From the NCBI GenBank assembly GCA_027452245.1, contig DAIDGW010000081.1, positions 1 to 64,000 of the forward strand: 64,000 nucleotides of DNA, given 5' to 3'. A program made the position numbers and the translations under genes. The DNA comes from Acidobacteriaceae bacterium (GTDB lineage Bacteria > Acidobacteriota > Terriglobia > Terriglobales > Acidobacteriaceae). Of the stretch, positions 1-64,000 are shown piece by piece. Position 1 is the stretch's first letter. Each line of letters opens with the position of its first letter. The notes under the pieces are model-generated. The model was given only the letters and a program-made list of their open reading frames with translations. It was not told where the DNA came from and made no database searches.

Positions 1-177
1 CTTGTAGGAGCGTGGCTTGCGAATTTCGATGAACGGGATCTCCAGGACATCGGCACCAAGCTTACGTAGTTCGGCAGAAAGCACTCCAGCCTGATGGCGG
101 GCGCGGCCGATGAGCACGCGCACTCCGAGAAGCGGTTGCGATGTTGGAGTCTTCACCTTTACCTTTACTTTCTCCAT
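1..177 (-). CDS. hemD: Uroporphyrinogen-III synthase, N-terminal part (runs off the left edge)
   Basis: The first 59 residues of a protein that begins at the ATG complementary to 175-177 and continues past base 1. After a short Lys/Val-rich leader it reads GVRVLIGRARHQAGVLSAEL and then LGADVLEIPFIEI, which is the usual N-terminal strand-helix-strand of HemD (the R near residue 25 and the 'LxxxGAxVxxxPxIxI' pattern). HemD cyclises hydroxymethylbilane to uroporphyrinogen III in tetrapyrrole (heme) synthesis in the cytoplasm. It is the last visible gene of the minus-strand series, 34 bases after paiB. Only about a quarter of the usual 250 residues is visible, so the assignment rests on this short stretch. 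Confidence 0.75.
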   Translation of the reverse strand, partial: MEKVKVKVKTPTSQPLLGVRVLIGRARHQAGVLSAELRKLGADVLEIPFIEIRKPRSYK

Positions 178-186
178 GAAAGTTCC

Positions 187-205
187 CGCGGACGAGGCGT
201 CCGCG
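187..205. repeat. GC-rich inverted repeat between paiB and hemD
   Basis: Eight-base arms CGCGGACG and CGTCCGCG around a three-base AGG loop. It fills most of the 34-base gap between paiB and hemD. There is no U-tract behind it on the minus strand, so it does not look like a plain intrinsic terminator; it could be a REP-like element or an mRNA hairpin that also sits over the hemD start. Confidence 0.5.
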
Positions 206-211
206 CAAACA

Positions 212-844
212 CTATTTTTCTTTCTTCAATCCCAATCCTTGCGCGCGCATCAATGCGGCGGTCCCGGAAATGACCGAATCTCCGCTCGATCCCAGGGAAT
301 CGATCACGGATTGCTGATCCAGCGGCGAGCGGTTCTGGCTGAGTTTATATTTGCCTTCGATGCGGGAGACTTTCAGTTCAAATCCCACAATGTGATGCAG
401 CATGCGCTGGCGATATTCCTCGCTCAACCCGGACCATTGCTGCATGTATTCCGACTCGAAGGTATGAATGATCTGGTGCAGCACATCGAGCAGGTGCGTG
501 GGATCGTTGAAGGTCGTCACCTGCCCATACATATGGACGGCGGCGTAATTCCATGTGGGCACATTTTCGCGAAGCTCATAGAGGCTGGGCGAGATATAGG
601 CGTGGGGACCATGAAAGATCACCAGCGACTCTTGAGCGCCCTGTAAGTACTGGCAATGCGGATTTTGCCGGGCAACATGTCCGCGGACCACGAGGCCGGT
701 TTCGCTTTCGCTCACCAGAACCGGCAGATGCGTGGCGAATGGCCCCTGATTGCTGTTAGAGACCAGAATTGCAAAAAGATGGGCGCGGGCAAACCTGAGC
801 GCTTCGCCGTCGTCGCGAATGCGATGGTATTCGGGTATATACAT
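212..844 (-). CDS. PaiB-family FMN-binding protein / negative transcriptional regulator
   Basis: 210 residues, the normal length for PaiB (about 205). Family hallmarks are visible in order: MYIPEYHRI at the N-terminus, GPFATHLP (34-41), GHVARQNPHCQYL (55-67), FHGPHAYISPSLY (77-89) and PTWNYAAVHMYG (96-107). These line the split-barrel FMN site in this family. PaiB in Bacillus is linked to repression of sporulation and degradative enzymes; members elsewhere are simply FMN-binding split-barrel proteins, and no operator or substrate can be read here. It lies between a DMT transporter gene and hemD on the same strand, 51 bases after the transporter. Confidence 0.88.
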   Translation of the reverse strand: MYIPEYHRIRDDGEALRFARAHLFAILVSNSNQGPFATHLPVLVSESETGLVVRGHVARQNPHCQYLQGAQESLVIFHGPHAYISPSLYELRENVPTWNYAAVHMYGQVTTFNDPTHLLDVLHQIIHTFESEYMQQWSGLSEEYRQRMLHHIVGFELKVSRIEGKYKLSQNRSPLDQQSVIDSLGSSGDSVISGTAALMRAQGLGLKKEK

Positions 845-895
845 CGTGCAAAAGTCCGCTGACTGGGACGGACTCGATATGGTATCACCGCGACT

Positions 896-1897
896 TTACC
901 GGGGTGGAATGGACACGATGCGTGCGGCGATGGGGCGGGAAGCTGCGGGAACAACGGCAATCGGACTTCCCGTGCTGCCGCGGCCGGCCAGTCCGACCAG
1001 CACCAGGCCGGAAACGACCAGGCAGGTTGCGATGGCTTTGGCCATCAATTGCGGTCCGCTGAATTTTTCTTTCAGCCAGTCGGGATGGAAGTTGGTCAGC
1101 AGGAGCGCGCCCACGAAAATGACCACGTAGCGCACACCGGAGATGGCGTCGACGATCGAAGGATGCGTGAGGCTGATGGCGTAAAAGATCAGGAACGATC
1201 CCACGCCGGCCATGAAACGATTGATGAAATACCAGAAGCGGTTTTTGGGATTGTCCTGGCCGGATTCCGCAAGTATCTGTTTTCTCCACGAGGGAGGAAT
1301 CAGCAGCGCCAGTGCGCCGATGAAGGTTCCGATGGTGAACCAGACATAGCCGCTGACGAAATTCGTCCGATCATAGACGATCTTTTCCATCACATTGACC
1401 AAACCGAGGAAGGCAGCGGCGAGCAGCACCGGCGGCAATAGTTTCTTCAGCGGAAGTTTTTCGGAGAAGAACATGAAAAAACCGCCACCGGTCATCAGAG
1501 CGAAACCGATCAGTTGGAAGTCGGTCATCTGCTTTGCAAGCATCAAGTAGGCGAAGAACATGGTGGCGACGGGTGAGAAGCCTCCCATAACGGCCAGAGT
1601 TTCCGAGGCTTCGCCGCGTTTCAGCGCCGCATAGTAGTAGAAGGTTCCGACCAGATTTCCGACGCCGGCGACGAAGGCGATCACCATGACCTTGAGCGAA
1701 GGCGAGTTGTAGCCGAAGGGCACCAGAATGACTCCGAAGACGCTTAGCGCGCCCATCCAGAAGACATAGCTGAACAGATTTCTTGTTCCTGGGCGGTTGA
1801 GCAGCACCTTATCCCAGACCAGGGAAAGGCCGATCAGGCCGTGGGCAATGATGGCCATGAGAACGCCGTTTTTGATAAAGCCGAAGATGAAATGCAT
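896..1897 (-). CDS. EamA/DMT-type transporter, full-length (about 10 TM)
   Basis: 333 residues if translation begins at the ATG at 1895-1897, one base after the stop of the preceding gene (TGATATG), which suggests coupling; an upstream TTG at 1924 would add nine residues and overlap the neighbour. The sequence is almost entirely hydrophobic helices, with two repeated halves typical of EamA drug/metabolite transporters, for example LVGTFYYYAALKRGEASETL in the first half and RYVVIFVGALLLTNFHPDW in the second. The tail beyond about residue 305 is low-complexity and basic. Substrate cannot be told from sequence. It is the third of three adjacent DMT-type genes. Confidence 0.85.
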   Translation of the reverse strand: MHFIFGFIKNGVLMAIIAHGLIGLSLVWDKVLLNRPGTRNLFSYVFWMGALSVFGVILVPFGYNSPSLKVMVIAFVAGVGNLVGTFYYYAALKRGEASETLAVMGGFSPVATMFFAYLMLAKQMTDFQLIGFALMTGGGFFMFFSEKLPLKKLLPPVLLAAAFLGLVNVMEKIVYDRTNFVSGYVWFTIGTFIGALALLIPPSWRKQILAESGQDNPKNRFWYFINRFMAGVGSFLIFYAISLTHPSIVDAISGVRYVVIFVGALLLTNFHPDWLKEKFSGPQLMAKAIATCLVVSGLVLVGLAGRGSTGSPIAVVPAASRPIAARIVSIPPR

Positions 1898-1898
1898 A

Positions 1899-2261
1899 TC
1901 AGATCGAGAGACAAGCGATGCCAATGGCGACGAGAGTGGTGCCGACCCAGCGGCGCCAGTCCACGCGTTCCTTGAGGTAATACTTGGCCAGCGCGGTTTC
2001 GAGGATGTAGCTCGAAGCCGTGATGGGAACGGCGAAGCTGAGGTCGCTGGCGGAAAGCAGCGCCATCAGGGCAAAAAAAGAAATGGCCATGGCCGGGATG
2101 CTGGCCATGATGTAGAAGTTGTGCAGCAAATCGCGGGAGAGCCGCAGCAATCCAAGCGGGCTCCAGTCGGTGATTTCGCCATGGCGCTTCATTCCGGCGC
2201 TGTTCAGCAGATCGCCAATGGCCCCGGGAACGACGACGAGAGTGACGAGCAACCCGATCAT
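1899..2261 (-). CDS. Half-size DMT/SMR-like membrane protein B
   Basis: 120 residues with about four hydrophobic helices, the size of a small-multidrug-resistance or half-EamA unit. The C-terminal half contains DLSFAVPITASSYILE followed by YYLKERVDWRRWVGTTL, the terminal EamA/SMR signature. Its start (ATG at 2259-2261) overlaps the stop of the upstream half-size gene by four bases (ATGA). It is clearly related in sequence to that neighbour, so the pair look like a tandem duplication and could form a heterodimer, as many four-helix SMR proteins do. Substrate unknown. Confidence 0.8.
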   Translation of the reverse strand: MIGLLVTLVVVPGAIGDLLNSAGMKRHGEITDWSPLGLLRLSRDLLHNFYIMASIPAMAISFFALMALLSASDLSFAVPITASSYILETALAKYYLKERVDWRRWVGTTLVAIGIACLSI

Positions 2262-2755
2262 TCGATCATCCTGTTCTCATGGTCGGAATCGGTAAGCGGC
2301 CCGTGCTCGTCGGTGGTTTCTGGATAGGTCAGCACCACGAGCAGAATTCCGACCGTGATCAGGGAGATGCCTGCCCAGTGCAGATTGCTGACTTGCTCAT
2401 TCAGGTAGATGGCTCCGATGATTGCGCTCAGGACATACGAAAAGGAAGTTACCGGCAGAACGTAAGTTAAATCGGCCCAACTGAGCAGCGAGAGGCGCGA
2501 GGTAAGCCAGGCGAACATGAAAATCACGCCGATGCCCACCCAGGGATGCAGGAAGGCATGGATGTAAGGCATGGGGGACCAGGACTCGACGCCGCCGATC
2601 TGACTGAGGCCGCGCTTCAGGGCATAGTTGCCAATCACGTTGGTGGCAATCACGATCAGGCTGACAATGACCGTTTTGCCGATGATCGTGTGTTTGTGCC
2701 AACTTCGGCCTTCGGGCGGGCGCAGGACAGGAGATCGCAAATCCATTTCTTCCAT
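2258..2755 (-). CDS. Half-size DMT/SMR-like membrane protein A
   Basis: 165 residues: a hydrophilic N-terminus of about 25 residues, four predicted helices, and a hydrophilic acidic C-terminal tail rich in E, D and H. The last two helices carry DLTYVLPVTSFSYVLSAIIG and IYLNEQVSNLHWAGISL, matching the DLSFAVPITASSYIL and YLKERVDWRRWVG signatures of the next gene almost position by position. It follows the mrpD stop by 35 bases, so the DMT trio may be read from the Mrp operon. ATG at 2755; a second ATG three codons later is possible. Role: transport of an unknown small molecule. Confidence 0.8.
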   Translation of the reverse strand: MEEMDLRSPVLRPPEGRSWHKHTIIGKTVIVSLIVIATNVIGNYALKRGLSQIGGVESWSPMPYIHAFLHPWVGIGVIFMFAWLTSRLSLLSWADLTYVLPVTSFSYVLSAIIGAIYLNEQVSNLHWAGISLITVGILLVVLTYPETTDEHGPLTDSDHENRMIE

Positions 2756-2790
2756 CCGATGTATGAAAGGCGGCCTAAGGTTTGCGTGGG

Positions 2791-4605
2791 TTAGCTTGCG
2801 ATGAGAAATGCGAGGGCAATGCCGATAGCAGCAACTCCGAAGGCGAAATAGGCGACGTAATCGCCCACCCTGCCGCTATGCAGGCGCCGAATGAATGCCA
2901 TGGAACGGGCGAAAGGACGCGAGTAGATGCGTCCGCGATCCCAGGCAGGAGAGATCGCGAAGACTGCCAAAGCGATGGCGGCCAGTGTGGCTCCGAGCGA
3001 GCGCAATACCGATGAAAGCAGGGGCGCGTGTTCGGACGCCACAGCCTGAATGGGGAGAAAGGCACCTTCCAGCACACGCGCCTGATATCCGGCGTGATCG
3101 GCGAACGCACAGGCAGCGGTCAGAACGGCATGCGTCTCTCCGGGGATGCATCCAGCAGCGATGGCGAGTAATCCGAGAGCGAATGCGGGTAGAAACATAA
3201 CCGCGGGCACGTGGTTATGCGGTCCGGAGGTTTCGCGCCGTTCATCGACGGTCTTTAATCTTGCTCCGCTGGAGAGGCGGGTTCCGCGCCCGAGGAAGAC
3301 GCGAGCGTAGACGCGGAAGACGGCGGCGGCGGTGATCGTGACCGCAAGGAAGAAAACGATATCGAGCCAGCCCTGATGGTTGCGCTCGGCGATGAATTCG
3401 ATGGCGTGCTCGCCGGCGAAGGTCCCGAAAGGAATCAAGCCAACCAGACCGAAGCCGCCGAGCACGAAGACCGCTCCGGTCCAGGGCATCTTCCTGCCGC
3501 GGCCGTAGAGATGAGCTTCGTCGATTGATCCGCAGCGGTGCAAAAGGATGCCCGCAACCAGAAACAACGCCCCTTTGGCGGCACCGTGGCCGATCAGGTA
3601 AAGGGCTGCGCCGGCCAGAGCCCCGGGTTTCAGGAGCGCGAAACCGATGATGAGCAGCCCGGTGTGACTGATAGTGGAAAACGCGAGCAGGCGTTTGATA
3701 TGGCGCTGTGCGAAGCACATGCAAGCACCGAGGAGGGCGGTCATGGTTCCGACGACGAGAAGGACTCCGGTCAGCGCGGAGCGGTGAGGAGCGAGGGCGC
3801 CGTCCATCAGGGACCAGTAAACACGGGCTACAGCATAGACGCCGAGTTCGACCATGATCCCGGAAAAGAGCACGCACACGGGAGTGGGTGCGACAGCGTG
3901 GGCATCGGCGAGCCAGAAATGAAATGGGAAGGCGGCAGCTTTAACCAGCAGTCCGCACATGACGAAGACGAAGGAGGTGACGACGAGGACTCCGGAGTCG
4001 TGGCCGAGCGTGCGTCCGATCTGGGCGAGATTCAGCGCGCCAGTGCGGGCGTAGAACATGCCGAGCCCGAGAAGGGCGAGGAAGGCGCCGATGGTATTCA
4101 GTACGGCAAAGTTGATGGCTCCCTGCTGCGTGCTGGGTTCTTCAGTCTTGTATCCACATAAGGCAAACGCAGCCACGCTCATCAATTCGAAATAGACGAA
4201 AAGATTGAAGAGATCGCCGCTCAGGCTGAAGCCGCACATGGCGGCAATGAAGCCGAGCATAAGGACGTGGAAAAGATTTCCTACAGAATCGAAGTAGTGC
4301 AGCGAAAAAATGAACGAGGCGAGGGCTAGCAAACAGACGAAGGCGGCGAGTCCGGCGCTGAAGGGATCAACGTAGAAATCGACGCCGAGCGCGATGCCGG
4401 AGCGAGGCGTCCATGCGCCATACCAATAGACGATCGGACGGAGGGCGGACTCATGCATCAGAATGAGGCTAACGACTCCGGTAGCGCTCGCGGCGAGAAT
4501 CGCGATGGAATCGGCGAACCAGCGTGGGCAGCGTTTATTCAGCAAGCCGAGCAAGAACGCCGCTGCCAGCGGGATCAGCAGGGGTAAAGGAACCAGAGGG
4601 TTCAC
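2791..4605 (-). CDS. mrpD: Mrp-type cation/proton antiporter subunit D
   Basis: 604 residues with about 14 or more membrane helices, belonging to the NuoL/NuoM/MrpD antiporter family. The antiporter core is seen around residues 100-400: FNLFVYFELMSVAAFALCGY, a conserved helix with KAAAFPFHFWLADAHAVAPT (the Lys and the HFWLxxAHxxAPTPV motif of proton channels) and LLAFSTISHTGLLIIGFALL. It should pump H+ or Na+ across the inner membrane as part of the multi-subunit complex encoded upstream. GTG start at 4603-4605, three bases after mrpC. It is about 100 residues longer than a typical MrpD, with the extra length at the C-terminus (linker and additional helices). It is the only large antiporter-like subunit in the locus. 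Confidence 0.92.
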   Translation of the reverse strand: MNPLVPLPLLIPLAAAFLLGLLNKRCPRWFADSIAILAASATGVVSLILMHESALRPIVYWYGAWTPRSGIALGVDFYVDPFSAGLAAFVCLLALASFIFSLHYFDSVGNLFHVLMLGFIAAMCGFSLSGDLFNLFVYFELMSVAAFALCGYKTEEPSTQQGAINFAVLNTIGAFLALLGLGMFYARTGALNLAQIGRTLGHDSGVLVVTSFVFVMCGLLVKAAAFPFHFWLADAHAVAPTPVCVLFSGIMVELGVYAVARVYWSLMDGALAPHRSALTGVLLVVGTMTALLGACMCFAQRHIKRLLAFSTISHTGLLIIGFALLKPGALAGAALYLIGHGAAKGALFLVAGILLHRCGSIDEAHLYGRGRKMPWTGAVFVLGGFGLVGLIPFGTFAGEHAIEFIAERNHQGWLDIVFFLAVTITAAAVFRVYARVFLGRGTRLSSGARLKTVDERRETSGPHNHVPAVMFLPAFALGLLAIAAGCIPGETHAVLTAACAFADHAGYQARVLEGAFLPIQAVASEHAPLLSSVLRSLGATLAAIALAVFAISPAWDRGRIYSRPFARSMAFIRRLHSGRVGDYVAYFAFGVAAIGIALAFLIAS

Positions 4606-4608
4606 GCG

Positions 4609-4953
4609 CTAGCCCTCCAGTTCAACAACTTTTTCAGGATCGAGCGTGGCCGTGTTGCGATGCACCTGAACGGCAAAGGAGAGCAAGAGCGCCACGACGG
4701 TAGCTTCGACCACGATGTCGGTGAGCAGTAAGGCCTGCACCACGGGATCGACGGCAGGCGTTCCGACCGGCACGTTGGCGAACACGGGAGGACCAGCTCC
4801 GATCCGGTATCCCACAGCCAAAAGAAAAACGTAGGTAGAGCTCTGGAGGATGGCCAGACACATGACCAGATGAATGAAATTCCGGCTGGTCACGATGCCG
4901 TACAGTCCAACGAGAAATAGCCAGACGGCGACGATGTAGGGCAGCAGGCTCAT
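4609..4953 (-). CDS. mrpC: Mrp-type antiporter subunit C (NuoK-like)
   Basis: 114 residues, three membrane helices, the standard size and layout of MrpC/MnhC. Key stretch: GTPAVDPVVQALLLTDIVVE, containing the conserved DPxxQALxLTxIVI motif with the membrane-embedded Glu common to the NuoK/MrpC family. It overlaps the mrpB stop by four bases (ATGA) and precedes mrpD by three, so translation is likely coupled. Works in the inner-membrane antiporter complex. Confidence 0.93.
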   Translation of the reverse strand: MSLLPYIVAVWLFLVGLYGIVTSRNFIHLVMCLAILQSSTYVFLLAVGYRIGAGPPVFANVPVGTPAVDPVVQALLLTDIVVEATVVALLLSFAVQVHRNTATLDPEKVVELEG

Positions 4954-5726
4954 CGGCGGCCTCGCAAACGGGTTTCGAGTGTGTGTTCCAGAAAGACATA
5001 GGTCACGGCGACCAATCCGGCGGAGACCGCGACTCCGGTGCAGACGTTGATGGGAGCGATCATTCCTCCGGAAAACACATGGCCGCTGGTGCCCAAGGGG
5101 AGGACGTTGCGGAGATAGGCGCCTCCGCGAATCATTCCGGGAAGTCCGAGGATGAGAAAACCCAGGAGGCCAAGCGCTTCGCCGATCTGCACAGTTTCAT
5201 GATTGGCAATGCGCTTGAAGCTTTTCAGATCTCCGGCGAGATAGACCAGCAGCGGAGCGGTGGCGAGAATGACGCCGCCCTGGAATCCGCCACCGGGGGT
5301 GAGATGTCCGTGGGCAACGATGTAGAGACCGAAGACCACGAGTGGGCCGACCAGGCCCAAAGTCGCAACTCTGGTCGCGGCGCTCGGCAAGGGGATTTCC
5401 CTGCCCTTGCGCTTGTCGGCCGTATCGTTCTCGTCGTGTGAATCATTTACTTCGGAGGAAGGCTTGCGCAACAGGACGAGCGTTCCAATCACGGACAGGA
5501 AGAGGATCGACTCTTCGCCCAAGGTATCGATACCGCGCCAATCGAAGTTCACGGCGGTGACAACGTCGGTGATGTGGCGTTCGTAGACGGTTTCGCGATT
5601 GAGGATGTCTCCGTAGGGTCCGCGATAGTGACCAAAGGTAGGCATTTGGCGAACGGCGGAGACGAAGAGTCCGAAGATGGCACAGGCGCAAATCAGGAAG
5701 AACCATCTGCGGACGCGGCGGTTCAT
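4950..5726 (-). CDS. mrpB: Mrp subunit B fused to an MbhE-like N-terminal segment
   Basis: 258 residues, nearly twice the length of plain MrpB. The N-terminal part (about 1-85) has a transmembrane anchor and then NFDWRGIDTLGEESILFLSV, the motif of MbhE or the very C-terminus of MrpA. After a hydrophilic charged linker (about 88-112, rich in D, E, K) comes the MnhB domain: GLYIVAHGHLTPGGGFQGG, GEALGLLGFLILGL and NVCTGVAVSAGLVAVTY, all MrpB hallmarks. Four-base overlaps with both neighbours (ATGA at 5723 and at 4950) indicate tight coupling. The fusion supplies part of the missing MrpA. Confidence 0.9.
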   Translation of the reverse strand: MNRRVRRWFFLICACAIFGLFVSAVRQMPTFGHYRGPYGDILNRETVYERHITDVVTAVNFDWRGIDTLGEESILFLSVIGTLVLLRKPSSEVNDSHDENDTADKRKGREIPLPSAATRVATLGLVGPLVVFGLYIVAHGHLTPGGGFQGGVILATAPLLVYLAGDLKSFKRIANHETVQIGEALGLLGFLILGLPGMIRGGAYLRNVLPLGTSGHVFSGGMIAPINVCTGVAVSAGLVAVTYVFLEHTLETRLRGRR

Positions 5727-6049
5727 GCGGCCTCCCGGCGGTGCTCGGATTCCTCGCGGCGTTTTCGTTCTTCCGCATCACGACGAATCTTGGCCAGCGA
5801 GAGCATGAACATGAGCGGAAGGGCGACGGCGCCGATGGTGATCTGCGAGAGCGCGACGTCGGGGGCCTGCAAGATGAAGAACAACAGGCCAAGGATAATT
5901 CCGTAGAAGCTCAGCCCCACGACCTGACGCACCGGTTGCCGGGTAAAGACCACCGCCGTGGCGGTGATGGCAACGAAGATGAGGATGGTGGCCTGCAGAA
6001 CCAGCATGGGCGCTCCGGCGGGCAAGTTAAAGCTGTGAGGATGGACCAT
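5723..6049 (-). CDS. DUF4040 / MbhD-like Mrp subunit (MrpA C-terminal domain as a separate protein)
   Basis: 108 residues, three hydrophobic helices. It contains VVGLSFYGIILGLLFFILQ followed by APDVALSQITIGAVALPLMF, which is the DUF4040 signature (APDVALTQ) normally found in the C-terminal region of MrpA or as the free-standing MbhD of membrane-bound hydrogenases. The C-terminus is a charged cytoplasmic tail. It overlaps mrpG by 23 bases if the ATG at 6049 is used; an internal ATG at residue 15 is an alternative. It completes the split MrpA-like set together with the N-terminus of the following gene. Confidence 0.88.
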   Translation of the reverse strand: MVHPHSFNLPAGAPMLVLQATILIFVAITATAVVFTRQPVRQVVGLSFYGIILGLLFFILQAPDVALSQITIGAVALPLMFMLSLAKIRRDAEERKRREESEHRREAA

Positions 6050-6383
6050 GCGGCGCCCCCAGGATGTGTTCTTTCGGATGCGGCAACCAGTGCCCGAACT
6101 GGCGGACGCGGGCGGCGCGCGCGGTGGCGTGCGTCAACACGGCGTTGACCAGAAAAAGCACGAGCAGGATGAGGATCGTCTTGATGGTGCCCTGACTCCA
6201 TCCGTTCTGAAGGGCGACGGCAGCGAGCAGGGCCAGCACGGAAAAACTCGTGACCGGAGCGAGATAATGCATGCGGTTGAACACATCTTTAACCAGGATC
6301 AGCGCGAGGCAGCAGATCGCCGTGCTCAAGACACAGAGAGCGAGTAGAACGGCAATCGCGATGTTGGCGACCATCAGAGCCAT
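6027..6383 (-). CDS. mrpG: Mrp-type antiporter subunit G
   Basis: 118 residues with three helices, matching MrpG/MnhG (PF03334). Visible family features are DVFNRMHYLAPVTSFSVLAL, corresponding to the conserved 'D-x-x-x-R-x-H' segment after the first helix, and the third helix IKTILILLVLFLVNAVLTHA, ending in the TxAxxRA motif. It overlaps mrpF by 10 bases and the DUF4040 gene by 23. The tail is short and polar. Part of the same inner-membrane complex. Confidence 0.92.
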   Translation of the reverse strand: MALMVANIAIAVLLALCVLSTAICCLALILVKDVFNRMHYLAPVTSFSVLALLAAVALQNGWSQGTIKTILILLVLFLVNAVLTHATARAARVRQFGHWLPHPKEHILGAPHGPSSQL

Positions 6384-6625
6384 CGTTCCAGGAACCTGGC
6401 GAAGACCAGGCCACCTCCGAAGGTCAGCAGAGCCATGGCGAGCGCGAGATCATAGGTGCTGGGCCGATGAAAGGCTTCCGCAAGAAAAACCAGCAGAATG
6501 GTCTGCACTATGCCAGCCATCTCGAGGGCGACCAGGCGTTCGATGGCGTTTCCACGAAAGACCGCGATGCCGCAAGGGACGAGGGTGAAAAGAAGAACAT
6601 CGGCGCCCATGAGCCAGGCATTCAT
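6374..6625 (-). CDS. mrpF: Mrp-type antiporter subunit F
   Basis: 83 residues, three membrane helices, the normal size for MrpF/MnhF (about 90). The central RLVALEMAGIVQTILLVFL and the final YDLALAMALLTFGGGLVFAR-type helix (conserved D in the third helix) fit the family. Start ATG overlaps the mrpE stop by four bases (ATGA at 6622-6625). Confidence 0.92.
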   Translation of the reverse strand: MNAWLMGADVLLFTLVPCGIAVFRGNAIERLVALEMAGIVQTILLVFLAEAFHRPSTYDLALAMALLTFGGGLVFARFLERWL

Positions 6626-7113
6626 GGCCGCGCTCCCAGTTCCCTCGCCAGTTCCGACACTTCGGTGGGACCAATCTGATGCAGCAGAGCGGTATTGTGA
6701 TCGCGATCAATTCCGACGACGATGGTATCGGGAGAAATGGTGACGTAAGCAGCGAACAACGCTCGGCGCGCGCCGGCAACGGCGTCCTGGCCACCGGAAG
6801 GATAGGAGAAGGCCTGAAAGCGTCCGACGGGCTGTCCGCCGGTAAGCGTGCGTGCGAGTTCACGCAAGGCAACGATTGAGCCTTTCAAGACATACCAAGG
6901 CTCCCAAAAGATGAGCAGGACCCAGCGCATGCGCGGTTGAAAGGGCGCGAAATTCTCGGCTTCAACCATGGTGTCGGCGAGAGTGGCAAGCGCCGCAGCA
7001 ATGAAGCCGATCCAAAACTCCTGCCAGCTTAACTGGCTGACGAAGAGCATCCAGAGGAGCAGGAGAATGACGAATTCCACGGTTGACATCGCAATTAAAC
7101 GCACGAGGGCCAT
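6622..7113 (-). CDS. mrpE: Mrp-type antiporter subunit E
   Basis: 163 residues from the ATG at 7111-7113, the usual MrpE length; an ATG at 7087-7089 (MSTVEFVI) is equally possible, and the open frame extends to 7236 without family-like sequence. The N-terminus has two helices (FVILLLLWMLFVSQL and FWIGFIAAALATLA), then the conserved LIFWEPWYVLKGSIVAL region and a soluble C-terminal domain (AAYVTISPDTIVVGID, then a HQI motif), as in MnhE. It is the first gene of the antiporter operon; 158 bases separate it from larA upstream, the likeliest place for a promoter, although no convincing -35/-10 pair was found. Confidence 0.9.
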   Translation of the reverse strand: MALVRLIAMSTVEFVILLLLWMLFVSQLSWQEFWIGFIAAALATLADTMVEAENFAPFQPRMRWVLLIFWEPWYVLKGSIVALRELARTLTGGQPVGRFQAFSYPSGGQDAVAGARRALFAAYVTISPDTIVVGIDRDHNTALLHQIGPTEVSELARELGARP

Positions 7114-7271
7114 ACTCTTGAGGTTAGTGGCGAGGGCTATGTAGCAGGTTGTCTTCTCTGGTGGTGTAGGTAGGAGTGCTGCGCAGCGGAGATTCACGCA
7201 GTATGTAAGAGAAAGAGAAGCAGATGCTTCGCCCATTTCTCCGCGACACGCATGCGGAAAACTCGAAACTC

Positions 7272-8573
7272 CTAGTCAGGTAAGGGGTCGACCAGATAAA
7301 GATCGCGGCCGGCCTGGTCGACGATCAGCGTGTCGGGATCGCCTTTGTAATCCTCGCGACGGAAAGAGCGCGGGTCCATATAACCGAGATTCACCCTACG
7401 GCAGGTTTCGGCATTTACCTGTGAAGCCAGAGTGATCGAGTATCGTGGAACGATGGAGCCATCGGCGAGACGGCGCCCAGCGAACGCAACGTGCGTCAGG
7501 TGGGCGGCAACGCCGAGATTTTGCTGCAAGTCCAGGGACTCGGCCACGAGTTCGCGCACGACTTCGAGGGGCGCGTAGCCGTACTTCTCGATCAGCGCGC
7601 CATGCGTTTCGGAGATGGTTTGCAGCTGGGGCGCATAGATGAGCAGCGAGCCACCTTCTTCAATCACAGGACCAAGGCGGTAACTGGCTTTGCCGCCGAC
7701 CCAAAGATCTTCGTAATGCGAATCGAGCAAAGCGATGACGCGGCGGAACTTCCGTCCGGTGTACCTGATGTGCAGGTGGCGGCTGACGGCAGCGGCCTTA
7801 CGGAAGGCCAGGCGGAGATCTCCGCAGAAAAGTGCATGGGTGCGAAGGCGGCCATGGTCGCGGCTTACAACGGAATTGAGGGAGATGACCTGGGCAGGGA
7901 TGAAGTCGGCGGCCGCTTCGAAAAGATGGCGCGTGGGAGTTTCCACGCGTCCGATGGTGCGCTCGATGGTGGCGAGGGCACTCAGCCAGTGGCTGGCGTG
8001 AGTGAGTTCCGGTCCGGACACGCCGGGAAAAAAATATTTGGCTCCTCCGGAAAAGCCCGCCACTTCGTGCGGGACCGTGGTTCCGAAGATCAGGATGGTG
8101 TCATAGAGACCCCGAGCGAGCAGCCGGTTGACTTTCAACTCAATGGGGCGCGTGAGGAGTCCCCCCGTAAGTTCACGGACGCGCCCGGAGTCGAGGGCGC
8201 CGATGGAGATCAGCTTTTTGGGATCCGCCCAGTCGTGATCAAAGAGGCGGCCGAACCCGGGAACGTCGGCAGCGCGAATGGCACCGATCTTGGCGAGCTT
8301 CTCGGGCTCACTCATGGCCGAGTGTGTGCCCTGCGCAATCAGGACATCCAGTTTTGTGATGGCGCGGGAGCTTAAGATTTCAGCCGCGATGGGGAACAGC
8401 AGGGCGGTGTTGTCGTCGCGAGTTTTATCGGCAACGATGGCAAGAACCGAGGCGCCACGCTGCACATGATCCAGCGCATCGCACAAAATTTCGCGCAGTT
8501 CGTCCGTTCCAAGATCGGAAACGGCATCGCCGCGGCCGATGATGTCTGAATCGCCTCTGCATGCGACGGTCAT
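7272..8573 (-). CDS. LarA-family nickel-pincer racemase/epimerase
   Basis: 433 residues. The nickel-pincer cofactor site is recognisable: ADKTRDDNT (48-56, equivalent to the DxTR substrate/cofactor motif), GTH (H84), PHEVAGFSGGAKYFFPGVSG (H169 and K179) and THASHW (H195). The spacing H169-K179-H195 equals that of H174-K184-H200 in the Lactobacillus plantarum lactate racemase. The family racemises or epimerises 2-hydroxyacids and sugar acids, so the substrate here is open. No larB, larC or larE cofactor-synthesis gene is in the window. It is the most upstream gene of the minus-strand block, divergent from a small plus-strand gene. Confidence 0.88.
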   Translation of the reverse strand: MTVACRGDSDIIGRGDAVSDLGTDELREILCDALDHVQRGASVLAIVADKTRDDNTALLFPIAAEILSSRAITKLDVLIAQGTHSAMSEPEKLAKIGAIRAADVPGFGRLFDHDWADPKKLISIGALDSGRVRELTGGLLTRPIELKVNRLLARGLYDTILIFGTTVPHEVAGFSGGAKYFFPGVSGPELTHASHWLSALATIERTIGRVETPTRHLFEAAADFIPAQVISLNSVVSRDHGRLRTHALFCGDLRLAFRKAAAVSRHLHIRYTGRKFRRVIALLDSHYEDLWVGGKASYRLGPVIEEGGSLLIYAPQLQTISETHGALIEKYGYAPLEVVRELVAESLDLQQNLGVAAHLTHVAFAGRRLADGSIVPRYSITLASQVNAETCRRVNLGYMDPRSFRREDYKGDPDTLIVDQAGRDLYLVDPLPD

Positions 8574-8722
8574 GGCTTATCCGCGTTTCTTCCTCTACTT
8601 TGCCATCTCGCGAGCGACGGCACAGCGTTTCTTATTTCTACCATGGCGTAAGTTGGCGTTTGCCTTCAGGTCCAATCCTTTTAACATCTCAGGCAACGGT
8701 TGACGCAATTTCAGGAGACAAT

Positions 8723-8938
8723 ATGCGTGAAACCGAGGGAAACGAACGCTGGAGAACCATCGCGCAGCAAGTCTGTGAGGAAACCGATCCTGACCGCATG
8801 CTGGAGCTCTGCCAGGAGCTCGCGGGGCTGTTGGACCAATATCTCGCTGAACGCCTCCAAACAAAGAGCCTATGCGCAAGGCATCGTAAGAACGCTCGGG
8901 ATTTCTTCATGCGGCCGCCATTAAGGGTATTGCTGTAG
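8723..8938 (+). CDS. Small coiled-coil-like hypothetical protein (paralogue A)
   Basis: 71 residues from an ATG with a clear ribosome-binding site (AGGAGA at 8713-8718, four bases before the start). The middle reads EETDPDRMLELCQELAGLLD, a heptad-like amphipathic helix of the type 'W/xxLCxxxxxExDxxKhxxLxxEhxxLLxxxxxRL' that I recognise as a small protein family frequent in Acidobacteria. Closely similar in pattern to the protein at 9295-9507. The basic C-terminus (ARHRKNARDFFMRPPLRVLL) is not shared. Function unknown. Confidence 0.65.
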   Translation: MRETEGNERWRTIAQQVCEETDPDRMLELCQELAGLLDQYLAERLQTKSLCARHRKNARDFFMRPPLRVLL

Positions 8939-9294
8939 TAATGGGTCAGAAATAGCCTCAGGCAATTCTTAATGTGTAGAGTTTGCTATGAGGAATGGGC
9001 CAGTCATCCTTCCCTGGATGCCGGCTCCGCCGGTACGATCGTGAACACCGCGTCATAACATGTTGGAATGAAATGCTCGGACCGGCAAAGCGTCCTAGTG
9101 ATTCCCCTTATACTTCGAATTGGCCCACCGGTTGCTAAATACACGTGCATAGTCAGAACGCGGGCTGTAATGCCAAAGCATCTAGCCGCCGCGACTACGC
9201 TCCGCTTGTTAGCGCTTTCAGGTTCGTAACGTTGCGTTTGACCAGAGTTTGCTTGGGGGCAGCGCTTCACATTCTATATGTATTAGTTAATATT
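8939..9294. other. Intergenic stretch of 356 bases between two small related genes
   Basis: No convincing gene, tRNA or terminator. The only structure noted is a short GC-rich inverted repeat (CCGGC/GCCGG around TCC) near 9021-9033. The reading frames present lack ribosome-binding sites and family-like sequence. Confidence 0.5.
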
Positions 9295-9507
9295 ATGATC
9301 GAACCAATCATCGTGCCAGCTAACCAACAAGTGATTGCGCCGCTTACGTTCCCGATTATGAGACCAGAAGAACGAGAACGCATGAATTACCTGCTGGGGC
9401 AGATCCAGGAAGAAAAGGACCAGGAGAAATTTCTCGCCCTGGTACGGGAACTGAATGATTTGTTGGAACACAAGAATAAGCGGCTGGGGCCACAGGAGGG
9501 TGGATAA
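9295..9507 (+). CDS. Small coiled-coil-like hypothetical protein (paralogue B)
   Basis: 70 residues starting at ATG 9295; no strong ribosome-binding site precedes it, so the start is chosen because the helical part follows. After a 22-residue leader (MIEPIIVPANQQ...), residues 25-65 form one amphipathic helix: RMNYLLGQIQEEKDQEKFLA and then LVRELNDLLEHKNKRL. This matches the pattern of the protein at 8723-8938 (E-E/D-x-D/x-hydrophobic-x-x-L-x-x-E-L-x-x-L-L). Function unknown. Confidence 0.65.
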   Translation: MIEPIIVPANQQVIAPLTFPIMRPEERERMNYLLGQIQEEKDQEKFLALVRELNDLLEHKNKRLGPQEGG

Positions 9508-9712
9508 GAGGGGCCAAGCGCGCTCCCGAATCGCACAAATTTCCGGGCTCCCATGATCCTGCCTCCAACTCTGTCGCCTTCCCCTCTCAAGCAACCGGCA
9601 GGCATATATCAGGAACAATTCCCCGCCCTCTTGCGTACCCAAGACATATGCCAAGTGAAGTTGGAGTCTTGCCTGGAGTATGATCCTTCGGAATGTAAAA
9701 CAGGGGTTCCTC

Positions 9713-11770
9713 ATGAAAAGAGGTTTATTCGTCCTGATTTTTCCATTGGTCAGCGTCATGGCGCTGTCGTGGATCGTTTTGCGGAGATCGGAGAGCGCTC
9801 CGGAAGTGGAAGCTGCCGGGCCTAAGATAACGGCTCCGGCTGCGGCCGACAAGAACAGTGCGGATTTGTCAATTCCCGACACGACCATCGCGGTTAATTC
9901 GATCACTCCTATGTCGCAGCGCATCGTCCATTACGAAATTGACGCGCACTATGACCCGGCCAAGCACACGGTAGACGCAAGCGAGGTGCTCACGTACCAC
10001 AACCTAACCGGACAGGCCCTCGACACCTTCCCCTTCCATCTTTACCAGAACGCGTTTCAGCCGAAGGCAACATGGGTGCGGGAGGCAAAGCTGATCGGCA
10101 ATCGCGATACCTCTTACGACAAGTGGGACCCCAAGGAATATGGCGCAGAAGATATCAAGAGCTTCGAAGTCGTGGGCCAGGGGGATCTGACGAAGGATCT
10201 GAAATTTATCTCTCCCGATGACGGCAATCCTGACGACAAGACGGTCGTGCAAGTACAGGTGCCCAAGCCGATCCCGCCCAATGCCTACGTGCAATTCAAG
10301 ATTGCCTTCCACGATCAGATGCCGGAGACACAAGCGCGTTCGGGATGGAAGCGGGACTTCGTGCTGGGGGGACAATGGTTCCCGAAAGTCGGTGTGTGGT
10401 GGCACGGCAAATGGAATTGCCATCAATATCACGCGACGACAGAGTTTTTCGCGGATTTTGGCGTCTACGACGTGAAGTTGACTCTTCCGCAGAATGAGGT
10501 CGTCGGCGCCAGCGGAGTGTTGGTCAGCAGCGGCAAGAATCCCGATGGCACGGCGACCTACACCTATCATGGCGACGACATTCACGACTTCGCCTGGACC
10601 GCCAGCCCACGCTACAAAGTGAAGGATGCGGTCTACCAGGGACAGATGGGACCGGTGGACATGCACATCATGATGCAACCGGCTCACTGGGACCAGGTGG
10701 ACCGGCACGAGCAGATTCTGCGGGGATCACTCGCGCACTTCGAGAAGTGGTACGGGCCCTATCCGTACAAAACAATTACTCTGGTCGATCCGGAACCGGA
10801 TTCGGCCGCGGGGGGTATGGAGTATCCCACGTTTATCACGGGAGGAACGTCCTGGTGGATGCCGGAAGGCTTCCATGAGCCGGAACTGGTGGTGGAACAC
10901 GAGTTCGGGCATCAGTACTGGTACGGTATGGTGGCCACCAACGAGTTTGAAGAGGCCTGGATGGACGAGGGCATCAACAGCTACACCGAAGTAAAGGTTC
11001 TCGACTCGATCCTGGGCCGACGAACTTCGATCATGAACCAAGCTGGAGTGACGGCGGGAGAACGGGAACTGCAGCGCCTGCAATACATCAGCCTTCCAAC
11101 CTTCGATCCCATGGCGGAGTACGCCTATGACTTCTACAACTTCAATTCCTATGGCGGCGTGACGTACGGGAAAACGGCCAGCGTGCTGTTGACGGTGGAA
11201 AAAATGATTGGCGAAGACACCATGCAGCGCGCCATGCACACCTATTTCATGAAGTACCGGTTTACGCATCCCACAAAAGACGACTTCCTGAACACAATTG
11301 AGGAAGTCTCCGGCAGGAACGATCTCAAACAGTATTTCGACCAGGCGGTCAATGGAACGCAGGTGCTGGATTACGAAGTGAGCCGCATCGACTCGTATCC
11401 GGATAACTGGTATCAGGATGCGAAAAAGTCCAAGAAGGACGACAAGAACACGGTCTATCAGGACACGGTGTGGGTGCACCGCAAGGGAGATTTCCTGCTG
11501 CCGGTCGAGGTGCAGATCAAATTCGACAATGGCGAAACCGTGCGCGAGCACTGGGACGGGCAATCCCGCTGGACAAAATTCAGCTATCAGCGTAAGGCGA
11601 AGGTCGAATCGGCGCAGATCGATCCGGACAACAACATTTGGATCGACCGCAACAGCTTCGACCGGAGCAAGACGGCCAAGCCGAATCCGGCAGCGGCCCG
11701 CAAGTTGGGCAATTACTGGATGTTCGTCACAGAATGGGCGAGCCAAGCGCTGGCCTGGTGGGGAGTCTAG
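9713..11770 (+). CDS. M1-family (gluzincin) metallopeptidase, exported or membrane-anchored
   Basis: 685 residues from the ATG at 9713, preceded by AGGGG at 9702-9706. A hydrophobic segment at residues 4-21 is a signal or anchor sequence. The substrate-binding GGMEYP motif (the family's GxMEN variant) lies near residue 367 and the zinc site HEFGH at about 396-400, followed exactly 18 residues later by the third ligand E in WMDEG, the M1 arrangement HExxH-x18-E. The N-terminal beta domain (VHYEIDAHYDPAKHTVDASE) precedes it. It probably removes N-terminal residues from peptides in the periplasm. A membrane protein gene follows after nine bases. Confidence 0.9.
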   Translation: MKRGLFVLIFPLVSVMALSWIVLRRSESAPEVEAAGPKITAPAAADKNSADLSIPDTTIAVNSITPMSQRIVHYEIDAHYDPAKHTVDASEVLTYHNLTGQALDTFPFHLYQNAFQPKATWVREAKLIGNRDTSYDKWDPKEYGAEDIKSFEVVGQGDLTKDLKFISPDDGNPDDKTVVQVQVPKPIPPNAYVQFKIAFHDQMPETQARSGWKRDFVLGGQWFPKVGVWWHGKWNCHQYHATTEFFADFGVYDVKLTLPQNEVVGASGVLVSSGKNPDGTATYTYHGDDIHDFAWTASPRYKVKDAVYQGQMGPVDMHIMMQPAHWDQVDRHEQILRGSLAHFEKWYGPYPYKTITLVDPEPDSAAGGMEYPTFITGGTSWWMPEGFHEPELVVEHEFGHQYWYGMVATNEFEEAWMDEGINSYTEVKVLDSILGRRTSIMNQAGVTAGERELQRLQYISLPTFDPMAEYAYDFYNFNSYGGVTYGKTASVLLTVEKMIGEDTMQRAMHTYFMKYRFTHPTKDDFLNTIEEVSGRNDLKQYFDQAVNGTQVLDYEVSRIDSYPDNWYQDAKKSKKDDKNTVYQDTVWVHRKGDFLLPVEVQIKFDNGETVREHWDGQSRWTKFSYQRKAKVESAQIDPDNNIWIDRNSFDRSKTAKPNPAAARKLGNYWMFVTEWASQALAWWGV

Positions 11771-11779
11771 GAGGACCGA

Positions 11780-12772
11780 ATGCAAAAACAATCGAATCAC
11801 GCGAAGAAAGGTTTACTGGCAAGCGGCGCCTCCATGGTGGGGAACAACAAGCGGTATATCTTCTGGTTCTTCATCCTCAACCTGACCCTGGGATCGTTCG
11901 CAACAGCAGCATTCCGCAACCAGGCGCACTCGATTCTCGACAATAGCCTCTATTCGGGACGTCTGGTGCACGGCTTCGATATGGCGGCATTCGTTGAGTT
12001 GATGATGCGTCCCGAGTTCGGCCCGACGAAGGCCGCAACGATGTCGGCGTTCTACTTCATCTTTCTGTTTTTTGTCGGCACGGCGCTGTTTCTGCCGGGA
12101 GTTTTTCAGGGATTCGCCGCGACCTATCGGCTGCAGCGGGAGGAATTTTTTCGTGCGTGCGGAAGGAATTTGTGGCGCTTCGTCCGCCTGCTGATCGTGT
12201 CGGGGATCGTTTTAGGCATCGCGGCCGGCATTCTGTTTGGCGCGCAAGGGGCGCTGGTGAAGAAAGCGGGAGAGAGCACGAACGAGTTGCTGCCCTTCGA
12301 GATCAATCTGCTCATGCTCACGATTATTTTTCTTATCATGAGCACCGTGCGGATCTGGTTCGACCTCGCTGAAGCGGACGTTGTGCTGAGCGATCAAAAT
12401 GCCGTCCGCAAATCCCTCGGCAAAGGCTGGCGCTCCATGCTTCGCGGCTGGGGAAGCCTGCTGGGCAGCTACGTCCTGACCACAATCATTGCGGGGGCGA
12501 TTTTGTATATCGGGTTGTGGGTATGGATTAAGCTAGTCGCTCCGGAGAGCATTCTGGGAGCATTTTTCGTCAGCCAGGTCACGCTGCTGTTGCTGCTGAT
12601 CCCGCGGTTCTGGCAACGGGGCATAGCCGTGACCTACTGGCAGCAGAGAATGGCCGAACCAATCCTTGTGGTGGAACCAGCGGCGGTGATCGCAGCACCC
12701 GCGCCGGGCACCAGCGAACCGGTGGTGGCGCCGGTCATCCCGACGGGCGCTACCGAGACTCCGACGGCGTAG
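11780..12772 (+). CDS. Multi-spanning membrane protein of unknown function
   Basis: 330 residues; ATG at 11780, with GGAGG at 11770-11774 overlapping the end of the peptidase gene. About six helices: FWFFILNLTLGSFATAAF near the N-terminus, FYFIFLFFVGTALFLPGVF, LLIVSGIVLGIAAGILFG, LLMLTIIFLIMSTVRIWF, YVLTTIIAGAILYIGLWVW and FVSQVTLLLLLIPRFW, then a soluble Ala/Pro/Val-rich tail of about 50 residues. The layout is that of a DUF4013-like or ABC-permease-like membrane protein, but no definite family is recognised. Operon-like position after the M1 peptidase suggests a functional pair. Confidence 0.75.
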   Translation: MQKQSNHAKKGLLASGASMVGNNKRYIFWFFILNLTLGSFATAAFRNQAHSILDNSLYSGRLVHGFDMAAFVELMMRPEFGPTKAATMSAFYFIFLFFVGTALFLPGVFQGFAATYRLQREEFFRACGRNLWRFVRLLIVSGIVLGIAAGILFGAQGALVKKAGESTNELLPFEINLLMLTIIFLIMSTVRIWFDLAEADVVLSDQNAVRKSLGKGWRSMLRGWGSLLGSYVLTTIIAGAILYIGLWVWIKLVAPESILGAFFVSQVTLLLLLIPRFWQRGIAVTYWQQRMAEPILVVEPAAVIAAPAPGTSEPVVAPVIPTGATETPTA

Positions 12773-12787
12773 TTCTTTGCCGCAATC

Positions 12788-14452
12788 TCAGGGTCTGGTC
12801 GTAGTAGGGGCGAACTGGTTCCTGCTTTCGTCTTTGTAACCGAAATCCAGGCCAAACTTTGGAGCTTGACGGGTTCCCGTGATCTTGAACGGCACCTCGG
12901 TTCCAGCGCCGTCCTTGGCGAAGAATGGATCGACAGCTTTCAGCAGGAATGACTTCCAGCCGGTCGTCATCTGCGAGAGCTTGGCCTGCAACTTCAACTT
13001 CCCGTGAAAATCGAAGAGATCGCCATCCAGGCTGTACTGGCCGGTGACGTTGGCGTGCGTTCCCGGCATGGAAAATTTCAAGGACGAGAACGACAAGACA
13101 CTCTTGGCAAGGCGGAAGTTGCCGGCAACGTCGGAGGCCACGTTTTTGGGCAATTCTTGCTTCGCCTGTTTCGGCTTTCCCTGGCTAATCAGGCTCATCG
13201 AGTCGATACGATCCTGGAGTTTGTCATTCGTAAAATGCGCTGCTGGAACGTGGAATCTTCCCGCCAGCGTGAGCCGGCTCACCAGGTCGCCATGGCCGGG
13301 AACGATTTCAAGATCTGTGTTCATCTCGACCGGCCCGGTCATCACGGGAGGATTGGTACGAACTCCCAGGCGCAACAGGTCTTCGATGCGAGCGTGGTCG
13401 ATCAGCACATGAAGCCTGATTTCGTGTCCGGGCACATTACCCATGCGAACCACTTTGCCGCTGGCAGTCAGCGAAGAATGCAGAAACCGGGCGCGAACGG
13501 GCTCCAGATAAGTATCGCCGTCGGTGCCATCGACGATGGCGTGAAATTCGGTGTGCAGCGGAACCGGATGGCCGCTCACGTTCAGCCGGAAGTCGGGCGT
13601 GTCGGTCTGGCCTTCAACGACAATCCGGCCAAGTGTGCCGCCGTAGTTGCCGGTCGATGACAAAATGCCGGCAATTCCCTTCAGCGTGCCCAGATTCGCG
13701 TTGGTAAAGCTATAACTGCCTTCGACCGCGGTATTACGCGGACTTCGTTCGTTGATCGGTCCAAAACGGCCGGTGGAATGGATATCACCTTTAGGTTTGG
13801 GATTAACCAAAGTGGCGTCGAACTGGAACGGGCGGCCGGGACCGATGTCTTTCATTTTGATGGTGCTAATCTGAAAATCCAGCGGCGGCTTGCCCGGACG
13901 ATTCGTGTTGATGAGGAGTTGCGTGTCATGGCAGATGAATTCATCGACCGCGATCCTCATCTTGCCATGATGGTGCAGTTCATGGACCTGTTCCTGGTCG
14001 GTTTGCTTCGGCGGAATGTTCAACGTCAGCCCATCGACGTAAACCGTGTGCACGCGCATGGGGTCGAGGAAGAGATCGCCCAGCGGAGTGGCGAAGCGGA
14101 ATTCTCTGACTTCGAGCAGGGGCTGGACCCCGGGTTGGAAGGGATTCGGATCAGCCGTGCCGTAGATCCGCAATCCTCCACCGGAGACTTCCAGTCCATT
14201 CAGGACAGAGACGTCTAGTGTGGCGAGTTCTACGCGGCTGTGGAAGCGAGTTTCCAGGCTTTCGATCACCCGGGCGCGCAGAATCGGCTCAGCGCGGTCC
14301 ATGGCCATCCGCACCGCAATCGCGGCGACGATCAGCAGGAGCAAAGATGAGCCCACGATCCATCGCCAGGGACGCCAATGACGTTTACTTTCAGGCTCTG
14401 CATCCGGGTCGGGCGGCAATGCGGTAGAACGGGTTGACGACAAGGTAGGCAC
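12788..14452 (-). CDS. AsmA-like inner-membrane-anchored protein
   Basis: 554 residues: a cytoplasmic Pro/Arg-rich N-terminus, one membrane helix (about 31-49, WIVGSSLLLLIVAAIAVRMA) and a long periplasmic beta-rich region. The segment after the helix, ILRARVIESLETRFHSRVEL followed by LDVSVLNGLEVSGGGLRIYG, is the classical AsmA/DUF748 N-terminal pattern; the C-terminal GNFRLAKSVLSFSSLKFSMP and ANVTGQYSLDGDLFDFHGKL repeat the AsmA_2-like 'GxYxLxxxxhxFxGxL' motif. Such proteins are thought to move phospholipids between membranes. It ends 15 bases from the convergent membrane protein gene and is divergent from the MFS gene. Confidence 0.82.
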   Translation of the reverse strand: MPTLSSTRSTALPPDPDAEPESKRHWRPWRWIVGSSLLLLIVAAIAVRMAMDRAEPILRARVIESLETRFHSRVELATLDVSVLNGLEVSGGGLRIYGTADPNPFQPGVQPLLEVREFRFATPLGDLFLDPMRVHTVYVDGLTLNIPPKQTDQEQVHELHHHGKMRIAVDEFICHDTQLLINTNRPGKPPLDFQISTIKMKDIGPGRPFQFDATLVNPKPKGDIHSTGRFGPINERSPRNTAVEGSYSFTNANLGTLKGIAGILSSTGNYGGTLGRIVVEGQTDTPDFRLNVSGHPVPLHTEFHAIVDGTDGDTYLEPVRARFLHSSLTASGKVVRMGNVPGHEIRLHVLIDHARIEDLLRLGVRTNPPVMTGPVEMNTDLEIVPGHGDLVSRLTLAGRFHVPAAHFTNDKLQDRIDSMSLISQGKPKQAKQELPKNVASDVAGNFRLAKSVLSFSSLKFSMPGTHANVTGQYSLDGDLFDFHGKLKLQAKLSQMTTGWKSFLLKAVDPFFAKDGAGTEVPFKITGTRQAPKFGLDFGYKDESRNQFAPTTTRP

Positions 14453-14688
14453 AGCGAATTAGTTGCTCTCACTCCGAATGCGCACAATCCGGAGATTCCT
14501 GCATGACTCAGCAACGGGGTATGCAGATGACCGGGGACTTACCCTTAATTTTACGCGCCGCACCGGGACGATTGCAGGACAACCGCCGGGGTCGATCCCG
14601 CGAGTAGCGCTAGATCCCGAAGCGGTTCCGGCCTGATTCTGCTAATCTTCTCTACTCTCTTTTTCCCTCACGATTATCGGAGCCTACG

Positions 14689-15987
14689 GTGCTAGAAGAA
14701 CAGGCCTTAACTACTGAAACCACTCTTCCTGAGCCAAGCCGGATGTATCGCTGGCTCGTACTGGTCTTCGTCAGCCTGGCGATGTTCGGCAGTTACTACG
14801 CGTATGACGCGCTGAGCCCCGTCGCCGACGTTCTCAAGCAGCAACTCGGATTCACCGACAGCGCCATCGGGTTTCTGCAGGCGATCTACAGCTTTCCCAA
14901 TATCTTCACGGTTCTGATCGGCGGCGTGATCATCGACCGGATCGGGTTGCGGAAATCGCTGATGATCTTCGGCGTTCTCTCATTCGTAGGCCCCATCATC
15001 ACAGCGACTTCGGGGCACCTTTCGGTGATGGCGACGGGCCGATTGATCTTCGGCATGGGTGCGGAATCCCTGAATGTCGCGGTGACCACGGCGCTAGCCC
15101 GGTGGTTTCGCGGAAAAGAACTGAGCTTCGCATTTGGACTCAACCTGACGGCATCGCGACTGGGAACGTTCTTCGCGCTGAACTCGCCAACCTGGGCGCC
15201 TTGGGCATTCGCAAGCTGGCGGACCCCGTTTCTCATCTCGGTAGGTTTTGCGTCGCTATGTGTCATTGGCGCGGTTATCTACTGGGGAATGGAAGTCTGG
15301 GCGGAGAAGAATTACCACCTCGGGGATATTTCGACAGAAAAGATCGTGTTCTCCGATTTGTGGAAGTTCGGCAAGAGTTATTGGCTGATTGTGGCGCTAT
15401 GCATTGTCTTTTATTCGGCGATCTTCCCCTTCCAGACCTTTGCCGTGAAGTTCTTCATGGAAGCCCATGGCACATCACGCGAGTTTGGTGGGTTCCTGTC
15501 GAGCATGCTGACATTGTTTGCCATGATTGCGACGCCGCTGTTTGGACTATGGGTGGACCGGGTGGGCAAGCGGGCGTTGCTGATGATGTTCGGCTCGATG
15601 CTGTTGATCCCCGTGTATCTGATGATGGCGTACACACATGTAAGCCTCTACGTGCCAATGGCAATGATGGGCGTGGCATTCTCGCTGATTCCCGCGGTCA
15701 TGTGGCCGTCGGTCGCGTACATCGTGGATCAGGCGAAGCTGGGAACGGCGTACGGCCTGATGACGATGATTCAAAACATCGGGTTGTTCGGTTTCAACAT
15801 CCTAGTAGGCTGGGCCAACACGTATTCCCGCGCCAATGCCACAAATCCGGCGGGCTATAACCTGGGAATGTGGATCTTTTCGTGCCTTGGTTTCCTGGGG
15901 GTGTTGTTCGCGTTCCTGCTGCGACAGCGGGAAATAGGCCCGCATGGCCATGGGCTGGAGACCATTACATCGCGCAAGGCGGCCTGA
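14689..15987 (+). CDS. MFS transporter resembling MFSD1
   Basis: 432 residues, 12 predicted helices, GTG start at 14689 (an ATG at residue 19, MYRWLVL, is an alternative). MFS motif A is seen as GGVIIDRIGLRKS after helix 2 and again as GLWVDRVGKRALL in the second half. The segment LARWFRGKELSFAFGLNLTA is strikingly like the corresponding region of eukaryotic MFSD1, which carries dipeptides. Located in the inner membrane. Substrate is unproven; a peptide carrier is the best guess. Divergent from the AsmA-like gene across 236 bases. Confidence 0.85.
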   Translation: MLEEQALTTETTLPEPSRMYRWLVLVFVSLAMFGSYYAYDALSPVADVLKQQLGFTDSAIGFLQAIYSFPNIFTVLIGGVIIDRIGLRKSLMIFGVLSFVGPIITATSGHLSVMATGRLIFGMGAESLNVAVTTALARWFRGKELSFAFGLNLTASRLGTFFALNSPTWAPWAFASWRTPFLISVGFASLCVIGAVIYWGMEVWAEKNYHLGDISTEKIVFSDLWKFGKSYWLIVALCIVFYSAIFPFQTFAVKFFMEAHGTSREFGGFLSSMLTLFAMIATPLFGLWVDRVGKRALLMMFGSMLLIPVYLMMAYTHVSLYVPMAMMGVAFSLIPAVMWPSVAYIVDQAKLGTAYGLMTMIQNIGLFGFNILVGWANTYSRANATNPAGYNLGMWIFSCLGFLGVLFAFLLRQREIGPHGHGLETITSRKAA

Positions 15988-16372
15988 GAGCGGCGAATCG
16001 CGGTCCGAGGACGCTGGATTTCGTTGTAACTATGGGTTGTAACTATGGAAGGGCATCCTGCATTTTCTATTTTGGGAGAATCCTCAAAATCACGGAAAGA
16101 TGGGGTTGGGAATTGGGCAGAACTCCCAATTTTCAGAGAATTCCCCATTAAATTGCGGATGGAGTATAACAGTGATACGCCGCTCGTCTCCAAGACCCTT
16201 GAAGTGAATGGTTTCCGGAGAATAAATGGCCAGAAACAGCATACGGATAATGGAAGAAAAGCTCTAAGATCCTGAATATTGGCACAGGCGGCTGTCCTTC
16301 GGATTGTCTGCAAGCCATACAACAAAAAGATAGTTATGCCGCATCTGATCAATTGCGGCCGGAAAAGGTGAC
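15988..16372. other. Intergenic stretch of 385 bases before the sigma factor gene
   Basis: No supported gene. It is visibly more A/T-rich than its surroundings and contains a tandem 13-base repeat (16023-16048) and an inverted repeat AATTGGG / CCCAATT (16111-16117 and 16125-16131) followed by TTTC, a weak terminator-like hairpin for the MFS gene. A TTGGCAC near 16276 looks like the left half of a sigma-54 site but lacks the right half. The promoter of the sigma factor operon should lie in its distal part. Confidence 0.5.
16023..16048. repeat. Perfect tandem duplication of a 13-base unit
   Basis: Two head-to-tail copies of GTTGTAACTATGG (16023-16035 and 16036-16048), without mismatch, in the intergenic region after the MFS gene. 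No coding role. Confidence 0.9.
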
Positions 16373-16978
16373 TTGACCGACCCCCGACAGAAAAGGAACG
16401 CGGAAGTCGATGAGACGGAAGCGATTGAACGGGCGAAGCAGGGAGACGCCGAGGCGTTCCAGGTGCTCTATGAACGCCACAAGCGGCGAGTGTACTCCCT
16501 TTGCTTACGCATGACGGGAAACACTGCCGAGGCGGAAGATCTCGCTCAGGAAGCTTTCCTGCAGTTGTATCGGAAGATTGCCACATTTCGGGGCGAGTCG
16601 GCGTTTTCTACCTGGCTGCACCGTCTGTCGGTGAATGTGGTATTGATGCACTTGCGGAAAAAGGGACTTCCAGTGGTTTCGCTGGAAGAGACGACGCAGA
16701 GCAGCGTCGAGGACGAAGCTCCGAAGAAGGATTTCGGAGCGGAAGATTTGTCGTTAGCCGGATCCATTGACCGGCTGCAATTGCAGAAGGCGGTGGAAAG
16801 CCTCCCTCCCGGCTATCGTACGATCTTTGTTCTTCACGACGTGCAAGGTTACGAACATAACGAGATTGCCGAAATGGTAGGGTGCTCAATCGGCAACAGC
16901 AAGTCACAGTTGCATAAAGCGCGCATGAGATTGCGCGACCTGCTGAAGATGAATAGAGCTGAAAAGGCCGTATCGTAG
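16373..16978 (+). CDS. ECF-family RNA polymerase sigma factor (RpoE-like)
   Basis: 201 residues from a TTG at 16373, with AAAAGG just upstream. Sigma-2 region (about 20-90): [20 protein letters not shown], then [20 protein letters not shown] and [18 protein letters not shown]. Sigma-4 region (about 135-190): [20 protein letters not shown]-type sequence and [19 protein letters not shown], the helix-turn-helix that reads the -35 element. It directs core RNA polymerase to a stress regulon. It heads an operon-like set with the anti-sigma factor (99-base gap) and a DUF4097 protein. Confidence 0.95.
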
Positions 16979-17076
16979 GCAGTGAATTCGTAGACACTGA
17001 GCAGTAAGAACTTGGCTGAGGCGCAATGGGCCATTTGTAATTTGAGTGAAGCGAGAGGCCTTGGGGAGAGAGCAGT

Positions 17077-17700
17077 ATGAATTGCGTTGAGCTGCAGCAA
17101 AGTTTGGCGGAGAACGAAGGGGCAAACAACTGGGAACAGCAGGCGCACTTGAGAAGCTGTCCGGCATGCGCCGCGCTTGTTAAGGAGCTTTCAGTAATCA
17201 TCGCAGCTGCACCCAGGCTCCTTGAGGACGAGGAACCCAGTCCTCGAGTGTGGAATTCGATCGAAGCAACACTGCGCGCCGAAGGGCTGATCCGCCCCCA
17301 GCGCATTCATCGCCCCCTTATTCCCTCATTCAGCGAACGCTGGGGAATGGCGCGCTGGCTGGTGCCGGCGGCAGCCACTCTGCTGGTGCTGGTTGGCGTC
17401 TTTGTCAATCAGCGGTCTCTTCCTACGAAAGTCTCCGAGCTCCGGGAACCCGTATCGGTGGCAAGCACAATCCCGACTGGACTGAACGACAACGACCTGC
17501 TCCAGGAAATCGCCAATCAATCGCCGGAACTGCGGCAGCAGTACGAAGAAAATTTACGTCACGTGAACGAATACATCGAGGATGCCCTGCGGAACGTGCA
17601 GGCCAATCCGGGCGATGAGGAAGCCCGGCGCTCGCTGGATGAAGCGTTTCAGGAAAAAGCGATGCTTTTTGACCTCGCCATGGATCGTTCTCTGCAATAA
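17077..17700 (+). CDS. Membrane-anchored anti-sigma factor with a ZAS-type zinc motif
   Basis: 207 residues. The N-terminal cytoplasmic part has C3 and then HLRSCPAC with H24, C28 and C31, the Hx3Cx2C zinc-binding anti-sigma (zf-HC2) motif. A single membrane helix lies at about 89-107 (RWLVPAAATLLVLVGVFV), followed by a periplasmic domain rich in acidic helices. It should hold the upstream ECF sigma factor inactive at the inner membrane. An AG-rich region (GGGGAGAGAGCAGT) precedes the ATG and includes a usable ribosome-binding site. Confidence 0.9.
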   Translation: MNCVELQQSLAENEGANNWEQQAHLRSCPACAALVKELSVIIAAAPRLLEDEEPSPRVWNSIEATLRAEGLIRPQRIHRPLIPSFSERWGMARWLVPAAATLLVLVGVFVNQRSLPTKVSELREPVSVASTIPTGLNDNDLLQEIANQSPELRQQYEENLRHVNEYIEDALRNVQANPGDEEARRSLDEAFQEKAMLFDLAMDRSLQ

Positions 17701-17763
17701 TGTATGCGCTTGTCGGCAAAGTCCCGGGAAATCGCCTCACAGGTGCGGGAGTTAAGGAAAAGT

Positions 17764-18627
17764 ATGACCAGGGGTACAGTTCGTGCGTTCGTGGTCGGCA
17801 CAATGATGGTTGGCACATTGCTCGCCGAAACCCACAAGGAATTCCGCTACAACGTGGGCGCACGGGCTGGAATCTCGGTGAATAATACCTACGGATCTAT
17901 TTCCGTCAAACCTTCCAGCGGCAATGTGGTGATCGTGAATGCCGTTCTGCATTCCAACGACGTCGAGGTGGACGGGACGCAGAACGGAAATCGCGTCAAC
18001 ATCGAATCCCATCTGCATCCCGGAGCAACCGCCGAGTCGGGACGCGTGGATTATGAACTCCTCGTCCCGGCGGATGCCAGCGTAATGCTGCATTCGAGCA
18101 CGGGTCCGCTGCGTGCCGAGAAGCTACATGGGGACGTGACTCTCGAGGGCTCCAACGCCAGCGTAGATGTTCGCGACATCAGCGATGCCCACGTGCACGT
18201 CAAAACGCTGAACGGGCCAGTCACGCTCAGCAATGTGCGCGATGGGCACGTGGAAGTCGATTCCCTGAGCGGCGACGTTACGCTGAACGGCGTAACCGGC
18301 CAGTTCGTGCAGGTGATGTCGACCAGCGGCAAGATCAATTACATCGGGGATTTTGGCAACAGCGGCGAATACCGCCTGACCAGCCACAGCGGGGACATCG
18401 AAGCCATCATTCCTGAGACCACCTCCGCCGACGTCAGCGCGCGCTCCGTCCGGGGACAAGTGCAGGATGAAGTACCTCTTCAACCCAAGTCGCACGACTG
18501 GTTCTACTTGAAGCAGGGGAGTGCCTTCGCAGGCACGGTGGGCAAAGCCGCGTCTTCCGTAGTGCTGCGCACCTTCAGTGGTAAAATCCACCTCAAGAAA
18601 CGCCAAAACAAAGACAAAACGAAATAG
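17764..18627 (+). CDS. Exported DUF4097-type beta-helix protein
   Basis: 287 residues from the ATG at 17764, preceded by AAGGA at about 17753-17757; the frame is open back to 17704, but the downstream start gives a clean signal peptide (TVRAFVVGTMMVGTLLAE). The mature part is a series of short repeats of the type 'V-x-h-x-S-x-x-G-x-h-x-h': LRAEKLHGDVTLEGSNASVD, VEVDSLSGDVTLNGVTGQF and YRLTSHSGDIEAIIPE, which fits the DUF4097 right-handed beta-helix. This family commonly travels with ECF sigma/anti-sigma pairs, as here (63 bases after the anti-sigma gene). Likely an envelope-stress structural or adhesin-like protein. Confidence 0.85.
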   Translation: MTRGTVRAFVVGTMMVGTLLAETHKEFRYNVGARAGISVNNTYGSISVKPSSGNVVIVNAVLHSNDVEVDGTQNGNRVNIESHLHPGATAESGRVDYELLVPADASVMLHSSTGPLRAEKLHGDVTLEGSNASVDVRDISDAHVHVKTLNGPVTLSNVRDGHVEVDSLSGDVTLNGVTGQFVQVMSTSGKINYIGDFGNSGEYRLTSHSGDIEAIIPETTSADVSARSVRGQVQDEVPLQPKSHDWFYLKQGSAFAGTVGKAASSVVLRTFSGKIHLKKRQNKDKTK

Positions 18628-18701
18628 CGCCGAAAGCCAGACTGACGGGATCGAAGAACAGTCGTAAGCAGGCGCTGGGTACCGTGCAGACGCCTTCTGG
18701 C

Positions 18702-19271
18702 ATGCGCTTTAAGGAAAAGATCTCTGCTGTGCCGGGAATCGTTCTCGTCGGCTTTATGGGAGCGGGAAAGACCAGCGTGGGCCGCGCGCTTGGTCGACGG
18801 CTGGGCTGGGCCTTTGAGGATCTGGATCATCGCATTGAGACGCAGCAAGGCCGGAAAGTAGCAGAAATTTTCCGGGATTTGGGTGAGGCAGCATTTCGCC
18901 AGGCGGAGCGGCAATGCCTGAAAATCGCGTTGCGCGAACTCAAATCGGGCAATCCGAAAGTAATCGCTCTGGGCGGCGGGGCGTTCGTACAACAGGCTAA
19001 TGCAGAGGCCCTGAAGAGGTCCGGGATTCCTGTGCTGTTTCTGGACGCAGCCGTCGAGGAACTCTGGCGGCGGTGCCATAGGCAGGCGCAAGAGATGGGG
19101 AACGAGAGGCCTCTGTTGCAGAGTATGGCATCGTTCCGCGAACTTTACCTGGTTCGGCGGCGCCACTATGAAAAGGCCACGTTGCAGATCGACACTGCCG
19201 AACGCAGTGTGGATCAGATCGTGAACGAAATTGTGAGCAGGTTAGCATTGGACAACTTGCAGAAGGGGTAG
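18702..19271 (+). CDS. aroK: Shikimate kinase
   Basis: 189 residues from ATG 18702; a GTG at 18684 would add six residues. Walker A GFMGAGKTSVG begins at residue 17, the shikimate-binding D and R residues are in FEDLDHRIETQQGRKVAEIF, and ALGGGAFV is the conserved GGG substrate loop. It phosphorylates shikimate with ATP in the cytoplasm on the path to chorismate. The C-terminal LID region has RRRHYEKA-type residues. The next gene begins three bases after its stop. Confidence 0.92.
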   Translation: MRFKEKISAVPGIVLVGFMGAGKTSVGRALGRRLGWAFEDLDHRIETQQGRKVAEIFRDLGEAAFRQAERQCLKIALRELKSGNPKVIALGGGAFVQQANAEALKRSGIPVLFLDAAVEELWRRCHRQAQEMGNERPLLQSMASFRELYLVRRRHYEKATLQIDTAERSVDQIVNEIVSRLALDNLQKG

Positions 19272-19274
19272 AGC

Positions 19275-20024
19275 GTGAAGTCATACTGGTTGGGATGGAA
19301 ACGAACGGGCACCCTGACGCTCACAATGGCTCTGATTGTGAGCGCCTCCTCCGTGGCGATGGCAAAGAACGAGCAGGAGATCGATTCCGGGACCTTCGGC
19401 GTTTTCGTGAAAGGCAAGCGGGTCATCAACGAAAATTTCAGCATCCATCAGGCCGACGGCGCCAGCATCGTCAAGTCTCAACTGAAGGAAGCGCCCGGGG
19501 CTCCGGAGGTTGAGCAAAAATCCGAACTGGAGATGGGGCCCAAGGGAGACCTTATCCGCTACGATTGGAGCGCGATCGGCGGAGGGTCGCTGGAAGTTCT
19601 TCCGAAGAACGAGTTCCTGATTGAACGGATCACGCCACCGAATTCGACCAAACCTGCAGAACAGCCATTCCTGATGCCGAATACGTCATTCATCCTCGAC
19701 AACAACTTCTTCGTGCAGCGGGAAGTCCTGGCCTGGCGGTATCTGGCGTCGGATTGTAAGGTGGAAGCGGGACAGCCGCTGAAGTGCCACAAAGCTCCGA
19801 CCGAGTTTGGCGTGCTGGTGCCGCAAGACCGCACGTCGATGCGGGTGAAAATCCAGTTGGTCGGGACCGAGAAGGTCACCATTCATAGCGCGGATAAGCA
19901 ATTGCTGCGGCTGAACCTTTCCGGTGACGGATTTGAGTGGCACTTGTGGGTCGACGGCAACGACGGGTTCAAGTTGATGCGCATCGAGATTCCGGCAGAT
20001 GATATTGAAGTCGTCCGCGATTAA
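19275..20024 (+). CDS. Exported protein of unknown function
   Basis: 249 residues; GTG start at 19275, with AGAAGGGG ending about six bases before it. Signal peptide: basic start, then TLTLTMALIVSASSVAMA, with cleavage likely after the AMA. The mature part begins SGTFGVFVKGKRVINENFSI, a pattern of beta strands seen in periplasmic DUF-type proteins with a 'G-x-h-x-G-x-R-h-x-x-E-x-F' start, and ends in a well-conserved-looking FEWHLWVDGNDGFKLMRIEI. Two cysteines (SDCKVE, LKCHKA) may form a disulfide. Function unknown. It is probably in an operon with aroK and the AI-2E-type gene. Confidence 0.75.
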   Translation: MKSYWLGWKRTGTLTLTMALIVSASSVAMAKNEQEIDSGTFGVFVKGKRVINENFSIHQADGASIVKSQLKEAPGAPEVEQKSELEMGPKGDLIRYDWSAIGGGSLEVLPKNEFLIERITPPNSTKPAEQPFLMPNTSFILDNNFFVQREVLAWRYLASDCKVEAGQPLKCHKAPTEFGVLVPQDRTSMRVKIQLVGTEKVTIHSADKQLLRLNLSGDGFEWHLWVDGNDGFKLMRIEIPADDIEVVRD

Positions 20025-20044
20025 GCGGAGGAGAACGCAATCCT

Positions 20045-21133
20045 TTGGCAGTGCTTGACACACGCACGATTCGGGTTCTGATCACGGCACTGCTGTTCGC
20101 TGCGGCCCTCGGCTTTCTTTATGCCATTCGCGAAACTCTGATCGCCTTCCTGTTCGCCATTTTCTTTGCCTACCTGATCAGTCCCCTCGTCTCCTATACG
20201 GAGAGGGTGCTCAGGGCCAGAACCGTCGCCATCGGAGCCATCTACGTTCTGCTCATTGCCCTGCTCGGCGTCTTTTTCCTGTTCATGGGACAGCAGGTCG
20301 GGCGCGAAGGAGCCCGCTTGTGGAAATCGTTACCCACGCTGATCGGCCAATTCAGTTCAGGTCAGATTGCCGAGCAGATCGGCGAACAGCACGGCTGGAA
20401 CTATCGGACCACGGAACTGCTGCGAACCGTGCTGGCCAATCATGGACGCGAAATTTCATTCTGGGCTCAGAGAATCGGTTTGAGAATCGCGGATGTTGCA
20501 AAGGAGTCGTGGTTGCTCATCGTGGTTCCGATCCTCGCCATATTCTTCCTGAAAGATGGCCGCAGTTTCAGCGAAGTGATGCTCACCGTTGCACAGTCCC
20601 GCGCTCAGCGCGAACTGTTGCAGGGAGTGTTAGATGACCTGAACCAGATGCTGGCTCACTTCATTCGGGCACAGCTGATTTTGGCAGGGCTCACGTTCGT
20701 GGCATATTCCGTAACCCTTTCCGTGATGCAGGTGCCCTACGCTCTCGTGCTGGGAACGGTGGGAGGGTTGCTGGAGTTCATCCCCCTGATCGGGCCGCTG
20801 ACCGCGGCCATCATCATCGTCGGAGTCGCGCTGCTGCTGACCTACCACCACTGGGTGGTGCTGGTTGTTTTTCTTGGATGCTGGCGGGTTCTGCAGGATT
20901 ACTTCTCTTCTCCGCGCATTCTGGGCAAGAGCATGGAACTGCATCCCCTGGCCACCATCTTCGGCATCATGGCCGGGGGAGAGGTCGCGGGAATCCTGGG
21001 GATTTATCTTTCGATCCCGGTCATGGCGAGCCTGCGAATCGTGTTCCGCCGTTGGCGGCTCTATGTGGAGAAACGCAAGTTCGGACCGCTGAATGATTAC
21101 GTGGTGGGCACAGAAGTGATCGAGCGGAAGTAG
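20045..21133 (+). CDS. AI-2E family transporter (PerM-like permease)
   Basis: 362 residues, TTG start at 20045 downstream of GGAGGAG (20027-20033). About eight helices in the pattern of the PF01594 family: an N-terminal pair (LITALLFAAALGFLYAIRET, then FLFAIFFAYLISPLV), a soluble helical middle, then FLKDGRSFSE, the strongly conserved LLEFIPLIGPLTAAI and SPRILGKSMELHPLATIFGI. Members export autoinducer-2 or ions or have unknown substrates; the substrate here cannot be told. Confidence 0.9.
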   Translation: MAVLDTRTIRVLITALLFAAALGFLYAIRETLIAFLFAIFFAYLISPLVSYTERVLRARTVAIGAIYVLLIALLGVFFLFMGQQVGREGARLWKSLPTLIGQFSSGQIAEQIGEQHGWNYRTTELLRTVLANHGREISFWAQRIGLRIADVAKESWLLIVVPILAIFFLKDGRSFSEVMLTVAQSRAQRELLQGVLDDLNQMLAHFIRAQLILAGLTFVAYSVTLSVMQVPYALVLGTVGGLLEFIPLIGPLTAAIIIVGVALLLTYHHWVVLVVFLGCWRVLQDYFSSPRILGKSMELHPLATIFGIMAGGEVAGILGIYLSIPVMASLRIVFRRWRLYVEKRKFGPLNDYVVGTEVIERK

Positions 21134-21218
21134 CAGCCGTTCCAGTTACTGCCGTTTCATTCTTCCTCATACCCACTTAGTAGCAGTCAAGCCCTGTTGT
21201 AAAATTCAAGTACCTCCT

Positions 21219-22271
21219 ATGACTCATAAAATTCCTGTGGGAATACTCGGCGCCACCGGCGTCGTCGGACAGAGGTTTATCCAAATGCTGGAGCACCACC
21301 CGTGGTTTGAGGTGGCGTGGCTGGCAGCGTCCGATCGGTCGGAAGGCAAGACGTATGGCGAGGCTGCGCGCTGGCGGCTGAAAACCGCAGTTCCCGCAAA
21401 AGTGGCGGCCATGAAGGTTTCGCCTGCGACACCCGACGGCGCGCCCAAGGTGATTTTTGCCGCGCTCGATTCTTCCATCGCCGCGGAACTTGAGCCCCGT
21501 TTCGCAGACGCTGGCTGCGCGGTCGTATCGAATTCCAGCGCTCTGCGCATGCAGCAGGATGTGCCGCTGGTCATTCCTGAAGTCAATGGCGGACACGTCA
21601 AGTTGATTGAGGTGCAATCCTGGCGTAAGAAATCGGGCGGGTACGTGGTCACTAATCCGAATTGTTCGGCGATTGGACTGGTGTTGGCACTGGCGCCGAT
21701 CCATCAGCGCTTTGAGCTTGCGACGGTCATGGCTGTCACGATGCAAGCGGTGAGTGGCGCGGGATATCCCGGCGTGGCTTCGCTCGACATCCTCGGCAAT
21801 GTAATCCCCTTCATCAAAAATGAAGAAGAGAAGATGCAGGAGGAGACACAGAAGCTTCTCGGCCAGGTCAACGGATCGAAGGTAATTCCCGCTGACTTCC
21901 GCATGAGTGCGCAATGCAACCGCGTTGCGGTCGAAGACGGACACACCGAGTCCGTGTCGGTTGCGCTGAAGAAGAAAGCCAAGCCCGAAGAGATCATCGA
22001 GACCTGGCAGAGTTACAGGGCTGAGCCCCAGGAACTGAAACTGCCGAGCGCTCCCGAGCTTCCTGTGGTCTATCTTGAGGCCAGCGATCGCCCGCAGCCG
22101 CGCTTCGATGTGGACATGGGCGCCGGCATGACGACCGCCGTAGGGCGCCTGCGTCCGTGCGCCGTGCTTGATTGGAAGTTCACCGTTCTCTCGCACAATA
22201 CAATTCGCGGCGCGGCCGGCGCGGCCCTGCTGAATGCCGAACTTCTCAAGGCCAAGGGATACCTCGGATGA
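21219..22271 (+). CDS. asd: Aspartate-semialdehyde dehydrogenase
   Basis: 350 residues. NADP-binding GILGATGVVGQRF at the N-terminus; catalytic Cys149 in TNPNCSAIGLVLALAP; substrate residues in MQAVSGAGYPGVASLDILGN. The sequence is of the type shared by archaea, fungi and several bacterial phyla (TIGR00978-like) rather than the E. coli type. It reduces aspartyl phosphate to the semialdehyde for lysine, diaminopimelate, threonine and methionine. lysC, the preceding enzyme of the pathway, follows after 58 bases. Confidence 0.95.
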   Translation: MTHKIPVGILGATGVVGQRFIQMLEHHPWFEVAWLAASDRSEGKTYGEAARWRLKTAVPAKVAAMKVSPATPDGAPKVIFAALDSSIAAELEPRFADAGCAVVSNSSALRMQQDVPLVIPEVNGGHVKLIEVQSWRKKSGGYVVTNPNCSAIGLVLALAPIHQRFELATVMAVTMQAVSGAGYPGVASLDILGNVIPFIKNEEEKMQEETQKLLGQVNGSKVIPADFRMSAQCNRVAVEDGHTESVSVALKKKAKPEEIIETWQSYRAEPQELKLPSAPELPVVYLEASDRPQPRFDVDMGAGMTTAVGRLRPCAVLDWKFTVLSHNTIRGAAGAALLNAELLKAKGYLG

Positions 22272-22329
22272 ATTCTGAATCCGAGCCGCTGACCAATTTC
22301 ACTCTGCTGCCCGCCGGGGAGTCGCCCCG

Positions 22330-23703
22330 ATGATCGTCATGAAGTTCGGCGGGACTTCCGTAGAAGAGGCAAAAGCGATCGATCGCGTCGCGTCCATCGT
22401 CGAAGGACGGCTGGCTCAGAAGCCGCTGGTAGTGGTTAGCGCGATGGCCAAAGTGACCGATACCCTGCTGACCATGGCGCGCGCCGCCGGTGCGGGCGAA
22501 AGGAAAACTGCCTTAAAGCTGTGCCGGTCCCTGCAGGAGCGCCATTACTCCACCGCCAGCGAGTTGCTGGGAACGGCGATGTTCACGGAATTCCATTCGG
22601 AGTTGGGAGCGGACTTCGAGGCGCTCGACGAATTGCTGCGCGGAATTTCCGCTGTCGGCGAAATTACTCCGCGGACCACCGATCACGTCGCGGCCTTCGG
22701 GGAGATGCTTTCCAGCAAAATCGTAGCCGCCGCATTTGCCGCGCGTGGCCTGAAGGGTGCGCACGTCGATTCCCGCGAAGTGCTGGTTACCGACAGTGCC
22801 TACATGCAGGCCGTTCCGCAATACGAAGAAACGAATACCCGGCTGCAGGCGCATGTACAGCCTCTGCTCGACGCTGGGCAGGTCCCGGTCATGGGCGGGT
22901 TCATAGGGGCGAACCGTACCGGCATTACGACGACCATTGGACGCGGCGGCAGCGACTTCTCCGCGGCCATCTTCGGCGCGGGACTCAATGCCGAGCGCAT
23001 CGAAATCTGGACCGACGTCGATGGCATTCTGACGACCGATCCGCGAATCTGCCCCGACGCGCGCCGCATCAAAGTAATCAGTTTTGATGAAGCTGCCGAA
23101 CTCGCCTATTTCGGCGCGAAGGTATTGCATCCGGCGACGGTGCTGCCGGCAATCCAGAAGAACATTCCGGTATACGTGCTGAACTCGCGAAATCCATCCT
23201 GCGAAGGAACGCGGATTACCACGCGAGCTCCTCAAGGCAAGAATCTGTTCAAGGCAATCGCCGCCAAGAAGCGGATCACCATTGTGGACGTGGCTGCGCC
23301 GCGGATGCTGCTGGCTCATGGCTTCCTGCGCTCGATTTTCGAGGCGTTTGACCACCACAAGGTATCTGTGGACGTCGTTTCAACATCTGAAGTAAGTGTG
23401 TCGCTCACCGTGGATTCGAACCAGGCCATTCCGGCACTGGCGGCGGATCTGGCGAAGCTGGCTGACGTGAAATATGAAGGCAGGAAGGCCATCGTCTGTC
23501 TGGTGGGCGAGAACTTGCGCGAGAAGCCCGGAGTCGCGGCCCTGGTTTTTCGGGAACTCGCGGACAAGAAGATTCGTATGATCTCCCAGGGAGCTTCGGA
23601 GATCAATCTGACTTTCGTGATTGAAGAAGACGAAGTACCGGACGTGATTCAGCGCCTCCATACTACGTTTTTTGGGGAACTGGACTCGGAAGTGTTCGCT
23701 TAG
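22330..23703 (+). CDS. lysC: Aspartate kinase
   Basis: 457 residues, a monofunctional aspartokinase. KFGGTSV at residues 5-11 is the ATP/aspartate-binding start; GANRTGITTTIGRGGSDFSA and WTDVDGILTTDPR complete the kinase domain. The C-terminal part, from about residue 300, holds two ACT domains (VSVDVVSTSEVSVSLTVDSN and KIRMISQGASEINLTFVIEE), so feedback inhibition by lysine is likely. GGGGAG lies about seven bases before the ATG. Commits aspartate to lysine/diaminopimelate biosynthesis together with the upstream asd. Confidence 0.96.
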   Translation: MIVMKFGGTSVEEAKAIDRVASIVEGRLAQKPLVVVSAMAKVTDTLLTMARAAGAGERKTALKLCRSLQERHYSTASELLGTAMFTEFHSELGADFEALDELLRGISAVGEITPRTTDHVAAFGEMLSSKIVAAAFAARGLKGAHVDSREVLVTDSAYMQAVPQYEETNTRLQAHVQPLLDAGQVPVMGGFIGANRTGITTTIGRGGSDFSAAIFGAGLNAERIEIWTDVDGILTTDPRICPDARRIKVISFDEAAELAYFGAKVLHPATVLPAIQKNIPVYVLNSRNPSCEGTRITTRAPQGKNLFKAIAAKKRITIVDVAAPRMLLAHGFLRSIFEAFDHHKVSVDVVSTSEVSVSLTVDSNQAIPALAADLAKLADVKYEGRKAIVCLVGENLREKPGVAALVFRELADKKIRMISQGASEINLTFVIEEDEVPDVIQRLHTTFFGELDSEVFA

Positions 23704-23730
23704 ACAGGAGTCACCGAGATCGGCGGAGAA

Positions 23731-24717
23731 TTGAATTCCCTATCGAGCCATAACGCCCAGGATCCACCCCCGCGCAGCATTTCCCTGCTCGAGCGTATCC
23801 CTTACTTATTCACGGCGTTTTCCCTCCTCACTTTGGTGCTTCTCCTGTCGTTGATCTGCGTTTCCCAGGAGCAGCCCCCGGGGCCAGCGGTTCCCGACTT
23901 AACTCCGGACGCAAATGGTGCCCTGTCACAGGAGCAGATGCAGCAGCTTTTTCGCGTGGTGGCCGAGAGAGATCTGCAGAACGACAAAGTACTGCGCGAC
24001 TATACCTATACGGAGCGCGAGGTCGTCACCCGGCTGGACGGCAAAGGCAAGGTCAAATCCACAGAAGAAAAAACGTACGACATCCTTGACATTGACGGGG
24101 ATCAGGTTCAGCGCTTGACGGCGAAGGATGGGAAACCGCTGTCGGCCAAGGACGCCGCTAAGGAAGACGCGAAGATTCAGAAGATCATCGACAAGTACCG
24201 GAATGAATCGGAGAGCGACCGCAAAAAGCGCGGAGAGAAGGAAGAGAAAGACCGGGAGGATGACCGGAAATTCGTGCGCGAAGTCGCGGATGCCTACAAT
24301 TTCAAGCTGATCGGCACGGAGGCGGTGAATGGACGCGACGCCTGGGTCATTGATGGCGAGCCGCGCCCCGGCTTCGTGCCTCATATGAAAGAATCGAAGT
24401 TTCTATCGAAGTTTCATGGCCGGGTCTGGGTTGATAAGAAAGACCTGCAACTTTCAAAAATGGACGTGGAAGCCTTGGATACGGTGGCTTGGGGACTGTT
24501 CCTGGCGCGCTTTCATAAAGGCTCGCGCTTCCAGTTAGAACAGACACGAGTGAACGATGAGGTCTGGCTGCCGCAGCACCTGGCCGTGAAGGTGGATCTC
24601 CGCCTGGCTCTGCTCAAGAACTTCAATGTGAACGTCGAACAGTCTTATCAGGATTACAAGAAGTTCCGCACATCCACAAAGATTATCGGGATGAAGGAAA
24701 TTCCACAGTCCAAATAG
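23731..24717 (+). CDS. Exported LolA-like / outer-membrane lipoprotein-sorting-like protein
   Basis: 328 residues, TTG start at 23731 preceded by GGCGGAG. The N-terminus has a long cytoplasmic stretch and a hydrophobic helix (about 29-47, FSLLTLVLLLSLICVSQE), giving an exported or anchored protein. The rest has a charged helical middle (RNESESDRKKRGEKEEKDRE, about 158-177) and then GTEAVNGRDAWVIDGEPRPG and FHGRVWVDKKDLQLSKMDVE. The last two are the beta-strand signatures of LolA-like outer-membrane lipoprotein-sorting proteins (V-W-V-D-x-x-x-h-x-h-x-K). The charged insert is unusual. Function unproven. Confidence 0.7.
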   Translation: MNSLSSHNAQDPPPRSISLLERIPYLFTAFSLLTLVLLLSLICVSQEQPPGPAVPDLTPDANGALSQEQMQQLFRVVAERDLQNDKVLRDYTYTEREVVTRLDGKGKVKSTEEKTYDILDIDGDQVQRLTAKDGKPLSAKDAAKEDAKIQKIIDKYRNESESDRKKRGEKEEKDREDDRKFVREVADAYNFKLIGTEAVNGRDAWVIDGEPRPGFVPHMKESKFLSKFHGRVWVDKKDLQLSKMDVEALDTVAWGLFLARFHKGSRFQLEQTRVNDEVWLPQHLAVKVDLRLALLKNFNVNVEQSYQDYKKFRTSTKIIGMKEIPQSK

Positions 24718-24760
24718 CGGCTGTGACGTGCAATTTTGGGACAGGCTTACTCCCCGCGGC

Positions 24761-24786
24761 TCGCAATCACTTGCGATTCGGTGATT
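24761..24786. terminator. Overlapping alternative hairpins between convergent genes
   Basis: TCGCAA (24761-24766) pairs with TTGCGA (24771-24776), while AATCAC (24765-24770) pairs with GTGATT (24781-24786); the two stems exclude one another. They sit in the 80-base gap between the convergent genes ending at 24717 and 24798. No U-tract of useful length follows on either strand, so the terminator call is tentative. Confidence 0.35.
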
Positions 24787-24797
24787 AAGAGTGCAAC

Positions 24798-25001
24798 TCA
24801 GGCAGCTTTGTCTCTGTCTTCGGGCTCGCCGCTGTGCTCGGGATTTTCCCCTGGCTCTGGGAAGTCGGTGTCATTGCCCTTGATGAGATCATCCTGGTCG
24901 CGGTGACCCAGTTGCTTTTCAAGCCCAATATTTCCTGGGGTTTGGTGATCGTCCTGTTCCATTGCGCCTTTTGCCACATCCTGATCCAGAGCTGATTTCA
25001 T
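24798..25001 (-). CDS. Small hydrophilic hypothetical protein
   Basis: 67 residues, ATG at 24999-25001, with a weak GGGCGAG before it. Very acidic and polar, without hydrophobic segments: LEKQLGHRDQDDLIKGNDTD and then FPEPGENPEHSGEPEDRDKA. The FPEPG...EHSGE stretch looks like a conserved small-protein signature rather than random translation, and codon positions are GC-rich as in neighbouring genes. Function unknown; likely intrinsically disordered. Confidence 0.5.
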   Translation of the reverse strand: MKSALDQDVAKGAMEQDDHQTPGNIGLEKQLGHRDQDDLIKGNDTDFPEPGENPEHSGEPEDRDKAA

Positions 25002-25113
25002 ACTCGCCCGTCCCGAACCCCACGAATCAAGTTAAGCACAGATCAGTACCGCGCGCAGGAAAATTTCCTCAGGCGAATATCATAAACTCAGGGTTGTCGC
25101 AGGAGGTTGGCGC

Positions 25114-25293
25114 GTGAAATTCCCGTCTTTGCTGCTTTTACTCTTTCTGCTTTCCACAACCCTCGCATGGTCACGCGACCGGCGGCCCCATCAGGCGGCC
25201 TACATTACGGTCGCGGCTAAACACCGCTCCCACCACCATCATCATCGCCGGAGCGCGCACCGCCATCACGCGAAGCATCGCGCCCAAGCCTAA
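25114..25293 (+). CDS. Tiny secreted His/Arg-rich peptide
   Basis: 59 residues, GTG start with a very good ribosome-binding site (AGGAGG at 25101-25106). The N-terminus is a signal peptide (KFPSLLLLLFLLSTTLAWS). The mature part of about 40 residues has 11 histidines, including five in a row at 40-44, many arginines, and no acidic residue after D22. It would be strongly basic and could bind metal ions or nucleic acid, which is an inference from composition only. It ends 11 bases from the convergent cpoB stop. Confidence 0.6.
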   Translation: MKFPSLLLLLFLLSTTLAWSRDRRPHQAAYITVAAKHRSHHHHHRRSAHRHHAKHRAQA

Positions 25294-25304
25294 GTTCGAT
25301 GCCT

Positions 25305-26153
25305 TTATTCGCCGTGGCGGGCTGTGGCCGAGACTCCAAGCTTGCGTAGACGGTCCCGGGCCTGCAGCGCTTCCTGCGAGTGCGGGTAGCGCTGGATGAG
25401 GTGCCTAAGTTCGGCGACGCCGTCATCCTGTTTGCCTAATTCGATCAGGGCAAATCCCTTCTTCAGCTGCGCCGAGGCGGCCTTATTTCCGCTCGGGAAG
25501 TTCTGCAGCACCTGATCGTAGTTCTGGACCGCAGCCTGGTAATTTCCCTGCCGGAATTGGATCTCCGCCATGTAGAAGTAAGCGTTACCGGCAAGGTCCG
25601 TGTTGGGATAGAACTTGATGTATTCGCCGAACTCCTGCGTCGCCAGATCGTTGTTTCCGCTGTTGTAATCGCGGAGCGCATTGTTATAGAGCACGTCGGG
25701 CGGGGGCGCCGCAGCGGCAGCCTGCTGCTGGGCCTGTTGGGCAGCCTGTTGCGCCTGGATGCTCTGCTGCGATGACTGCAGCGTATCGAGCTGCTGGGTG
25801 ACCTTGCCCAGCCGGGCTTTCAGTTCGTCGAGCGAATCGTTGAGCGCCTGAATCTGTCCGGAAAGCTGATCTTCCCGAGTTCCGGCGTCGCCGGATTGCT
25901 TTTGTAGCGCGGTCTGCAAAGTGGTGATCGCCAAAGTTGCCTTGTTGATCGCGTCCGTATCCTGTTGGACCAGGCTCTTCATGACACCCATGTTCTGCTC
26001 CATGCTGGTCTGCATGGCCGTCAGTTGTTCCTGCAACTGCTGAACCTGAGTCTGTAGCTGAATGATTTCCTTGCTCACGCCCCACGCGGGTGCGGTCACA
26101 AAGCTCATCAGCGAAAACATGGCAATAATCGTCGAGACGCGTTTCAATGTCAT
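25305..26153 (-). CDS. cpoB: Tol-Pal accessory protein CpoB (YbgF), TPR and coiled coil
   Basis: 282 residues. Signal peptide (MTLKRVSTIIAMFSLMSFVT, cleavage near PAWG), then a long Gln-rich coiled coil (about 28-135) responsible for trimerisation in YbgF, a Gln/Ala linker, and three C-terminal TPR motifs: LYNNALRDYNSGNNDLATQE, AYFYMAEIQFRQGNYQAAVQ and AQLKKGFALIELGKQDDGVA. CpoB links peptidoglycan synthesis with outer-membrane constriction through TolA. It is the last gene of the Tol-Pal set, separated from pal by 211 bases containing a strong hairpin. Confidence 0.92.
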   Translation of the reverse strand: MTLKRVSTIIAMFSLMSFVTAPAWGVSKEIIQLQTQVQQLQEQLTAMQTSMEQNMGVMKSLVQQDTDAINKATLAITTLQTALQKQSGDAGTREDQLSGQIQALNDSLDELKARLGKVTQQLDTLQSSQQSIQAQQAAQQAQQQAAAAAPPPDVLYNNALRDYNSGNNDLATQEFGEYIKFYPNTDLAGNAYFYMAEIQFRQGNYQAAVQNYDQVLQNFPSGNKAASAQLKKGFALIELGKQDDGVAELRHLIQRYPHSQEALQARDRLRKLGVSATARHGE

Positions 26154-26327
26154 GGGCGTAATCCTGAAAAGGTTGATGGATTGAGTATCCCACAGCGGCG
26201 CAGCTTCGGTACATATGCCGGACGGCCATAGAGCGCCGATGAAGACAATCTGGGTTTGTACAACATAGAGTACCCTGGGCGCCGCATTGCTGCGGCACTG
26301 GAGACCTCAATCCTGGAATTTTGAATG

Positions 26328-26356
26328 GGGAGACGCCGGAAGGATCGGCGTCTCCC
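26328..26356 (-). other. Strong 10-base-pair hairpin between pal and cpoB
   Basis: GGGAGACGCC (26328-26337) and GGCGTCTCCC (26347-26356) form a perfect ten-pair stem with a nine-base loop, starting eight bases after the pal stop in the minus-strand transcript. It is not followed by a U-run (the transcript continues CATTCAAAATTCC), so it may stabilise the pal message or attenuate read-through into cpoB rather than end transcription completely. Confidence 0.7.
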
Positions 26357-26364
26357 AAGTGAAG

Positions 26365-27099
26365 CTATTGCTGCTGGTACACGAAGTGACCGCGACGGTT
26401 CTCCTGCCAGCAAGCTTCCGTGCTTTCCGTGCAGAAGGGCTTCTCTTTCCCGTAGCTGATCGTCTTGATGCGATTGGCGCTGATTCCGGCCGACACCAAG
26501 GCATTCTTGACCGAATTGGCGCGTTGATCCCCTAGGGCCAGGTTGTACTCGGTCGATCCTCGCTCGTCGCAGTGTCCCTCAATCACGAAATTGATATTGG
26601 GATGCTGCGTCAGGAATGAGACATCGGCCTGCAGCGAGGACTGCTGGTCGGGCCGAACATCAGACTTATCGTAATCAAAGTAAATATCCTTGATGTTCTG
26701 GCCAAACAACTCCTGGTCGGTCGGCGACGGCGGAGGAGGCGGTGGCGGCGGTGGCGCCGTTACAGTCAGGCGGGTTGTCGCTTCCTGCGTGCCGCCTGCG
26801 CCCTTGGCGGTTAGGTGATAAGTAGTCGAGTCAGCGGGCGATACCTGTTGCGTCCCGCTTGGCTGCACTGCCCCGATGCCATCGATCGAGACGTCGGTTG
26901 CATTGCTGGTCTGCCAGGAAAGCGTGGCGGACTGGCCCTTCTCGATCGAAGTGGGTTCAACGGAAATTGACGCCGTGGGAGACGGCGGTGGTGGCGGTGG
27001 CGGCGGCGGCGGCGGAGCGGCCTTTTTCTTACAGGCGCCCAACCCCATAATCATAGTCACGACGAGCATCAGGACAAACCACTTCAGCGTTTGCTTCAC
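26365..27099 (-). CDS. pal: Peptidoglycan-associated lipoprotein Pal with an extra Ig-like domain
   Basis: 244 residues from the GTG at 27097-27099 (AGGGAGGA just upstream; the frame is open to 27135). Lipoprotein signal ending GLGAC with lipid-modified C23. Then a run of about ten prolines, an Ig-like beta domain (about 38-112: SISVEPTSIEKGQSATLSWQ, then STTYHLTAKGAGGTQEATTR), a second proline run, and the OmpA/Pal domain (about 128-240: IYFDYDKSDVRPDQQ, IEGHCDERGSTEYNLALGDQ, RANSVKNALVSAG). Pal tethers the outer membrane to peptidoglycan and interacts with TolB. Typical Pal is about 170 residues; the extra domain and the two polyproline hinges account for the difference. Confidence 0.93.
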   Translation of the reverse strand: MKQTLKWFVLMLVVTMIMGLGACKKKAAPPPPPPPPPPPSPTASISVEPTSIEKGQSATLSWQTSNATDVSIDGIGAVQPSGTQQVSPADSTTYHLTAKGAGGTQEATTRLTVTAPPPPPPPPPSPTDQELFGQNIKDIYFDYDKSDVRPDQQSSLQADVSFLTQHPNINFVIEGHCDERGSTEYNLALGDQRANSVKNALVSAGISANRIKTISYGKEKPFCTESTEACWQENRRGHFVYQQQ

Positions 27100-27165
27100 G
27101 TTTGATCCTCCCTGCGCGACCTCAATAATTGCCATTGAGATCAGACGAAGTGTATTTATTTCTGC

Positions 27166-28542
27166 TTACTTCCAACTCCAGTTCGGCTGCGAATTGTGCC
27201 CCGTAAACGTCAACTGGTGAACGTGCGTGCCATCCGCCAGTTCCATCCAAATCTCCAACTGCCCCGAGCGGTTCGTCTGGAAGACAATGTGCCGGCCATC
27301 GGGCGACCAGCACGGAAAATCATTCCGTCCTCCATCGTGCGTAAGCTGCACCCACTGCTTGCTGGCGATGTCCATCAGATACAAATCGGAAGCGCCCGGC
27401 GCGCCCGGGCCGTACTTCCTCACCCACGCAAACAGCAGAAACTGACCGTTCGGAGACCAGTTGGGAGACACCGCATAGCCCTGATCGGTCATGCGCTGCA
27501 GATTTGTGCCATCGACGCCCATCGTGTAAATCTGCGGAAGCCCCGTACTGCCGCCAACGTAGGCGATGTCCGTGCCGGTCTTGCGATTCCACGTCGGTGA
27601 AACGTCCGGCCCCTTATCGCTAGTCAAGCGTTTCAGGTTCCCGCCCCCCGCATCGACCAGGTAGATCTGGGAAACTCCGCTGCGCGATGACGAAAATGCC
27701 AGCTTCATGCCGTCGGGTGACCACGACGGAGAAAGATTCGTTCCGCTGTAACGCGGAAACGAAACCAGTCGGTTCAGGTCGTTGGAATACATCATGATCT
27801 CCCAACCACCCTTGTTCAGCGAACTGAAGGCGACCCGCGATCCATCCGGCGAAGGGCGCGGAGACAGCGAAATCGTGCCCAGGTGGGTCAACTGGCGCTG
27901 GTTTGCGCCATCGTAATCCATCACCCAGATTTCTTTGTGACCGGTCCGATCGCTGACGAAGTAGATCTTGCTTTCCGCAATGCCATTCACCCCGCCGCCC
28001 AGGCGATAGATGATGTCATCGGCAAACTTGTGCGCGATCAAACGGGCCGATTCATCCGTGGCCACATCGGTATATTGCTTTCCCAGCACCTGCGGAGAGC
28101 CGGTGTTCTTCACATCATAGAGCCAGCCCTGCACGATCACATTGCCGCTGGTCACGCCGAGCGTGCCGAAGGCCAGCATCGCAGCATTGACCGGATCGGA
28201 ATTCCAGGCGGAATAGTTGATGTCCGATGGCTGCTTTGGCACCTGCAGCGGGTAGAAGCTCTTGGAAACCATCTCGACAACGCCGGAGTTGTCCAGGTCA
28301 TTCCACAGCGTGTCGTCGAACGTCTTCAGCAACGCCGTATTTTGCGGATCGTTAGTGGAGGGGGAGAAATCCGGCAGCGCAAGCTTGACTTTTTCCACAC
28401 CGAGGCCAGTCCCGGTCTTAATCCAATCCTGCGCCAAAAGCGAGGTACCGCACAGGCAGATTACAAGGACTGTGACCAGCAAAATCGCGGCTCGAACAAA
28501 GCGCCAACGTCGCTGGGAGGCTGGTCTTGCGCTATCGTCCAT
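27166..28542 (-). CDS. tolB: Tol-Pal system beta-propeller protein TolB
   Basis: 458 residues from ATG 28540-28542 (the frame is open to 28644). Signal peptide (AAILLVTVLVICLCGTSLLA), an N-terminal TolB_N domain (IKTGTGLGVEKVKLALPDFS), and a C-terminal six-bladed propeller built from PD40 repeats: LSPRPSPDGSRVAFSS, LSPSWSPDGMKLAFSSSRSG, VSPTWNRKTGTDIAYVG, VSPNWSPNGQFLLFAW and DFPCWSPDGRHIVFQTNRSG. Periplasmic partner of Pal and TolA. Follows the TonB/TolA gene by 165 bases and precedes pal by 66. Confidence 0.95.
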   Translation of the reverse strand: MDDSARPASQRRWRFVRAAILLVTVLVICLCGTSLLAQDWIKTGTGLGVEKVKLALPDFSPSTNDPQNTALLKTFDDTLWNDLDNSGVVEMVSKSFYPLQVPKQPSDINYSAWNSDPVNAAMLAFGTLGVTSGNVIVQGWLYDVKNTGSPQVLGKQYTDVATDESARLIAHKFADDIIYRLGGGVNGIAESKIYFVSDRTGHKEIWVMDYDGANQRQLTHLGTISLSPRPSPDGSRVAFSSLNKGGWEIMMYSNDLNRLVSFPRYSGTNLSPSWSPDGMKLAFSSSRSGVSQIYLVDAGGGNLKRLTSDKGPDVSPTWNRKTGTDIAYVGGSTGLPQIYTMGVDGTNLQRMTDQGYAVSPNWSPNGQFLLFAWVRKYGPGAPGASDLYLMDIASKQWVQLTHDGGRNDFPCWSPDGRHIVFQTNRSGQLEIWMELADGTHVHQLTFTGHNSQPNWSWK

Positions 28543-28707
28543 CCGTATTTGGGAAGAACATTGATTGTAAAACAATATCGTATGCCGATACGCAGAGCTT
28601 GGCAACAAAGGATCCCTCACTGCAATGAAAGGTGATAATTGCATGGATTTTGATACATCTTTGCCTGATATGCGAGCGAAAGATGCATCGCTGATTACTG
28701 ATTCGGT

Positions 28708-29493
28708 TCACCGCTTGTAATCGAACCAGAACTCGACCGAAACTTTGTTTCCCGAATACTCCGATGGCAGCGCGCCGAAGGTATCAATCCGCTGAATGGC
28801 GCGAACCGCGGAAATATCCAAAGACGGAACACCGCTCGACTGCTCGACACGAACATTGCCGGGATGGCCATCGCGGGCAATGTCAAACGTGATATAAACC
28901 CGCTGCGCGGTCGAAATGCTCGGATCGACCTCGTATTTCAGCCAATTTTCCGAAACTTTTTGCTGCACCACTCGCACGTACCACGCAAAGCGCGTTCCGA
29001 AATCGCCACCGCCGCCCGTGAACCCGAATCCGCCCTTCGCGCCCGCTGCGTCAAACGTGCCATACGGTCCACTCACCGGGCCGCCTTCTCCGAACGCTAC
29101 CTGATTGGTCTCCGGTTCTGGTTCGGGCTTCACTTCCTCCCTTGTAGGAGTAGGAGGCTTTTTCCGCTTGATCTTTGCGTTCTTCCCCGGAATCGGAATC
29201 GCGTCAGGAGCTTCTTCGATTTGCTTCGGCTGCGATTTGGTCAGACCCTTGGATTCATTCGCCAAGACGTTTTGGGTTTGACTGGGCATCACCGGGATAG
29301 GAACGGTGCTGACCAATGTGGCGCCTATGGCTTCGCCGCCGCCTCCGGCGCCCCATCCGGCGCCGCTCGCTCCAGAGAAGAATGTGGCCCACATCAGGAT
29401 AATGGCTGTAATACCAACATGCAGCCCCGCCGACCAGGCCAGCGCGCGTCCCCAGCGGTCATGTTCGAAATAGATTTCAGCGTTTGCCGCCAT
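28708..29493 (-). CDS. TonB/TolA-type energy transducer of the Tol system
   Basis: 261 residues with one N-terminal membrane helix (about 18-40, ALAWSAGLHVGITAIILMWA), a Pro/Lys/Glu-rich periplasmic linker (KIKRKKPPTPTREEVKPEPE) and a C-terminal TonB_C domain (STAQRVYITFDIARDGHPGN, VRVEQSSGVPSLDISAVRAI). It overlaps tolR by 17 bases. Its place between tolR and tolB is that of tolA, but the C-terminus is TonB-like, as is common outside Proteobacteria. It should pass proton-motive force from the TolQR motor to the periplasmic and outer-membrane partners. Confidence 0.9.
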   Translation of the reverse strand: MAANAEIYFEHDRWGRALAWSAGLHVGITAIILMWATFFSGASGAGWGAGGGGEAIGATLVSTVPIPVMPSQTQNVLANESKGLTKSQPKQIEEAPDAIPIPGKNAKIKRKKPPTPTREEVKPEPEPETNQVAFGEGGPVSGPYGTFDAAGAKGGFGFTGGGGDFGTRFAWYVRVVQQKVSENWLKYEVDPSISTAQRVYITFDIARDGHPGNVRVEQSSGVPSLDISAVRAIQRIDTFGALPSEYSGNKVSVEFWFDYKR

Positions 29494-29905
29494 GTTGCTC
29501 CAACGGCTGTGTCACGATGCTCACATTCGTAATCCCCGACTGCTTGACCGCATCCATGACCGTGGCAAAAGCTCCAAAAGGAACGTTCTCGTCGGCGCGA
29601 ACGAAAATGAACTGATTGCGGGGATCGCGAATTTTCTGCCGCAGCTTCGCAGCAATTTCGTTGATGTTGACCGGATCGTTCCCCAGGAACACGCGCTGTT
29701 CCTTGTTGATGGTGATGACCAGGCGCTCTTCGGTGATTTCGCGAACCGTGCGTGTCTTGGGAACGCTCACATCGATTCCCGATTGCAGCACCGGAGCCGT
29801 GACCATGAAGATGATCAGCAGCACGAGGATGACATCAACCAGCGGCGTAATGTTGATGTCCGCAAGAGCGCTTTGCGTCCGTCCGTTTGTGGTCGTAAAC
29901 GCCAT
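29477..29905 (-). CDS. tolR: ExbD/TolR biopolymer transport protein
   Basis: 142 residues. N-terminal cytoplasmic stretch, then DINITPLVDVILVLLIIFMV, with the membrane Asp of the TolR/ExbD proton path (PLVDVxLVLLIIFM), and a periplasmic domain with REITEERLVITINKEQRVFL. It starts with a one-base overlap with the tolQ stop (TGATG). Forms the inner-membrane motor with TolQ. Confidence 0.95.
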   Translation of the reverse strand: MAFTTTNGRTQSALADINITPLVDVILVLLIIFMVTAPVLQSGIDVSVPKTRTVREITEERLVITINKEQRVFLGNDPVNINEIAAKLRQKIRDPRNQFIFVRADENVPFGAFATVMDAVKQSGITNVSIVTQPLEQHGGKR

Positions 29906-30615
29906 CAGCGCCTCACTTCAACCGGCGCGGCCTGCGGCTGAATGTGTTCGATGGCGTTCAGCACTTCCAGCGAAAAATCATCGCTACGCGCGGCAAACTC
30001 CCGGATGGAGCTGCCAATCAGGTTATAGGCAATGACGGCGGGAATCGCAGCGGCCAAGCCGGCAGCAGTCGTAATCAGGGCTTCTGAGATTCCGGGAGCT
30101 ACGGCGCGGAGGGTTGCAGCCCCGGCGGTGCCCAGCCCGTGGAAGGCATCAATAATGCCCCATACGGTGCCAAATAGTCCCACGAAAGGAGTCACGGCCG
30201 CGGTGATGGCCAGCCATGCCATATTGCGCTCGAGGCGGGTGATTTCGTCGGAGGCACCGATCTGCATGCCGCGCTGCACTCCTGTCAGGTTGCGCAACAT
30301 GCCCGCGCTGCCAACCTGGCGCTTGTACTCTTCGAAGCCACCCTCGAAAACGCCCACCAAGGGGCTGGGACGAAACTGATCCGCCACCGCCGCCACGTCC
30401 TGCAGGCGCTGCGCTTTGCGAAAAGCACGGACGAACCGCCCGCTCTGCATGCGGGCGCGCCGCAACAGGCTCCACTTGGTCAGAATGATGGCCCAGGAAA
30501 GCACGCTGAAGGCCAGCAGAATCAGAAGAACCAGCTTGGCGACTGGACCGGTCTCGGAAACCAAATCGACGATTTCGCCGCCGACAAAGAAAGCAGGCAA
30601 GGTAAAGATGTGCAT
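29905..30615 (-). CDS. tolQ: MotA/TolQ/ExbB proton channel protein
   Basis: 236 residues from the ATG at 30613-30615. The open frame continues to 31005 but that part lies opposite the PRC-barrel gene and does not look like protein. Three helices: LVLLILLAFSVLSWAIILTK, WLAITAAVTPFVGLFGTVWG and ISEALITTAAGLAAAIPAVI, the latter two carrying the TolQ/ExbB signature (FxGLxGTVxGIxxAF; TAxGLxxAIPAV). First gene of the Tol operon; a promoter with a perfect TATAAT box lies just upstream. Confidence 0.95.
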   Translation of the reverse strand: MHIFTLPAFFVGGEIVDLVSETGPVAKLVLLILLAFSVLSWAIILTKWSLLRRARMQSGRFVRAFRKAQRLQDVAAVADQFRPSPLVGVFEGGFEEYKRQVGSAGMLRNLTGVQRGMQIGASDEITRLERNMAWLAITAAVTPFVGLFGTVWGIIDAFHGLGTAGAATLRAVAPGISEALITTAAGLAAAIPAVIAYNLIGSSIREFAARSDDFSLEVLNAIEHIQPQAAPVEVRR

Positions 30616-30640
30616 CTTTTTGGGAGAAACGCCTGATTCA

Positions 30641-30668
30641 ATTATAGATGATGATGCGCCTGTGAAAA
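30641..30668 (-). promoter_or_regulatory. Candidate sigma-70-type promoter of the tol operon
   Basis: On the minus strand a perfect TATAAT (complement of 30641-30646) is preceded, after a 16-base spacer, by TTTTCA (complement of 30663-30668; four of six match TTGACA). Transcription would begin near 30634, leaving a leader of about 20 bases before the tolQ ATG. Confidence 0.5.
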
Positions 30669-30788
30669 CCTCGCGTACCCTTTCGATTAACGCACGTTTT
30701 GCATCCCAACTTCCCTCCACCGCAAGGCATCCAATTTCTGCTGAATTGGTGTGTGCAGTACTGGCTTGATGCAAATCAAGGAGGAAAT

Positions 30789-31550
30789 ATGGCGCACTAC
30801 GGTATGTTACGCGACTACAGATTCGAGAATGCCGCCGAGGATATTCGCGGTTCCAGCCTCTACGGACTGAACGACGAAAAGCTGGGAAAGATTGACGATG
30901 TGATCTTCGATCACTCGACCGGTTTGATCCGTTACGCTGTGGTCGACACGGGCGGATGGCTCTCCACCAAGAAGTTCCTCGTTCCCGTCGATCGTTTGCG
31001 GGCATCGAGCAGGCACAAGGATGACTTCCAGGCCGACCTTAACCGGCAACAGATCGAAAACTTTCCGCCCTATAGCGAAAAGGATCTCGATTCCGAGGAA
31101 AACTGGGGACGATATGAACATGCGTACCGTTCGCAGTGGAAAGAAGATCCGGTGATGCACCGGGCGGAAACCGACCGCAATATCACTCCCACGACGCAAC
31201 AGATGCAAGGCAACATTGAGTCACAGAGGGCGGCGGATGCCGCGCATGGGCATCCACGTACCGGCTGGGCGACGGGATCCGAGGTCTCTCGAGAGCCGCT
31301 GAGTCCGCAGGAGAGGCGCCAGGAAGAGGCTGACATAGCCGCTGCCGAGGCCGACACTGGCCGAGTCGTTCCCGCCGGAGTGAATACGGTGATGATCCAG
31401 AACAGCGCTGCCGGAATTGGCGGCCGTTGGGATACGTTCCAGGCCCGCCTGCGCGAGCGCCGCAAAGAAGCGGTCACTGGCTGCAGGACCTGCGGTGTTG
31501 CCGTCCAGAGTGATCGCGATACCGCGGCTGACCTGAAGAAAGCTGTATAG
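30789..31550 (+). CDS. PRC-barrel domain protein
   Basis: 253 residues from ATG 30789 with AAGGAGG at 30778-30784. Residues about 15-75 form a PRC-barrel: IRGSSLYGLNDEKLGKIDDV, then FDHSTGLIRYAVVDTGGWLS and KKFLVPVDRLRASS. The remainder is hydrophilic and Gln/Glu/Arg-rich, probably disordered, and ends near a CxxC pair (GCRTCGV, about residue 235). PRC-barrels occur in RimM, photosynthetic reaction centre H subunits and many stress-linked small proteins; no specific role can be assigned. It is monocistronic: followed by a strong terminator and divergent from tolQ. Confidence 0.85.
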   Translation: MAHYGMLRDYRFENAAEDIRGSSLYGLNDEKLGKIDDVIFDHSTGLIRYAVVDTGGWLSTKKFLVPVDRLRASSRHKDDFQADLNRQQIENFPPYSEKDLDSEENWGRYEHAYRSQWKEDPVMHRAETDRNITPTTQQMQGNIESQRAADAAHGHPRTGWATGSEVSREPLSPQERRQEEADIAAAEADTGRVVPAGVNTVMIQNSAAGIGGRWDTFQARLRERRKEAVTGCRTCGVAVQSDRDTAADLKKAV

Positions 31551-31569
31551 AACGCATTCCTTGCTCGAG

Positions 31570-31596
31570 GCCGCGGCCTCGCGCCGCGGCTTTTTT
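31570..31596 (+). terminator. Rho-independent terminator after the PRC-barrel gene
   Basis: GCCGCGGC (31570-31577), loop CTCGC, GCCGCGGC (31583-31590), followed directly by six T (31591-31596). Eight perfect G/C pairs plus a U-tract, 20 bases after the stop codon at 31550. Confidence 0.92.
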
Positions 31597-31676
31597 CTGT
31601 CTAACTGCTGAGCTCTCGCGGTTCCGTGCTATGCTTCGCTGGAACTGCGTCGCAAGTTCTGCTCCCGGGAATTTCC

Positions 31677-33410
31677 GTGCTCATCGAACTGCGCCTCGAA
31701 AACTATGCCGTCATTGATAGCCTGGCGGTGGGATTCTGCCCCGGCCTCAACCTGCTGACCGGCGAAACTGGCACGGGAAAATCCATCCTGATTGATGCGC
31801 TGGCGCTTCTGCTGGGTGATAAAGCCTCGCCCGATGTCATTCGGGCAGGAGCGGACCGGGCTATGGTTTCGGCGGTATTCGAGGCCGATGAGCGCTCAGA
31901 AGACGAACTGAATCGCATTCTGGATGAGAACGGCCTGGATGGATCGTTTGATGGATCGGTGATTCTTCGCCGGGACATTGTCGCCGGCGGCAAAGGACGC
32001 GTGTTCGTCAACAACCAGCCCGCGACCGTTTCGGTCCTGAAGCAGCTTGCGCCTCTTCTAGCCACCATCCACGCGCAAAACGAATCGATTCTCTCCTTCG
32101 ACGCCGCCGCGCGTCTGGAACTTCTGGATTTGTTCACCGGGCTGGAACTGGCGTCTTTGTTTGAGGCATTTGCGACCTGGAAGACCGTTCGCAACCGAAT
32201 CGGCGAGATCGAGAAGGATGAGCAGGACCGGCTTCGCCTCCTGGATCTTTGGAGCTTTCAGAAACGCGAAATCGAACAGGCTCGCCTGCAGCCGGGAGAA
32301 GATGAACGGCTGGAAACGGAAAAGCGCGTTCTGGCCAACGCCGAAAAAATCTACAACGCGGCCATGAATGCTTTCGACCTGCTGTATGAAGGCAACAGCT
32401 CCACTTCATCGACGTTGCGGGCGGCCCACAGGCAGATTGAAGAGTTGGCCCGCTTCGAACCGAAATTCAATGCGGCCCTCGAGGCGCTTGAGTCAGCGCG
32501 CATCGCCGTCGAAGATGTCGGCGCCACCCTGCGTGACTACGCTGGAGGTATTCACTCCTCTCCCGAACACCTGGCGGAAGTTGAAGACCGTTTGGCGGCG
32601 ATAGATCGCCTGAAACGGAAATATGGAGCCTCGCTGGACGAAGTCCTCACCTTTGGCGCTGAGGTTTCGCGCAAGCTCTCGGAGATCGAGAACCGCGATG
32701 AGACGCTGAAGCAACTTCGCGCCGAACTGGCTCGAGCCGCGGAAAACTACCTGCGCCAAGCCCGTTCAGTGTCGAAACAGCGTCAGTCCGCTGCCCGCAA
32801 ACTGGAAAAGATGGTAGAAGCGGAAATCAATGATCTCGCCATGAACGTCAGGTTCCGCATCGAAACCAGCACCTCGGAAGATGAAACGAACTGGACCAGC
32901 CGCGGCATTGACCAGGTGCTCTACATGATTTCGACCAATCCCGGCGAACCGCTGCGGCAACTGGAACACATCGCTTCCGGCGGGGAGTTGTCCCGGGTCA
33001 TGCTGGCACTCAAAGCCAGCGTGCAGTCTGGGTCCGAGGTGAAAGCTGGCGAGGCTCGAACGTCTTCCTCGAAAAACCGTCTTCAGGACAGGGGTCCGCA
33101 GCGAACGATGGTTTTCGATGAAATCGATACTGGCATCGGAGGCCGCGCCGCGGAGGCCGTGGGACGCAAGCTCAAAGCATTGTCCCGATCGAACCAGGTT
33201 CTCTGCGTCACCCACTTGCCCCAGATAGCAACCTTTGCCGACCATCACTATGTCGTCGAGAAGACTGAATCGGGAGGACGCACTCACACCAGCATTCGTG
33301 CGGTTACGGGAAACGATCGTACGGATGAAGTGGCGCGCATGCTGAGCGGGGCGAAACTGACGGAGGCTTCCCGCAAACACGCAGAACAGATGATCAAAGC
33401 AAACGCCTGA
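31677..33410 (+). CDS. recN: DNA repair protein RecN
   Basis: 577 residues from the GTG at 31677 (GGGA at 31667-31670); the family begins exactly with 'MLxELxIxNxAxI' as here (LIELRLENYAVIDSLAV). Walker A GETGTGKSILIDAL near residue 28, coiled-coil arms in the middle (about 150-350), signature GGELSRVMLALK and Walker B RTMVFDEIDTGIGGRAAEAV, then CVTHLPQIATFADHH. An SMC-like ATPase that helps repair DNA double-strand breaks. A 31-residue insert-like stretch before Walker B (SVQSGSEVKAGEARTSSSKN...) is somewhat longer than usual. Ends 15 bases from a convergent gene. Confidence 0.96.
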   Translation: MLIELRLENYAVIDSLAVGFCPGLNLLTGETGTGKSILIDALALLLGDKASPDVIRAGADRAMVSAVFEADERSEDELNRILDENGLDGSFDGSVILRRDIVAGGKGRVFVNNQPATVSVLKQLAPLLATIHAQNESILSFDAAARLELLDLFTGLELASLFEAFATWKTVRNRIGEIEKDEQDRLRLLDLWSFQKREIEQARLQPGEDERLETEKRVLANAEKIYNAAMNAFDLLYEGNSSTSSTLRAAHRQIEELARFEPKFNAALEALESARIAVEDVGATLRDYAGGIHSSPEHLAEVEDRLAAIDRLKRKYGASLDEVLTFGAEVSRKLSEIENRDETLKQLRAELARAAENYLRQARSVSKQRQSAARKLEKMVEAEINDLAMNVRFRIETSTSEDETNWTSRGIDQVLYMISTNPGEPLRQLEHIASGGELSRVMLALKASVQSGSEVKAGEARTSSSKNRLQDRGPQRTMVFDEIDTGIGGRAAEAVGRKLKALSRSNQVLCVTHLPQIATFADHHYVVEKTESGGRTHTSIRAVTGNDRTDEVARMLSGAKLTEASRKHAEQMIKANA

Positions 33411-33425
33411 ACTTTGAGACGAGAA

Positions 33426-34466
33426 CTACTCCGCGCCAGGCACCGTGAAATCCACTCCTCGATCGTCATTCGCCTTAGTAGTTGCGGCAAGGTTGAGATC
33501 AGAAAGAGGAATCTTTTGCGTGCGATTCTGGCCAAATGCCCACAAGGTCTGGCCGACAATGGCGTAATTCTGTATTTCCTGCTGATGCTTGTCATTGAAA
33601 ACAAGAACCGTAGCGGGCGTGGGGGTTTCCGGCGGGTCAGGTGGATCGGGCGCTGCTTGTGATTCTTGCGCCGGAGGGTCGTACGGTTGTTGGTCTTGCG
33701 CGTATAGATCCTGGTCGGGCTGCTGACGCATCTGCTGCTCGTACAGGCTCTCCTGGTTCATCTGGTTTGCTTCAGCGATCTGATTCGCCTGATCCTGGTC
33801 GTTGTCCGAATAATCGTCCCACCACCAGTACGGGTCAATCTCGGCGCCATACCCCCACCATGGATTTCCCCATCCCCAGCCCCAGTTATTCCATCCCCAA
33901 TTGTTCCATCCCCAGCCCCAGCGATCGTGGTCCCAATCACGGCCCCATCCTCGGCCGCGGCCCCAGCCCCTGCCGTTGCGGAATCCGTAATTTCGGCCTA
34001 AGCGATCGGGGCCGCCGAATCCAGGACGACGGAATGAGTGAAAGTTGCTGCCGCGCAATCCCGGCTGACGTAACCCGGGTTGACGGAAACCAGGCTGACG
34101 AAAACTATGTTGCTGGAAACTGTTGTGCAGATAGGGGCTGTTATGAAGATAAGGACTGCCGTGGAAAGAGCGTGCACCGCCCAGTCCCGACCGGTAGCGC
34201 ATGCCGCCGCCATATGGGCGCATGCCGCCATAAGAACGTCCACCATTGAAGTGGCCGCCACCGCCGGAGAAGTGGCCGCCACCAAAGTGGCCGCCACCGA
34301 AACCACCCGCGTGGCCACCACCGAAGCCGCCAGCATGACCACCGCCAAAACCGCCGGCGTGACCGCCTCCTCCGTGTCCTCCGCCTCCGCGTTGCGCCAA
34401 GGCAGGTATCACCGCAAGCAGCAGAGCCAACGTCGCGGTGAGAATGGGGCGACGCATATACACCAT
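33426..34466 (-). CDS. Secreted Gly/His- and Trp-rich repeat protein
   Basis: 346 residues in four visible parts: a signal peptide (about 5-24, ending ALAQ); a Gly/His region with three exact HAGGFGGG units (36-59); an Arg/Gly/Trp/Asn-rich middle, including WGRGRGWGRDWDHDRWGWGW and WNNWGWNNWGWGWG; and, after an acidic Gln/Pro linker, a compact C-terminal domain (about 285-346) with TVLVFNDKHQQEIQNYAIVG and IPLSDLNLAATTKANDDRGV. The last domain I recognise as recurrent in exported Acidobacteria proteins. The composition suggests an envelope or matrix protein. Function unknown. Confidence 0.75.
   Translation of the reverse strand: MVYMRRPILTATLALLLAVIPALAQRGGGGHGGGGHAGGFGGGHAGGFGGGHAGGFGGGHFGGGHFSGGGGHFNGGRSYGGMRPYGGGMRYRSGLGGARSFHGSPYLHNSPYLHNSFQQHSFRQPGFRQPGLRQPGLRGSNFHSFRRPGFGGPDRLGRNYGFRNGRGWGRGRGWGRDWDHDRWGWGWNNWGWNNWGWGWGNPWWGYGAEIDPYWWWDDYSDNDQDQANQIAEANQMNQESLYEQQMRQQPDQDLYAQDQQPYDPPAQESQAAPDPPDPPETPTPATVLVFNDKHQQEIQNYAIVGQTLWAFGQNRTQKIPLSDLNLAATTKANDDRGVDFTVPGAE
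34290..34361 (-). repeat. Three in-frame 24-base repeats encoding HAGGFGGG
   Basis: Residues 36-59 of the Gly-rich protein are three successive copies of HAGGFGGG. The repeat is a multiple of three bases, so copy-number change would keep the frame. Confidence 0.85.
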
Positions 34467-34537
34467 TATAGAACCCGGCGCGGAAGGAAAGGATGCAAGA
34501 ACTTTGGTAATTTCCCCCAGGTTACGTAGATCGCAAG

Positions 34538-36181
34538 CTACCGGCGCTTCTTGCTCCTGTGATTCTTCGGCTTGTGATTCTTCGCAGACGCTTTTTTTGC
34601 CGTAGCCTTCGCCGCAACTGCTTTGCTTGCAGTATGTTTCGCACCATTTTCAGATTTGTGGTGGGCTGGCTTTTCCACCTTCCTGGCCACCGCACCTTTA
34701 ACCTTCGAGCTCGGATGAGCTGCGGGGTGGGCGGGATGTGCGTCTGGCTTCGCAACCGGGGCCGCGGTTTGGGGCGCAGGCACAGCATCGGTCTTGCCTT
34801 TCCCTTTGCCCTTTTTAGCCGCTGCCAGTGCGGCAGGAGTTGCTCCTGCGGCAGCAGCCGCGGCTTTGCCGCGACCACGCTTTGGTGGCGGAGGTGGCGG
34901 CGGAGGTGGCGGAGCCAGCGGCTTGAGGTACTTAAGAATCTCGGTACGTGACCGCAGCTTGCCATCCAGCAACAGCATGAAGACGTCGTGCGCGATCTTG
35001 GGATATTCCGGAAGCTGGGGCGTAATTAGCAACTCCGTCATTTCTGGTAGCGGAATCTTTTGTTGGACTTGCCGCCACTTAGTGAGGAAGTTCTTGATCT
35101 TCTGTTCGACTGCCTGTTGGCGCGCCGTCACCGCGAGGAACAACACCATCTCGGGGCGAGCACTCGACAGTAAGTGCCATGTGCGCGAGGGCGTAGCCGC
35201 TTCCTTTCCCATCAAACGCTTCGCAAGTTCCTTGGCATGGTCTTCGATGTCGCGCCACGCTTCAATTAAATCCTTACGCGGAATCAGCTTGCGCAGGTCG
35301 GCGATTTCCTTTTCTGACAGGCGTGACGTCAGAAAATACATCACCGCTGGTCCGGCATCGGGCGTGTAGCCAAGTTCAACCATCTGCTGGCGCGTTTTCA
35401 TCAGGGCGGTCAGGCCGTTGGCGTCAACCTTGGCTGAAGTCCAATGCGGATGCAAGAACTTAAGCCAGCCTTCTTTCTCCAGCATTTTCAACACGTTCAG
35501 AGGATCATCTTCATGTGCGAGCGCAGCAATTTCGTGTCCTACCGAAGTGCGCAAGATGTACTCGATGTAATTGCCTTCCTTGGCAGCATCGTAGCGGGCT
35601 TGCGTCCGTTCTTCGAGAGGCCAATGGAAACGCGCGGCGAATCGCGTGGCCCGGATCAGGCGCGAAGGATCCTCAAGAAAAGAGTAATTGTGAAGGATGC
35701 GAATCAGTTTGGCTTCGATGTCGGCCACGCCGTTGAAGGGATCGAGCAGGAGTCCGCGCGATCCTTCGTTGAGCGAAAGGGCCATCGCATTCACGGTGAA
35801 ATCGCGGCGCCGAAGATCTTCGTGAATCGCCGCGGGAGCCACAATCGGCGGCTTGCCCGTTTTCTCGAAGCGCTCGGTCCGGGCCATGCTGATCTCGGCA
35901 CGAACACGGCCGGGCAGCAGCAGGAACATCGTCCGCATGTCTTCGTCGGTAGCGGAGATCTGCCCCCCGGCTTTCTCGAATTCCTTCTGGAGTTTCAGGG
36001 GATTGCCCTGAACGGTAAAGTCGAGGTCGCGGATGGAGAATCCGCTGATAATGTCTCGAATGGCGCCGCCGGTCAGGTAGAGATTCATTCCCGCGGCGCG
36101 GGTTATTTCCTGAACCAGGTTGACGCCTTTCAGCTGATCCGGCGTCAGCCGGATTTCCATAGTGTAAATGTAGTCAGCCAT
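34538..36181 (-). CDS. cca: CCA-adding / poly(A)-polymerase-family tRNA nucleotidyltransferase with basic tail
   Basis: 547 residues. N-terminal nucleotidyltransferase domain: LYLTGGAIRDIISGFSIRDL (GGxxRD plus the catalytic DxD in IRDLDF), then LRRRDFTVNAMALSL and the neck motif EDPSRLIRATRFAARFHWPL, all class II CCA-enzyme features. An all-helical RNA-binding region runs to about 425. From about 430 comes a run of ten prolines and then about 110 residues of Ala/Lys/His/Pro-rich basic sequence ending KNHKPKNHRSKKRR, resembling histone H1 tails. Whether it adds CCA, AC-only or poly(A) cannot be decided. The basic tail would strengthen RNA binding. Confidence 0.88.
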   Translation of the reverse strand: MADYIYTMEIRLTPDQLKGVNLVQEITRAAGMNLYLTGGAIRDIISGFSIRDLDFTVQGNPLKLQKEFEKAGGQISATDEDMRTMFLLLPGRVRAEISMARTERFEKTGKPPIVAPAAIHEDLRRRDFTVNAMALSLNEGSRGLLLDPFNGVADIEAKLIRILHNYSFLEDPSRLIRATRFAARFHWPLEERTQARYDAAKEGNYIEYILRTSVGHEIAALAHEDDPLNVLKMLEKEGWLKFLHPHWTSAKVDANGLTALMKTRQQMVELGYTPDAGPAVMYFLTSRLSEKEIADLRKLIPRKDLIEAWRDIEDHAKELAKRLMGKEAATPSRTWHLLSSARPEMVLFLAVTARQQAVEQKIKNFLTKWRQVQQKIPLPEMTELLITPQLPEYPKIAHDVFMLLLDGKLRSRTEILKYLKPLAPPPPPPPPPPKRGRGKAAAAAAGATPAALAAAKKGKGKGKTDAVPAPQTAAPVAKPDAHPAHPAAHPSSKVKGAVARKVEKPAHHKSENGAKHTASKAVAAKATAKKASAKNHKPKNHRSKKRR

Positions 36182-36519
36182 TCACTTTCAAGCGGCCTTC
36201 AAGGCCGAAACGTCGGGATTTGATCGCGCTACTGCGGGTCGTCCCAACCGCAAACACCGATGCAGCTTTCCACAAGATTTCCACAGGCGCTCTGAGGAAA
36301 ACTCACGATCCTCTCTTCATAGAACGCAAGTGCTCTCACATCAATAACTTGTAGAAACTTACCGTTGCCCGGCAAGCTACAGAAAATACCACAACGTTGA
36401 TGGTTTGGCTACTGCCAAGCTGTATTCTGCCCAATTTCAGGTGAAAAGTGCGAGAATCGGCATTAGCTTTGGGAAATTCAGGGGAGTAGCTCCCTGCGGG
36501 CGGTTGCGGACGATAGGCC
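36182..36519. other. Divergent intergenic region of 338 bases
   Basis: Separates the minus-strand tRNA nucleotidyltransferase gene from the plus-strand gene at 36520. It holds a 15-base palindrome-like element (CGGCCTT C AAGGCCG, 36193-36207) and two direct TTTCCACA copies 11 bases apart (36267-36274, 36278-36285). A weak plus-strand promoter candidate is TTGATG (36397) with TGTATT (36421), 18-base spacer. No gene seen. Confidence 0.5.
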
Positions 36520-36996
36520 ATGCCTTCGACTCACAAAAAGGTGATCGTGCGGAAGATGGACCGGGATTCGGTCTCGGGATATGTCTCTCCGACTCAATTT
36601 GTGCAAGAAGGCAAGATTGAGGTTCTGAACACCGCCGGGACCCTGATAGCCATCGATCTGCGTGAAATCAAAGGCGTGTACTTTGTGCGCGAATTTGGCG
36701 ATTCCGAGTCTCTGACCCGGAAAACCTTCACCTCCCGGCCTCGGGCCGAAGGTCTTTGGGTGCGCCTACGATTCAAAGATGGCGAGACACTCGAAGGACT
36801 GATGCCGGCGGACCTGACTCAAACGCCGCCAGAGGGATTTCTGTTGAGTCCGCCCGACCAGCGTGGCAACACGCAGCGGATATTTGTTCCGCGAAGCGCG
36901 CTGGATTCGTTGATGGTACTCTCGGTGATCGGCGCCGCACGGCGGCAACGGCGGGCGGCGGAAGACCAAAGACAAGTACCAATGTTTGGCGAATAG
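36520..36996 (+). CDS. Small beta-rich protein (DUF6982-like), found in Acidobacteria
   Basis: 158 residues, ATG at 36520. Two similar beta-hairpin halves: KVIVRKMDRDSVSGYVSPTQ, then IAIDLREIKGVYFVREFGD, and GLWVRLRFKDGETLEGLMPA, then RIFVPRSALDSLMVLSVIG. The motif 'DLREIKGVYFVREF' recurs in small Acidobacteria proteins that I associate with DUF6982; each half resembles an Sm- or PilZ-like barrel strand pattern. Cytoplasmic, with no signal. Function unknown. lpxD follows after 66 bases on the same strand. Confidence 0.75.
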   Translation: MPSTHKKVIVRKMDRDSVSGYVSPTQFVQEGKIEVLNTAGTLIAIDLREIKGVYFVREFGDSESLTRKTFTSRPRAEGLWVRLRFKDGETLEGLMPADLTQTPPEGFLLSPPDQRGNTQRIFVPRSALDSLMVLSVIGAARRQRRAAEDQRQVPMFGE

Positions 36997-37062
36997 CGCG
37001 GTAGCGATTCCTTCCAGTGAGGCTTTGCCCGTCCGGTACAATTCCAACTAAACCAATCGCTT

Positions 37063-38064
37063 ATGAAACTTGGACAAATTGCTTCTGCGCTCGGTGCGCG
37101 CCTGGAAAACGGGTCTGCGGAAACAGAAATCAGCGGCCTGAATGGGATTGAGCAGGCTGGCCCGGGAGAACTGACATTCGTCTCGAATCCGAAATATGCT
37201 GCTGCAGCGAAATCGACGCGGGCGGCGGCGGTGATCGTATCGGAGGACTTCCCTGCCATCCCGACGGCAGTGCTGCGCGCGAAGGATCCCTACCTGAGTT
37301 TTGCGCATGCTCTCGAGATGTTTCATCCCAAGAGGAAATATCCGGCGGGCATTCATAAAACGGCTGTGATCCACTCGACGGCGAAGATCGGAAACAACGC
37401 CCATATCGGGCCCTATGTAGTCATCCACGAAGACGTTGAAATTGGAAATGATGCGGTGCTGCTGGCCCATGTAGTCATTTATCCGGATGCGAAGATCGGG
37501 AACGGCTTCATGGCTCACTCGCATGCCGTCGTGCGCGAAACCTGCTGGATCGGCAACAATGTCATTCTGCAAAATGGAGTGGTGGTTGGCGCGGACGGCT
37601 TCGGTTTCGCCAAGACTGCGGATGGGAAGTGGTACAAGATTCCGCAACCCGCCCGAGTGGTGATCGAAGATGATGTTGAGGTGCAAGCGAACTCGTGCAT
37701 TGATCGTGCCAGCGTGGGAGAGACGCGAATCCGGCGGGGGGTGAAGATCGATAATCTGGTGCAGGTCGGTCACGGATCGAACGTCGGAGAAGATGCGCTG
37801 TTGTGCTCGCAAGTAGGTCTTGCGGGCTCGACGGAGATCGGCAACCGTGTGATTCTTACCGGGCAGGTCGGGGTGGTGGGACACGTGAAGGTGGGTGACG
37901 GAGCGATTGTCACGCCTCAGAGCGGAATCGCCAACAGTATTCCTGCGGGGGCTCTGGTGAGCGGGGCTCCGGCGGTGGATCACAAGCTGTGGTTGAAGTA
38001 TTCAGCGATCCTGCCGCGTCTGCCGGAAATTGCGCGGGCAGTTCGAAAAAAAGAACAGGGGTAG
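37063..38064 (+). CDS. lpxD: UDP-3-O-(3-hydroxyacyl)glucosamine N-acyltransferase
   Basis: 333 residues. N-terminal uridine-binding domain (GLNGIEQAGPGELTFVSNPK), then a left-handed beta-helix of hexapeptide repeats (HSTAKIGNNAHIGPYVVIHE; DGAIVTPQSGIANSIPAGAL) and the catalytic His in KIDNLVQVGHGSNVGEDALL. Adds the second acyl chain to the glucosamine in lipid A synthesis at the inner face of the membrane, so the organism makes lipid A. Not accompanied by lpxA, fabZ or lpxB here. Confidence 0.96.
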   Translation: MKLGQIASALGARLENGSAETEISGLNGIEQAGPGELTFVSNPKYAAAAKSTRAAAVIVSEDFPAIPTAVLRAKDPYLSFAHALEMFHPKRKYPAGIHKTAVIHSTAKIGNNAHIGPYVVIHEDVEIGNDAVLLAHVVIYPDAKIGNGFMAHSHAVVRETCWIGNNVILQNGVVVGADGFGFAKTADGKWYKIPQPARVVIEDDVEVQANSCIDRASVGETRIRRGVKIDNLVQVGHGSNVGEDALLCSQVGLAGSTEIGNRVILTGQVGVVGHVKVGDGAIVTPQSGIANSIPAGALVSGAPAVDHKLWLKYSAILPRLPEIARAVRKKEQG

Positions 38065-38222
38065 CTCCGGCATTTAGCGCGGTTTCGCAACTGTGTTGGC
38101 AAGCAGAAAAGCAGGTCCCTCCGCGCGCGATTGGATTGGCAGTGCCAGTGCAATCGCTTGGTCGGGATGACAGAGCCTCGCGACTGCAGCGCCCGAGCTT
38201 CAACTTTTTCCCGATAGCTCAT

Positions 38223-38969
38223 CTAACTCGACTCTGTCCGCTGCACCGTCGGTGCAGTTGATCCGCCGCGATACTCTTCCGGCAAGCCGCTTTCGATGGC
38301 GGCGCGGACTTCCTCCATGAGGTGATCGCGATCTCCGAAGTCCCGGGGTTCGATCGGGGGGTGAAAGATGATGGTGACCAATGCTGGTTTTATGGCGAAC
38401 CTGCCTTTGGGCATCGCTTCATGGGTACCTGTGATTGTCATGGGAACAACCGGCACACCGCACTCGGTGGCCAGGTAAAACGGACCTTTCTTAAAGGGCA
38501 GCAACTTACCGTCGAAGGAGCGCTTCCCTTCCACGTAAATCAACATGCTGACGCCTTGATTAATGACTTGTCTCGCATCCTCAACCGCCTGAATGCCGGC
38601 GTCGCGATTGCCGCGGTCCACTGGGACCAGAGATCCCATTCTCATGGCAGTGCCAAGGATGGGCATTTTGAAGAGTTCCTTCTTGACCAGTACCGAACTG
38701 CGGCGCGGAATGCGCGCGATCTGAATCGGCGGATCCAGATTGGAAACGTGATTCGACATGAAGATATAGCTGCGCGAACGATCAATATTCTCCAAGCCTG
38801 CGATCTTGACGCGCACGCCGGCGAACCGGACGCCAGCAGCGGCTCCCCAAGTGAACATGCGATAGAGAAGAGTTACATCGCCAGTGATGATGGTCCACGG
38901 GAATCCGATGAGGGCGGCGACTGGAGCGGCAATGCCCCAGAACGTGAGCATGATAATCGTGCGGATCAT
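38223..38969 (-). CDS. plsC: 1-acyl-sn-glycerol-3-phosphate acyltransferase
   Basis: 248 residues from the ATG at 38967-38969, whose first bases overlap the stop of the upstream protease gene (ATGA). Membrane segment at the N-terminus (IIMLTFWGIAAPVAALIGFP), the catalytic NHVSNLD (H-x4-D), the substrate-binding EGKRSFDGKLLPFKKGPFY (EGTRS family motif with K for T) and VPVVPMTITGTHEAMP. Makes phosphatidic acid for phospholipids. A 17-base near-perfect palindrome (CTGCACCG / CGGTGCAG) lies in its last codons. Confidence 0.93.
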   Translation of the reverse strand: MIRTIIMLTFWGIAAPVAALIGFPWTIITGDVTLLYRMFTWGAAAGVRFAGVRVKIAGLENIDRSRSYIFMSNHVSNLDPPIQIARIPRRSSVLVKKELFKMPILGTAMRMGSLVPVDRGNRDAGIQAVEDARQVINQGVSMLIYVEGKRSFDGKLLPFKKGPFYLATECGVPVVPMTITGTHEAMPKGRFAIKPALVTIIFHPPIEPRDFGDRDHLMEEVRAAIESGLPEEYRGGSTAPTVQRTESS

Positions 38970-40786
38970 TGAGCGTGTGCTTGACTGCTGGATGGCTGAG
39001 CTTCTCCCTTGAGCCATGCCGCCCGGCGTGATCGCTGTTCATCCGTTTCGTGATCGAGATCCTGAACGCGATAAACGATCTGCTGCCGGCTACCTATGTT
39101 GAATTTTATTTCGCGGGGAGCGCCGCGGCGCGAACGCACCTTTAGCACCAGGGTGTCCCCGGGGCTGAGACGGGCGATCTCGTCCCGGGCGTCCTGTCCG
39201 GGAGGCTGGCCCTGAACTTCGAGAATGGTATCGCCGGCGAGGAGTCCGGCGCGTTCAGCTTCGCTTCCGGGATTCACAGATACGACGGACATCGGTCCAT
39301 CAAAATTTCGAGATGCCGCGAAACCTGCGTCACCCACGGTAGTTGCCTGTTCGTTCACCCGCAGCCCGACCGTCCGGAGAAAGTCATCCCAAGGGACCTC
39401 TTCCAAGCCCGAGACGTAGTTCGCAAAAAACGAGTGCAGGTTTGCGTGGCTGACCGCGTCTGCCGCCTCGAGTACACCGTCGGAGTCCGGGAAGTAGCGG
39501 CCCTGTTTAGCGTAATGCTGGTTCATCCACTGGAAAAGTTCTCGAATCGACGCGGTTCCACGGCTCAGTTCGCGCAGGTCGAGGTCAAGCATCATGCCCA
39601 GCAATTCGCCCTTGTTGTAGTAGGAAATGCTGCGCTCAGGACGGCGGTAATAGGCGAACCCTTCGAGCCATGCGTCAAGGCTCGAATCCTCGGCCGACTG
39701 GGTAAGGTGCGCCGGACGGCGTTCGAGTTCGGTGATTTCGTCGCCGAGATGCGACAAGAGCGCCTTTTCGTCAAGCAATCCCGCCCGCGATTCAATGATA
39801 TCCCCCGCAGTACTGGTGCAACCTTCGCTGAACCACAGGGCGCGCGTGTAGTTTTCTTTTGTGTAGTCCACCGGTTCCAGGGTTTGCGGGCGGATGCGCT
39901 TTACATTCCAGAGATGAAAGAATTCATGAGCGGTGACACCGGGGAGGAATGACGGGCTTTCTTTCAGAGCTTGCGCACTGAGATCGATGGCCGTTGAATA
40001 GGAATGCTCCATTCCGCCACCGGCGGGACCGCGGGGGAAATGGTAGATAAACGTGTAAGTTTCAAAAGGGCGATCGCTCATCCAGGTAGTAGCCGCTGCG
40101 GTGATCTTCCGCAGCTCACCCACGATCTGCTGCATGTCGTAGTCGCCGGGGGCGGCATCGACAATGACCCGGTAGTGGCCGCCTCCCTGCTCGAAATTCG
40201 ACTCGTCAAAAGCTCCAATCTCGACGGGAGAGTCCACCAGGCGGTCGTAATTTTCGGCACGGAAGCGTCCGTCGGGAATCGATTCCAGAGGAGTCGCTAT
40301 TCTCCAGCCGGCAGGAATATGGCTGAAACGCACAAACATGGGGGCTTTCCGGGCCTCTACGGGGTACATCAAGAGTTGCGCGAGATTGAAAAATGCGTGG
40401 TGCGGATTCAGTTGCGCACCGAAAGGCCCGGCGGAGTCGAGGAAGATTTGGTATTGGATCAGCGCTCCGCTTTCGGTTCCGGCAATTTGCCAAAGACTCG
40501 TATTCACCTCGTGGATATTCAGTTCATGGCCGGCACGATCCTTCGCGCGCACCCAGTTCACGTACTGGGAGAAATCGCGAATCTGGTAGAGCGCGTTCCA
40601 GACCGGAAGCTGTAATTGCCGGGTGGCAGATCCGGGCGGCAGTTCAATCTGTACCTCAACCAGATGCTGCTCCGGATTCGCGAGGGTGATGATGTAATCA
40701 ATCTGATTGGATTGGGCAAAGAGGTTCATGCCGAACAGCAAAACAATCAAAATTGTTCGGCTAAAAAGCAGGCGTAAACGGTTCAT
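38966..40786 (-). CDS. M61-family glycyl aminopeptidase with a PDZ domain
   Basis: 606 residues. Signal peptide (RTILIVLLFGMNLFAQ), an N-terminal beta domain (DYIITLANPEQHLVEVQIEL, typical of M61), the zinc site HEFFH at about 287-291 in GVTAHEFFHLWNVKRIRP, and LWFSEGCTSTAGDIIESRAG with the third ligand E. The C-terminal PDZ domain is near 490-560 (GSEAERAGLLAGDTILEVQG). Periplasmic or secreted peptidase. Start overlaps the mpl stop by four bases, and plsC overlaps its end, so all three may be co-transcribed. Confidence 0.92.
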   Translation of the reverse strand: MNRLRLLFSRTILIVLLFGMNLFAQSNQIDYIITLANPEQHLVEVQIELPPGSATRQLQLPVWNALYQIRDFSQYVNWVRAKDRAGHELNIHEVNTSLWQIAGTESGALIQYQIFLDSAGPFGAQLNPHHAFFNLAQLLMYPVEARKAPMFVRFSHIPAGWRIATPLESIPDGRFRAENYDRLVDSPVEIGAFDESNFEQGGGHYRVIVDAAPGDYDMQQIVGELRKITAAATTWMSDRPFETYTFIYHFPRGPAGGGMEHSYSTAIDLSAQALKESPSFLPGVTAHEFFHLWNVKRIRPQTLEPVDYTKENYTRALWFSEGCTSTAGDIIESRAGLLDEKALLSHLGDEITELERRPAHLTQSAEDSSLDAWLEGFAYYRRPERSISYYNKGELLGMMLDLDLRELSRGTASIRELFQWMNQHYAKQGRYFPDSDGVLEAADAVSHANLHSFFANYVSGLEEVPWDDFLRTVGLRVNEQATTVGDAGFAASRNFDGPMSVVSVNPGSEAERAGLLAGDTILEVQGQPPGQDARDEIARLSPGDTLVLKVRSRRGAPREIKFNIGSRQQIVYRVQDLDHETDEQRSRRAAWLKGEAQPSSSQAHAQ

Positions 40787-42243
40787 CCCTTCACCACCGC
40801 AGTTTGCGATTTGGTTTCAAGATCTCGTAATCGGGCAGGCAGTTTTTCGTAGATGGCTCCGAAGCCGCCGTTGGAGAGGATGGCAATGACATCGCCGGAA
40901 CGCACTTCGGGAGCGACGGTATCGACGATGGAGTCTGCATCTGGGAGCAGGCGGGCACGGCGGCCATGGGCGCCGATTTCTGCCGCCAAGGATGGAAGTT
41001 CCAGCCGCTCATTCTCGGGAACAGCATCGGAACGGAAGACGCCGGCCACCACGACCTCGTCGGCGAGCGCAAGACTGCGGGCAAGATCGGATTGCAGGAC
41101 GCGGCGGCGCAAGGTATTGGAGCGCGGTTCCAGAATCGCCCAGAGCCTGGAGCCCGAATAGCGCGTGCGCAAGGCATTTAAGGTTTGCGCAATCGCGGTT
41201 GGATGATGGGCAAAATCGTCGATGATGGTTACGCCGTTGACCTCGGCTTTTACTTCGAGGCGGCGCTTCACGCTCTTGAAAGTCTTCAGAGCCTCTGCGA
41301 TCCTTTCGCGGGAGATTCCGTAGTTAAATGCGACTGCTGCCGCAGCGGTTGCGTTCCAGACGTTGTACTCGCCAGCCAGCGAAAATTCAAAATCGGCCCA
41401 ATGATTGCCATCGTGCAGCACCGACCATTTTGTGCGCCCGGCGGAGAAGTCCAGATTGGTCACGCGCCATGACGATGGTTTCCCGGCACCGTAGCGCTCG
41501 ACTCTGCAAAAGGCTTTGGCAAGACACCGTTCCAGACTTGCACTTTCAGTAGCGCTGCCGATGACCCCATCAAAGGCAAGGATGCGACCGCGCCTCGGAA
41601 CCAGGTTCACCAGCCGCCTGAAGGCCGTTTCTACGGCGTCGAGATCTTTGTAAATGTCCGCATGATCGAATTCAACCGAAGTCAGAATCACGGAGTCCGG
41701 GAAATAGTGCAGGAACTTGGGTCCCTTATCGAAGAAAGCGGTGTCGTATTCATCGCCTTCGAGGATGAAGTGTTTTCCATTGCCCAGATGGAAGCTGGAG
41801 CCGAAATTTTCGGCGATGCCGCCGATCAAGAACGAGGGATCGAGTGCGGCGGAGTGGAAAATCCATGACAGCATCGATGTGGTAGTCGTTTTGCCATGGG
41901 TTCCGGCGACCACCAGGACTTCTTTACCGCGCAAGAATTCGTCATGCAGGAGTTGCGGAAGCGAGCAAAAGTCGAGGCGCTGATCGAGCACGTGTTCGAG
42001 TTCGGGATTGCCCCGCGAAATCGCGTTGCCAACCACAACCAGGTCCGGCCTGGGCTCAAGATTTTTTGGGTCGAATGGCTGCGCCACGGGAATGGCCAAA
42101 CCGCGCAGAAAATCCGACATCGGCGGATAAGCAGCAGCATCTGAACCGGTCACACGAAAGCCCCGCTCATTGAGCATGCCCGCCAGCGAGGCCATGGCTG
42201 TACCGCAGATTCCAATCAGATGAATGTGCTTTCTGGATGCCAT
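40783..42243 (-). CDS. mpl: UDP-N-acetylmuramate:L-alanyl-gamma-D-glutamyl-meso-diaminopimelate ligase
   Basis: 486 residues, a Mur-ligase. The N-terminal Rossmann fold starts HIHLIGICGTAMASLAGML, which with GNAISRGNPELEHVLD is diagnostic of Mpl (MurC has a different sequence here). ATP-binding VVAGTHGKTTTTSMLSWIF, the Mur-ligase core AFDGVIGS..., and the C-terminal domain with DDFAHHPTAIAQTLNAL. Reattaches recycled murein tripeptide to UDP-MurNAc in the cytoplasm. Fits with ldcA and dapF next door. Confidence 0.95.
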   Translation of the reverse strand: MASRKHIHLIGICGTAMASLAGMLNERGFRVTGSDAAAYPPMSDFLRGLAIPVAQPFDPKNLEPRPDLVVVGNAISRGNPELEHVLDQRLDFCSLPQLLHDEFLRGKEVLVVAGTHGKTTTTSMLSWIFHSAALDPSFLIGGIAENFGSSFHLGNGKHFILEGDEYDTAFFDKGPKFLHYFPDSVILTSVEFDHADIYKDLDAVETAFRRLVNLVPRRGRILAFDGVIGSATESASLERCLAKAFCRVERYGAGKPSSWRVTNLDFSAGRTKWSVLHDGNHWADFEFSLAGEYNVWNATAAAAVAFNYGISRERIAEALKTFKSVKRRLEVKAEVNGVTIIDDFAHHPTAIAQTLNALRTRYSGSRLWAILEPRSNTLRRRVLQSDLARSLALADEVVVAGVFRSDAVPENERLELPSLAAEIGAHGRRARLLPDADSIVDTVAPEVRSGDVIAILSNGGFGAIYEKLPARLRDLETKSQTAVVKG

Positions 42244-42271
42244 AGTTACGAATGTTCTTGCTTGTACGAAT

Positions 42272-43207
42272 TCAAAGCGTCACCGCGGATTCCATGATCT
42301 GCAAATCCACCCGCCCGCCGGATACATTCAGGTGCGCCTTCACGCCTATCGGCAGCGTCAGGTTTCGCGAACTCACGTGGCCTGAGCGTACACCATAGAC
42401 GATGGGAACTCCGAGGCCGGCGACGATCCTTAAGATCACTTCCTCTAGGGTAAACGGCGAATCGGGTTTCGGCACACAATCAAGCATTTCACCGAAAACA
42501 ATTCCGCGAATGCCGCTGAATTTCCCGGCCAGCTTCAACTGCATCAACATGCGGTCAATACGGTAGGGAGGCTCGGCCACATCTTCGAGGAACAGAAGCT
42601 TCCCGTCGGTTTGAATTTCGCAGGGAGTGCCAAGGGAGGCGACGAGAATGGAGAGGCATCCGCCGTACAGAATTCCATCGGCGCTTCCATCGATCAAACC
42701 TTGAACATGACTATCGAGATTCAATCGCCATTGCGAGGATGATCCCGACAAAGCAGTGAGCCAGGACTCGCCATCGATGCCGTCGGGGTGAGCCCAGTCT
42801 TTCGCAGCCATTGGACCATGAAACGTAATCAGCCCGGTGGCGTCGTAAAGATGGGTCAGCAGAGCCGTGGCGTCGCTGTAGCCAATGAAAATTTTGGGAC
42901 GTTGGCGAATCTTTTCGAGGTCGAGGTGCGGCAGCAGGTAGTTGGCGCCATAACCGCCGCGGGCGCACAGGATCGCCCGGACGTCATCGCGCTGAAACAT
43001 TTCATCGAGTTCCCGGATGCGGCGTTGGGTAGAACCGGCAAAGTAGAGGTCTCTATCGAAGATCGAATCCAGAAAGAGGGGTTGATATCCCACCCTGCGC
43101 AGAGCCTCGCAACCGGCATCCAGCGCATCGCGGCTGATACTGCTGCCCGGCGCGACGATAGCAATCGTATCGCCGGGACGCAGAGCCGGAGGTTTGATGC
43201 GTGTCAT
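42272..43207 (-). CDS. ldcA: LD-carboxypeptidase (murein tetrapeptide carboxypeptidase)
   Basis: 311 residues from ATG 43205-43207 (the frame is open to 43255). Family start RPGDTIAIVAPGSSI, the loop ILCARGGYGANYLLPHLD, the nucleophile Ser in FIGYSDATALLTHL, the Glu in KLLFLEDVAEPPYRIDRML and the His in GVRSGHVSSRNLTLPIGV complete the Ser-Glu-His triad of S66 peptidases. It trims the terminal D-Ala from recycled tetrapeptides, providing the substrate for Mpl, whose gene follows after 28 bases. Confidence 0.93.
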   Translation of the reverse strand: MTRIKPPALRPGDTIAIVAPGSSISRDALDAGCEALRRVGYQPLFLDSIFDRDLYFAGSTQRRIRELDEMFQRDDVRAILCARGGYGANYLLPHLDLEKIRQRPKIFIGYSDATALLTHLYDATGLITFHGPMAAKDWAHPDGIDGESWLTALSGSSSQWRLNLDSHVQGLIDGSADGILYGGCLSILVASLGTPCEIQTDGKLLFLEDVAEPPYRIDRMLMQLKLAGKFSGIRGIVFGEMLDCVPKPDSPFTLEEVILRIVAGLGVPIVYGVRSGHVSSRNLTLPIGVKAHLNVSGGRVDLQIMESAVTL

Positions 43208-43270
43208 AGATGAATTTGAAGCATCGAACTGGAAGTGCGCATTCAGATTACGCAAAGCGGAAGACTTCGG

Positions 43271-44083
43271 CTAGTGTACGAAGAATTCACCACGACAGAT
43301 CAGCCGCGCCGGACCGCGAAGGAAAATTCGACTACCTTCCTGGCGGACAAGCTGCGAGCCTCCGGGAGCGTGAACTTTCACGGGTGAATGTGCTCTGCCG
43401 GTTACGATTGCAGCTACGGCGGAGGCACAGGAACCTGTTCCGGAAGACTGGGTCTCGCCCGCGCCTCGCTCGAAGAATCTTAGGTGCAAGTTATCGTCGG
43501 CTTTGGGTATTGCAAATTCAACGTTCACGCCGTGCTTAAAGAAAGTATTTCTCTGAATTTCGGCGGCGAATGCCTGCCAATCGCGGGCAAACTCGGGAAC
43601 GAATATCACGTAGTGCGGATTGCCCATCGAGACCGGGATGCCCCGAACCTCGCCGCGAGTTGTGCGGATTGGGAGTTCATGATCGGCAACGGCCTCGCCC
43701 ATGTCCGCCTCGAATTCGTATTCAGCGGCGCTCCGGGAAATCAGCGTACATATTTTCAACCCGGCACCGGTCTGGATCGAGACTCGTTCCTTTTTCGATT
43801 CGGAACAGAGATATGCCGCAACACATCGCGTGCCGTTTCCCGAGATCTCGGCTTCGGAGCCGTCTGCATTGATAAGGCGAATCTCGATATCGGCGGCGGG
43901 GTGGGGCAGAATCCATTCCACTCCGTCGGCTCCCACGCCGTTGTGGCGATCGCAGATGCAGCGCGTGAACTCGGCAAGGTGCTGCCGATCGAGCTCGTCA
44001 ATCGCGGAAAGTCCAATCAGCAGGAAGTCGTTTCCGCAGGCACTTGCTTTTACGAAAGGCACCGCGCGACGTGGAGAGTTCAC
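43271..44083 (-). CDS. dapF: Diaminopimelate epimerase
   Basis: 270 residues from a GTG at 44081-44083, overlapping the mgtC stop (GTGA), with GGTGGAG a few bases before; the frame is open further upstream but without family sequence. N-terminal FVKASACGNDFLLIG; the two catalytic cysteines lie in EISGNGTRCVAAYL and SSGTGSCASAVAAIV; GNPHYVIFV binds substrate. Converts LL- to meso-diaminopimelate for lysine and murein. Fits the neighbourhood of Mpl and LdcA. Confidence 0.95.
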   Translation of the reverse strand: MNSPRRAVPFVKASACGNDFLLIGLSAIDELDRQHLAEFTRCICDRHNGVGADGVEWILPHPAADIEIRLINADGSEAEISGNGTRCVAAYLCSESKKERVSIQTGAGLKICTLISRSAAEYEFEADMGEAVADHELPIRTTRGEVRGIPVSMGNPHYVIFVPEFARDWQAFAAEIQRNTFFKHGVNVEFAIPKADDNLHLRFFERGAGETQSSGTGSCASAVAAIVTGRAHSPVKVHAPGGSQLVRQEGSRIFLRGPARLICRGEFFVH

Positions 44084-44784
44084 TCGCGCTCCACCGGACC
44101 GAGGGCAGTTACGTTTAGAAGCACTGGTGAGGCTTTCAACTGCTGCAGAAGTTTCTGCTGGTCTCGATTGCAGGCATCCACATCGAATTGAATGCGAACG
44201 TGCTCGGGAGTGTTCGCCACCATGACGTTCTGCATCATGCGGTGCTGCACTTCCAGAATGCGGTTGACCTCGCTGCTGGCCTCCTCGACACTTCCGCCGG
44301 TGACCTCGTAGCACACCAGAATGTCTTTCAAGTTGAAGGTGATCTCGAAGTGGCCCAGCGAGAATAGTGCAGCCAGCACGATGAGCGTGGCAAAAATAGC
44401 TGTCAGGTAAAGGCCTCCACCGGCAGCCATGCCGACCGAGGCTACGACAAACATTGTGGCGGCCGTGGTGATTCCGGTGGTAAGGCCGCGCGCGTGAAGA
44501 ATCGATCCAGCGCCGATAAAGCCGATGCCGGGGATAATCTGTGCCGCGATGCGGGTGTAGTCGGAAGGTTCGGCCGCCAATCCGTGCGAAAGCAGGGTAA
44601 ACAACGCGGAGCCGAAGCAGATGAACATGTTGGTTCGCAGTCCCGCGCGACGGCGCTTCATCTGGCGTTCAAGCCCGATGATTCCACCCAGAACTGCAGC
44701 CAACACCAGCCGCGCCAGAGAGTTCTCCACAATGCCGGTGGCCATCTCGCGGCGAAACAAATCGAATATGTGGTGCCAGTTCAT
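44080..44784 (-). CDS. MgtC/SapB-family inner-membrane protein
   Basis: 234 residues from ATG 44782-44784 (a GTG at 44823 is an alternative; neither has a clear ribosome-binding site). The family signature is near the N-terminus: LGGIIGLERQMKRRRAGLRT followed by NMFICFGSALFTLLSHGL, and later GIGFIGAGSILHARGLTTGI (TTAATMFV). The C-terminal part is a soluble ACT-like domain (FNLKDILVCYEVTGGSVEEA). MgtC proteins affect Mg2+ starvation survival and F-type ATPase; the cargo is unknown. Confidence 0.92.
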   Translation of the reverse strand: MNWHHIFDLFRREMATGIVENSLARLVLAAVLGGIIGLERQMKRRRAGLRTNMFICFGSALFTLLSHGLAAEPSDYTRIAAQIIPGIGFIGAGSILHARGLTTGITTAATMFVVASVGMAAGGGLYLTAIFATLIVLAALFSLGHFEITFNLKDILVCYEVTGGSVEEASSEVNRILEVQHRMMQNVMVANTPEHVRIQFDVDACNRDQQKLLQQLKASPVLLNVTALGPVERE

Positions 44785-44866
44785 GCTGAGGCTGAAATGT
44801 TTTGCTTGGCCGGATTCTAACACCGGCTTTCTTCGACTTTTCAGAAGGACCGGTTAACCCGGATGA

Positions 44867-46489
44867 TTACCGAGTCGAGTAGAGGACGGTCCGCGGCTGA
44901 CCGGTGGTTTGAATTTCCACCAACTCTTTGAAATGCCGGTCATGGAGGGCCTGCCACACGGGATCGCCTTCAAACGCCACGGCGTAATTGGCGTACTTTG
45001 ATGGGTCGGCCAAGGCTCTCTCCCAAAGACCGTCAGGATCTGTGGGCCGTTTCCATGGGCGATGGTTCCCCTCATTGATCACGCGGCTGATCGGGATGTC
45101 TGCGCGTTGCAAGGTCCCGGAATAACTGCCGAGATACATCAGCAATGTCGAATTCGGCGGAAGTACGCCGAGCCACTTCGCCAATTGCGTTTCCAATGCA
45201 ATGCGGCCGCGCATGTTGACCTGGGCTTCACGCAGGCAGATGGGAGCCGCTTTCCAAACGGAGGCATAGCTTCCGGCAACGAATGCCACAATCGACAAAT
45301 TGATCACGATTGAGGCCGCGCGCGATCGAAGATTCAAATGGCTTGCCGAAACAAGCAGGATGGCGAGTGCAGCGGCAAAGGCCGGCAAGAGTTGCATTCC
45401 ATAGCGGACGTTGTATTGCGTGAAAGGCCACCACGAAGGAATGAAGATTGGAACTCCCGCATAGGCAACCGACAAGGCATAAAACGGCAGTGGAATGGCG
45501 AATAGAAGCAAGCTCCAACTGGAACTGGGAATCCGATTCGATCGGATCAACCAGGCCAGACCTGCCAGAAACGCAAAAAGCAGCAGAACCCAAATCCGCT
45601 GCAGAGCCGCATTCGATGACATGTTCCACTCGGCGGACTTCAGGAAGTAGAGGCCGCTCACGTAGACGTTCCCGCTGCCGGGATGTCCGGGCGCACTCCT
45701 ATTCTCCGAACGCTTCTCAATGGCCTTCGCCGAGTAAGGGCCGTTCTCAAATTCCAGCGGGTTGCCATAGACCGCTGCGTTATAGGCTAGCCACAAAGCG
45801 GGAGCCGCGGCCGCAATTAAAACAAACCCCAGGAGTCGTCGGAACGATATTCGTTGAACCGCCCAGCGGATTATGAGGATGACAGCCAGTATCCCGGCGA
45901 GAAACCACCCGTCGTAGCGAGTCAGAGACGCGGCGAGCAAACACCAGCCGCACTTCAATAACGAGTGTGCCCTACCGCGCAGATATTCGGCGAAGTGGAC
46001 GACTGCCCAGATGAAGAACGCAAGATACAGCGCTTCACCCATCGCCGTGGTCTGCATATAAATCAGATTGGGATTGAAGGCATAGACGGCGACGGCCAGC
46101 CATGCGGCCGGATGCGCTCCGGGATTCTTCGCTTCTGCCTGTCCGAACAGACCGCGCATCAAGCGAAACATTCCGATCACGCTGAAGACGTATGCCACTA
46201 ACGACGGGATGGACCCGCCCACACCGGTTGTCCAAAGCTTGCCGGAAACCAGGAATGGCATCATCAGGAGATGGGGGAGCGGCAACCACACCGTGCCAAG
46301 CTGCAGCGGACCTGGCGTTTTGGAGTCGAAGACGCGGCGCGCAATGTTGATGTGCGCCTCGGCGTCACCGTAAAGCATGATGTCGCCCGTGCGGTAGTAG
46401 TAAAGGAAGGAAAAAACCGAAATACAGAGGGCGAGCCAGCTCACGAGCCGAATCTCGAAGTCCCAGCCGGAACTGGCTTGCGCTTGCAT
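44867..46489 (-). CDS. GT-C-type membrane glycosyltransferase (PMT/ArnT-like)
   Basis: 540 residues with about 12 helices. After the first helix comes YGDAEAHINIARRVFD, the acidic motif on the first periplasmic loop of GT-C enzymes (PMT, ArnT, mannosyltransferases), which use polyprenyl-phosphate sugars. Family features continue in PLPHLLMMPFLVSGKLW and the long C-terminal periplasmic part (from about residue 410). The acceptor is unknown. It follows pfkB by eight bases on the same strand. Confidence 0.8.
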   Translation of the reverse strand: MQAQASSGWDFEIRLVSWLALCISVFSFLYYYRTGDIMLYGDAEAHINIARRVFDSKTPGPLQLGTVWLPLPHLLMMPFLVSGKLWTTGVGGSIPSLVAYVFSVIGMFRLMRGLFGQAEAKNPGAHPAAWLAVAVYAFNPNLIYMQTTAMGEALYLAFFIWAVVHFAEYLRGRAHSLLKCGWCLLAASLTRYDGWFLAGILAVILIIRWAVQRISFRRLLGFVLIAAAAPALWLAYNAAVYGNPLEFENGPYSAKAIEKRSENRSAPGHPGSGNVYVSGLYFLKSAEWNMSSNAALQRIWVLLLFAFLAGLAWLIRSNRIPSSSWSLLLFAIPLPFYALSVAYAGVPIFIPSWWPFTQYNVRYGMQLLPAFAAALAILLVSASHLNLRSRAASIVINLSIVAFVAGSYASVWKAAPICLREAQVNMRGRIALETQLAKWLGVLPPNSTLLMYLGSYSGTLQRADIPISRVINEGNHRPWKRPTDPDGLWERALADPSKYANYAVAFEGDPVWQALHDRHFKELVEIQTTGQPRTVLYSTR

Positions 46490-46498
46490 TTCTGTAGA

Positions 46499-47422
46499 TT
46501 AGTCGAGATGAGTCAGTTCGCGGAAGATCTGAAAGCGAGCTTCAATCTCTTCGCGGGTAAGCGACTGCAACCGCTCAGGGCCAAAGCGTTCAACGGCGAA
46601 CGAACCCATCACACCTCCGTAAAACAGGGCGCGCTTCAAGACTTCCCGATTCAGTTCCTGCTGCGAGGCCAGGTATCCCATAAATCCGCCGGCAAACGAG
46701 TCTCCGGCCCCGGTGGGATCCTTTACTTCCTCGATCGGCAGGGTTGGAGCACGGAATGGGTGATGCCCGATGCCGAAAGCGCCTTCGCGGAAGAAGATGG
46801 TGGCGCCGTATTCCCCATGTTTAATGACAAGCGCCTTCGGTCCCATGGCAAGAACTTTATGCGCAGCCCGGGGAAGGTTCGTCTCGCCCGCCAGCATCTT
46901 TGTCTCGGTATCGTTGATCAACAGAACATCGACGACTTTCAGGGTTTCCAGCAATTCGCCACGGGCTCCGTTGATCCAGTAGTTCATGGTGTCGCAACCG
47001 GTCAGGCGGATGCCTTTCATCTGCCGCCGCACATTCGCCTGCAGAGTCGGCTGGATATTGGCGAGAAACAGGAATTCGGTATCCTCGTACTCTTTGGGAA
47101 TGCGCGGGTGAAAACCCTCGAAGACATTCAGGTGAGTGAAGTCAGTCTTGGCTTCATTCAAATTATCGCCGTAGGTACCACCCCAGCGGAACGTCTTTCC
47201 TTTCGCGTGTTCAATCCCTCGAATGTCGACCCCACGCTTCTGGAAGACCTGTTCCTGCTCCGGGCCAAAATCTTCTCCGACCACCGCGATCACGCGGACC
47301 TGAGTGAAGTAGCTGGCGGCGAGCGAAAAATAGGTCGCCGCTCCCGCCAACACTCCTTTAATGCTGCCCGAGGGCGACGTCACATCGTCAAACGCAACCG
47401 AACCCACCACCACGATGCTCAT
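46499..47422 (-). CDS. PfkB-family carbohydrate or nucleoside kinase
   Basis: 307 residues. N-terminal IVVVGSVAFDDVTSPSG, substrate region GVLAGAATYFSLAASYFTQV, and the C-terminal catalytic signature VKDPTGAGDSFAGGFMGYLA with the base D. Cytoplasmic ATP-dependent kinase. Lies 52 bases downstream of mtnP on the same strand, so a ribose- or adenosine-type salvage substrate is plausible, but the sequence does not decide between sugar and nucleoside. Confidence 0.88.
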   Translation of the reverse strand: MSIVVVGSVAFDDVTSPSGSIKGVLAGAATYFSLAASYFTQVRVIAVVGEDFGPEQEQVFQKRGVDIRGIEHAKGKTFRWGGTYGDNLNEAKTDFTHLNVFEGFHPRIPKEYEDTEFLFLANIQPTLQANVRRQMKGIRLTGCDTMNYWINGARGELLETLKVVDVLLINDTETKMLAGETNLPRAAHKVLAMGPKALVIKHGEYGATIFFREGAFGIGHHPFRAPTLPIEEVKDPTGAGDSFAGGFMGYLASQQELNREVLKRALFYGGVMGSFAVERFGPERLQSLTREEIEARFQIFRELTHLD

Positions 47423-47474
47423 TTAAGCCAATAGCCTTCCGCGATCTTCGCGGCCTTTCGTAGATTTGATCTAT

Positions 47475-48347
47475 TTATTTCGCTTTCGCGACATACTTGC
47501 CGAGGATCAGCTTCAGTTTCTGCTTTGTCGCGGCAGGAATCTTTTTCGGATCAGTCAGTATGGCATGGGCCAGCGCCGATCCGCATTTGCACGACCGCTC
47601 GCGTGGCATGGCGGCCACCGATTCGCGGACCACCGAGCAAGCGTGCTCGGCATTCTTTAGCAACACGGCGACGATCTGGTCAACCGTCACGGAGTCGTGA
47701 TGGGGATGCCAGCAGTCATAATCGGTGACCATGGCGATGGTGATGTAGCAAAGTTCGGCCTCGCGCGCCAGTTTCGCCTCCTGCAGATTGGTCATGCCGA
47801 TCACGTCCATGCCAAGGCCACGATATACATTGGACTCGGCCTTGGTAGAAAATTGCGGACCTTCCATGCACAGATAGGTGCCGCCGCGCTTCACGTTCAC
47901 CCTGGCCTTCCGGCAGGCAGAAGCGACAATGCCAGCCAGTTCGCCGCATACGGGATCGGCAAATGCGATGTGAGCGACTACCCCGTTTCCGAAGAATGTG
48001 TCAACGCGATGGCGGGTACGGTCGAAGAACTGATCGGGAATCACGAAATCGAGCGGCTTGTGTTCTTCCTTGAGAGATCCGACGGCAGAAATCGAGAGAA
48101 TCCGCTCCACGCCCAATTGCCTGAAGCCGTGGATATTTGCACGAAAGTTCAGTTCGCTGGGAAGAATGCGGTGCCCGCGCCCATGGCGAGCCAGAAATGC
48201 GACTTTGCGTCCCTCGAGTGTGCCGCAAACGTAAGCATCTGACGGTGCGCCAAACGGGGTTCGCACGCGCACCTCTTTGGTTTTCGTCAACCCGGGCATG
48301 GAATACAACCCGCTGCCGCCGATGATTCCGATTTCTGCTTGTGGCAA
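47475..48347 (-). CDS. mtnP: S-methyl-5'-thioadenosine phosphorylase
   Basis: 290 residues, TTG start at 48345-48347 with an excellent GGAGGA (48352-48357). Phosphate-binding [14 protein letters not shown] and [20 protein letters not shown]; substrate loop [40 protein letters not shown] and VTDYDCWH, all MTAP hallmarks. Splits methylthioadenosine, the by-product of polyamine synthesis and other SAM-dependent reactions, to adenine and methylthioribose-1-phosphate. Confidence 0.94.
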
Positions 48348-48455
48348 TGCTCCTCCGGAACAGCGTGACGCTCAAAATAGAACTGGCGATTATACAAGAC
48401 CGATCGTTCATGCCGGCGTGCCGTTGCCGATATCTATGATTAGAATTGTGACGAT

Positions 48456-49706
48456 ATGAAACGAGGCTTTCTGTTTGTGCTGTTGCTGGCGGCCGGCCTT
48501 TTATTTTCCCAGAACACGCCTACGGCCGGGCAGAAATCCGTGACCGTTCCGATCACGCTTGACCATGATCGCATCGTCATTGACGTGTATCTTCCGCTAC
48601 CGAATGGAACGACAAAGAGAGTGCGGGGATGGGTTGATAATGGCAATCCCGATCTCACGATGTCGCGAAACGTCGCCACCTTGATGGGGCTAAAAATCAG
48701 TTGCGGTGATAAGCAATGCACCGCACCGCCGCCTCCGGCCATTGCAATTGAGGGGATGAGAATTCCGCTGACCGCGGTGAAGACGGTGCGCATTCCGCTG
48801 AAGACGCCGAGTGCAGCGGAGATCATGGCTCCCGGCATGTCTGCGGAAATCAATCTGCCTTCAACGGTTCTTCGCAATTACGAGGTGCTGGTGAATTTCC
48901 CGGAGCGTGAATTCACTATCGCCGAGCCGGGAACGATGAAATTCAACGGCATTGACACAAAGATAGTGATCAATCCCGACAACGGGCTCATCCACCTCAT
49001 CAGTGAGCTTGAAAATAAGAAGTGTAATCTTGCGCTCGACCTGGGCTCCTCAATCAGCTTTCTGTCGCAAGATATCTTTGAACGGCTGGCAATGAAGAAC
49101 CCCGCGTGGCCGCGGATGACGGGCGCTATCGGTCCGGCAAACATGTGGGGATCGTCCGAAGAGGCGCACGGGGAGGTAATGCGTATTGAAGGAATTCAGT
49201 TCGGGTCCATATTCTTGTCGGGAGTTCCTGTGGTAAGCACTCCACCGGATGTGATGACGTGGCTGGAGAAGCGCGCGGGTCTGCCAGTGGCGGGAATTCT
49301 CGGCGGCCAGGCGCTCCTGAACTATCGAATCGGTTTAGACTACGCTCACTCGAAAGTCTATTTCGATATAGGCAGTACTTTCCGCTTTTCCGAGTTCAAT
49401 GTCATTGGGCTCACCTTGCGCCCCGAGGATGATGGACAATATACGATCATCGGTGTCCCGGATTTTGCGGGGAAGCCGTCGGTTGACGGTGTGCAGCCAG
49501 GCGATCATCTCGTAGCGGTGGACAGCACTCCAGTAGCCGGTTCCACCATGGGCCAGGTATGGTCTTTGCTCGAAGGACAACCGGGGCAGGAACGCAAGCT
49601 CACGATTGAGCGCGCCGGCAAACAGTTCACGATCAACGCTCCGGTCGAGCCCTTTCTGGCTGCAGGGCCGGAGGGAAAAGAGAGCAGATCATCGAGCAGG
49701 TGGTAA
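48456..49706 (+). CDS. Exported aspartic-protease-like protein with a PDZ domain
   Basis: 416 residues; signal peptide FVLLLAAGLLFSQNTPTAGQ. Two retropepsin-like halves: GWVDNGNPDLTMSRNVATLM in the first and ALDLGSSISFLSQDIFERLA in the second, then GILGGQALLNYRIGLDYAHS, the strand after the second catalytic motif. A PDZ domain follows (about 325-395, KPSVDGVQPGDHLVAVDSTP). Canonical catalytic motifs would be D-T/S-G; here they read D-N-G and D-L-G-S, so activity is doubtful in the first half. Periplasmic. Divergent from mtnP by 108 bases. Confidence 0.75.
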   Translation: MKRGFLFVLLLAAGLLFSQNTPTAGQKSVTVPITLDHDRIVIDVYLPLPNGTTKRVRGWVDNGNPDLTMSRNVATLMGLKISCGDKQCTAPPPPAIAIEGMRIPLTAVKTVRIPLKTPSAAEIMAPGMSAEINLPSTVLRNYEVLVNFPEREFTIAEPGTMKFNGIDTKIVINPDNGLIHLISELENKKCNLALDLGSSISFLSQDIFERLAMKNPAWPRMTGAIGPANMWGSSEEAHGEVMRIEGIQFGSIFLSGVPVVSTPPDVMTWLEKRAGLPVAGILGGQALLNYRIGLDYAHSKVYFDIGSTFRFSEFNVIGLTLRPEDDGQYTIIGVPDFAGKPSVDGVQPGDHLVAVDSTPVAGSTMGQVWSLLEGQPGQERKLTIERAGKQFTINAPVEPFLAAGPEGKESRSSSRW

Positions 49707-49722
49707 GAATAGAAACTGCGGC

Positions 49723-51297
49723 TTACTTCCCGAAGACTTCCTTTTCGGCTGCCTGCGTAGTCGCCGGATCCAGGCTCTCACTGATGAAGACCATATCGTC
49801 CTTCTGCTCGATCACCACGGTCCCTTCGTCCGTGGCCCATGCATGCCGACCATGCAGAACGTCAAGCTTGACCAGAGGCGCAGGGATTAACTGATCATTC
49901 TGGATCGAGATCTCACGGACGGCGGGATTTTCCGGGGAGTTCCCAACTTCTTCGGCTTTCTTGTATCGCTTTTTCAGAGAGGAAGCATAGATGTCGGCGA
50001 ACTCCGAGGCCTTTTCGGGACCCGACCAGCGCGACACGTAGAGCAATCCGAGGGGAGCATTTGGATCGGACTTGGGGCGCGCGGCGAAGTAATATCCGCC
50101 GCGCCATTCGGGATAGATTCGTTTTGAAATCGGCTTGCCGACGTATTGATCCATCAGCACGGCGACGTCGAACTCGCCCATAGCGCCGACATCGAACTTC
50201 TTGTACTCCTTGAAGGCACGCGCGAAATCCACAACCGGCATGGGATCGATTTTTTCGCCCGAAATGTAAGTTTCCGGTTGCATGATCTGCCGCGTCGTAT
50301 GCGGCGGATCCTTCAACACGTCAGCGAAGGCTTTCTCTTTGCCCTCCTTCTCCCACAGCTTGATGATGAATTCGAGGCCATAGCTGTAGGGAAAGATCAG
50401 CGACTCCTTCATGAAAATGGGGGCCTTCTGAAATACGCTCGAGTCCGGGGTTCCGCTCACCATGGTGGACTCCATGGCGGCGACCAGGTCTGGAGAATCC
50501 ACGATCGACTTGCCCACCGGGGCCAGCGCATATTGCAGCATCACGGCCTCGGCCTGGCCTTCGACCACAGCTTCCCGTGCGTCGTCGATCTCGTCATTCT
50601 CGATGTCCGCTGGAGTCGGATCTTTCCTGATCTCGCCCAGATCCTTGTCCCCCTTTTTCATGAACTTATCGAGATTAATGTCCTGATCCTGCAGGGCATG
50701 GGTCAATTCGTGAGCCATAACCGGCTCTTGCTCTTCGAGTGGCACCCAGTCGAGCAGATTCACCGTTTTTGTTTTGGGATCGTAATATCCCGCAACCTGC
50801 TCCTTGAGCAGTGCGACCAGCAGCGTTTCCAGATCGAAGTCGCGCGGCAGCAGGCCGAACTTTTTCAGGACCAGTTCGGAGCGCTGCAGCCGTTTCGTAT
50901 CTTCGTCTTTCATGTGCTTGGTGAGATACGACACGACCTCTTCGCGGCTGGTCAGCCGCCGCTTCACTTCCTTCTTGATGGGCAGGCCAGTCTGCTTGCT
51001 GTCGAATGCCAGGATTTCATCGACGGACTGGAATAGTTCCTGCGCTTGTTGTGGAGTGATCTTGACTTGGCCTTGGTCTTTGTCTTTTGGAGGAGCGTTT
51101 GGAGTTGGAGTCTGAGAGGTCCCCTTAGCTTGGGAAGAGGAATTTGCCGTGTCCGGCTGATTGGTGCTGTTCGTACTTTGGCTGGAAGCGGGCGGTTCCT
51201 GGGTGGCAGACGAAGCCTGTCCCCAAGCCGCTGCCAGCGTCCCCAGAAGAAGCAGCCAAATTACCCACTGGACCTGCCGAAGTACTCCAGCCATCAA
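49723..51297 (-). CDS. Exported zincin-like protein of unknown function
   Basis: 524 residues. Signal peptide (WLLLLGTLAAAWGQASSATQ), then a Ser/Thr/Pro/Gln-rich disordered stretch to about 75. The zinc motif is VMAHELTHALQDQDINLDKF (HELTH near residue 195), with a likely third ligand in VVEGQAEAVMLQYALAP. The rest is mixed alpha/beta, ending in AWATDEGTVVIEQKDDMVFI. No exact family recalled; the HExxH site makes it a probable metallopeptidase of the periplasm or outer surface. Convergent with the aspartic-protease-like gene (16-base gap). Confidence 0.72.
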   Translation of the reverse strand: MMAGVLRQVQWVIWLLLLGTLAAAWGQASSATQEPPASSQSTNSTNQPDTANSSSQAKGTSQTPTPNAPPKDKDQGQVKITPQQAQELFQSVDEILAFDSKQTGLPIKKEVKRRLTSREEVVSYLTKHMKDEDTKRLQRSELVLKKFGLLPRDFDLETLLVALLKEQVAGYYDPKTKTVNLLDWVPLEEQEPVMAHELTHALQDQDINLDKFMKKGDKDLGEIRKDPTPADIENDEIDDAREAVVEGQAEAVMLQYALAPVGKSIVDSPDLVAAMESTMVSGTPDSSVFQKAPIFMKESLIFPYSYGLEFIIKLWEKEGKEKAFADVLKDPPHTTRQIMQPETYISGEKIDPMPVVDFARAFKEYKKFDVGAMGEFDVAVLMDQYVGKPISKRIYPEWRGGYYFAARPKSDPNAPLGLLYVSRWSGPEKASEFADIYASSLKKRYKKAEEVGNSPENPAVREISIQNDQLIPAPLVKLDVLHGRHAWATDEGTVVIEQKDDMVFISESLDPATTQAAEKEVFGK

Positions 51298-51363
51298 ATC
51301 CGAGTGTATACGGTTTCCGGCTTCTTTTCTCCTGTCATGGGTACTAGCCGGGTTGTCAATCGA

Positions 51364-51936
51364 TCAATGGCTGCCTGGTCGTCCGGCCACCAGGTCGAGG
51401 AACGCCTGATGGATGCGCGCATCGTCGGAGAGTTCCGGATGAAATGTCGCGGCCATAACTTTTCCCTGGCGCACCGCGACTGGATCCTTGCCCTCAGTTG
51501 CGATCACGTCCACGCCCGGTCCGATATGTTCGATTTTCGGCGCGCGGATGAAGACCATTTCCAAGGGCGACTGGTCGAGGAACTTGCCTTCGCGGATTGA
51601 GCTATCGACCTGGCGTCCATAGGCATTGCGGCGGATGCGAATGTTGAGCGCCCCCAGTCCCGGCTGAGGCGGATTCTCGACTTCTTTCGCTAACAGAATC
51701 GCGCCCGCACAAGTGCCGAACGTCGGCTTCAGCCGGACAAATTGCTTGAGCTTCTGGAATCCGGCTTCGCCCAACAACTTCAGAAAGGTACCCGATTCCC
51801 CGCCGGGGATGATGAGGCCATCGATCTCATCCAACAGCTCCGGTTTTTTGACCAAGACAACCTCCGCCCCCAATTCTTCGAGGCGGCGGCGATGAGCGTC
51901 GAAATCACCCTGCAGTGCTAGCACACCAATTTTCAT
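51364..51936 (-). CDS. pdxT: Pyridoxal 5'-phosphate synthase glutaminase subunit
   Basis: 190 residues, ATG at 51934-51936. Start KIGVLALQGDFDAHRRRLEE; GLIIPGGESGTFLKLL; catalytic Cys in TFGTCAGAILLAKEV; the His-Glu pair in AATFHPELSDDARIHQAF. Supplies ammonia from glutamine to PdxS for vitamin B6 synthesis. The usual partner pdxS is not adjacent in this window. Confidence 0.96.
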   Translation of the reverse strand: MKIGVLALQGDFDAHRRRLEELGAEVVLVKKPELLDEIDGLIIPGGESGTFLKLLGEAGFQKLKQFVRLKPTFGTCAGAILLAKEVENPPQPGLGALNIRIRRNAYGRQVDSSIREGKFLDQSPLEMVFIRAPKIEHIGPGVDVIATEGKDPVAVRQGKVMAATFHPELSDDARIHQAFLDLVAGRPGSH

Positions 51937-52120
51937 AAGTTAAGAAGTAACCGACAATTCTATCGGATGCAGGACTGATCGCCGGGCCGAACCTATTCCC
52001 ATCATGTAATGCCAGAGCTGATTCGATTTTAGAAATTGCTGCTTCCCGAGATGACGTTCGTAATACCGATCGCCCTTGGTGCGCTGGAGTTCCTTAGCAC
52101 CATGGCCGAAGTTCTCAGCA

Positions 52121-53035
52121 ATGGCGATGCTGTCTCCAAAACAAGCGTGCTCCTTTGCTCTGATTCTGCTCATCTTTCCCGGCGTGTTCCGGGCTCGCAG
52201 TTCGAGGGATCCCGAAGCAACGCCTTATCGCTCGGCCACCTCCGAAGTGCGGATTACGTTCTTCGCCACCGATGAGCGCAATCGTCTCATGACCGCACTC
52301 ACTCGCGACGACTTTGCCGTGGTTGACAGCGGGATCGTGATTCGCGACTTCCGCAGCCTAACGCACTCGAATGAAACGTCTCTGGATCTGATGATATTGG
52401 TCGACGAAAGCGAATCGGTGAACTCCAGGTTCGCCCCGGCAGCGAAAATCGTGCAACAGCTCGTGCAGAAGGAGTCGGGCAATGTCGACGATACCATCTC
52501 GGTGATTGCCTTCTCGGGACTGCGGCCTCGTGTGGTTTGCGAACGAAACTGCGCATTCTTGGAACCAAAATTCTTTGCCACCGCACCCGCGGGACAGACA
52601 CCCCTGTTCGACACCTTGAGGTATGCCGCTCAGTATGCGGTAGACCACCAGATAGCAGGCGTGCGGCAGGCGGTGCTGTTGTTCTCCGACGGCAATGACA
52701 CGATTAGTCGAACGTCGGCATCCGATGCTCTTAAAGCGCTGATTCAGAGTGGAGCGGTTCTCTATGGAGCGGATCTGAACGAGCCCTCCGATTTCGCAAA
52801 AGGAAGCGCTACGCTCCAAAAACTGGCCGAAGCCACGGGCGGCCGTTCTTTTTTCCTGCGCGATACTCCCAACGCACTCGAATCGGTTCTGGCGGACATG
52901 CAGGCTTCCTATGTAGTTACGTACCCACTCCCGACGCATGTGGCAGGTTTTCACTCGCTCCGGATTCTTCCCAAACACAATCTGAACCTGCGTTTCCATT
53001 GCCGCGGAGGCTACTACTATGAAGAAAGCCATTGA
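52121..53035 (+). CDS. Exported VWFA-related Acidobacterial-type domain protein
   Basis: 304 residues from ATG 52121; ATG 52127 is equally possible, and the frame is open from 52076. Signal peptide (ACSFALILLIFPGVFRA). The von Willebrand A fold has the MIDAS DxSxS in LDLMILVDESESVNSRFAPA and later TPLFDTLRYAAQYAVDHQIA and AVLLFSDGNDTISRTSASDA. Of the TIGR03436 type typical for Acidobacteria. Overlaps the next gene by 17 bases. Likely binds a divalent metal and a protein partner outside the inner membrane. Confidence 0.88.
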   Translation: MAMLSPKQACSFALILLIFPGVFRARSSRDPEATPYRSATSEVRITFFATDERNRLMTALTRDDFAVVDSGIVIRDFRSLTHSNETSLDLMILVDESESVNSRFAPAAKIVQQLVQKESGNVDDTISVIAFSGLRPRVVCERNCAFLEPKFFATAPAGQTPLFDTLRYAAQYAVDHQIAGVRQAVLLFSDGNDTISRTSASDALKALIQSGAVLYGADLNEPSDFAKGSATLQKLAEATGGRSFFLRDTPNALESVLADMQASYVVTYPLPTHVAGFHSLRILPKHNLNLRFHCRGGYYYEESH

Positions 53036-53489
53036 TCTCAAGTTTGCGAAACCAGGATTGAGCCTCGTTCTCGCGTTCTGTATGTGCCCTTTGGCTTCGG
53101 CTGTGCAGCTCGGCTATCAACATGGGACCGTCGTACGCATGCGCATGGGGGAGTGTCTTCCCGGGCGTCGCGGCGGGTTCATGGTCGCCTTCGGACCGCC
53201 CAGCGCAGGCGCAGAATCGGAATCCTGCCCGGAATACACCCTGGTTTCGGACAAAGTGGTTTTTGTCATTACTGGCAGGTCCGCTAACCAACTCATCCCG
53301 TTAGCCGACGTCGTCGACTTCCGCTTCCATAACAACGAACTGGCTGTGCGCCTCGACGACGCACGTCACGAAAGCAAGTTCACAATCAAAGAAATGATCC
53401 TGCGTTCCGAATGGGATCTGGTGCAGAAACACCTGATGAATCAGCTTGGTTCGAACGACAGTGCGACGGTCGCACGCACGGGCGATTGA
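53019..53489 (+). CDS. Small exported hypothetical protein
   Basis: 156 residues, ATG 53019 with GGAGG before it inside the end of the VWA gene. Signal peptide (GLSLVLAFCMCPLASA). Mature part beta-rich: YTLVSDKVVFVITGRSANQL and VVDFRFHNNELAVRLDDARH. Three cysteines may form a disulfide. Function unknown; the 17-base overlap suggests co-translation with the VWA-domain protein. Confidence 0.75.
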   Translation: MKKAIDLKFAKPGLSLVLAFCMCPLASAVQLGYQHGTVVRMRMGECLPGRRGGFMVAFGPPSAGAESESCPEYTLVSDKVVFVITGRSANQLIPLADVVDFRFHNNELAVRLDDARHESKFTIKEMILRSEWDLVQKHLMNQLGSNDSATVARTGD

Positions 53490-53501
53490 GATTGCTGCAA
53501 C

Positions 53502-54290
53502 CTACGCTTCGGGCCGCAACAGCAGTTGTTCGGCAGGCGAGAAAACCTGACTGCGGATCAAGATCGTGCTGACCAGCGATGTCAGCCCGGAAGAGGCGAA
53601 GATCATCGCCAGCACTACAAATTGATAGATGGCGGCATAGACGGGCCGCGAACCGGAAAGCAGCATGCCAGCCATGAGACCGGGAATCCATACGATTCCG
53701 AGGGAGCGCAGCGAATCGATCGCCGGAATCAAGCTCGACTCAAACGAGGATTGGACAAATGTCGCCACGCTTTGCGAGGGCGCCGCTCCCAAAGCCAAAG
53801 CCGATTCCACTTCGCCTACATGCGCCAGCACCTCGGATCGAAAGCGATTCAGAGCCAAGCCATTGGTGTTCATGGCATTAGCGATCAGCATACTTCCTAC
53901 CGGAACCAGAGAAGTGATGGCGGCGTCGATTACGCCGAGCCAGCTCATAATCGCGATCACCGATCCCGCACCAGACCCGATGGCATAGGCGGAAACCCGA
54001 AATGCTCCGGGCATTCCTTTAGCTCGCTTGGCCGAGGTCGCACCCGCGGCCACGATCATGGCGGCCAGAAGGAATCCCCCGGTCCAGCGGGGGCCGCGCA
54101 GCATGAGAACCAGAACAGACCCAACGGCGACAATCTGCGCCAGACCTCGGACCAGCGCGATTAAGGTTTCGCGCTCCAGGTGAATGCCTCGCCGCCGAGC
54201 CAGAATAGCAACTGTGATGGCTAGTGCCGCCGCAACAGCTGCCTGCGAAAGTCCGAGCGACAACTGACTTCTAAAGATTGTCTGAAGCAT
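53502..54290 (-). CDS. fetB: FetB-type ABC transporter permease (UPF0014)
   Basis: 262 residues from ATG 54288-54290, GAGGTG just before, overlapping fetA by 20 bases. About seven helices: SQAAVAAALAITVAILARR, LIALVRGLAQIVAVGSVLV, then the family signature VPVGSMLIANAMNTNGLALN (the 'xPxxGMxxGNxM' region) and WIPGLMAGMLLSGSRPVYA. With FetA it exports iron or related metals in E. coli and gives resistance to oxidative stress; the substrate here is inferred only. Confidence 0.9.
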   Translation of the reverse strand: MLQTIFRSQLSLGLSQAAVAAALAITVAILARRRGIHLERETLIALVRGLAQIVAVGSVLVLMLRGPRWTGGFLLAAMIVAAGATSAKRAKGMPGAFRVSAYAIGSGAGSVIAIMSWLGVIDAAITSLVPVGSMLIANAMNTNGLALNRFRSEVLAHVGEVESALALGAAPSQSVATFVQSSFESSLIPAIDSLRSLGIVWIPGLMAGMLLSGSRPVYAAIYQFVVLAMIFASSGLTSLVSTILIRSQVFSPAEQLLLRPEA

Positions 54291-54990
54291 GAAGCACCTC
54301 GCTGGTAGGCCCGATCCGAACCACGCGTCCACTTTCGAGCACCAGAATGTGATCTGCCAACCTTGCAGCCTGGGCCGTGTCATGGGTGACCAACACACAC
54401 GTGAGCCGCTGATCACCGATGATCTGCCGAATCAGGGACTCAACTCCTTTTTTGGCTTCGTCGTCGAGGGCGGAGGTTGGCTCGTCCATCAGCAACACGG
54501 AAGGGGAATTTGCCAGTGCCCGCGCAAGTGATACGCGCTGCGCCTCGCCGCCTGACAAATTGCTGATGGAGCGACTGCTGAATCCTGGCAGTCCCACCCG
54601 CTCAAGAAGGTTGCTCACGCCATCGCCTGATAGTTCTTCGCCACGCTGCCTCGGACCAAATTGAAGATTTTCCGCGACAGACCCTGGAAATAGGAATGGA
54701 CGCTGCGTAACCATGCCGATATGCCGCCGCAATTCGCGAGGCGCAACTTGGCGATAATCGACTTCGTTGAAGTAAACGGTTCCCGAAGTTGGTTCGTCCA
54801 GCCGATTCAGCAAGCGCAGGAGAGAACTTTTCCCTGATCCGCTTGGCCCGACGATGGCGAGCGTCTGGGTAGTATTGAGGGAAAAGGAAATGTCGTTGAC
54901 GATCTGCTTGGATCCTACCGTGCGGCAAAGATGCTCGCAACGCAGAATGGCTCGGGACGGCGTTCCAGTCGTGCTCGACGTCGTTACCAT
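54271..54990 (-). CDS. fetA: FetA-type ABC transporter ATP-binding protein
   Basis: 239 residues. Walker A GPSGSGKSSLLRLLNRLDEP (about 43-62), Q-loop MVTQRPFLFPGSVAENL, signature NLSGGEAQRVSLARAL, Walker B LLMDEPTSALDDEA, His switch LVTHDTAQAARLADHI. Energises the FetB permease. It is preceded on the same strand by the NtrC-type regulator, ending 15 bases before. Confidence 0.92.
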   Translation of the reverse strand: MVTTSSTTGTPSRAILRCEHLCRTVGSKQIVNDISFSLNTTQTLAIVGPSGSGKSSLLRLLNRLDEPTSGTVYFNEVDYRQVAPRELRRHIGMVTQRPFLFPGSVAENLQFGPRQRGEELSGDGVSNLLERVGLPGFSSRSISNLSGGEAQRVSLARALANSPSVLLMDEPTSALDDEAKKGVESLIRQIIGDQRLTCVLVTHDTAQAARLADHILVLESGRVVRIGPTSEVLHASDNL

Positions 54991-55005
54991 TCGGATGAGG
55001 ATACT

Positions 55006-56487
55006 TCAGCCGGCGGAATTTTCCGTAGGAACAGAGTCTGAGGCTTCTTCATCGCCCGGCAGCAAGTCGAATTTCTTGAGCTTGTAGCGCAAAGCGTCGC
55101 GGCTGATATCGAGCAGGCGCGCGGCGTGCGTCTGATTGCCATTCGCCTGGCGCATGGCAAGCTCCACCATGGCGCGCTCCACTTCTTCAAGCGAAGTTCC
55201 TTCCTCCGGGATGTAAAGGCGTGGAAGGGTGCGCCCATTGGCCAGTTGGCGAGAACCGGAATCACCGGAAGTGCTGCTGTGCTCGAAGGCGGTTAATCCA
55301 CTGCGGGCCGCTTCGCCGACGGCAAAGGGCATATAAACCGGGCGCAAGATCGGCTCATCCTCAAGAATCATGGCGCGCTCGATCGAATTCTTGAGCTCAC
55401 GCACATTTCCCGGCCAGTTGTGGGCCAGCAGCAAACGCCTGGTTTCGGGCGTAATGCCGCGCACCGCTTTTTTGAACTTGCGGTTATAGCGCTCAATGAA
55501 GAAATCAACGAGTGGCAGAATGTCTTCATTTCTCTCGCGGAGCGGAGGAATGAAAATCGCGATGATCGCCAGCCGGTAATACAGATCCTGGCGGAACTGC
55601 CCTTCGCGGACGGCTTTCTCGAGGTCGCGGTTGGATGCCGCAATCACGCGCACATCCACCTGCATGTCGCGCACGCCGCCCACGCGCCGGATTACCTGAT
55701 CTTCCAGGACGCGCAGCAGCTTGGCTTGCAGCAGTGGTGAAAGCTCGCCGATCTCGTCCAGAAACAACGTGCCGCCGTCGGCTGTTTCGAAGAGGCCCTT
55801 CTTCATCTGCTTGGCATCGGTGAAGGCTCCCTTTTCATGGCCGAACAATTCAGCCTCCATCAGGGTCTCCGGGATGGCCGAGCAGTTGATGGCTACAAAC
55901 GGACTGTTCTGGCGCGTGCTCTCGTAATGAATCGCCTTCGCAACGAGATCTTTGCCAGTGCCACTCTCGCCCTGAATCAGAATCGTCGTCGCCTCGCTGG
56001 CGGCGACTTTGCGGACAAAATTCAGCAACTCGGTCATCTTCGGCGAAACCGCGACAACCTCATGGTAGCCGGTGCGGCGACGGACCTCGCCGCGCAAGTT
56101 CTGAACTTCGCTGCGCAAGCGATTGGTTTCGAGGGCGTTTTGAATCGTTACACGGAGTTCGTCGAAATCCAGCGGCTTGCCGATGAAGTCGTACGCTCCC
56201 AATTTGAGCGCGCTCTTAACGTCGTCCAGTTGGGGATCGGCAGTGATCATGATGACCTGCCGGGCATCACCGTTCTTTCTCAGTTGTTCGAGAACTTGCA
56301 GCCCATTGAGGTCCGGAAGGCGGACATCGAGCAGGATCAGGTCAGGGGTTTCGTGCTGTGCTAAGCGTAATCCGGGTTCACCCGCGGCGGCCTCAACTAC
56401 CTGGTATCCCCATTCTTCACACTTCTGCCGGAGCGACCAGCGGACGAGCCGCTCGTCGTCCACAATCAAGATTTTCTCTACAGGCAT
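55006..56487 (-). CDS. Sigma-54-dependent NtrC-family response regulator
   Basis: 493 residues. Receiver domain 1-120: D10, D11, phospho-acceptor D54 (LILLDVRLPD), T82, K104. Sigma-54 AAA+ domain: Walker A GESGTGKD (173-180), the sigma-54 contact loop GAFTDA (220-225; canonical GAFTGA, so G to D), Walker B GGTLFLDEIGELSPLLQAK, RIAASNRDLEKAV-like arginine region. C-terminal Fis-type helix-turn-helix (ANGNQTHAARLLDISRDALR). Activates sigma-54 promoters; its partner is the histidine kinase just upstream. Confidence 0.95.
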   Translation of the reverse strand: MPVEKILIVDDERLVRWSLRQKCEEWGYQVVEAAAGEPGLRLAQHETPDLILLDVRLPDLNGLQVLEQLRKNGDARQVIMITADPQLDDVKSALKLGAYDFIGKPLDFDELRVTIQNALETNRLRSEVQNLRGEVRRRTGYHEVVAVSPKMTELLNFVRKVAASEATTILIQGESGTGKDLVAKAIHYESTRQNSPFVAINCSAIPETLMEAELFGHEKGAFTDAKQMKKGLFETADGGTLFLDEIGELSPLLQAKLLRVLEDQVIRRVGGVRDMQVDVRVIAASNRDLEKAVREGQFRQDLYYRLAIIAIFIPPLRERNEDILPLVDFFIERYNRKFKKAVRGITPETRRLLLAHNWPGNVRELKNSIERAMILEDEPILRPVYMPFAVGEAARSGLTAFEHSSTSGDSGSRQLANGRTLPRLYIPEEGTSLEEVERAMVELAMRQANGNQTHAARLLDISRDALRYKLKKFDLLPGDEEASDSVPTENSAG

Positions 56488-56550
56488 CCCCCCTATAGCT
56501 TACTACGGAGCAGGCTCGATTCCGAGCGCTAGGGGCAACACCAAAGGCGG

Positions 56551-57795
56551 CTATAGCGCCTGCTTCGCAGGCGAACGCTCGATCGGCAGAAGCACGGTGA
56601 AGGTAGTCCCACGGCCCAGTCCGCTGACAACCTGTATCCTCCCTTGATGATCTTCGACAATGCGGCGCGCCAGGGATAATCCGAGTCCGGTCCCATCACC
56701 TTTGGTCGTGAAGAAGGGGCGGAAGATGTTCGGCAGGTTTTCCGGCGCAATGCCTCGCCCATTATCCGCCACTTCAATCACCGCATATTCCTTCTGGCGC
56801 CGCAGATTGACGGCGACCTTACCCTCGCCATCAATGGCCTGCATGGCATTGAGCAATAGGTTCAGAAGAACTTGATGCATCTGGTCGCTGTCATGTTCGA
56901 TTTCCGGCAGCGAAGGATCTTTGCTCAAACTGATCTCGATATGTCTTGTGACAGCCTGTTGGCGCCCCAGCATCACGGCATGTTCGACGGTCGTATTCAA
57001 GTCGCTTTTGCTGACATTCGGGGGGTGTGGGCGCGCGGTTTGCAGCAGGTCCGTCACAATCTGGTTGATGCGTGCAATCTCCTGCCGCACATCTTTAACC
57101 ACGCTCCGCGCCGGGCTGGAAGTGGGGAGGTCGCGCCCAATGATTTCGATGACTCCGGCAATTCCGGCGAGAGGGTTGCGAATCTCATGCGCCAGTCCAG
57201 TCGCCAGCTCTCCCAAGGTCGCCAGATGTTCTGCGCGGGACATCTGCGTCCGGTGCAATTCTTCAATCTCACGCTGGTTCTCACGAATCTGCGCCACCAT
57301 GTGGTTGAAATTGCGGCCGAGATCGCCAATTTCGTCATTGCGCTGGGAGAAACTGACGGAGACATCCAGATTGCCTTCGCCGAGTTGCGCAATTTTCTGC
57401 TGCAATTCGACCATGGGCCGCTGGATCATGTAGGTGAGAACGACCAGCAACGCGCCGCAGATTGCCACCGCGCCGGCACCCGCAACGAACAGTACGGTGT
57501 GCCGCTCGGGATCGCGCCAGGAGAGGGTTGCCAAAAGGAACAGCAGCATGCCGCCCAGCAAAACACTGGCAATCGGCATCAGAGCCTTGATTTCCCAGTT
57601 GATACGGAACGAGGAAGCGTCTTCCCCGGCCGCGTGCTCGTTCCCCACAGAAGTTTCGCCCAATGGATCCACCACCCCGTCCCAACGTCTGTACTCATCC
57701 CGCGTTTCGACGACAGAATCCGAAGCTACGACCAAATCCATCTTCGAGCGCCCATCGGACTTCGATTTCAGCGTGACAGACTCAGGCATATGCAT
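56551..57795 (-). CDS. HAMP-containing sensor histidine kinase without a periplasmic sensor domain
   Basis: 414 residues; ATG 57793-57795 overlaps the ccsA stop by 14 bases. Cytoplasmic N-terminal 70 residues with no known domain; two helices (71-92, 100-124) joined by only about seven residues, so there is no periplasmic sensor; HAMP (about 125-178); HisKA with H203 in GLAHEIRNPLAGI; HATPase_c with NAMQAIDGEGK, DNGRGIAPENL and TKGDGTGLGLSLAR. NtrB-like. Probably phosphorylates the sigma-54 regulator encoded next. The signal could be membrane state, redox or the unusual N-terminus. Confidence 0.93.
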   Translation of the reverse strand: MHMPESVTLKSKSDGRSKMDLVVASDSVVETRDEYRRWDGVVDPLGETSVGNEHAAGEDASSFRINWEIKALMPIASVLLGGMLLFLLATLSWRDPERHTVLFVAGAGAVAICGALLVVLTYMIQRPMVELQQKIAQLGEGNLDVSVSFSQRNDEIGDLGRNFNHMVAQIRENQREIEELHRTQMSRAEHLATLGELATGLAHEIRNPLAGIAGVIEIIGRDLPTSSPARSVVKDVRQEIARINQIVTDLLQTARPHPPNVSKSDLNTTVEHAVMLGRQQAVTRHIEISLSKDPSLPEIEHDSDQMHQVLLNLLLNAMQAIDGEGKVAVNLRRQKEYAVIEVADNGRGIAPENLPNIFRPFFTTKGDGTGLGLSLARRIVEDHQGRIQVVSGLGRGTTFTVLLPIERSPAKQAL

Positions 57796-59179
57796 GCAAT
57801 CCCGGAAGCAGGTAAGTTACTCCGAAGAAAGTAAACATCACTACCGCGAAGCCCAGAATTGCGAAGTAGGCCGCCCTGCGTCCCCGCCACCCGCGAGTAA
57901 TGCGCATGTGTAGATAGCCGGCGTATATCAACCATGTAATCGCGGCCCATGTTTCCTTAGGATCCCAGCTCCAATACGAGCCCCAAGCCCGGTTCGCCCA
58001 GTAGGCGCCTGCGGCAATCATGAGGGTTAATAGGGGGAAGGCTACACAAATCGTCTTGTAGGTCAGCCGGTCAAGCGCATCGGCATCGGGCAGCAATCGT
58101 TCCAGGTCCGTCCGGCGCCAGAGCAGGAGCAGATAGAGCAGGTTGGCGAAGATTCCCCCGACTAACCCGGAGAGGATAAACGGACTTGCGGCTAGACTGG
58201 TGGCGTAGACACCATCGGCATCAAGTGACGAATACTGTCCATTGTTGGCTCGAAGTAGAAAAAAGGCGAGGGCTAAAATCTGCAGAAGGATACTCACAAA
58301 CACAGCTCGGTTTGCAGTGGCGAGAAAGCCTTCATCCTTTTTCCACACTCCCAGTGCATAGAGAGCGAGGGGCGCCAACGTGGCGGCAAAGACGATGACC
58401 ATGAGCCAGCCCAGGTCGGGGATGGTCACAAACAGCCTCACACCGCGCGAGAGAAATACTTCGGTTCGGTTTTCTGCATCCCAGGCGATCACGCTCAGTC
58501 CGCCCCATTTCTCGAAGCGGCTCAGGATTGCTGCGTAGATACCCGCCGTAAACAGGCTGGTTCCGGCGAGAAATGTCTCGGTTTGGACCTTGTCCTGGAT
58601 GAGAAACATCATGGAGAGTGCGAAACTCAGAGCGCATGCCGCGTAGGCCAGCATGGCCAGACTGACGTGCACATGCAGCCATGTCGATTGCAATGCAGGA
58701 ACCAGTGGCCGGACATCTGTGCGCAGTAACTGCATCAGCACCACGCCGACAATCGCTACCGGCATGGTCACGGTGCCGATGACTTTCACTCCATAGACTT
58801 TTTCGGCAACCAGCGTGAGAGCAGCCAGAGTCCATACAAACATCAAAAGCATTTCATAGAGGCTGGCGAATGGCGGGTGTCCTGCTTCATACCAGCGGTG
58901 CAGAACCGCGCCGGTGTTGGCGAGCAGCCCTGCCCATGTGGCAAAGGACGCAAACTTCACGTAGGACTCATTGGCGGTCACGCCGAAGCCGAGATATAGG
59001 GCTCCCGCCCCTGCATAAAAAATCAGTGAGGCATACAGCAGGTTGGCTTCGTTGAGGACATTACCCGACTTCACCACGTTCAAGAACGCCATGAACAGAA
59101 GAAAAGCAATGCCCAGTCCCACGAGCACAACCAGTGTGCTGCCGGTCGAGGGTTGCTGCTCTGCTCTTGCTCGCGCCAT
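57782..59179 (-). CDS. ccsA: Cytochrome c biogenesis protein CcsA/ResC
   Basis: 465 residues, about 10-12 helices, ATG preceded by AAGGAGA. The CcsA signature WDPKETWAAITWLIYAGYLH (the WWD-like region; here GSYWSWDPKETWA) is near the C-terminus, with SLYEMLLMFVWTLAALTLVAEK and conserved heme-handling His in HVHVSLAMLAYAAC and YAGYLHMRITRGW. Inner-membrane partner of ResB in system II cytochrome c maturation. 20 bases after resB. Confidence 0.95.
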   Translation of the reverse strand: MARARAEQQPSTGSTLVVLVGLGIAFLLFMAFLNVVKSGNVLNEANLLYASLIFYAGAGALYLGFGVTANESYVKFASFATWAGLLANTGAVLHRWYEAGHPPFASLYEMLLMFVWTLAALTLVAEKVYGVKVIGTVTMPVAIVGVVLMQLLRTDVRPLVPALQSTWLHVHVSLAMLAYAACALSFALSMMFLIQDKVQTETFLAGTSLFTAGIYAAILSRFEKWGGLSVIAWDAENRTEVFLSRGVRLFVTIPDLGWLMVIVFAATLAPLALYALGVWKKDEGFLATANRAVFVSILLQILALAFFLLRANNGQYSSLDADGVYATSLAASPFILSGLVGGIFANLLYLLLLWRRTDLERLLPDADALDRLTYKTICVAFPLLTLMIAAGAYWANRAWGSYWSWDPKETWAAITWLIYAGYLHMRITRGWRGRRAAYFAILGFAVVMFTFFGVTYLLPGLHAYA

Positions 59180-59199
59180 TCGAATTCTCCTTCCGGGAT

Positions 59200-60654
59200 C
59201 TATTTCCCGGCGATCTGTGCGGTCCGTACGGATCGCGTGGCCCTAGCCTGGGCGGGTAGTTCTTTTTTGATTTCCGCTACCAGCTTTTCGAATTTGTGTT
59301 CAAACGCGTCACGGTTACGATTGGCTGCTCCGCCGATCCAAAGTGTGATCGCGCCCGTATCTGCGTCGTGCACCGGCACAACCCAGTAGCGCTGGTGCAC
59401 GATGTAGAACACGAAACTGAGGCCGATGGCCATCAGAATGACTCCAGCCCAGACGGCCCACTGCCCGGGCTCATGGGAAACCTGCAGTCCGGTGTAGTAA
59501 CCGGTCTTCAGATCCTTCGGGTCGAACGTGTAGGGCGACGCCGCATTCTCGGCGAAACCAGGAATTTCCGGGAACCAGACATTCACCGCTTTCTTTGTTT
59601 TTTGCGACGTGACAACCAGGTGCACGGCAGGGTTCTGAACATCGTTGCTACGCGTGTAAACGTGGCCGTCCTGCACCACGTAGTCGGGAATGAATTCGGT
59701 CATTTCGACCGAGGTATCCGCGTCCAGCACAACCGGCTGGTTCATGGCCAGTGAAATTTCTCTGGGTTGAGCTTTGGGATCGTTCGCTGGAGTGACATTC
59801 AGAATCAAGCGATCGATCTTGCCCGTGCGTCCATAGCTCGCCTGGTAGAAGCGCACTCCTCGATAGACCATTGGATCGTTAACCGAGATTTCTTTGCGCG
59901 CAACGTCCCGTCCATTTTTGACAACGGCTAACTTGGACCACCAGCGCTTGGGGCTTCCGTCGGCGTAAATTTCTTCCCCGGTCCCATCGCAGCGGAGTTC
60001 GAACGGCATGGTGCGCGTCGCCCCGGTTCGCAGTTCCACTGCACTCGTTTGGCTGCCGGGGGTCAGCATGATAAAGCCACGCCATCCCCAGAGCGCGTCA
60101 ACGATGCCGCCCAGAAAGATCAACAGTAGACTTGCGTGGACGATATACACCGCCATCTCGGAGACACGATGACGCTCGGAAAACAACGAAAAACTCTGGG
60201 GACGCACAATCCGCTCAGCCCTCAATCCCATCTTGCGGAATGCCCGCTCTGCCGCGCTTAAACCCTGCTCTTCCTGCAGGATCGGAATGCTGACCTGTGT
60301 GGCAAGAACCCTGCGGAAGCTGGCGTCCGGGCTCTTATAAGGACGCGCATAGTAGCGCCAGGAATTCGGGAAGCGCTCGATTGACGCGGCAATAATGCTC
60401 AAACTGACTAGCAGCAGCAGCGCGATAAACCAGCGCGTGTGATAGACGTCAGTCAGTCCGGTGAAATCGAGGAAGCGCAGCATGTCGGGAGAGTAGGCGC
60501 GCTGCATGTCATCGGGATCGGTCATCGGACGCTGCAAAATCACGGTGCCGGCGGCCGAAAAGATCACGACCAGGATAATCAGGACGACGCCAGTCTTGAT
60601 CGAACTCAAAGTCTGCCAAACTTTCCGCGGAGCCGATCCAAGTGTCAGGGCCAT
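59200..60654 (-). CDS. resB: Cytochrome c biogenesis protein ResB
   Basis: 484 residues; ATG at 60652-60654 with AGAGGAAG just before. N-terminal helices (KTGVVLIILVVIFSAAGTVI and TRWFIALLLLVSLSIIAASI), a conserved FMLTPG-like loop (GWRGFIMLTPGSQTSAVELR), a periplasmic beta domain and a last helix VWAGVILMAIGLSFVFYIVH. Hydrophilic tail with DTGAITLWIGGAANRNRDAF. Works with CcsA in attaching heme to apocytochromes. Divergent from the multiheme cytochrome gene, which needs this machinery. Confidence 0.94.
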   Translation of the reverse strand: MALTLGSAPRKVWQTLSSIKTGVVLIILVVIFSAAGTVILQRPMTDPDDMQRAYSPDMLRFLDFTGLTDVYHTRWFIALLLLVSLSIIAASIERFPNSWRYYARPYKSPDASFRRVLATQVSIPILQEEQGLSAAERAFRKMGLRAERIVRPQSFSLFSERHRVSEMAVYIVHASLLLIFLGGIVDALWGWRGFIMLTPGSQTSAVELRTGATRTMPFELRCDGTGEEIYADGSPKRWWSKLAVVKNGRDVARKEISVNDPMVYRGVRFYQASYGRTGKIDRLILNVTPANDPKAQPREISLAMNQPVVLDADTSVEMTEFIPDYVVQDGHVYTRSNDVQNPAVHLVVTSQKTKKAVNVWFPEIPGFAENAASPYTFDPKDLKTGYYTGLQVSHEPGQWAVWAGVILMAIGLSFVFYIVHQRYWVVPVHDADTGAITLWIGGAANRNRDAFEHKFEKLVAEIKKELPAQARATRSVRTAQIAGK

Positions 60655-60804
60655 ATCTTCCTCTTCGATCTTGCTTATGCATTTCCCGCGCCACTTACGG
60701 ACAACCCGCTAAAGTCATTGCTGCTCAATAGGATTGCCGGATGCTCCCGAACTCCCCCATCTGCTTTCTGAGCCATAACACTCATTCAAAAAGCGGTGAG
60801 GCTG

Positions 60805-60820
60805 TGATTTCACCCACAAA
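60805..60820 (+). promoter_or_regulatory. CRP/FNR-family-like site 1
   Basis: TGTGATTTCACCCACA: TGTGA-N6-CCACA, one mismatch to the CRP consensus palindrome TGTGA-N6-TCACA. Shares GTGATTTCA with the two other elements. Confidence 0.55.
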
Positions 60821-60828
60821 AATGTTTG

Positions 60829-60844
60829 TGATTTCAATCACATA
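60829..60844 (+). promoter_or_regulatory. CRP/FNR-family-like site 2 (perfect palindrome)
   Basis: TGTGATTTCAATCACA: an exact TGTGA-N6-TCACA palindrome, 24 bases after site 1. It could be bound by a CRP-family regulator; which one is unknown, and FNR-type TTGAT-N4-ATCAA is not present. Confidence 0.65.
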
Positions 60845-60857
60845 CCGGAGTTGACCC

Positions 60858-60902
60858 ACTGGTTTTTCTCCCATCCTCTAATGGGTGATTTCACCAGTGG
60901 CA
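60858..60902 (+). promoter_or_regulatory. Third GTGATTTCA element inside an inverted repeat
   Basis: CCACTGGT (60858-60865) pairs with ACCAGTGG (60895-60902). Between and within lies GGTGATTTCACC (60886-60897), a 12-base palindrome carrying the third GTGATTTCA (60887-60895). The right half of the CRP consensus is absent, so this may be a weaker or different operator. Confidence 0.5.
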
Positions 60903-61069
60903 ATGTGGCAGAAAGCCCATTTTGGTGCGGAAAGAAATGTTGTGCGGAAAATCTCAACACAATCGCGGCGCAAGCAAGAACTGTAATTTCTTGAACTTAC
61001 AACCGCATTCCAAGTCAAGCACGTGGTGGAGGAAGTTAGGCGAGGCTCTTGCACTTGCACTCCATAGCC

Positions 61070-62599
61070 ATGGTGCCAATCGTCCACAAACGATCGACCT
61101 TCGCCTCCAGGCGCGCAGCCCTCCCCAGGTTGTCTTACCTGCTCACGGTCGTGCTCCTGTTCGGCGCTTCGGCTTTCGCGAAGATTCATCCGGTCCCGCT
61201 CGATAAAAACGTCGACTCGGCGAAGTGCCTGGAGTGTCACGAGGATAAGGGTAAAGGCAAATTCGTGCATTCGGCGATTGCGACGGGATGCATGAGTTGT
61301 CACGAAGTGCGGGTTAACCGTGATGTCACCCGCGTGAAACTGATCACGACCACCACGCAGGCGCTGTGCCTGAGCTGCCATGACGATAAGAAGGTGCAGC
61401 CGGGACAAACGATGCATCCTCCGGCGGTGCGCGATTGCGTGAAATGCCACGACCCGCACGAGTCGGATTTTCCCAACCATCTGCTGAAGGCCGAAGTCGG
61501 CGACACGAGCAAAGACAACCTCTGCCTGCAATGCCACAACATCGGCGTGAACGTTCCCAAAGGCGGCAGCCGGCACGCCGCTCTCGATATGGGATGCGAT
61601 ACCTGCCACCTGACTCACAAGAATGGCGATCCGGAAAAGATCGAATTTGCAGCGCACCTGAAGAAAGGTGTTCCTGCACTTTGCGTCGATTGCCACGATG
61701 TGAAAGACGCCGATCTGCAAAAGGCGCACCAGGGACAACCGTTTGGAACCGCCAACTGCGTGCAGTGCCACAACCCGCACCAGTCGGACAAACCGAAGCT
61801 GATGCAGGCATTCCTGCACAATCCCTTCGAGAACAAGATGTGCGATTCCTGCCATCAGCCGGCAAAGGATGGCAAAGTCGTCCTGACGAATACCGACAGC
61901 CGTGCTCTCTGCCTTACCTGCCACTCCGATAAAGGAGAGGAAATCGACAAGGCGAAGGTGCAGCATCCGGGTGCGCAGGGCGAGTGCATCGCGTGCCACA
62001 ACCCGCACGCCGGAAAAACGCCGGGGTTCCTGCAACCCGATCCGGTCCGGGCATGCCTGGCCTGCCATACCGACCAGGCCGACCAGATGAAGAAAGCAGT
62101 CTTGCATCAGCCGGCTTTCAAACAGGGCTGCGCCACCTGCCACACGCCGCATGGCGGTGACAACGATCACCTGCTGCGCACGGCCAACATCAACAAGCTC
62201 TGCCTGGAATGCCATGGGCCGGATGCGAACCCGCAGAAGCTCGAGAGCGAGCATCTGGTCACGATCTTCAACGGACAGGTAAAGCTGCCGGAAGACTACT
62301 TCCGCAAAGTGATTCTCCTGCCAATTCAGTACGGACACGGACACCCGGTGGATCGTCATCCAGTGACCGACATCATGGATCCGACCGATGTCAATAAGGT
62401 CCTGAAGCCGATCAACTGCCTGACCTGCCATCAACCGCACTCCGGAGCGTACGCCGGAATGCTGGTGAAGGATCAACAGAACAACATGGCGTTCTGCATG
62501 ACCTGCCACTCGAACATGGTGCAGGGACCGCAGGGCGGAGCGGCGCAGAGCCAGCCGCAAAAGGCCGCGCCGCCAGCGCAAAGCGGGAAACCAAAATGA
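61070..62599 (+). CDS. Sixteen-heme c-type cytochrome, exported
   Basis: 509 residues from ATG 61070 (a TTG at 61049 would add seven). Signal peptide LPRLSYLLTVVLLFGASAFA. Sixteen CxxCH motifs are visible: CLECH, CMSCH, CLSCH, CVKCH, CLQCH, CDTCH, CVDCH, CVQCH, CDSCH, CLTCH, CIACH, CLACH, CATCH, CLECH, CLTCH, CMTCH. Several continue as CxxCHxPH (for example CVKCHDPH, CIACHNPH, CATCHTPH), the doubled-motif pattern of DmsE/NrfB-like multiheme families that gives closely stacked hemes. Length and heme density suit an electron-conducting periplasmic or extracellular protein. Overlaps the NHL gene by four bases. Confidence 0.92.
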   Translation: MVPIVHKRSTFASRRAALPRLSYLLTVVLLFGASAFAKIHPVPLDKNVDSAKCLECHEDKGKGKFVHSAIATGCMSCHEVRVNRDVTRVKLITTTTQALCLSCHDDKKVQPGQTMHPPAVRDCVKCHDPHESDFPNHLLKAEVGDTSKDNLCLQCHNIGVNVPKGGSRHAALDMGCDTCHLTHKNGDPEKIEFAAHLKKGVPALCVDCHDVKDADLQKAHQGQPFGTANCVQCHNPHQSDKPKLMQAFLHNPFENKMCDSCHQPAKDGKVVLTNTDSRALCLTCHSDKGEEIDKAKVQHPGAQGECIACHNPHAGKTPGFLQPDPVRACLACHTDQADQMKKAVLHQPAFKQGCATCHTPHGGDNDHLLRTANINKLCLECHGPDANPQKLESEHLVTIFNGQVKLPEDYFRKVILLPIQYGHGHPVDRHPVTDIMDPTDVNKVLKPINCLTCHQPHSGAYAGMLVKDQQNNMAFCMTCHSNMVQGPQGGAAQSQPQKAAPPAQSGKPK

Positions 62600-63882
62600 T
62601 GAAGCGCGGATACATACACGGCTGGTTTCGAATCGCGGCAATGCTGGGCACAGTGGCGCTCTGCCTGAGCCTGGCCACGGCTCTGCACGCAGAAAAGAAA
62701 AAGAAAAAAACACAAGAGGCTCCCGCACAAAAGAACATTCTGCAAGAAATTGATTACTCGAAACTGGTGTGGCCGAATCCTCCGGCTCCGACGCGAGTCA
62801 AGTACCTGAATTACTTCTGCTGCGATAAGTACAATCCAGCGCCTGCAAAGAAGAAGTCTTCGTGGATGGATCGCATGGCGGGCGCCGAGAGCGCCGACCA
62901 GAAGCAGATCAACAAGCCGCTGTTCGCGCTCTGGACTCCTTACGGCCTGGCCGTCGATTCAAAAGGCAACGTCTATGTTGCCGACGGAAAAGTCGGCGCA
63001 GTGTTCATCTTCAACACGGAAACCAAAGACTTGAAGATGATCAAAAACGGGAACGATGCCCACTTCGGCGACATCATCGGATTGGCCATTGATGATTCCG
63101 ACCGCCTCTTCGTCTCCGACACCCGGCTGCACCGCATCGTGGTCTTCGACAAAGACCACAAGATCGAAGGCTCGATCAGCGGGGGCCTGATCGATCCGGC
63201 AGGAATGGCGATTGATAACGAGAATCGCTTCCTTTATGTAGCCGATGCCGGTCTCGACCAGGTTCTGGTCTACGACGCCGACAAACTGACGCTGATCCGC
63301 AAGATGGGGACAGCGGGCAAAAAGCATTCCCTGACGGAACCGGGGCAATTCGCGGCTCCTGAAGATGTGGCCGTCGACAGCGACGGAAACCTGTACGTCA
63401 CCGATATGTTCAACAACCGCGTCGAGATCTTCGATGCGGACGGCAACTTCATCCGCGCCTGGGGCCAGCAAGGCGACCGCCCGGGATATTTCTCGCGGCC
63501 CAAAGGCATTGCGATTGATTCCGATGGCCACGTCTGGGTGGCCGACGGCATGTTGGACATCCTGCAGTGCTACACGCCGGAAGGGCAATTCCTCATGTGG
63601 ATGGGCGGACACGGATTGTTCCCGGGTCAGTTCCGGGCACTGGCCGGACTCTACATCGATAAAAACGACCGCATTTTCACCTCGGAGCAGTACCCAGGCC
63701 GAGTGCAGATGTTCCGCTACTTCACCGATGACGATGCGCGGGCGCAGATCAAAGAGCGCCTGGCAGAGATCGACAAGAAAAGGGCGCAGCAGGCAAAGAC
63801 GCCCACGACGGCAGACAGCAAGCCAGAGACAGCGGCTCCGGCAGCGCCGTCAACGAATTCTGCGGCTCCAAAGCCGCAATAG
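62596..63882 (+). CDS. Exported NHL-repeat beta-propeller protein
   Basis: 428 residues. ATG 62596 overlaps the cytochrome stop (ATGATGA); an ATG at 62599 is also possible. Signal peptide (AAMLGTVALCLSLATALHA) and a lysine run. At about 58-75 comes WPNPPAPTRVKYLNYFCC, a motif I associate with six-bladed propellers near multiheme cytochromes. NHL blades: LWTPYGLAVDSKGNVYVADG, LIDPAGMAIDNENRFLYVAD, FAAPEDVAVDSDGNLYVTDM, FSRPKGIAIDSDGHVWVADG, FRALAGLYIDKNDRIFTSEQ. The C-terminal 60 residues are Ala/Lys/Pro-rich. Likely a scaffold or interaction partner of the cytochrome. Confidence 0.9.
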   Translation: MMKRGYIHGWFRIAAMLGTVALCLSLATALHAEKKKKKTQEAPAQKNILQEIDYSKLVWPNPPAPTRVKYLNYFCCDKYNPAPAKKKSSWMDRMAGAESADQKQINKPLFALWTPYGLAVDSKGNVYVADGKVGAVFIFNTETKDLKMIKNGNDAHFGDIIGLAIDDSDRLFVSDTRLHRIVVFDKDHKIEGSISGGLIDPAGMAIDNENRFLYVADAGLDQVLVYDADKLTLIRKMGTAGKKHSLTEPGQFAAPEDVAVDSDGNLYVTDMFNNRVEIFDADGNFIRAWGQQGDRPGYFSRPKGIAIDSDGHVWVADGMLDILQCYTPEGQFLMWMGGHGLFPGQFRALAGLYIDKNDRIFTSEQYPGRVQMFRYFTDDDARAQIKERLAEIDKKRAQQAKTPTTADSKPETAAPAAPSTNSAAPKPQ

Positions 63883-63909
63883 AGTTTGGCCGTTCCGCGG
63901 ATGGCCAAA
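63861..63909 (+). other. Two consecutive hairpins after the NHL gene
   Basis: TGCGGCT / AGCCGCA (63861-63867 and 63872-63878; four-base loop) overlaps the last codons, and TTTGGCC / GGCCAAA (63885-63891 and 63903-63909) follows. No U-tract behind either, so they may stabilise or attenuate the operon message before the next gene. Confidence 0.5.
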
Positions 63910-63969
63910 ACCGGGGCTGGCGCAAGCTGGCTCCGGAGTTCGAGAGAAGTCGCTGTAACAGCTGTTACT

Positions 63970-63976
63970 AAGGAGG
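63970..63976 (+). promoter_or_regulatory. Ribosome-binding site of the gene at the right edge
   Basis: AAGGAGG, the full anti-Shine-Dalgarno complement, 12 bases before the ATG at 63989. It establishes the truncated next gene. Confidence 0.85.
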
Positions 63977-63988
63977 CTTCAAACTTTT

Positions 63989-64000
63989 ATGAAAAAGCTA
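63989..64000 (+). CDS. Start of a further gene (MKKL..., runs off the right edge)
   Basis: Only four codons (Met-Lys-Lys-Leu) are visible, preceded by AAGGAGG. The basic start is what one expects of a signal peptide. Its position behind the multiheme cytochrome and NHL genes, on the same strand after 106 bases, suggests a third component of the same locus, for example another cytochrome or an outer-membrane channel; this cannot be checked from the window. Confidence 0.6.

Follow-up and report, generated by a model that had tools for sequence, protein, structure and literature searches.

The gene row that begins at the end of the analysed Acidobacteriaceae DNA (64,000 nucleotides, referred to here as the window) and continues past its edge to about position 72,396 of contig C81 (95,138 bases, numbered as in the window) encodes a Uet-like porin-cytochrome system in which a 16-heme cytochrome takes the place of the Uet trihemes. 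The row very probably specifies an outer-membrane electron conduit. Taken as a whole, the material is best explained by a Uet-like conduit with a proposed OmcE-type filament docked on its 11-heme protein, and this explanation is considered likely.

The apparent operon has the order 16-heme cytochrome, NHL protein, tetraheme, PPIase, 642-aa β-barrel, NHL protein, 11-heme cytochrome, and second tetraheme. A first-pass annotation of the window had described an exported 16-heme cytochrome with many CxxCHxPH motifs, and the ORF at 61049-62599 indeed carries a signal peptide and exactly 16 CxxCH motifs, 5 of which are CxxCHxPH. The 16 motifs take up all 32 cysteines of the 516-aa ORF call. From the reading of the sequence, ATG 61070 is a likelier start than the TTG at 61049 of the ORF call, with a signal peptide after it that ends in GASAFA; the gene would then span 61070-62599 (plus strand). 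Translational coupling to the gene for NHL β-propeller protein 1 (NHL1; 62596-63882, plus strand; Pfam NHL, E 8e-29) is borne out by a 4-base overlap (62596-62599), and the full Shine-Dalgarno sequence reported before the third gene is AAGGAGG at 63970-63976 (plus strand), with the ATG at 63989. This third gene encodes tetraheme cytochrome 1 (63989-65005, plus strand), of which the window holds the first 12 bases (63989-64000). Outside the window lie a hairpin (65020-65043) and the genes for the PPIase (about 65066-66238), the barrel (66235-68163), NHL2 (68145-69242), the 11-heme cytochrome (69239-71158), and tetraheme 2 (71305-72396). The divergent system II cytochrome c assembly genes were correctly named: Pfam identifies both ResB (59200-60654, minus strand; E 2e-78) and the CcsA-type protein (57782-59179, minus strand; Cytochrom_C_asm, E 2e-48). 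Beyond ccsA, on the same strand, are genes for a histidine kinase (56551-57795; HisKA, HAMP) and a sigma-54 response regulator (55006-56487; Sigma54_activat, Response_reg). The rest of the row, the likeness to Uet, and the OmcE-family assignment of the tetraheme were absent from the first-pass annotation because they fall outside the window.

The annotation had also proposed an electron conduit and had suggested looking downstream for a porin-like barrel. The 642-aa barrel is encoded two genes past the third gene. Its model (pLDDT 78.6) has 28 predicted strands, and its best Foldseek match is MtrB (6r2q_B, E 5e-9, TM 0.47), which is also the top row in VIA-align (Z 15.1, rmsd 5.8, 460 aligned; next row 13.5). 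By these models the barrel shares the MtrB fold; the identity is 9-10%, so the likeness is one of fold only. Residues 230-398 of the 16-heme protein match MtrA of the Mtr complex (6r2q_A; phmmer E 6e-17). The Pfam model for MtrC/MtrF domain II/IV (cut-off 30) scores 50.8 on the 16-heme and 61.0 on the 11-heme protein. With the NCBIfam OmcA/MtrC model, the 16-heme protein stays far below the cut-off (51.5 vs 209) and the 11-heme protein has no listed match. As in porin-cytochrome systems in general, a barrel and multiheme cytochromes for its either side, in their presumed cellular places, are encoded together.

Counting the own genome, 47 of the 150 genomes of the family contain the barrel. Forty related loci from 37 other genomes, picked by barrel match, were fetched; 9 of the 46 matching non-own genomes were left out (G002, G037, G055, G071, G078, G081, G107, G113, and G122). 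The tetraheme, PPIase, barrel, and 11-heme genes each occur in 40/40 of these loci, where any ORF of barrel size within 12 kb, whatever its strand, was accepted as the barrel, and their order is kept in all of them. The 16-heme and NHL1 genes are each present in 38/40, so that the pair that the annotation had proposed to search for is conserved; together with the downstream barrel, this supports its conduit reading, in which the role itself is putative. ResB and a ccsA homologue each occur in 22/40. The number of 16 heme motifs is kept in 37 of the 38 covered relatives, the exception (L057) being an incomplete fetched sequence, and is therefore not due to chance. Lipoboxes were counted in 0/39 family NHL1 and 3/42 NHL2 proteins. 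Among the best 80 of 515 matches, similar gene sets stand beside most of the 80 named loci in many phyla; by record titles, loci of at least 10 phyla, mostly MAGs, carry the kit. One set of annotated loci comprised 21 (L080-L100), with L101 and L102 left out.

Of the systems described so far, the undecaheme electron transfer system Uet of Ca. Tenderia and Gallionella is reported to consist of the undecaheme UetJ, the tetraheme UetA, the PPIase UetB, the barrel UetC, the NHL proteins UetHI, and the trihemes UetDEG (PMC10734462). By description, the 11-heme gene of the row answers UetJ (11 or 12 motifs), the PPIase and barrel answer UetB and UetC, and the two NHL genes answer UetHI; the 4-CxxCH gene with its conserved His pattern answers UetA, an extracellular location being presumed. 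Unlike Uet, the row has no 3-CxxCH gene (UetDEG) and a 16-heme cytochrome paired with NHL1 instead, so that it is Uet-like and was not filed as Uet. It also carries a second tetraheme copy; the comparison is one of gene content rather than with Tenderia sequences. With MtrCAB and MtoAB the row shares the MtrB-like barrel fold, the MtrA-like stretch in its 16-heme protein, and the two scores above cut-off on the MtrC/MtrF domain model, but it differs from them in its 28 predicted strands, its 16 rather than 10 hemes, and its NHL and PPIase partners. The Oet system (OetABI) with OmcS/OmcX of syntrophic sulfate reducers likewise combines a conduit with a putative cytochrome filament; compared by description, it has other cytochromes, and the parts of the source consulted mention no propeller or undecaheme (PMC10553843). 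Verrucomicrobial porin-MHC clusters, for which humic respiration was proposed, are also described as a novel porin adjoining multiheme genes, but with an octaheme periplasmic protein (PMC5615132).

Sequence profiles identify the wider family of tetrahemes with that of the OmcE nanowire. Profile A4, whose 45 sequences include the two tetrahemes of the row, aligned to OmcE (7tfs) with E 2.2e-45. Family tetrahemes matched cross-phylum tetrahemes (E 8e-23) and the family 11-heme protein (E 5e-25). The own tetraheme of the window is divergent and about 100 aa longer than OmcE, which was absent from its phmmer matches, and a profile from 34 family tetrahemes alone matched 9yuq_N (E 2.8e-9) and did not bring up OmcE at any E value up to 1. 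Against a tetraheme profile built without them, the two own tetrahemes scored 53.4 and 50.1 bits (28.6 at most for shuffles) and the lowest-scoring family member 10.5 bits (E 1.5); the own 16-heme protein, at 93.7 bits, scored above the own tetrahemes. Heme motifs inflate the scores on this profile. The cross-phylum tetraheme profile aligned to the pentahemes over a short stretch of 35 columns (98.6%, E 1e-15), to the 16-heme family over 41 columns only (95.3%, E 2e-8), and to the 11-heme protein over 172 columns. An AlphaFold model of the window's tetraheme was poor (pLDDT 57), and nothing was matched with it in Foldseek. An eight-His pattern, present in 37/38 family and 54/61 cross-phylum tetrahemes, is compatible with an OmcE-type polymer in which one heme would be ligated across subunits. 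For filament formation by the tetraheme, the chances are judged to be even.

The 11-heme protein, in which an export signal is seen, contains 11 CxxCH motifs and one CxxxCH, the latter invariant in 40 family sequences. Its profile (A3) aligned to OmcE over the N-terminus (E 6.5e-44), and its first ~200 residues are, by profile, an OmcE-like tetraheme domain. This domain scored at least 113 bits in 40/40 family proteins and at least 119 bits in 80/80 cross-phylum proteins (the best 80 of 515), while 200 heme-keeping shuffles gave a maximum of 13.6 bits. Its start is not before residue 120 in 5/80, a long extension being seen for L143 only. Fused and free OmcE-type domains share clusters for 18 of 22 fused proteins (76 genomes, L157 family), a count made from 61 rows without four short free matches and all weaker ones and including the long match G599, for which no partner is listed, and also in 4/4 other genomes. 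A small tree of OmcE-like domains placed the family N-domains apart from the cross-phylum ones and so does not support a single origin of the fusion. Plasmid sequences searched with the 11-heme protein yielded no match.

A terminator-like hairpin stands 3' of the tetraheme gene in 32/41 family loci (composition shuffles 1.4), compared with 0-7 after every other gene, and across phyla behind 23/61 tetraheme genes compared with 24/421 other genes. The motif is missing in 3/41 family loci, among them L072, which has a hairpin without T-run; one hairpin analysis took 37 of 38 hairpins, leaving out L044. From these sequence counts, the hairpin appears specific to the tetraheme gene, as if the tetraheme were made in excess. 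Four close relatives of OmcE (44-52% identity) lie in resB-ccsA-9h-8h-NHL-tetraheme-NHL clusters, which have resB, ccsA, multiheme, and NHL neighbours in common with the locus studied here. The window's tetraheme has an undecaheme partner, but the six OmcE-like loci examined showed no 11-heme gene, and OmcE-type proteins thus do not need one. A ~750-aa ORF with C-terminal Phe in OmcE-like loci looks barrel-like, but hhalign (24%, 34%) did not support a relationship with the conduit barrels. Within the literature searched, from which the original Uet and OmcE descriptions were missing, and as far as the searches reach, the OmcE link of the tetraheme family, the N-domain of the 11-heme protein, the tetraheme-specific hairpin, and the clusters of OmcE relatives are new.

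In the proposed mechanism, electrons would enter the 16-heme cytochrome, with its MtrA-like stretch, in the periplasm and pass into the MtrB-like barrel of 28 predicted strands, into which the hemes would be inserted. The 11-heme cytochrome, placed at the outer surface by analogy with Uet, would take over there. The free tetrahemes would form an OmcE-type filament, anchored through its first subunit to the OmcE-like domain of the 11-heme protein. With this domain, the 11-heme protein could be a filament base. Such docking is a tentative proposal, somewhat short of an even chance; that the 11-heme protein is a nanowire base plate, its OmcE-like domain being the permanent first subunit from which free tetrahemes, overproduced by way of the hairpin, polymerise, is slightly more tentative again. 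The hairpin behind the tetraheme gene would yield more tetraheme than conduit. The PPIase may serve folding, ResB and CcsA heme attachment, and the two NHL propellers may keep the cytochromes in place on the barrel. The favoured direction is electron export, with extracellular acceptors, e.g., Fe(III) or humics. In Geobacter, the electron route from the cell interior to cytochrome filaments or back is reported to be not well understood (PMC10553843). By coding for a filament-family subunit as well as for a surface cytochrome with the same domain, a conduit row of this kind provides a concrete, testable docking model. The locus points to extracellular respiration in this family of Acidobacteriota and, outside the phylum, to carriers that can be cultured, among them Carboxylicivirga marina N1Y132 (L144) and Desulforhopalus sp. 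IMCC35007 (L114), whose loci include a tetraheme gene, an 11-heme gene, and an ORF of barrel size. If the base-plate reading is true, the kit would be a general bacterial way of attaching nanowires to the outer membrane.

The same genes could make a plain porin-cytochrome conduit with tetrahemes as monomeric carriers, soluble or surface-bound, and an OmcE-like domain that reflects old common descent rather than docking. This is a serious contender with a chance just under one half: whether a cytochrome forms filaments cannot be predicted from its sequence, the tetraheme that begins in the window has diverged, with no direct OmcE match and a poor model, and one paper reports that a conduit role of cytochrome filaments lacks physiological evidence (PMC11077965). 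Set against it are the tetraheme-specific hairpin in many loci, the sharing of clusters by free tetraheme and fused domain, and the resB, ccsA, and NHL genes common to OmcE-like clusters and window. That the machine works inward and draws electrons from Fe(II), Mn, or a cathode, the role proposed for Uet in Ca. Tenderia and Gallionella, is unlikely. In favour of it, Uet was reported from a cathode-oxidising order and occurs in Fe(II) oxidisers (PMC10734462), and a source names UetJ among putative iron oxidases (PMC13386937). Against it, Desulforhopalus sp. IMCC35007 and Carboxylicivirga marina are among the carriers, and Crp/Fnr-type sites, which also occur at genes for pyruvate:ferredoxin oxidoreductase, phosphofructokinase, and an FTR1 iron permease, hint weakly at oxygen-limited heterotrophy.

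It is improbable that the complex, instead of respiring minerals, humics, or electrodes, serves one fixed redox enzyme outside the cell or a task other than respiration (for example DMSO-like reduction or detoxification). DMSO reduction is reported to use a similar system (PMC13264449), and with the DmsE-family decaheme model the 16-heme protein scores 175 bits, close below the cut-off of 192; however, among the eight gene products of the row, Pfam matched no oxidoreductase apart from cytochromes. The draft genome comprises 274 contigs, and a chance run of CxxCH motifs or a misassembled contig might be suspected, but the gene order found in 40/40 fetched loci of 37 other genomes rules this out for practical purposes.

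Scans for sigma-70-type promoters returned one site, inside the gene row and fewer than chance, and the only upstream sigma-54 sites had 3 (plus strand) and 2 (minus strand) mismatches. The description of the locus as regulated is supported by a perfect Crp/Fnr-type palindrome, TGTGATTTCAATCACA, at 60827-60842 between resB and the 16-heme gene, with an imperfect copy, TGTGATTTCACCCACA, at about 60803-60818; a second palindrome lies outside the window at 72551-72566. Activation of the row from such a site would fall to a Crp/Fnr-type regulator, which may respond to oxygen or to the energy state. Exact GTGAN6TCAC sequences occur within 510 bp around the 16-heme start in 16 of 39 loci, own included, against a background of 92 in 2000 random windows of the same 39 loci.

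The window stops 12 bases inside the third gene of the row, and contig C81 (95,138 bases) extends beyond it. The complete row encodes a 16-heme cytochrome (61070-62599), the NHL protein NHL1 (62596-63882), tetraheme 1 (63989-65005), a PpiC/SurA-type isomerase (PPIase; about 65066-66238, ORF call from TTG 65018), a 642-aa barrel protein (66235-68163), NHL2 (68145-69242), an 11-heme cytochrome (69239-71158), and tetraheme 2 (71305-72396), which shares 69% identity with tetraheme 1. The genes are likely expressed as a single transcript, as four adjacent pairs share 4 to 19 bases and the gaps upstream of tetrahemes 1 and 2 are about 106 and 146 bases, respectively. ResB and a CcsA-type protein are encoded divergently to the row. 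The row is adjoined by two facing genes for large proteins without a Pfam family (L002:12638-14170 and 14198-15727; L002 is C81:60001-80000), and their homologues adjoin it in several related genomes.

No Pfam or NCBIfam match was obtained for the barrel at E up to 0.01. An AlphaFold2 model built on 41 sequences (pLDDT 78.6) has 28 long strands, counted from the listed elements, and the C-terminal residue of the protein is Phe. MtrB of the Mtr complex (6r2q_B) was the top match both in a Foldseek search of the PDB (E 5.1e-9, TM 0.47) and in VIA-align 2 (Z 15.1, rmsd 5.8, 460 aligned residues, 9% identity; next row 13.5). As many unrelated barrels also reached VIA-align 2 scores of 12 to 13, the modelled likeness to MtrB supports a shared fold rather than descent. 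Residues 230-398 of the 16-heme protein matched 6r2q_A with E 6e-17; we take this chain to be MtrA, which the entry lists under an odd molecule name. The Pfam MtrC/MtrF domain model scored above cut-off on both the 16-heme and the 11-heme protein.

The barrel is present in 47 of 150 genomes of the family (own genome counted), representing 31 of 79 genera, and no match was found in the other 103. From 37 of the 46 other barrel-matching genomes, 40 stretches were fetched; among these loci, selected by barrel presence, PPIase, barrel, tetraheme and 11-heme genes each occur in 40/40, NHL2 in 39/40, the 16-heme gene and NHL1 each in 38/40, and resB and ccsA each in 22/40. The loci without a 16-heme gene or NHL1 (L034, L066, L057) lie at contig ends or at the edge of the fetched stretch; the absence of NHL2 from L065 is at neither. 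The first-pass annotation had proposed an electron conduit from the 16-heme cytochrome and the NHL propeller near ResB/CcsA, and this proposal is supported by the MtrB-like barrel model downstream and by the conservation of the 16-heme and NHL1 genes.

Among the fetched loci, the tetraheme, PPIase, barrel, NHL2 and 11-heme genes steadily keep this order; in six of them (L049, L055, L057, L060, L061, L063) the 16-heme gene is located 3' of the 11-heme gene rather than before the tetraheme. Heme counts are invariant, with 16 in 37/38 16-heme proteins and 11 in 39/39 11-heme proteins. BLAST identities to the own proteins are lowest for the barrel (28-37%) and the tetraheme (32-55%), followed by PPIase (45-59%), 11-heme (47-62%), NHL1 (46-66%), NHL2 (57-70%) and 16-heme (51-71%); by this measure the barrel and the tetraheme, the proposed exposed parts, diverge fastest. 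In the phylum, profile A2, made from 11-heme proteins, matched 27 of 396 genomes (own genome counted) at E up to 1e-60, and an NHL2 homologue adjoins the 11-heme match in all 21 loci inspected. The alignment underlying a second 11-heme profile, A3 (23 sequences), contains by manual count 12 invariant His within heme motifs plus 14 other invariant His, two beyond the need of bis-His ligation; such surplus ligands could act at a subunit interface.

When named genomes were scanned with A3, 515 relatives were obtained, the best 80 of which were taken as loci. Their record titles, mostly of MAGs, name Nitrospirae, Verrucomicrobia, Planctomycetota, Bacteroidota, Chlorobiota/Ignavibacteria, Calditrichota, Zixibacteria, Neomarinimicrobiota, Desulfobacterota groups and Proteobacteria; two records named Acidobacteria (L103, L182) are also among the A3 matches, L182 with the same order, in keeping with the phylum given in the first-pass annotation, Acidobacteriota. 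A family tetraheme was found in 57 of these 80 loci and an NHL gene within reach in 76. Where at least 7 kb upstream was available (49 of the best 80), a tetraheme was present in 45/49, at least two NHL genes in 43/49, a 590-800 aa non-heme ORF in 47/49 and another multiheme gene in 49/49. The commonest order among the best 80, judged by eye, runs tetraheme, NHL, pentaheme or larger cytochrome, ORF of about 670 aa ending in Phe, NHL, 11-heme. Fifty of the Phe-ending ORFs are related by profile to the family barrels (hhalign: 97.8%, E 9e-13, 347 columns).

As a conduit, the proposed system is a variant of the already known porin-cytochrome type. The undecaheme electron transfer complex (Uet) of Tenderiales and Gallionella is described as having the same kinds of parts, but trihemes where the row has the 16-heme protein (PMC10734462); UetJ is reported from Leptothrix relatives (PMC13386937); and a study of cave MAGs reports an undecaheme-centred conduit group, with Gammaproteobacteria or Acidobacteriota making up 21 of 36 conduit-bearing MAGs, and states that nanowires were not investigated (PMC13264449). 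In Geoalkalibacter, NHL genes were noted to share one locus with homologues of OmcE, a tetraheme nanowire protein, and of MtoA (PMC12016550). In the literature searched, consisting of partial texts and not reaching the primary Uet and OmcE papers, neither an OmcE-like domain of the undecaheme nor a docking proposal was found. The present analysis adds the OmcE link, a fused OmcE-like domain and a hairpin specific to one gene; with these, the hitherto open question of the junction between filament and membrane becomes directly testable.

Profile A4, made from 45 tetrahemes including the window's two, matched 7tfs, which is OmcE according to PMC12954529, with E 2.2e-45, 9yuq_N with 2.4e-42 and OmcS with 5e-9. 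A3 matched 7tfs (E 6.5e-44) and 9yuq_N (E 1.4e-35) over the first 211 of its 582 positions. When compared with a profile built from 60 cross-phylum tetrahemes, the N-domain of the 11-heme protein scored at least 119 bits in 80/80 cross-phylum proteins (best 80 of 515; match beginning before residue 120 in 75/80) and at least 113 bits in 40/40 family proteins, compared with a maximum of 13.6 bits in 200 heme-keeping shuffles. For the free tetrahemes of the family, the evidence for an OmcE link is weaker: 40/40 were reported at a loose limit, with a median of 62.7 bits and a lowest score of 10.5 (E 1.5). The own two scored 53.4 and 50.1 bits versus up to 28.6 for shuffles and 93.7 for the own 16-heme protein, the latter because of its repeated heme motifs. 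A family-only tetraheme profile did not match OmcE. In profile-profile comparison, the family tetrahemes aligned with the cross-phylum tetrahemes (99.5%, E 8e-23, 135 columns) and the family 11-heme proteins (99.6%, E 5e-25, 205 columns), versus 31% (5e-4) for the 16-heme and 86% (5e-6, 27 columns) for pentahemes. High scores can arise from short heme stretches alone, as the cross-phylum tetrahemes gave 98.6% with pentahemes over 35 columns and 95.3% with the 16-heme family over 41 columns. The tetraheme structure model was of poor quality, and a Foldseek search with it gave no match. The own genome contains three OmcE-like domains at E up to 1e-5, namely tetrahemes 1 and 2 and the N-terminus of the 11-heme protein; four other carriers each have one free and one fused copy, one with an additional partial match. 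PDB entry 9yuq, which holds 16 chains of a putative multiheme cytochrome of 218 aa, was the second-best structural relative of A4 and the best of the family-only profile.

A4 matched 41 of 76 genomes at E up to 1e-25 in the family to which a MAG named Geobacteraceae belongs. Among the listed long (fused) matches there, 18 of 22 are accompanied by a free tetraheme within 15 kb; for that of genome G599 no free partner was listed. Six loci around free tetrahemes were inspected; of the five of these proteins that were compared with 7tfs, four are 44-52% identical to it and the fifth 40%. The order is resB, ccsA, 9-heme, 8-heme, NHL, tetraheme, NHL and an ORF of about 750 aa ending in Phe, with an additional 543-aa ORF in L262; no 11-heme gene was found in the 17-19 kb inspected at each. 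The clusters around close relatives of a proven filament protein thus share their kinds of parts with the window's locus. The 9-heme and 8-heme genes in place of the single 16-heme gene (L262-L267) suggest fusion or fission.

Immediately 3' of the tetraheme gene and ahead of the PPIase gene, the row contains a terminator-like hairpin (65020-65043; L002:5020-5043). Overall, a general terminator scan gave no excess over chance in this region (11 found versus 12.6 expected). When the 140 bases 3' of each stop codon were scanned, a hairpin with T-run followed the tetraheme in 32/41 family loci versus 1.4 expected from composition shuffles; values for the other genes were 3/38 (16-heme), 2/39 (NHL1), 0/41 (PPIase), 7/41 (barrel), 0/40 (NHL2) and 3/40 (11-heme). 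In the cross-phylum set (best 80 of 515), hairpins were found 3' of 23/61 tetraheme genes versus 24/421 other genes, and 60 of the 61 tetraheme genes are followed within 700 bases by a gene on the same strand. An alignment of 37 hairpins has a G-rich/C-rich stem and a T-run; stem sequences differ among loci from several phyla. By partial termination or 3' protection, the hairpin would favour the tetraheme over the conduit, as for a filament subunit.

A Crp/Fnr-type palindrome, TGTGATTTCAATCACA, is located at 60827-60842. Exact TGTGATNNNNATCACA sites number 17 in the own genome by manual count from the list, including three on C81 by the row (60827, 72551, 76648), and there are 57 sites with one mismatch allowed; a backward control gave none. 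Exact GTGAN6TCAC occurred within the 510 bp surrounding the start of the 16-heme gene in 16/39 loci versus 92/2000 random windows, and the own genome has eight cNMP-binding-domain matches. Genes near other palindromes encode pyruvate:ferredoxin oxidoreductase, a monoheme cytochrome, an FTR1 iron permease and a cytochrome c assembly protein, and a phosphofructokinase gene is near a one-mismatch site; further palindromes lie within ORFs or have no start close by. The set is compatible with a low-oxygen regulon. A Crp-domain gene on C117 is close to a one-mismatch palindrome. The perfect palindrome at C81:76648 lies between two related divergent genes, TPR-like by eye (L002:15690-17417), homologues of which recur close to the row in many relatives. 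About 290 bases 3' of another perfect palindrome, on C172 of the own genome, a gene (L218:5217-6593) encodes an exported protein of 458 aa that has a single CxxCH close to its N-terminus and no Pfam family and is reminiscent of Cyc2-like cytochrome-porins.
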